Source of the DNA: Thoreauomyces humboldtii
Taxonomy: Eukaryota > Chytridiomycota > Chytridiomycetes > Spizellomycetales > Powellomycetaceae
DNA: 20,023 nt
Direction of reading: 5' to 3'
NCBI GenBank assembly: GCA_027596035.1
Contig: JADGJA010000393.1
Span: forward strand, 1-20,023
Below, one piece after another: positions 1 to 20,023 of the stretch (the first letter of the stretch is position 1; the number at the start of each line of letters is the position of its first letter). The position numbers were made by a program, and so were the translations under genes. The notes beneath the pieces were generated by a model that was not told the origin of the DNA, did no database searches, and saw only the letters and a program-made list of their open reading frames with translations.

Positions 1-434
1 GAGGGGAGGGGGGCATTTGCCGTAACACATGCCGCACCTGTCGCTTCTGCCAACCCGTCTGCACAAACACCTCGGGAGGCGCTGGCGGGAGGCTGCCTCA
101 TCCCGATATGTAGTCGTCTCGAGACCGGTAAAGACACGCTTTGTAATGGATCTCCACCACCACCCTATGAAAAACTCCCCGAGCAATCCCCACGTCGATC
201 CATGTGCTGTCAACAGCGGCCAACGGCTCCATTCAATCCGTCCCGCCCGGTTACCTCTGCTCTGATCACCCTGGCGCGGCACGATGGAATTTTGAGCAAA
301 GTGGGAGAACTTGCGAGTACGGGTAAAACACGGTTTTCCTTGCTGGGGGTGGGCATGAGAAAAGAGCACGACGGAAAAAGGAAAGATCTCCATCTCCTCT
401 ACTACTTCTACTTCTACTGCTACCGTTCCCGATC
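1..434. other. Intergenic, downstream of the esterase gene
   Basis: No convincing gene is seen here; the open frames are short, overlap on both strands and show no recognisable domain. Positions about 385-425 hold an imperfect pyrimidine-rich repeat of TACTTC-like units, probably in the 3' UTR of the minus-strand esterase gene that ends at 435. Confidence 0.6.
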
Positions 435-1782
435 TTAAGCGCTGACGAGGGCACCGAACACGGCCGACGCGATGGCCATCACGCCGAACGAGGAGGAAGC
501 GGTCCGACCAGCGGAACTCTTCGATGAACCGTTTCCGCCAGCGGTGGAGGACGAGTTTGAGTTGGAGGTCGAGTTGGCGGTCGAGTTGAAGGTCGCGGTC
601 AGGGCCGCGAGGGCAGCGTCGCTCACCAGCTTGTGGCCCTGTGACATGGGAGTTTGTGAGGGAAAGTGAAGGTCAGTTAAGAGGTTTGTAGTAGCAATGT
701 GACGCGGGGTTTCCCTCGTTTCTTACCGTGGTGGTGGGGTGGATCCGGTCCCAGTAAAGGGTGGTGTTAGGAGACGCACACTGGACAATGTCCTTTGTGG
801 GAGCCTGGTCGGTGGAAGTGATGTTCTTGGGGGTGTTGGCAGCGAGAGAGATGCAAGCGTTGGTGATGTCCTTGAACGTGGTGGTGTTGCTACCCTCCAC
901 ATCGGCGATGAGTTGGACGAGATCCACGGTGGAGATCTGAACGTTCGGCAACTCGGCATTCAACTGCTGGACACCCTGGACGAGGACCTGGTTGTGAGCC
1001 TTCGCGAACGACGAGGCGATGGTGGCGCCGAGTGCCGCGGACGACGAGTTGGCGGCCGATCCGGTGGGTTGAGTGAAGACGGGAGTTTTTCCGAAATCGG
1101 GGAGGTACATCATGAGGATCCTCGTGGCGTTGAGGGGAGGCGAAGCGAGGATGCGGACAAAGTTGATGACGGATCCGGCGATGGCTTGCGGGTTGGGCAC
1201 CCCCTTTGCTCCGAGCGCATCGAGGTAGTCGTTTGCGCCGATGAAGATGGGGTAGATGGTGGTCGCGGGGTCTGGGTAGACGCCCGATGCGTTCTTCAGG
1301 TAGGCGGCGAGCTGCTCGTTGATGTCGGGAGGGAAGGTGGCGTTCCTGGAGGGACTGGCCGCGGGCAACAGGGTACGGTTGGCGACGGCCTGATGGAGAA
1401 AGATGTATGGTGAGCATGCCAGGCCGAGAGATCAACAGGGCGAAAGATGATCTTGGTCTTACCCCGCCATACGCGTGGTTGTCGTTGATGGCGGCGAGGT
1501 CCTGGCTCAAGTAATCCACATAGTTCATTCCATTGCTGAAGCGACCCTGCCAGTAAGGAGGCAGAGGCACACCGGACACCTTGAGAACGTTGCCGTTGTC
1601 GCTGAAGGAATCTCCGAAGGTGACCTGTTTTGAAAGCCGACGCATCAGGGATGAACATTCTTTTCCAGCTTCGTCGAACCGGGGATGAGTAAACTTACGA
1701 TACGGGTGACGTTCAGAGGAGCCTGAGCAGCGACGCACGATGCGAGGACGCCAGCAGCAGCAAGAGAGATTGACAACTTCAT
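435..1782 (-). CDS. Secreted SGNH/GDSL lipase-acylhydrolase, probably GPI-anchored
   Basis: Four exons on the minus strand: 1782-1699, 1624-1463, 1389-727 and 638-435. Introns are 74, 73 and 88 nt, all GT-AG and phase 0; the protein is 370 aa. Residues 1-20 form a signal peptide (MKLSISLAAAG start, then CVAAQA). The SGNH blocks are visible: GDSF at 32-35 with nucleophile Ser34, a GRFSNG motif at 55-60, GAND at 133-136 (Asn135), and DRIH at 296-299 giving the catalytic Asp296/His299 pair. The family hydrolyses ester bonds, and fungal members of this type include carbohydrate acetylesterases (CE16-like) and lipases; the substrate cannot be read from the sequence. Residues 320-353 are Ser/Thr/Asn/Gly-rich with several N-glycosylation sequons, followed by a hydrophobic tail (354-370) ending at the C terminus, which is the pattern of a GPI-anchor signal. 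It therefore probably acts at the cell surface or wall. It is divergent to the methyltransferase gene. Confidence 0.92.
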
Positions 1783-2494
1783 CTCGTCGACCAATGATCA
1801 GAAAGCAAAGGGGAAGGAGGAAGCAGGAGAGGGCGGGCGAAGGACGGCCGCCGGTTTTATGTTGCAGTTCTGTACACACCAACGACACCCTCGCGCACAC
1901 CGTGCCCGGTAGCACTGGACACACACACACTCACACACACCGGCGGGGGCAGAAGAGCAGCCGCCGCCCCGCACCCTCCCAACGTCACGCACAAAAAACA
2001 AGAACAACTGAGAGAAGAAAAAAGTACAAAAAAGAAAACAGAACGGGAACAGCAGAAACTCTCCCCCAACGGCTGCCGAAGAGGCTGTGCACCGCCTTTG
2101 CCCGCCGCATGAGAGGAACCCTGAGAACAGACGACCAAGCCCAGTCCAGTGGTGGAAAACCAAGCCCAGTCACCAGCATCAGGTTCGCCCGCTCCCCCCT
2201 TCCTCCCCAGTAGAGTAGAGTAAAAGCAAAGAGAAACAACAGGATGGGCTGTTCGGTTTTTCCTTGGGAGGCTGTTGTCCGCTTGGGTCGGACTTCCTCC
2301 TTTCCCCCCGTGACTCATCACTCGGACTTTGTCACAATCTTTTTCTTTTTTCTCTTTCTTTTCCCCGCCCGTTGCTCCATCGTTCAGCAGAAGGCACAGG
2401 ACAGATTCCCCCCTCCTTGCTCTCCCAAAGCGAAAGTCCTCAGCACATACACGCCTTCGTCGATCGATAACCCCCCTCTGTCCGATAAAAAGCC
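1783..2494. promoter_or_regulatory. Divergent intergenic promoter region (esterase / methyltransferase)
   Basis: These 712 bases separate two divergent genes and should hold both promoters. A CA microsatellite lies at about 1919-1939. A long pyrimidine tract at about 2333-2376 (TTTTTCTTTTTTCTC core) sits 120-160 bases before the methyltransferase ATG; such tracts are common in fungal core promoters. No TATA box or gene was identified, and the open frames here are low-complexity. Confidence 0.45.
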
Positions 2495-3340
2495 ATGTCC
2501 GACTTTCCGACCCTCCAACCCACCACCACCTTCTCCTCCTCCCACTCGATGCGAGAAAACTACTCAAAGCACGGCGTGGACAACTACTACGCAAACGTCG
2601 CAGAGACCTACAGGAACCCACACGCGGCTGGCGTCAGGAACGTCGTAGGCGGCTGGATGGACCTGTGGCACTCAAGACTCGACCAGCACGACCACGACGA
2701 TGTACAGGAGTGGACCGTCTTGGACATGGCGGCAGGGTCCGGGGAAGTCACCGAGGCGTTGGACGGGTGGTTGGAGAACAAGAGGAAGAGGAAGGAGAAT
2801 CAACGTGTGAACGGTGGGAGGATGGTGAATCCTAGGAGACCGTTGCCCATGAACCTAAAGACGATCGACGGTACGAGTCCATCCCGAACACAACCACAAC
2901 CACCATCATCACCACCATCATCACCATCATCATCCTTCACCGTCCGACTGAACATCACGGCGACCGACCCTTACACGTCCCCCGCCTTCCGTTCCCGGAC
3001 GGGACGACCCTGTCTCCCCCTCTCCTTCTCCGACATCTCCCAGGGTCTCCTCCCGGACTCGCCCGCCGCCTACACCCACGTCGTGTGCTCCTTCGCCCTC
3101 CACCTCGTCGCCGACCCCAGCGAGCTCTTCTCCCTCCTCTGGGAGCTCAGCACGAGGGCCACCTGGCTCCTCGTCGTCAGTCCAGGGAAGAAGCCGGACG
3201 TCAAGGAGGGATGGGGATGGGCCAGGTGGGACGTCTCGAGGTGGAAGGCCGCGGCCACGGCCGAGGGAGAGGGGAGCGAGATCGTGGCCGAGAGGTGCAG
3301 GGGACGAGTCTACAGGAGCGTCAACTACTTTGGTCGTTGA
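2495..3340 (+). CDS. Class I SAM-dependent methyltransferase
   Basis: A single 281-codon open frame without introns. Residues 75-85 (VLDMAAGSGEV) form motif I, the glycine-rich SAM-binding loop after beta strand 1. TATDPYT at 155-161 ends beta strand 2 with the acidic Asp158 expected to contact the ribose of SAM. LPLSFSDI at 174-181 and the HVVCSFALHLV segment at 195-205 correspond to motifs III and IV, and WLLVVSPGKKP at 224-234 to the following strand. The N-terminal GVDNYYANV..TYRNPH segment (27-43) resembles a conserved lead-in of a family of small eukaryotic methyltransferases. Between motif I and strand 2 there is an insert of about 57 residues (93-149), basic then Ser/Pro-rich, encoded partly by a CCA/TCA repeat at about 2900-2935. 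The substrate is unknown. The ATG at 2495 is the first in frame. The gene converges with the Sds3-like gene downstream. Confidence 0.85.
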   Translation: MSDFPTLQPTTTFSSSHSMRENYSKHGVDNYYANVAETYRNPHAAGVRNVVGGWMDLWHSRLDQHDHDDVQEWTVLDMAAGSGEVTEALDGWLENKRKRKENQRVNGGRMVNPRRPLPMNLKTIDGTSPSRTQPQPPSSPPSSPSSSFTVRLNITATDPYTSPAFRSRTGRPCLPLSFSDISQGLLPDSPAAYTHVVCSFALHLVADPSELFSLLWELSTRATWLLVVSPGKKPDVKEGWGWARWDVSRWKAAATAEGEGSEIVAERCRGRVYRSVNYFGR

Positions 3341-3631
3341 GAGGAGAATAATAAGATAATGGAAAGGAAAACAAAAAAAAAAGGATACATGTATGCCCGC
3401 CCCAAGGCGATGAATGGAGCAGAGAGAAAAATCGACACAAAATGATAAATTAGGAGCACTGCGCTGCGCGCGCATCGGTGTTTGGGTTGATGTGGAAGAT
3501 TGCAATGGGAGGGACACAAGCGATGCGCTTGCTGAAAAAAAGCAGGAAGGAAGGAGAGAGAGCTCAGACTGTGAGCAAAAGGGATTCATCCTTCTTCATC
3601 GTTTCCCTGACTGCCTCCCTTCCCTTTACCT
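3341..3631. other. Convergent 3' region (methyltransferase / Sds3-like)
   Basis: The two genes converge here. An A-rich stretch (AATAATAAG near 3346, A-run near 3371) and a 10-bp palindrome ATACATGTAT at 3385-3394 lie just after the methyltransferase stop. They may be part of its 3' end signals; nothing else is recognised. Confidence 0.4.
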
Positions 3632-5958
3632 CTATCGGTCGTAAGAGTTCGCGGCGCGTATGATGCTCAGGTCCAAATCCATCTCGACCTTTCGTAGTCC
3701 TCGACACATGGACGGGGGAACGATCTAGGATGGGGGGGCAGTCACAAACATCAGTGACGGTCCCTTCTTTGTCCTGCATGACGGTTTCGATTCGGCCGAA
3801 AGTGAAAAAAAAAAAAAAGAAAAGCTCACCACGCGTCCGCCCATCTTTCTATTGTCCTGAAGTTTCTCCTTGACGTAAGCGGGCAGATCCGGAGAGTCGG
3901 ATGGCAACCCGGTCGCCGAGCGACGAAGGTCTGCGATCTGCGCTATCCGTCGTTTGACTCGAGCGTCCACGGTGATTTCTGAGCGTTCGAAAAAAAGAAA
4001 GACATCGCATTCAGACTCTGGAAAACGAGTTTCCCTTTGTCCTTTCGATTGCCAGCGAGCGATTGGAGAGTACGCACCATCATCCCACTGTTCCATTCGA
4101 TCCGAATCTCTCTTCTCCTCTTTCAACCTCCACGTCAACTCCTGGTACTGATGAAGGAGTCGCTGTCGCTCCGCAGCTCTTCGAACCTGTGGCGCAAGCA
4201 AACCGAGTCAGGTTTTCTTTTTCAGAGATAAGAGGGGGGCTTCGTCTCCCGGTCAAAGAATGGAGATCACATCCACTCACGATGAAGTCCGTGTTCGCCT
4301 GCCCCACCCTCGCTTCGCACTGCTTCTGGAACCACTCGGTCTTGACCCTCTTCCGAGCCGCGGTTATCCGTTGATCCTCGCTGAACCTGGCCTCGACCTC
4401 GGCGAAGCACGAGTGGGACCCGTTCTGGACGGCTTGGGACTCGAGTTCCAACGTCTCGAGAGCCAGCTTGGCGCATCTGTTTGGGGGGGGGGGGGTTTAC
4501 CCGAGAATGAAGGGCGTCAGGAAAACACACAAAAACGGCGAGCGATGATATGACAGGTAGAAATGATGTACCTCATCTTCATCTTCACTCTGTCCCCGGC
4601 GAGTGCGAGGAGATCGTCCTTTGCTTTCCGAATCAGCTCCTTCTTTTGCGCCAGCAACGGATTATCCAGCTCCACGGCTGACGCATCGAAAGCGACAACT
4701 GATCGAAAACACAAAAGCGACGCAATGAGCATGCCATCTTCGCACAGTCAAGGATGAAAAAAAGACACTGAATCTCACGGTTGTTGATCATATCATCATC
4801 CGAAGGAGCGGGCTTCTTGCTGAAATCATCGAACACGAACTTCACATGCGACCCTCGTCCGGCAGCAGTAGCAGCGGATCCCTTTGCGCCCTTCTTTGGC
4901 GGTTTCTTTCCCGTCGTCGGTGGGTTGACGGTTCCGGGGACTTTGGCCGGTCTCCCTCGCTTCCGTGTGTTATGTTCGTGGGCCGGTTCGGTCGGTGAGA
5001 AGACGACCGGTTTCTTTGCTCGTGTGGACGCTCTCGTGGGGGCTTTGATGGCGACGGGGGGTGGTGGCGGCGCTAGCGGTGATGTCGCAGCTGCTGCCGG
5101 TTGGGGGTCGACCGAGATGGTAACTTCGTCCGCTTTGTTGGTTCCTCCGCGTGACTTTCGTTTCCCTGTCACTGTCGTTGTTGCCTTAGTGGCGGCTAGA
5201 GTGGGCAAGGAATTTCAGATGAGCGAAAAGGAGCTCTCGGGTGGAAAGCAGAGGAATCCGTCGTTGAGTTCCCTACCGCTCTGTACACGATTCACTTTGT
5301 CCGAGTCTGGCGGCGTGGGTTGATTTATCCCTGGAGACGAAGCCCTGCTGGAAGGTGCTGCCGATGCCTGAGCGGCAGCTGCCATGGCGGCGGTCCGTAA
5401 CTCCAATCCCGACGTCAAATATCGAGAGGCTGCTGGAGCCTTTGGCGCTGGCACGATCTCGTCCTGCTCCGGATACGTTCGCGTCCTCCTCCGTTTCACC
5501 GTCTGAACCGTCGGTCCCGGGTTCTCCGGTGGGATGACAGGCGTCAGCGGTGGTAACACCGGTGTCGGGATTGGGATTGGAACTGGATCCGGCAGCATCG
5601 GTTCCGGTTCCGGGATAATGAGGGTGGTAGGTTCGGGTCTTCGGATGAAAGGCAACCATTCCTGAGCAGCCGGCATGGAAGGTAGTTGTTCCTTCGGCAA
5701 GGGAGCGCTGGGCTTCCGTGCCCGTGGTATCGGACTGGCGTGGTCCAACAGATCGTCCATCCGCTTTCGTTTGACTCCCGGTGCTCCCCCGCCTGCAGGA
5801 ATGGAGACCCGTTTCCTTCCGGGTTTGGAGATGTCGGGAGTGTGAGAGGAATTCCCTGCTGTTCGGGAGGGCGATGTGTTTGCACTCCGCCGAGTCGTTC
5901 GGCCGTCATGGTAGGAGGAGGCGGATCCCCGACCTTCGCCCCCTTTCCTCGATGACAT
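3632..5958 (-). CDS. Sds3-like subunit of the Sin3/Rpd3 histone deacetylase complex
   Basis: Seven exons on the minus strand: 5958-5277, 5195-4779, 4698-4572, 4476-4281, 4186-4078, 3978-3830 and 3724-3632. Introns are 80-105 nt, all GT-AG with matching phase; the protein is 590 aa. An in-frame TAG lies directly before the ATG, which fixes the start within this exon. Residues 1-365 are Pro/Ala/Ser- and Lys/Arg-rich and look disordered. A KRGRPAK motif at 306-312 resembles an AT-hook. From about 375 to 530 the protein is helical and charged, following the Sds3/BRMS1 family pattern: an NGSH element, paired long helices, then LLHQYQEL and RLKEEKRDSDR. The C terminus (IVPPSMCRGLRK..DLDLSIIRA) resembles the conserved end of yeast Sds3 and human SUDS3. 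Family members bridge Sin3 and the deacetylase in nuclear corepressor complexes. The assignment rests on pattern recognition without an HMM score. The last exon has an alternative acceptor that I reject below. Confidence 0.75.
4483..4495 (+). repeat. G13 homopolymer inside Sds3-like intron 3
   Basis: A run of 13 G on the + strand is a C13 tract in the transcript, three bases before the CAG acceptor at 4477-4479. It takes the place of the usual mixed pyrimidine tract. A similar case in the same gene is the A14 run at 3805-3818, a T14 tract just after the donor of intron 6. Both are prone to length variation or sequencing error, but lie in introns, so the reading frame is not affected. Confidence 0.9.
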
Positions 5959-7149
5959 CTACGTCTATCCTGCAATTTCAAGCTCTTGGTAAATGACCTT
6001 TCTATCACACTGTCATTGACGGAGGAACCCGCACCTGCTCTGACTCTTGATGTGCGAGAGAGTGACGCTGTTGATGTCCGCAACCAACGGGAAGACGACG
6101 CAGCGCTACGATGCCACCTGACGACAGCCAGAAAGCGAGACTACCAATCGATGAGGGGTTTCTGAAGACTTGATATCTCGTCGAAGTTCTAGAGGGAAAA
6201 GGGGGGATGTGTGTGTGTGAGGGAGCGGTGCACGACACAGCTGATGGATGTGCAAGAGCTGACGGGCAGCTCCATGATGTCTCGTGCTATTTCATCCCCT
6301 ACCTACCCGGTGGAATCTTTTTGCGCAAAGCACAATCGCGGGAATCGATACACAGGGATGGAAGAGGAGAATTTTGCTCGACTGTAGACTGCTCTCAATG
6401 AGGGTTCGATGGGCAGGAAGGGAACGGCAGCGGTCCAAAAGGAATTGTCGACTTTTGTGAGTTGGAGAATGTAGGTTGCCGGTGGAGTGTGTGTGCTATC
6501 GGTCTCTCCTACTAATCAATCCCTCTCGCGCTTTTTTGGACTGCCCCAAAGGCCAGGTCAGGGTGGCGTGGCTTGACTTGCACTTTCTGCACCGGGGGTG
6601 ATGGTCATTGTATCAAATTCTAGCAGATACCAGCTTGCACCTTGCCATGTCCGCTGCTGATTTACCTCCTCCACTACAGGAGGAGTATCTCGAAGAGGTT
6701 GGAAAGGGTGGGTAACCACTGAGCTGGTCTGGCGTCCCTTGCGTCTTCCGGCATCGCTTGCTCTCGTCAACATGATCCATCTCGGGCGGAACAAGATCTG
6801 AGGATCCCCGCCCTGACCATGTGTGATTCAGAAAGCGATGTTATAACGATGGACCGACATGAAAAGGCGCCAGCTCGGGAGCCTGAGACATGCACGTGCT
6901 TCGTGCCAGATGCGTGTGTCTAGCAAGCATTTGATCACCTTTAGAAGCAAGAGCCAGCTAGAGCTTCACTATGCTGTGCTCTCTGGATCAGATTACAGTA
7001 AGAGCGCTGGACATGAGCGCTAGGTGTCCCGTTTCACGAATTGATTTGAGATTGCCTTGCCTCCCTCTGCTCTTTCCCCCTAACACATCCATGCCCTGCC
7101 CGCTGCTCGGAAACAGCGAACGAGGGAGGGGAGTAGGAGAGGATGAGGA

Positions 7150-7171
7150 ACTCTCTCTCTCTCTCTCTCTC
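7150..7171 (+). repeat. CT dinucleotide repeat
   Basis: An almost uninterrupted CT microsatellite lies about 480 bases upstream of the DCX start codon. A matching AG tract is seen near 7471-7485. Together they form polypurine/polypyrimidine tracts on opposite strands of the likely promoter. Confidence 0.85.
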
Positions 7172-7414
7172 GCTTTCCACCGGCCTCCTTGGGAACGCTG
7201 CCGAAACGATGCTTCCTTTTGCTTTTCTCTTTCGAGAGACGAAGAGCAAAGGCCGGAAGTGTGCACCACGGAGTCGGAGTCGGAGGTGCGGGGATCGACC
7301 ATTTGTTCCTGTTCGGGAAGCACGGTGGTCATCACGTAATCATAGAGAGAGAAGTTCGTCGGGGCTGTCGAAAGCGGCGCGTCGGTTTGTCCCTCCGCAA
7401 CCCTCTGCCGCCGC

Positions 7415-7440
7415 TCACTGCTGCTGCTCACTGCTGCTGC
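7415..7440 (+). repeat. Two perfect 13-bp tandem copies (TCACTGCTGCTGC)
   Basis: The unit TCACTGCTGCTGC occurs twice back to back in the region upstream of the DCX gene. It is probably replication slippage in the promoter or 5' UTR; no regulatory role is evident. Confidence 0.85.
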
Positions 7441-7654
7441 TCCATCCTTCGGAGTCTTTTCGCCCCCCCAAGAGAGAGAGAGAGCGCGTGGTCCCCGTGT
7501 CCGGCACGACCGAACCTATTGCAACTCTGCATCCCGCTCCTGTCCTGAAAGAAACCCACCCCTTGCGTTGCGATCCTACCATTCCACAGCAACACTTTCC
7601 CCCTTCTTCCCTTCGTCGTGCATCACCTGTCTTCAAGACCCCACCCACGCTTGA

Positions 7655-10600
7655 ATGACCCTCCCACCACCACCACCACAGCAACAGCGACAGCAACCAG
7701 TCCCGCACGAGGAACTGCGGAGCAAGCGCATCAGGGTCTTTCGGAACGGTGACTCGTACGATGCCGGGAAGAAGCTAGTCATCAATCCAAGGGTGTACAG
7801 GAACTTTGAGCAGGTAAACGCACGGCGAGGAGTCTACATCCCGTAGCCCATCCAATTCACCACCGAGTATCAACCTCCTCTTCAACTCCCACCCTCGTTT
7901 CCCCAGTTCCTGGCCAGGCTGTCCAGAGACATCAACCTCGTCAACGGAGCAGCACGACGCGTCTACTCCCTTGACGGGCAACCCATCCACTCCCTCGACG
8001 ACCTCAAGGACGGCTCCGTCTACATCGCGTCCGGAGGCGAGAACCTCAAGCGCATCCCGTACCTCGTCGCAGGTGACGCAAAGGGAAGCATCGCGAACCT
8101 CGATGCCACCGCTCCATCTCCCACCAACAACAGCAACAACAACAACAACGGCAGCAACAGGGCTCCGAGGCTGCCGCACGTTCGGGCTTCGTTCGATCGG
8201 AGGAGACAGAGCGCTTGGGGTGCAGGAGGTCCGACCCCGAGGTTCGGTACCAGCAGGGTCCTGGACGACAAGGACGGGAACAACGGGAACGGGAACAGGG
8301 CCGGTGGTGATGGAGAAAGGACTCTGTTCGGACCTACGGTGAGCATGGGACAGGGGGGAGGGGTCTACCCTGATTCTGGCACACTGACACCTGTCGAACT
8401 CAACGAACTCTCTCGCCGTTGCAGTCGAAAGCGTTCAAGATTACAGTTTTCCTGAACGGAGAAGCCACGTCCCCGGGAACGAAGATGATCCTGAACTATC
8501 GCAACTGCAGGACATACGAACAGGCAAGTTATCATAGTTGACGACAACGTTCGACGTCCTTTCATCCTGACGATCGCTGACGTTCTCCTTTACCGGTCAT
8601 GTGTTCCTTTAGCTACTGAGAAACCTCACGGAACTCCTTCGGATCAGCGTTCGCAAGCTCTACGACGCGGAGACGGGAGGAAGGATCAGCAACCTTCGTC
8701 AAGTCAGAGACAACCAGAACATGGTGGCCTCGGCTTCGGACGCCTTCAAACACGTTCCCTACCTGATCGAGACGTCGTCGAGAGCTCCGGTCGTCAAGAC
8801 CGAGGAAGAGGTGGGTTAAAAAAAAACCTAAAAGAAACACTTACTCCTTGTTGAATTCCTGCGAAGGTTCTTTGTCTAACATGGATGGGAATTTTCGACG
8901 ACTAGGTTCCACGTGTGGCAACCTTCTTCCCGAACGGCGATGTACTCCACATTGGACAGAACGTCACGATCACCAAAAAGACGTTCCCGACGCTTCAAAG
9001 GGTGAGTTGACAGTGTTCTTGTCGTCCCCGCCATGCCGCGAACATCAACTTCAACACCATCTTTCTATTCTTCAATCAATCCCCTTACAGCTTCTCGACC
9101 ACCTAAACACCAAGATCCACCTCGTGACCGGCATGATCCACAAGATCTACTCCCTCTCCGGCCGTCGGATCCTAGCCGTCGAAGACCTCGAACAGATGGG
9201 CGGATACGTGGTGGTGTCCAACAACGACCCGTTCATCAAGGTCTCGTACAACCTCAACGCCCTGGCACCCGCCGAAGCCCACGCCAGGGGTCTCGACGGG
9301 ACGACCCAGCAACACAAGCACATGAAGGGGATCAGGAGACGCAGGAGGAGACATAGGACGAAAGGCGGCGAGACGACGGACGGAGAGAGTAACCTCGACG
9401 GTGGAGGCAACGAGACGGACGCGAGCGTGGCCACCACGAGGCATCATGACGAGGAGGACGGTGCGGACGGGACCAAGATGAGGAGGAGGAGAAAGTTGAT
9501 CAAACCTAGTCCCGTCGAACCCAAGGAGAAGAAGACGACGTCGGCACAGGGTCCGTCCCATCACGTAGGTGTATCCGCATCTGCTGTCACAAAGCAACCG
9601 ATCCAGCAACCCCAACGTCAGACCCTCCCTCCCTCGGTCGAAAACGAACTCGAACACGACGACATCCAACCCCAGTACGACGACGCTCACCGTCGAATCA
9701 CGACCAAGGCCGTGCCCCACCCCCAACCTCAACCTCAACCTCGACCCATCGTCGACTCGGACCTCAAGTCCAAACCCACCACCAGACCGAGCAAGGAAGC
9801 CATCGAAGCCGCGCACACCTCTCCCACCCCCCACATCACCGCACACGACACCATCACGTCCACCATCCCGATGGCCGGAAAACCGACCCCCCGACCCACA
9901 GACGAACCGATCGACACGGGACACACGTACCGCAAGGTGATCGTCACGAACGAGGAGGAGGACGCCGCCGCTTCCGGCGACGCGAGGTTCGTCAAGGGTG
10001 GGAAGAAGACGACCGTCGTCACCGGCCCCTCCGAGTCGAGGGACGAGGACGAGGTCGCCAGGGAACGCGACGGTCAGTTCACCAAAGGTGGTAGGAAGGA
10101 GGATCGTGACCATGACAAGGATAAGGATAAGGATAAGGAGAGGGAAGGGAAAGAAGGCGGCGGTGGTGGGTTCTTCACCAAAGTCAAGAAGACCATCCAC
10201 GACGAAGAAGAATCCAACGATTCGGAAGCTCGTGGGTTCTTCACAAAGGGAAAGAAACCTACCACCACCACCGGCCGTGGTGAACCCGACACGGAAACGG
10301 ACACGAACCGCACCACCACCACCACTACCACCACCACTCGACGCACCGTCGCGTCCCCACCACCACCACCACCGTCAACAGACGGCGACGACCACGAAGT
10401 CCGCGGCTTCTTCACAAAGGGTGGAACCAAGAGATCAGGACAGAAGGAGCCAACATCCCGGTCCCAACTACAGGAAGAAGGTCACGACGACGACGATGAC
10501 GAAGGAGGAGGGTACTACACCATGACGACGACCACGAAGACCAACAAGCAACGCAAACCCGTCGACTCCACTCACACCACCACCACCAACGACGATGAAG

Positions 10601-10950
10601 ACGACCACGAACCCTCCTCGGGACCCTTGGGAGGAAAGGAAGGCGTCGGATTCTTCTCCCGCGGTCGAAAGAAGGGCGGCGTCAACCGACCCGACAGCGA
10701 AGATCAGTCCCAACCCCTTCACCAAACCCCACAACAACAGGGACAACACGACAAGAATGCTCCTTCCCTGTCGGACGCCAACGACATGTACGGCGAGACG
10801 GGACAGATCCGGGTCATGCAGAGCAAGCAGGCTCAGATGGAGGAGGAGAAGGGAGGCGATGGAAAGACCGAAACGACCACCACAAACACCACCACGACGG
10901 GAGAGAAGCGGAGTATCTTGCCTGGGTTGCCGAGAAAGAAGGCTGCTTGA
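7655..10950 (+). CDS. Triple doublecortin-domain protein with long charged repeat tail
   Basis: Six exons: 7655-7813, 7907-8338, 8425-8523, 8613-8810, 8906-9001 and 9091-10950. Introns are 86-95 nt, all phase 0; the third is GC-AG. The protein is 947 aa. An in-frame TGA directly precedes the ATG. Three DCX domains are visible: 24-105 (KRIRVFRNGD start, VYSLDGQPI, LKRIPY end), 201-280 (FKITVFLNG, KHVPY end) and 299-382 (RVATFFPNG, IYSLSGRRI, IKVSY end). DCX domains have a ubiquitin-like fold and bind microtubules between protofilaments, so a microtubule-stabilising or axonemal role is likely. Domains 1 and 2 are joined by an Asn/Gly-rich linker (106-197). The tail (387-947) begins with Arg clusters (410-415, 459-462), then is rich in Thr, Lys, Asp, Glu and Pro and carries spaced FFTKGG-like motifs. 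I know no DCX protein with this tail. No kinase domain is present, unlike DCLK proteins. Confidence 0.92.
8524..8612 (+). other. GC-AG intron in the DCX gene
   Basis: The third intron begins GCAAGT after exon end GAACAG and ends TTTAG. No GT donor near this site keeps the frame and the domain. The CAG|GCAAGT context matches the strong flanking consensus usual for GC-AG introns. Confidence 0.85.
9982..10677 (+). repeat. Region encoding repeated (F/R)FxKGGKK-type motifs
   Basis: In the DCX protein tail a short aromatic-basic motif recurs: RFVKGGKK (627-634), QFTKGGRK (657-664), FFTKVKK (689-695), FFTKGKK (711-717), FFTKGGTK (768-775) and FFSRGRKK (849-856), with a degenerate YYTM at 803-806. 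Copies are 22-57 residues apart, mostly separated by acidic or Thr/Pro-rich linkers. The protein motif is conserved while the linkers and codons differ, so this is not simple DNA slippage. Confidence 0.85.
10114..10140 (+). repeat. Hexanucleotide repeat encoding (Asp-Lys)n
   Basis: Tandem GATAAG-type units encode alternating Asp-Lys within the DCX tail, between the second and third FFTKGG-like motifs. It is a coding microsatellite likely to vary in length. Confidence 0.8.
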
Positions 10951-11270
10951 ATCCCTGCTTTTTTCCATGGGTCTTTTTTGGCTCCCCCCCTTTCTTGGTT
11001 TCTTTTCTTTTCTTTTTTTTTCGATGGATGCTTGAGAAAGGCGGGGCTGGGTGCCGTTTTTGGGTCGTCAATAGAACCTCTGTGAAGGGTTCTCATTTCT
11101 TGCAGTGAGCGAAATTTCGTCAAGTCTTCTCTGCCACACTGCGTTTGTATCAGAAACAAGCGGATGATTACATATGTCTATGCCAAAAGAAAAGAAAAAA
11201 AGAAAAAATCATGAAAAGTAAAGGGGATAGGTAGATCAAAGTTAAAAAAACGGCCATGAATTATCTTTCT
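10951..11270. other. Convergent 3' region (DCX / C6 factor)
   Basis: These 320 bases separate the stops of two converging genes. There are T-rich stretches near 10997-11020 and A-rich stretches near 11187-11245, consistent with 3' UTRs and polyadenylation on both strands. No gene is seen. Confidence 0.5.
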
Positions 11271-14061
11271 TCAACTCAACCGAGCGTTCGAGAAGTCGCT
11301 CGACAGGCTCGGTGGCATGTCGAGCGACTTGACCAGGTCGGCGAGGATGAGGGAGAGTTTCCCTCCCTGGAGCCAGAACCGACTGGTGCCTCTCAGGGCT
11401 CTCAGATGGATCTGGATGCGTTCCTGCGAGGCCAGCAGGGCGGCCTCGTCGTCTCGAAAGGTTTGTGCGAACACGACGTGGACGAGGGATGACTGTAGGA
11501 AGGGGCAAAAAAGGGGGTGGGGATTTGATCGTGAGTTTTTTTTTTCTTCCTGCGCCAACCCTTTCCCCGTGTTTTTCAACTCACTTGGAAGATGCAGAAG
11601 CAGACGAAAGGGGTGATCCAGAACAGGTTCGGGTTGGACTCCATCATGTTGTCCAACAACGTGGCGACGGCGATGGCGCTCTCCTGACTGGCCACGAAGT
11701 GTCTCGAGTGGAGCGAACCGGGACCTTGGTTCAGGGCGGCCATCATCTTGGGTCGATGGAGGAGGACGAGCGTGGTGTTGTAGAACAGGTGGAGGTAGGC
11801 GACCTCCCAGGAAGGAGGAGAGAGTCCACCTTCGGGAGTCCGTCGGGTCCAGTTGGCGGCGAAGGTGGTCCCCGGGTTCCGTATCCACTCGGGCAGTCCC
11901 TCGTACCACTCTCTGAGCGACGTCTCCAGGACGGCCATCTGGGTCTCGGACTGGGCGACGCTGATGACCTGGAGTCCAGGTTGGGACGACAGGTGACTGC
12001 TCTTGAGGGTGCTGGTGAACTCCATGACGCGTCCAAAGATCTTTGCGAGGTGGAGGTAATGATCGAAGGGACTGTCGCTGACGAGATGGACGTCGGGTGC
12101 AGGCGCCGGAGTGGTTCCCGTCGTGGACAGGACGGTGAGTTGCCAGGAGTTGTGACTTCCCGACGCTTGGCCGACGGGTTCCTCGTCGTCGATCGACATC
12201 TTTAGCCACTCCCACACGGGTATAGGAGAGAAGACGCGGACGTCCTTCTCGTTGCAGAGGGTGGGTCGATCGGCGGCTGCTCCCGCATATCTGTCCGTCG
12301 TGAAGCAGGCCCACCAGACCCGTCGTCGGCGCTCCTTTTCGAACCATGACATGGGACCAAAGACAGATTGAACTTCGGGGTAATCTGGATCTAGGTCCAT
12401 CTTCAAAGACTGCGCCATCCGGATCGCCATGCCAGAGTACATCCATGATGCTGAAGCTAGATATGGTTGGCGTGAGATCAGTATCCGATAATTGCACGCC
12501 TTGGAAAGATTCATGACTCGTCGCATCACAAACCTCTTCCACTTCCGGCAGCATAGGTCATGAGCATGATGAGAGACGCGACGGTATCCACGGAAGGTGT
12601 ATCGACCGCCTGACTGACCAAAACACGGGCTCTCGCATAAAACGTTTCTCCCTATGATCCCAACACACATCAACAGAAGATCAGCCACCTTTCCAACACA
12701 ACGAGATCCCAGCGGGATGAGGGTTTAGACATCTTAGGCCGTACCGCTTGCCACATCATATCCGGATTCTTCGAAACGCTCGGATGACCCGAGAACCTCG
12801 CGGACGTCGCATACATGGCGTTCAGCAACAACGGACTTTGCACGGGTCTCGTGCTCCTGAACTCCTCCTCGTGAATGATGCACCCCAGTATCGGGTTCAT
12901 GTAGATGAAGAACAGGTCCAACAGTTCCTCCTCCGCCTCCAGGGGTATCCGATCCGCGGCGTCCTCGGAAGGCCAGGACGACCTCTGGGAAGCGGCGGAT
13001 CGAGAGAGGGGAACCTCACCGAACGGACCTTGGAGCTGTCGAGGAGTTCGATGAGGTCGTCCCTTCACGATGCCGAGTCCGGGACCCGCGCCGTCCGGGA
13101 GGTACGATGAGCTGGCCAGGAGGTTGGTGTAGACGTCCGACGTGTCGTCGTTGGCCGGTGCGGCTTCCGCTGAGAAGGATCCTCCGCCTCCCATCAGTTC
13201 GTCGAAGTCTCGATCAATGATGTTCCAGATGTCCTCGTCCTCGGACGGCGCCGCCGGGGACGTCGTGGACAAGGCGGGTGAGAGTCGTTGTGGAGGGGTG
13301 GGTAACGCTGGCATGACGTCGGGATTGGCACCGTATGCGAAACCGGGGAGGAAGGGACTGGAACTCGACGTGGACGCCTGCGTCAGCACTTGAGCTGGAC
13401 TCGTGTACGGATTCGCTGGAGGGATCAGGACTCCGGACGGAGGGCCGAGAGACTGCTGCACCCTCTGTCCGAACTGCAGCTGCTGGTGATATCGAGCCGT
13501 CGACGTGGTACGCGCGTTGTCGGTGGTCGTGGTGGTAGGTCCAAACGGTTGGAGGGACCCGGGCGTGAAGCTCGGAACCCCTCGCCCGGCCGTACCTACA
13601 CCAGAAGCATCACCGGGCGAAGAAGACCCTGACCCCGAAGTCGGTCTCCTCCCCACGGCACCGCTCCCGTTCCCACTCCCGTTCCCACTCCCGTTCCCAC
13701 TCCCGCTTCCACTCCCGCTTCCCGGCGTCGTCGTCCCACCCAAAGGTTTTATCAAGGCCTCCATCTGCTTCAACCTCCATTCCAGTTCCTTGAGGTGTCC
13801 CTGCTTGGGACCCCTCTTCTTGGCCTCCCTCTGATACGAGCACTGAAGCTGACCGTTGAGGCACTGGGTGCAGGCGGGTTGCAGTCCATCGCACTTGACC
13901 TTCCGCTTGTTGCAAATGTCGCACGCTTTCGTCGTTCTCCGTCGCTTGTGGTGAGGGTGGTGGTTGGCGTCGTCTATCGGTGGCGGAGAGTCCGAGTCGA
14001 AGGATGGGTGGTATTGCTGTTGGTGGTGGTGGTCCGAGTAGACGTCGCGTGGGTCGTTCAT
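11271..14061 (-). CDS. Zn2Cys6 transcription factor with fungal-specific TF domain
   Basis: Four exons on the minus strand: 14061-12745, 12651-12534, 12456-11585 and 11492-11271. Introns are 93, 77 and 92 nt, GT-AG with matching phase; the protein is 842 aa. The C6 zinc cluster has Cys at 47, 50, 57, 64, 67 and 74 (C-x2-C-x6-C-x6-C-x2-C-x6-C), binding two zinc ions and DNA. It is followed by the KKRGPKQG linker (81-88) and a short coiled coil (90-105) that would dimerise. Residues 108-375 are low-complexity. The fungal-specific TF domain starts about 375 (LDLFFIYMNPILGCIIHEEEF), continues over the exon 1/2 join (FYARARVLV, 443-451), WMYSGMAIRMAQ (483-494) and RRRRVWWACF..DRY (521-535), and runs on toward 770. 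This is a nuclear sequence-specific regulator; targets are unknown. The ATG at 14061 is the first in frame, no ATG lying in the open stretch before it. Confidence 0.93.
13661..13722 (-). repeat. 12-bp minisatellite encoding Gly-Ser-Gly-Asn
   Basis: Tandem 12-bp units (GTTCCCACTCCC on the + strand) encode repeated Gly-Ser-Gly-Asn/Ser, residues about 114-134 of the C6 factor, between the dimerisation helix and the rest of the protein. It acts as a flexible linker and is likely to differ in length between strains. Confidence 0.88.
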
Positions 14062-14361
14062 GAAGATGGATTTATGAGCGGTAGTGAGTTGTTTATCTGT
14101 TTGCTGTCTTGCTGGTGGCGGTTCGTGTGATGGAATGAGCGAAATGGTCGGAGGGATGTGAACTTGCAGACGCAAACAGGACCTCGCATTCGACGTGCTG
14201 CCACTATGACAAACACTCGATGAGAACTGTTGTGAAGAGTAGTAGAAAGCGCGGTATGGGAAAGTGGGTGCTGAGTCTGGTGGCTGTACGCAACGTGCAA
14301 GGTACGATATCAGAGCGCGAAACCCGATTCACGATGGGGGGTTAATGCGCAAAGGGCAAAT

Positions 14362-14397
14362 TGATTTTAATCAGACCTGCTGATTTTAATCAAACCT
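14362..14397. promoter_or_regulatory. Tandem pair of TGATTTTAATCA dyads
   Basis: TGATTTTAATCA occurs at 14362-14373 and 14381-14392, 19 bp apart, each followed by RACCT. Each copy has inverted 5-bp arms (TGATT and AATCA) around TT. The pair is AT-rich in a GC-rich setting and lies about 300-335 bp upstream of the C6 factor ATG, as expected for binding sites of a dimeric regulator. Function is inferred only. Confidence 0.4.
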
Positions 14398-14533
14398 AAT
14401 ACCGGTAGAGCGCTCACGTCTTTTCTGTAGACCTCTCTACTGTACCCTTCGGGACTTTGTTCTCGTACCCCGCCGTTATCCTTCGAAGGGTTCAACATGT
14501 TGCAACGTATTGTCTCCAAGGACCGGTCATTTG

Positions 14534-14552
14534 CATGCATGGATCATGCATG
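14534..14552. promoter_or_regulatory. CATGCATG pair around a GAT spacer
   Basis: Two CATGCATG palindromes (14534-14541 and 14545-14552) flank GAT, making an extended symmetric site. It lies about 480 bp upstream of the C6 factor start. It could be a protein-binding site or chance; a related TATGCATGG occurs near 14719. Confidence 0.3.
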
Positions 14553-14991
14553 TCCTGGGGCAGAAAGAGACGTCCGAGAGTGCCTTCCCTGCAGACCACC
14601 GAGGTTTTACTCTTCGAAATCATCACAGCATTTTGAACAGGGTAGGAACGTAACAAGAGAGATATAAAAAAAAACACAAAAAACAATTCAATCGCAGTAA
14701 AAAAAGATAGCCATACTGTATGCATGGCCCTTGTCTTTCTCGTCTCCCCCATTCTTTTCCACCGCTCCTCGATGAACCCTACACGACACGTCTCGCCTCC
14801 ACCTCTCGAGGGCTTTTCTTTTTTTTCTCTCACGCTTCTCTTCTGCAGCATCCGTTTCTCGAATGGCCTGCTTGAGTTTTCGTCCCTCGGATCAGATTTC
14901 GCGTAGGGAAGGAGGCCCTGGCGACTTTTCCTTTGTTTTTTCTCTCTCCTACCCGCCGGGGTTGAGCGCGCACACACAGTTTTTCCTCTCA

Positions 14992-17900
14992 TCATCGACC
15001 TTGCTCGGGACGTTGCTGCGGTGCGAACTGGGCCATGCGTTCCTGCATCTCCTTGAACACTCGGGCCTTGTCCTCGGAAGCGATCGACGTCTCGACGGGT
15101 AGCTGCTGATGGTGGACGGGGTGGGCGGTGACGTTGGCGGGTGGAGCCCCGTTGACGGGGACGGGCGGTCGCGAGGACGAGGGAGCCACCTTGGGTGATG
15201 CGATCGGTGCCACGGGTCGGAAGGTGGCCAGGTCCGCCATCGACGGGGAGATGTCCATGAGATCGGGTGCCTGACGTCGGGGAGGACTGACAAACTGCTG
15301 CTGCTGCTGCTTGTTCTTGTGCTGAGGGGGATGTGGCATCGACGAAGGAGAAGAAGGAGAAGAAAATGAAGCAAACGAAGTGTTGGCCATCGCGTCCAAT
15401 CTCGACCTGTTGATGGCCGCAGCCTCAACGCCACTCCCTGCCTGACCAGGACCGGAGGCGTGCAGAGGGGAAGGGTTAGTGGGATGCACTCCACCTGCAA
15501 AACTTGGGACCGCGGGGTAAGGAACCGGGGCTGGCGGTGGCGCTGGACCAGTTGGCTGCTGCTGGTGATGCTGCTGAGGCATAGGTCTTTCAAAGTTAGC
15601 GTGGAAAGGAGGAGGTTGTGGCATGGCGAAGTCGGTGGGTTGGAACTGGGGAGGGGCAGCATGTGCTGCCGCAAGCGGTACCGAGAACTGTTCCCATTGC
15701 TGCTTGAGACGCTGTTGCCCAGCCTGCCAGAATTCCGCCTGCAACTTGGCCATGAAAGCTTGCTGCTGTTCTGGAGGCATGCCCTCCATAAGCCGTTGCG
15801 TCATCGCCGGTGTGAGAGTGAGAGGAGAGTCGGCTGGCGGGTAAGCTGGAGCTGGTTGGTACATGGGCACATACGGCGCCGTCATAGCTCCGTAGTACGC
15901 GTTAGTTTGGAAAGCGGCGGCGGCAGGGGCCGGTGGAGGTTGCGCATGCGTCTGGCCAAATGGAACCATAGCGTACTCGTTCTGCTCTGCGTCCAATGCC
16001 ACCGGAGGGAACACTGGACTGTTTGGATTGCTGACGCGCTCGTCTTTGACCATCGGTTCAGCAACGAGCCCTTGGATGGCACCGAGAGTTAGCCCTAAAG
16101 TTTTCCTGAAAACATTGAGCGGCGTGAATACCTGATGAATGAGAGGCTTCGGCCAAAGGCGTCGCGGCGCGGCTGATTTGCACACCAAGTTTCTTCGAAG
16201 CCTGCTGTCGTTCCTCAATCTCGCCGTCTTCAAGATCCCCAGGTGTAAGGAGACGAGGGGAATTGCTGCGGGACACATTGCCGGAAGCCAGACCGCGCAG
16301 CTGTTGTACACGTCCACGATCCTCGGCGGAGGCCCGAGGTGGAGAGGCGGCAGGGGAATTGGGCTTTGAGGTCGTCTTGCCTTGCTTGCCTTGCATGAGC
16401 TTCTGGCGAAGTTTCTCGGCTTCAACGCTGTGGTTGTGACTACCAAGCGCGGCGCGGATGAACTGGTCCGTCGCGTCATTGTTAAAAGGTCCGGCAGACG
16501 TTGGTTGAATGATAGGCTTCTTTTCCGCCTCCATGCGCAACTTCGCCGCTTCGACCTTCTGCTGCTCCTCGGCGGCCTCCCTCAACTTACGGACCGCTTC
16601 AGCATCCAGCCTTGCCTGCTCCTGAGCGCGTCGTTTCGCTTCGTTGGCTTTCTCCTGAGCTTGCCGCTCCGCGTCGAGCTTTTGCTTGGCGAGAGCGGCT
16701 CGCTCCTGGAGCACTGCTTGGGTCCTTCGGTCCATTTCTGCCTTCTGCTTGGCCTGTTCCGCCTCTTGTTTGGCCCTTTCGGCATCATCGCGTTCCTTTT
16801 TGGCGGCCGCTGCCTTGAGGCGTCTTTCGACTTCTTCCACCTCCTGGCGCTTGATTCGTTCAGCCTCCTCGGCTTCGAGTCGGGCCTTCTCGGCCTCCGC
16901 GGCCTTCGCGGCATCCTCCAAGGCCTTCACTCTGGCCCGCTCAAGAATTTGCTCCTGTCGAATCTTCTCTGCTTGGACGCGAGCGGCCTCCTGCCTCGCA
17001 GCCTCCGCCAGCTTGGCTTTTTCGAGTCGCTTGCGCTCCTCCTCGGCCGCTTGGTGTTGGGCCACGATCTCGTGGAGCTCGCGTTCCTTTTCGCGCTTTT
17101 GAGCAGCCTCCAAGGTCTTTCGTTCCTCCTGTTGCCTCTCCTGCTCCTGAGCTTGACGCTGGCGTTCCTGCAGCCGTGCCAGTTCTCTGAGGGATTCCGC
17201 ATCTCGGGCTTGACGTTCAGCGGCCTGTCGTTCCGCTTCCTTTCGGAGGCTCTCGACGCGCGCCTTTTCCTGTTCGACGAGACGAGCCTGGTCCTGCAGT
17301 CGAACGCGCTCGGCTTCTTGGACGCGGGCCTGTTCTTCCTGACGACGCTGCTCGGCTTGCCGCTCCTCTTCGACGCGCTTGATCCGATCGGCTTCGATTT
17401 GCTGCGCTTCCTCGGCCTGATGACGCTGTCTCTCGCGTTCCAGCCGCAAGCGTTCAGCCCTCTCCTGCTTGAGCTGTTCTTCTCGCTTGAGACGGATTTC
17501 CTCCGCGTTCCGACGCGAGATGACAAGGGCTGCAGCGGCGCGCGCGTTCTCCTCTTCCTGTTCCTTGCGAAGTTGAGCTTCCTTGCGCGAGCGTATCTCC
17601 GCTTCCTGCTGAGCTTGGGCGCGCAGTGCATCCTCCTTGCGTGCACGCTCCACGCGGGCAATTCTCTCCGCCTGTGCCACCTGGTCTTCTTGCAGCCGCG
17701 TGGCAGCGGCCTGCGCTCTGGCAAGTCCCTCCTCCTTGGCCCTTTTAATTGCCTGAGCTGCCAGCAAGCGATTTTTCGTCTGTTCTGTTTCAGCATCCTG
17801 TTCCTTCTGCTGTGCTGGGGTAGAGAGTCTCGTTTCTGCCTGTCGGTCGGATGCGTGCAGCGCGCTTCCCTGGTAAGAGTTCTGGGAAACTCCCTGCGTC

Positions 17901-19559
17901 AGGACAGTCTTTTAGTCGGTTAAGGGTGAAGCCGGGTGTGTCTAGTAAACCTGCTTACCGTAGAGGGCTTGGCGATTGGTTGTGCAACAACTTGCGGCTG
18001 TGCATTCTGCCGTAGCTGATCGTCCGATGTCAAAGGTGCGAAGGCTATATTGTTGCTTGTGAAAGGTGTGGTGGACGGCACGGGTTCGGGTTGCTTCGCA
18101 GCGGTTGCCTGGAGAAGAGCCCTGCGCTTCCGTTCCTCTTCATCGCGTTCGAGTGCCTTCCTGACTCCCTCTTCCCGTTGAACGCGAAGTTCCTCGCTTG
18201 CCATCGGCTCTCGCACGGCACCGGCGTTCGGAGGAACAACCGTGAACGTGGATTTCGCGATCTTGGCTTTCGCCGCCTGAGCTTGTTGATCGCGTTCCAA
18301 GGCTCTCCTGACACCTGCTTCACGCTCAAGGCGAGCGGCTTCACTAGGGCTCCGGTTTACGACCTCTACGGACACGAGCGGACGTTCATGGATCTGGTAC
18401 TTGAGAGCACTGTGAGGACGTTCTTGGATGTGAAAGTTCGCTTTCGCGTTGGCCGACGAGACGGGAGGCACGATCACGCTGATCGGACCAGAACTGAACC
18501 CAACGCCATCGCCGTCTTCGTCGTCGTCGGTGACGTCCATCATAACGCTTTCCTGAGAGTTGGCGGGCTGCAGGGAAGGCCGGTCTGATGCGGAGTTTGT
18601 ACGCGTAGGCTCGGGAATCGGAACCGGCTCAACACGACGCTTCTTGAGATCGGGAACGGCTGCGCCAGCGGGTGCCGTGGCCGGTGCAACGACCGCGGCT
18701 GGTACTTCACGGACAGGAGAGTTCGTTTGACTTTCGATCCTCTTCCGCTTCAAGGGATCACCGGCGGCACTGCTGTTCGGTGCCTGCGCGACGGAAGAAG
18801 AGAGGAGTTAGCCCTTGAAATCTTGACACAGAGTTGAGCAAGGAAAAGACGATGGTCGACTCCTTACTTGGATGGCCGTCGTGGACGCATCCTGGACGTT
18901 GGAGCCGGCACGATTTGGAACCTTCGGAAGCTCGTGCGCGACAGAGCCATGAGGAAGCGACGCGGAAGCCGGTTGCGGGGGCACCGGAGGCAGATCATCG
19001 ATGATGATGACTGCTTCGGTGGGTGCCTGGGCAACTGCCGTCTTCGGAGCAGGTACCACGGGCTTCCGCGCGGAACCTCCAGCAATCTGCCCATTCGAGC
19101 GAGACGTGTCGGGTTTGTAGGAGCCAGCGACTTGGACAGGCGCCTTCTTTGCTGGAGCTGGAGCTTTCTGCGGCTGTGCTTCTGCCGGTGCCTCGGTCGG
19201 TCTGCGAGGAGCGGTTGGAAAATGAGTCGAGTCTGGGGAGCAGATGCACCTTTGCATGGTCATGACAAACGTACTGTGGATGGCCGATCAAGGTCTTCCA
19301 GATCTCCATGTCGGTCTGACCCTGTGACCGCAACACGTCTATGATGATCTTGGCGTCATGTTTGTGTTGCTCCACGACCTCGTGACTGATGAGGTGATCT
19401 AGCAGTTCACGATATGTATGGGCAGACTCTTCACCACCCTCTTTTGGGCAGAGACGAGACGGGGGAAACGTCAGCGGGGGGGTGTCCTGCCTCGTGAGAG
19501 CCAGAGAGAAGAAACGGGGGAAGAGTCTCGGAACCCTCACCGGCTGGCGCAGTCATCAT
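14992..19559 (-). CDS. Large Pro/Gln-rich and coiled-coil protein, unknown function
   Basis: Six exons on the minus strand: 19559-19541, 19440-19275, 19201-18868, 18783-17959, 17893-16132 and 16094 (or 16013)-14992. The first four introns are 100, 73, 84 and 65 nt with matching phase; the last is uncertain (37 or 118 nt), giving 1402 or 1375 aa. Residues 8-61 form a compact helical N-terminal segment (YRELLDHLISHEVVEQ) unlike the rest and may be a domain I do not recognise. Next come Pro/Ala-rich stretches, basic clusters KRKR (185-188) and KKRR (220-223) that could be nuclear signals, and an acidic run near 259. A 19-residue repeat ending GVRRALERD / GVRKALERD lies at 320-338 and 369-387. 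Residues about 491-905 are an almost continuous Glu/Arg/Lys/Gln/Ala helix, a long coiled coil or single alpha helix. The C-terminal third is Pro/Gln/Ala-rich with a poly-Gln stretch. Matches to TolA, caldesmon or myosin-like proteins would only reflect composition. It is probably a nuclear scaffold, by inference. Confidence 0.82.
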
Positions 19560-20023
19560 CAGGTCAGGTCGGACTGGGGAAAAGCCAAGCGACTTTTGGA
19601 TATGGGCCGTTGACTTTTGAAGGGGAAGAAAGAGGGTTCTCTCCTCGTTGTCGAAAGGCCTAGCAAACGGTTTGACCGTACGAGAGGGGGTTTCCTGGTG
19701 GTGAAAAAGTGTGTGGGACAAGGAGACAAGCAAGGGTCAGCACCAAACGAGAGATCCTCATCGTTGCCCTCCGAACTTACTGAAACTACTTGGAACCGAG
19801 CGACAACGACCTCCTCTTCCCTTGACTTTCAAGGGCTGTGGTGGTAGGTGGGGGTAAGCTGAACCGTGGCCTCTGTTGTTTCCTCACTGCCGTTTCCAGA
19901 ACTCGGGTGGTGGTGGGATGGGGTAGTTGTTTTTGTACGGGTGGGAAAGAAGTGCTAGTTCGATGTAAGTGGGCTTTGTGCCAATACTCGTGGTGGGTGT
20001 CAGTGTTAGGGTTGATGTAACGG
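19560..20023. promoter_or_regulatory. Upstream flank of the coiled-coil gene
   Basis: The open frame containing the ATG at 19559 runs upstream to about 19733 without another ATG, so 19559 (or the adjacent ATG at 19556) is the likely start. The remaining sequence to the window end has only short open frames; no gene or RNA is recognised. Confidence 0.45.

What the first reader, a model, noticed from the sequence alone, without database searches (positions are those of the whole stretch)
7655..9265. Three DCX domains, each split by a phase-0 intron at the same residue
Counting from the first strand of each domain (Lys24, Phe201, Arg299), the intron falls exactly 30 residues later in all three: FEQ|FLARL, YEQ|LLRNL and LQR|LLDHL. 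Phase-0 introns also sit at or just before the starts of domains 2 and 3. This is the pattern expected if one two-exon DCX module was duplicated twice with its intron. It gives an internal record of domain gain in a protein that is rare in fungi, and three DCX copies exceed the usual one or two.
Basis: partly seen in the sequence, partly recalled or inferred. Interest (0 to 1): 0.75.

Follow-up and report, generated by a model that had tools for sequence, protein, structure and literature searches.

The report
Ancient triple DCX gene, matching introns
A chytrid fungus gene is predicted to make a protein with three domains of the microtubule-binding DCX type, each cut by an intron at exactly the same spot; the layout is likely an old inheritance shared by swimming-spore fungi rather than a recent duplication.

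Summary
The window (Thoreauomyces humboldtii, Spizellomycetales) carries a six-exon gene, all introns phase 0, predicted from sequence. Its three DCX domains are each split at position 30|31 of an 86-position DCX profile built without the window. In a model of an ortholog this is after the third residue of helix 1 in all three domains.

Three DCX domains are the usual layout in the zoosporic fungi found, Blastocladiomycota included. Domains group by position across species: D2 100/99, D3 99/95, D1 with animal N-terminal DCX 96/96. Triplication in this species, around Spizellomyces, or in Chytridiomycota alone is rejected (AU p 7.5e-54, 5.7e-39, 1.5e-4). A single all-fungal origin is not (p 0.24).

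Errors in other species' gene models suggest introns at the same position: 8 of 17 in-domain breaks lie at 30|31, in four chytrid orders. So the module-with-intron idea is plausible, but ancient.

The deposited protein lacks exon 3, half of domain 2, probably because that exon ends at a GC donor.

No transcript or foreign genomic DNA was available. Microtubule binding is inferred.

The parts
7655..10950 (+). Gene for a three-DCX protein, 947 aa, six exons (predicted)
   Evidence: Spliced reading open throughout; Pfam DCX x3; orthologs
7724..7813 (+). DCX domain 1, first half (residues 24-53), ends FEQ|
7814..7906 (+). Intron 1, phase 0, GT-AG, 93 bases, profile position 30|31 of domain 1
   Evidence: likely retained in the deposited models P0009, P0023, P0038
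7907..8068 (+). DCX domain 1, second half (residues 54-107), starts |FLARL
8339..8424 (+). Intron 2, phase 0, GT-AG, 86 bases, 3 residues before domain 2 begins
   Evidence: P0022 (Allomyces) has an 8-residue insert starting with V here
8425..8523 (+). Exon 3, 33 codons, first half of DCX domain 2; missing from the deposited protein P0001
8524..8612 (+). Intron 3, phase 0, GC-AG (GCAAGT), 89 bases, profile position 30|31 of domain 2
8613..8768 (+). DCX domain 2, second half (residues 231-282), starts |LLRNL
8811..8905 (+). Intron 4, phase 0, GT-AG, 95 bases, 2 residues before domain 3 begins
   Evidence: P0033 and P0034 break off here
8906..9001 (+). Exon 5, 32 codons, first half of DCX domain 3, ends LQR|
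9002..9090 (+). Intron 5, phase 0, GT-AG, 89 bases, profile position 30|31 of domain 3
   Evidence: P0026, P0038, P0039 run on past this point and stop
9091..9252 (+). DCX domain 3, second half (residues 329-382), starts |LLDHL
9253..10950 (+). Low-complexity, likely disordered tail with six FxTKG-like repeats and LPGLP near its end
   Evidence: the tail of ortholog P0003 is mostly below pLDDT 50

Best explanation
This is a gene with three DCX domains, each cut by a predicted phase-0 intron at the same domain position, likely the relic of a two-exon DCX module that was copied twice, introns included, before the Chytridiomycota and Blastocladiomycota split. The cut position, the domain count and the grouping of domains by position across fungi are computed from sequence here. 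That the intron was already in the founding module, rather than inserted three times, is inferred. The encoded protein would bind along microtubules: domain 1 is probably the N-terminal DCX class and domain 2 is also basic, while domain 3 is nearly neutral and may bind something else; a long, probably disordered tail follows. It probably serves the zoospore's flagellum or its associated microtubules, since the 36 named or coded fungal homologs found come from groups with flagellated zoospores (that trait recalled).
Against: No transcript and no genomic DNA of another species was read, so introns elsewhere are inferred from faulty protein models. 9 of the 17 in-domain breaks lie elsewhere: four at a position-67 loop of domain 3 and five at other places, three of them models that start at an internal Met. 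For domain 2 the only trace elsewhere is one model (P0035). None of 77 non-fungal or unnamed DCX proteins, many of them bird DCDC2B, shows a break at 30|31, and two human DCDC2 acceptor variants place introns at c.294 and c.349, so an intron older than the fungal-animal split has no direct support. The three introns are unrelated in sequence: shuffles reach the score in 114, 18 and 278 of 500. A single all-fungal origin is not rejected (p 0.24). Raw identity is mixed: window D1 is nearer the first domain of sponge (37/83) and human DCX (31/82) but nearer the second of Danio DCDC2B (31/81 against 28/82). Microtubule binding was not tested.
Confidence: 0.66

Rival explanations
1. The three domains were already separate before the introns arrived, and introns were inserted independently at the same favoured splice site in helix 1 of each domain.
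For: Domains are only 25-32% identical to each other (26/81, 22/83, 20/80) and fall in separate clades. No non-fungal model shows a break at 30|31 (0 of 77).
Against: Three hits on one of about 255 sites by chance is about 1.5e-5. The flanking bases are CAG|T, CAG|C and AGG|C, which do not fit the recalled favoured target MAG|R at the base after the cut.
Confidence: 0.22
2. One reading: a triplication within this lineage.
For: Identical cut positions and near-equal exons 3 and 5.
Against: Shared three-domain layout across two phyla; AU p 7.5e-54 and 5.7e-39.
Confidence: 0.01
3. The triplication happened once on the stem of zoosporic fungi, with all three fungal domains sisters to one another. 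(This concerns only the date and is compatible with the main explanation.)
For: AU test does not reject it (p 0.24, lnL 9.8 lower).
Against: Best tree puts fungal D1 with animal N-terminal DCX, 96/96; profile scores agree; window D1 is 37/83 identical to the sponge first domain but 26/81 and 22/83 to its own D2 and D3.
Confidence: 0.25
4. Gene-model artefact: the reader chose junctions that make the domains look alike.
For: No transcript; the deposited model P0001 differs (exon 3 left out).
Against: Of 37 other fungal-type rows, 30 run flush across the cut at 53, 36 across 230 and 34 across 328 (four of these 34 are run-on tails that the aligner placed there); 36 of 37 hold the exon-3 residues, all but P0035.
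Confidence: 0.04

Closest known systems
Animal DCDC2/DCDC2B/DCDC2C and DCX proteins (tandem DCX)
   Same: Same domain and fold; window D1 groups with their N-terminal domain
   Different: Human and mouse members carry one or two DCX repeats (PMC1550402, section 5 part 1 seen); this has three and a different, long tail
Apicortin of apicomplexans and zoosporic fungi
   Same: Also a DCX protein found in zoosporic fungi (PMC12189498, passages seen)
   Different: Apicortin has one DCX plus a partial p25alpha domain; no p25alpha match here
RP1/RP1L1 (ciliary DCX proteins)
   Same: Have DCX domains; RP1 is described as a stabiliser of photoreceptor axoneme microtubules (PMC12203965, one passage seen)
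   Different: Two DCX repeats (table of PMC1550402); not included in the tree
Toxoplasma TgDCX
   Different: Its name says doublecortin but the rest of the protein was not compared; a single DCX domain matched

Membership tests
DCX domain family (PF03607) | Sequence match above the curated score | tested here: met
   152 bits against a cut-off of 22, three stretches
DCX domain family (PF03607) | DCX fold | tested here: met
   Predicted for ortholog P0003, not for the window protein itself; matches human and Toxoplasma DCX
DCX domain family (PF03607) | Binding to microtubules | not testable with these tools
   Only net charge was counted
Animal tandem DCX proteins (DCDC2/DCX type) | One or two DCX repeats | tested here: not met
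   Three repeats
Animal tandem DCX proteins (DCDC2/DCX type) | First domain of the N-terminal DCX class | tested here: inconclusive
   Grouped 96/96, but the rival all-fungal clade is not rejected, p 0.24
Apicortin | Partial p25alpha domain beside a DCX domain | tested here: not met
   No p25alpha match in the 947-aa protein
DCLK kinases (name given to ortholog P0005 by its source) | Protein kinase domain | tested here: not met
   No kinase match in the window protein; P0005 is listed with DCX families only
Lineage-specific tandem domain duplication | The copies group together in a tree | tested here: not met

The most novel reading that the evidence does not exclude
The phase-0 intron at DCX position 30|31 is older than the split between fungi and animals: it sat in the single founding DCX gene and was copied along when the N-terminal and later classes arose. 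Zoosporic fungi would then preserve the founding two-exon DCX module that animals lost.
Probability: 0.33. Interest if true: 0.62.

Novelty: new variant of a known kind. Interest (0 to 1): 0.45.

Why it matters
Three domains that kept one intron position through very old duplications would be an independent marker, beside weak 84-column domain trees, for how one DCX became several. It also points to a conserved three-DCX protein of swimming-spore fungi, not described in the open-licence papers that my searches listed, and a testable candidate for a microtubule protein tied to the fungal flagellum. The deposited Thoreauomyces protein is wrong in domain 2, and several deposited orthologs are likely broken at the same introns, so domain counts taken from those databases would mislead.

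Tried and rejected
Genomic DNA of relatives: viral contigs (90 pattern matches) and genome contigs (166) gave no tblastn-confirmed relative.

A second DCX gene in the same genome: PF03607 gives 3 matches, all in this gene; PF24478 gives none, but the tool says this does not show absence. Counts are lower bounds.

A non-fungal three-DCX relative: P0040 (EukProt, organism not named) has three DCX domains, but they do not join the fungal classes with firm support. A search from P0040 gave only itself and P0117, with two DCX hits.

Sequence likeness between the three in-domain introns: not beyond chance for two pairs; introns 1 and 5 are reached by 18 of 500 shuffles, too weak to use.

Human intron positions: PMC10252754 passages give acceptor variants c.294-2A>G and c.349-2A>G, codons 98 and 117; against the Manis DCDC2 domain bounds 17-98 and 139-219 these are the end of domain 1 and the linker. 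Whether human DCDC2 has a further intron inside a domain at 30|31 was not seen. Table 2 of PMC1550402 gives exon numbers only, no positions. I recall that human DCX lacks an intron at this place; no call shows it. A DCX splice-variant search listed one paper, a mutation repository that I did not open.

Function papers: the listings of searches held no paper whose title or abstract start describes this fungal protein; PMC1550402 included fungal DCX sequence in its trees, but the passages seen do not say which. The main text of the fungal flagellum atlas PMC13358043 has no occurrence of doublecortin, DCX, DCDC2 or RP1. This covers only the open-licence library.

Organism from rRNA: two identical requests failed on the server; the name comes from P0001's source line.

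Full report
WHERE IT IS. The window is contig C327 of a 20.67-Mb genome and encodes P0001, named by its source as Thoreauomyces humboldtii, a spizellomycetalean chytrid. The surroundings are fungal: a Zn2Cys6 zinc cluster and a Fungal_trans domain lie on the minus strand downstream, and a GDSL lipase/acylhydrolase exon upstream.

THE OBSERVATION. The six exons join into 947 codons plus stop with every junction in phase 0. Pfam sees three DCX stretches, 152 bits against a cut-off of 22. To test the claim of equal position without circularity I built a DCX profile from 69 domains of 23 fungal-type proteins, leaving out the window, 14 odd or partial models and two rows not known to be fungal. The domains had first been trimmed along the window's columns, then realigned. 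The spacing from the NG turn to the cut is the same, ungapped, in all three. A uniform chance of such agreement is about 1.5e-5. In a predicted structure of the Spizellomyces ortholog P0003 the three DCX folds are mostly above pLDDT 90, and the cut lies after the third residue of helix 1 in each (helices 36-46, 191-202, 287-297; cuts after 38, 193, 289).

ARE THE JUNCTIONS RIGHT. No transcript is held. Of 37 other fungal-type rows, 30 run flush across the cut at 53 (three have inserts there, four lack a side), 36 across 230 and 34 across 328, of which four (P0026, P0033, P0038, P0039) are run-on tails placed there by the aligner. The Allomyces rows have one extra residue shortly before the domain-3 cut. 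The deposited protein P0001 reads PT|LLRNL: it lacks exactly exon 3, 33 residues, the first half of domain 2. 36 of the 37 other rows have these residues; P0035 does not. The likely cause is the GC donor of intron 3 (GCAAGT), which many gene finders miss; that cause is inference.

HOW WIDESPREAD. Two searches gave 38 further fungal-type proteins (P0002-P0039; 36 named or coded from zoosporic fungi, that trait recalled; P0029 and P0039 unnamed). On the profile, 30 of 38 have three DCX hits (P0026, P0030, P0032, P0035 and P0039 with at least one partial), three have four because an insert splits one domain, four have two and one has one, these five being models that end before or start inside domain 3. 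They include Batrachochytrium, Chytriomyces and Synchytrium among chytrids, and Allomyces and Blastocladiella (Allomyces: Blastocladiomycota). Only the 7,995 and 7,996 candidates sharing most words were scored, so absence from other fungi is not shown. In the window's own genome the DCX model matches only this gene (lower bound).

INTRON TRACES ELSEWHERE. Other species' DNA could not be fetched, but faulty gene models carry traces. At the domain-1 cut, P0009 (Rhizophlyctis), P0023 (Borealophlyctis) and P0038 (Zopfochytrium) have inserts that all begin with V and end with Q, as a retained GT...CAG phase-0 intron would read, and P0006 (Geranomyces) lacks the seven residues just after the cut. 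At the domain-2 cut, P0035 (Polychytrium) starts its second half there and lacks the first half. At the domain-3 cut, P0026 (Phlyctochytrium arcticum), P0038 and P0039 run on with VG, VV and VS and stop. Before domain 3, P0033 and P0034 break off with VS and VR; P0037 breaks near there but ambiguously. Before domain 2, P0022 (Allomyces) has eight extra residues beginning with V. By a fixed rule (inserts of 8 or more, deletions of 5 or more, hits starting after position 8 or ending before 78) I count 17 in-domain breaks in the 38 proteins: 8 at 30|31, in 7 proteins, and 9 elsewhere (four inserts at 67 of domain 3; P0030 twice; P0019, P0032, P0039 starts). Against 3 of 85 positions this is p 4e-8. 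For the split hits I took the end of the first piece or the visible insert start, since the profile hits overrun by up to a few positions; P0035 counts because its leucine at profile 31 is the first residue that belongs to domain 2. Among 77 non-fungal or unnamed models (many of them bird DCDC2B) none has a break at 30|31, and one row is odd elsewhere. The named carriers are filed in Spizellomycetales, Rhizophlyctidales, Chytridiales and Polychytriales.

AGE OF THE DUPLICATIONS. The tree of 83 domains, 84 columns, groups domains by position: fungal D2 100/99, fungal D3 99/95, and fungal D1 together with animal N-terminal DCX 96/96; fungal D1 alone is not one clade in the best tree. Holding together the window's three domains costs 213 log units (AU p 7.5e-54), those of five genera around Spizellomyces 140 (5.7e-39), those of Chytridiomycota 72 (1.5e-4). 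Holding all fungal domains together costs 9.8 and is not rejected (p 0.24); fungal D1 alone is not rejected either (p 0.13); D2 or D3 with the animal second domain is not rejected (p 0.19, 0.47). Profile comparison favours fungal D1 with animal N-terminal DCX (171) over the animal second domain (143), D2 (140) or D3 (113), and D2-D3 is lowest. Raw identity is mixed: window D1 against the first domain of sponge 37/83 and human DCX 31/82, but Danio DCDC2B 28/82 for the first and 31/81 for the second. So the triplication predates the Chytridiomycota-Blastocladiomycota split; that D1 separated before fungi and animals did is favoured, not proven. A 2006 study of animal DCX domains also judged the duplication ancient, because Dictyostelium already has a tandem (PMC1550402, passages).

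WHAT FOLLOWS. Three old domains with one intron position fit a founding two-exon module copied with its intron; the phase-0 introns just before D2 and D3, which give exons of 33 and 32 codons, fit that too. The rival is repeated insertion at one favoured site. The bases around the cuts do not fit the recalled favoured target, and chance agreement is small, so inheritance is preferred at roughly three to one. The missing evidence is an intron at 30|31 outside fungi; human DCDC2 acceptor variants at c.294 and c.349 (PMC10252754, passages seen) put two introns elsewhere.

VERDICT. Observation confirmed; duplication-with-intron plausible; lineage-specific timing wrong. New variant of a known kind.

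Noticed in passing
8425-8523: Deposited protein P0001 for this gene omits this exon (33 aa), leaving domain 2 half-built; the following donor is GC (GCAAGT).
   Followed up: yes
9253-10950: Tail holds six FxTKG/FFTKGKK-like repeats, seen also in Geranomyces and Powellomyces (5 of 30 tails, the window's included), and LPGLP near the C terminus; an LPxLP motif occurs in 12 of 30 tails examined.
   Followed up: partly
P0040 (EukProt, organism not named): A 436-aa protein with three DCX domains outside the fungal classes; possibly an independent triple-DCX protein.
   Followed up: partly
domain 3, profile position 67, in P0010, P0015, P0025, P0029: A loop insert of 10-43 residues in domain 3 of several chytrids; P0025 and P0029 share a similar insert, so more likely a real loop than an intron.
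   Followed up: partly
G000:C145:18714-20032 (L004-L006): A p25alpha (TPPP-like) gene in the same genome, matched in pieces; whether fungal-type TPPP or apicortin was not settled.
   Followed up: no
11576-14328, minus strand: Zn2Cys6 cluster and Fungal_trans domain in two neighbouring reading frames, likely one transcription factor gene.
   Followed up: no
673-1431, minus strand: GDSL lipase/acylhydrolase exon.
   Followed up: no
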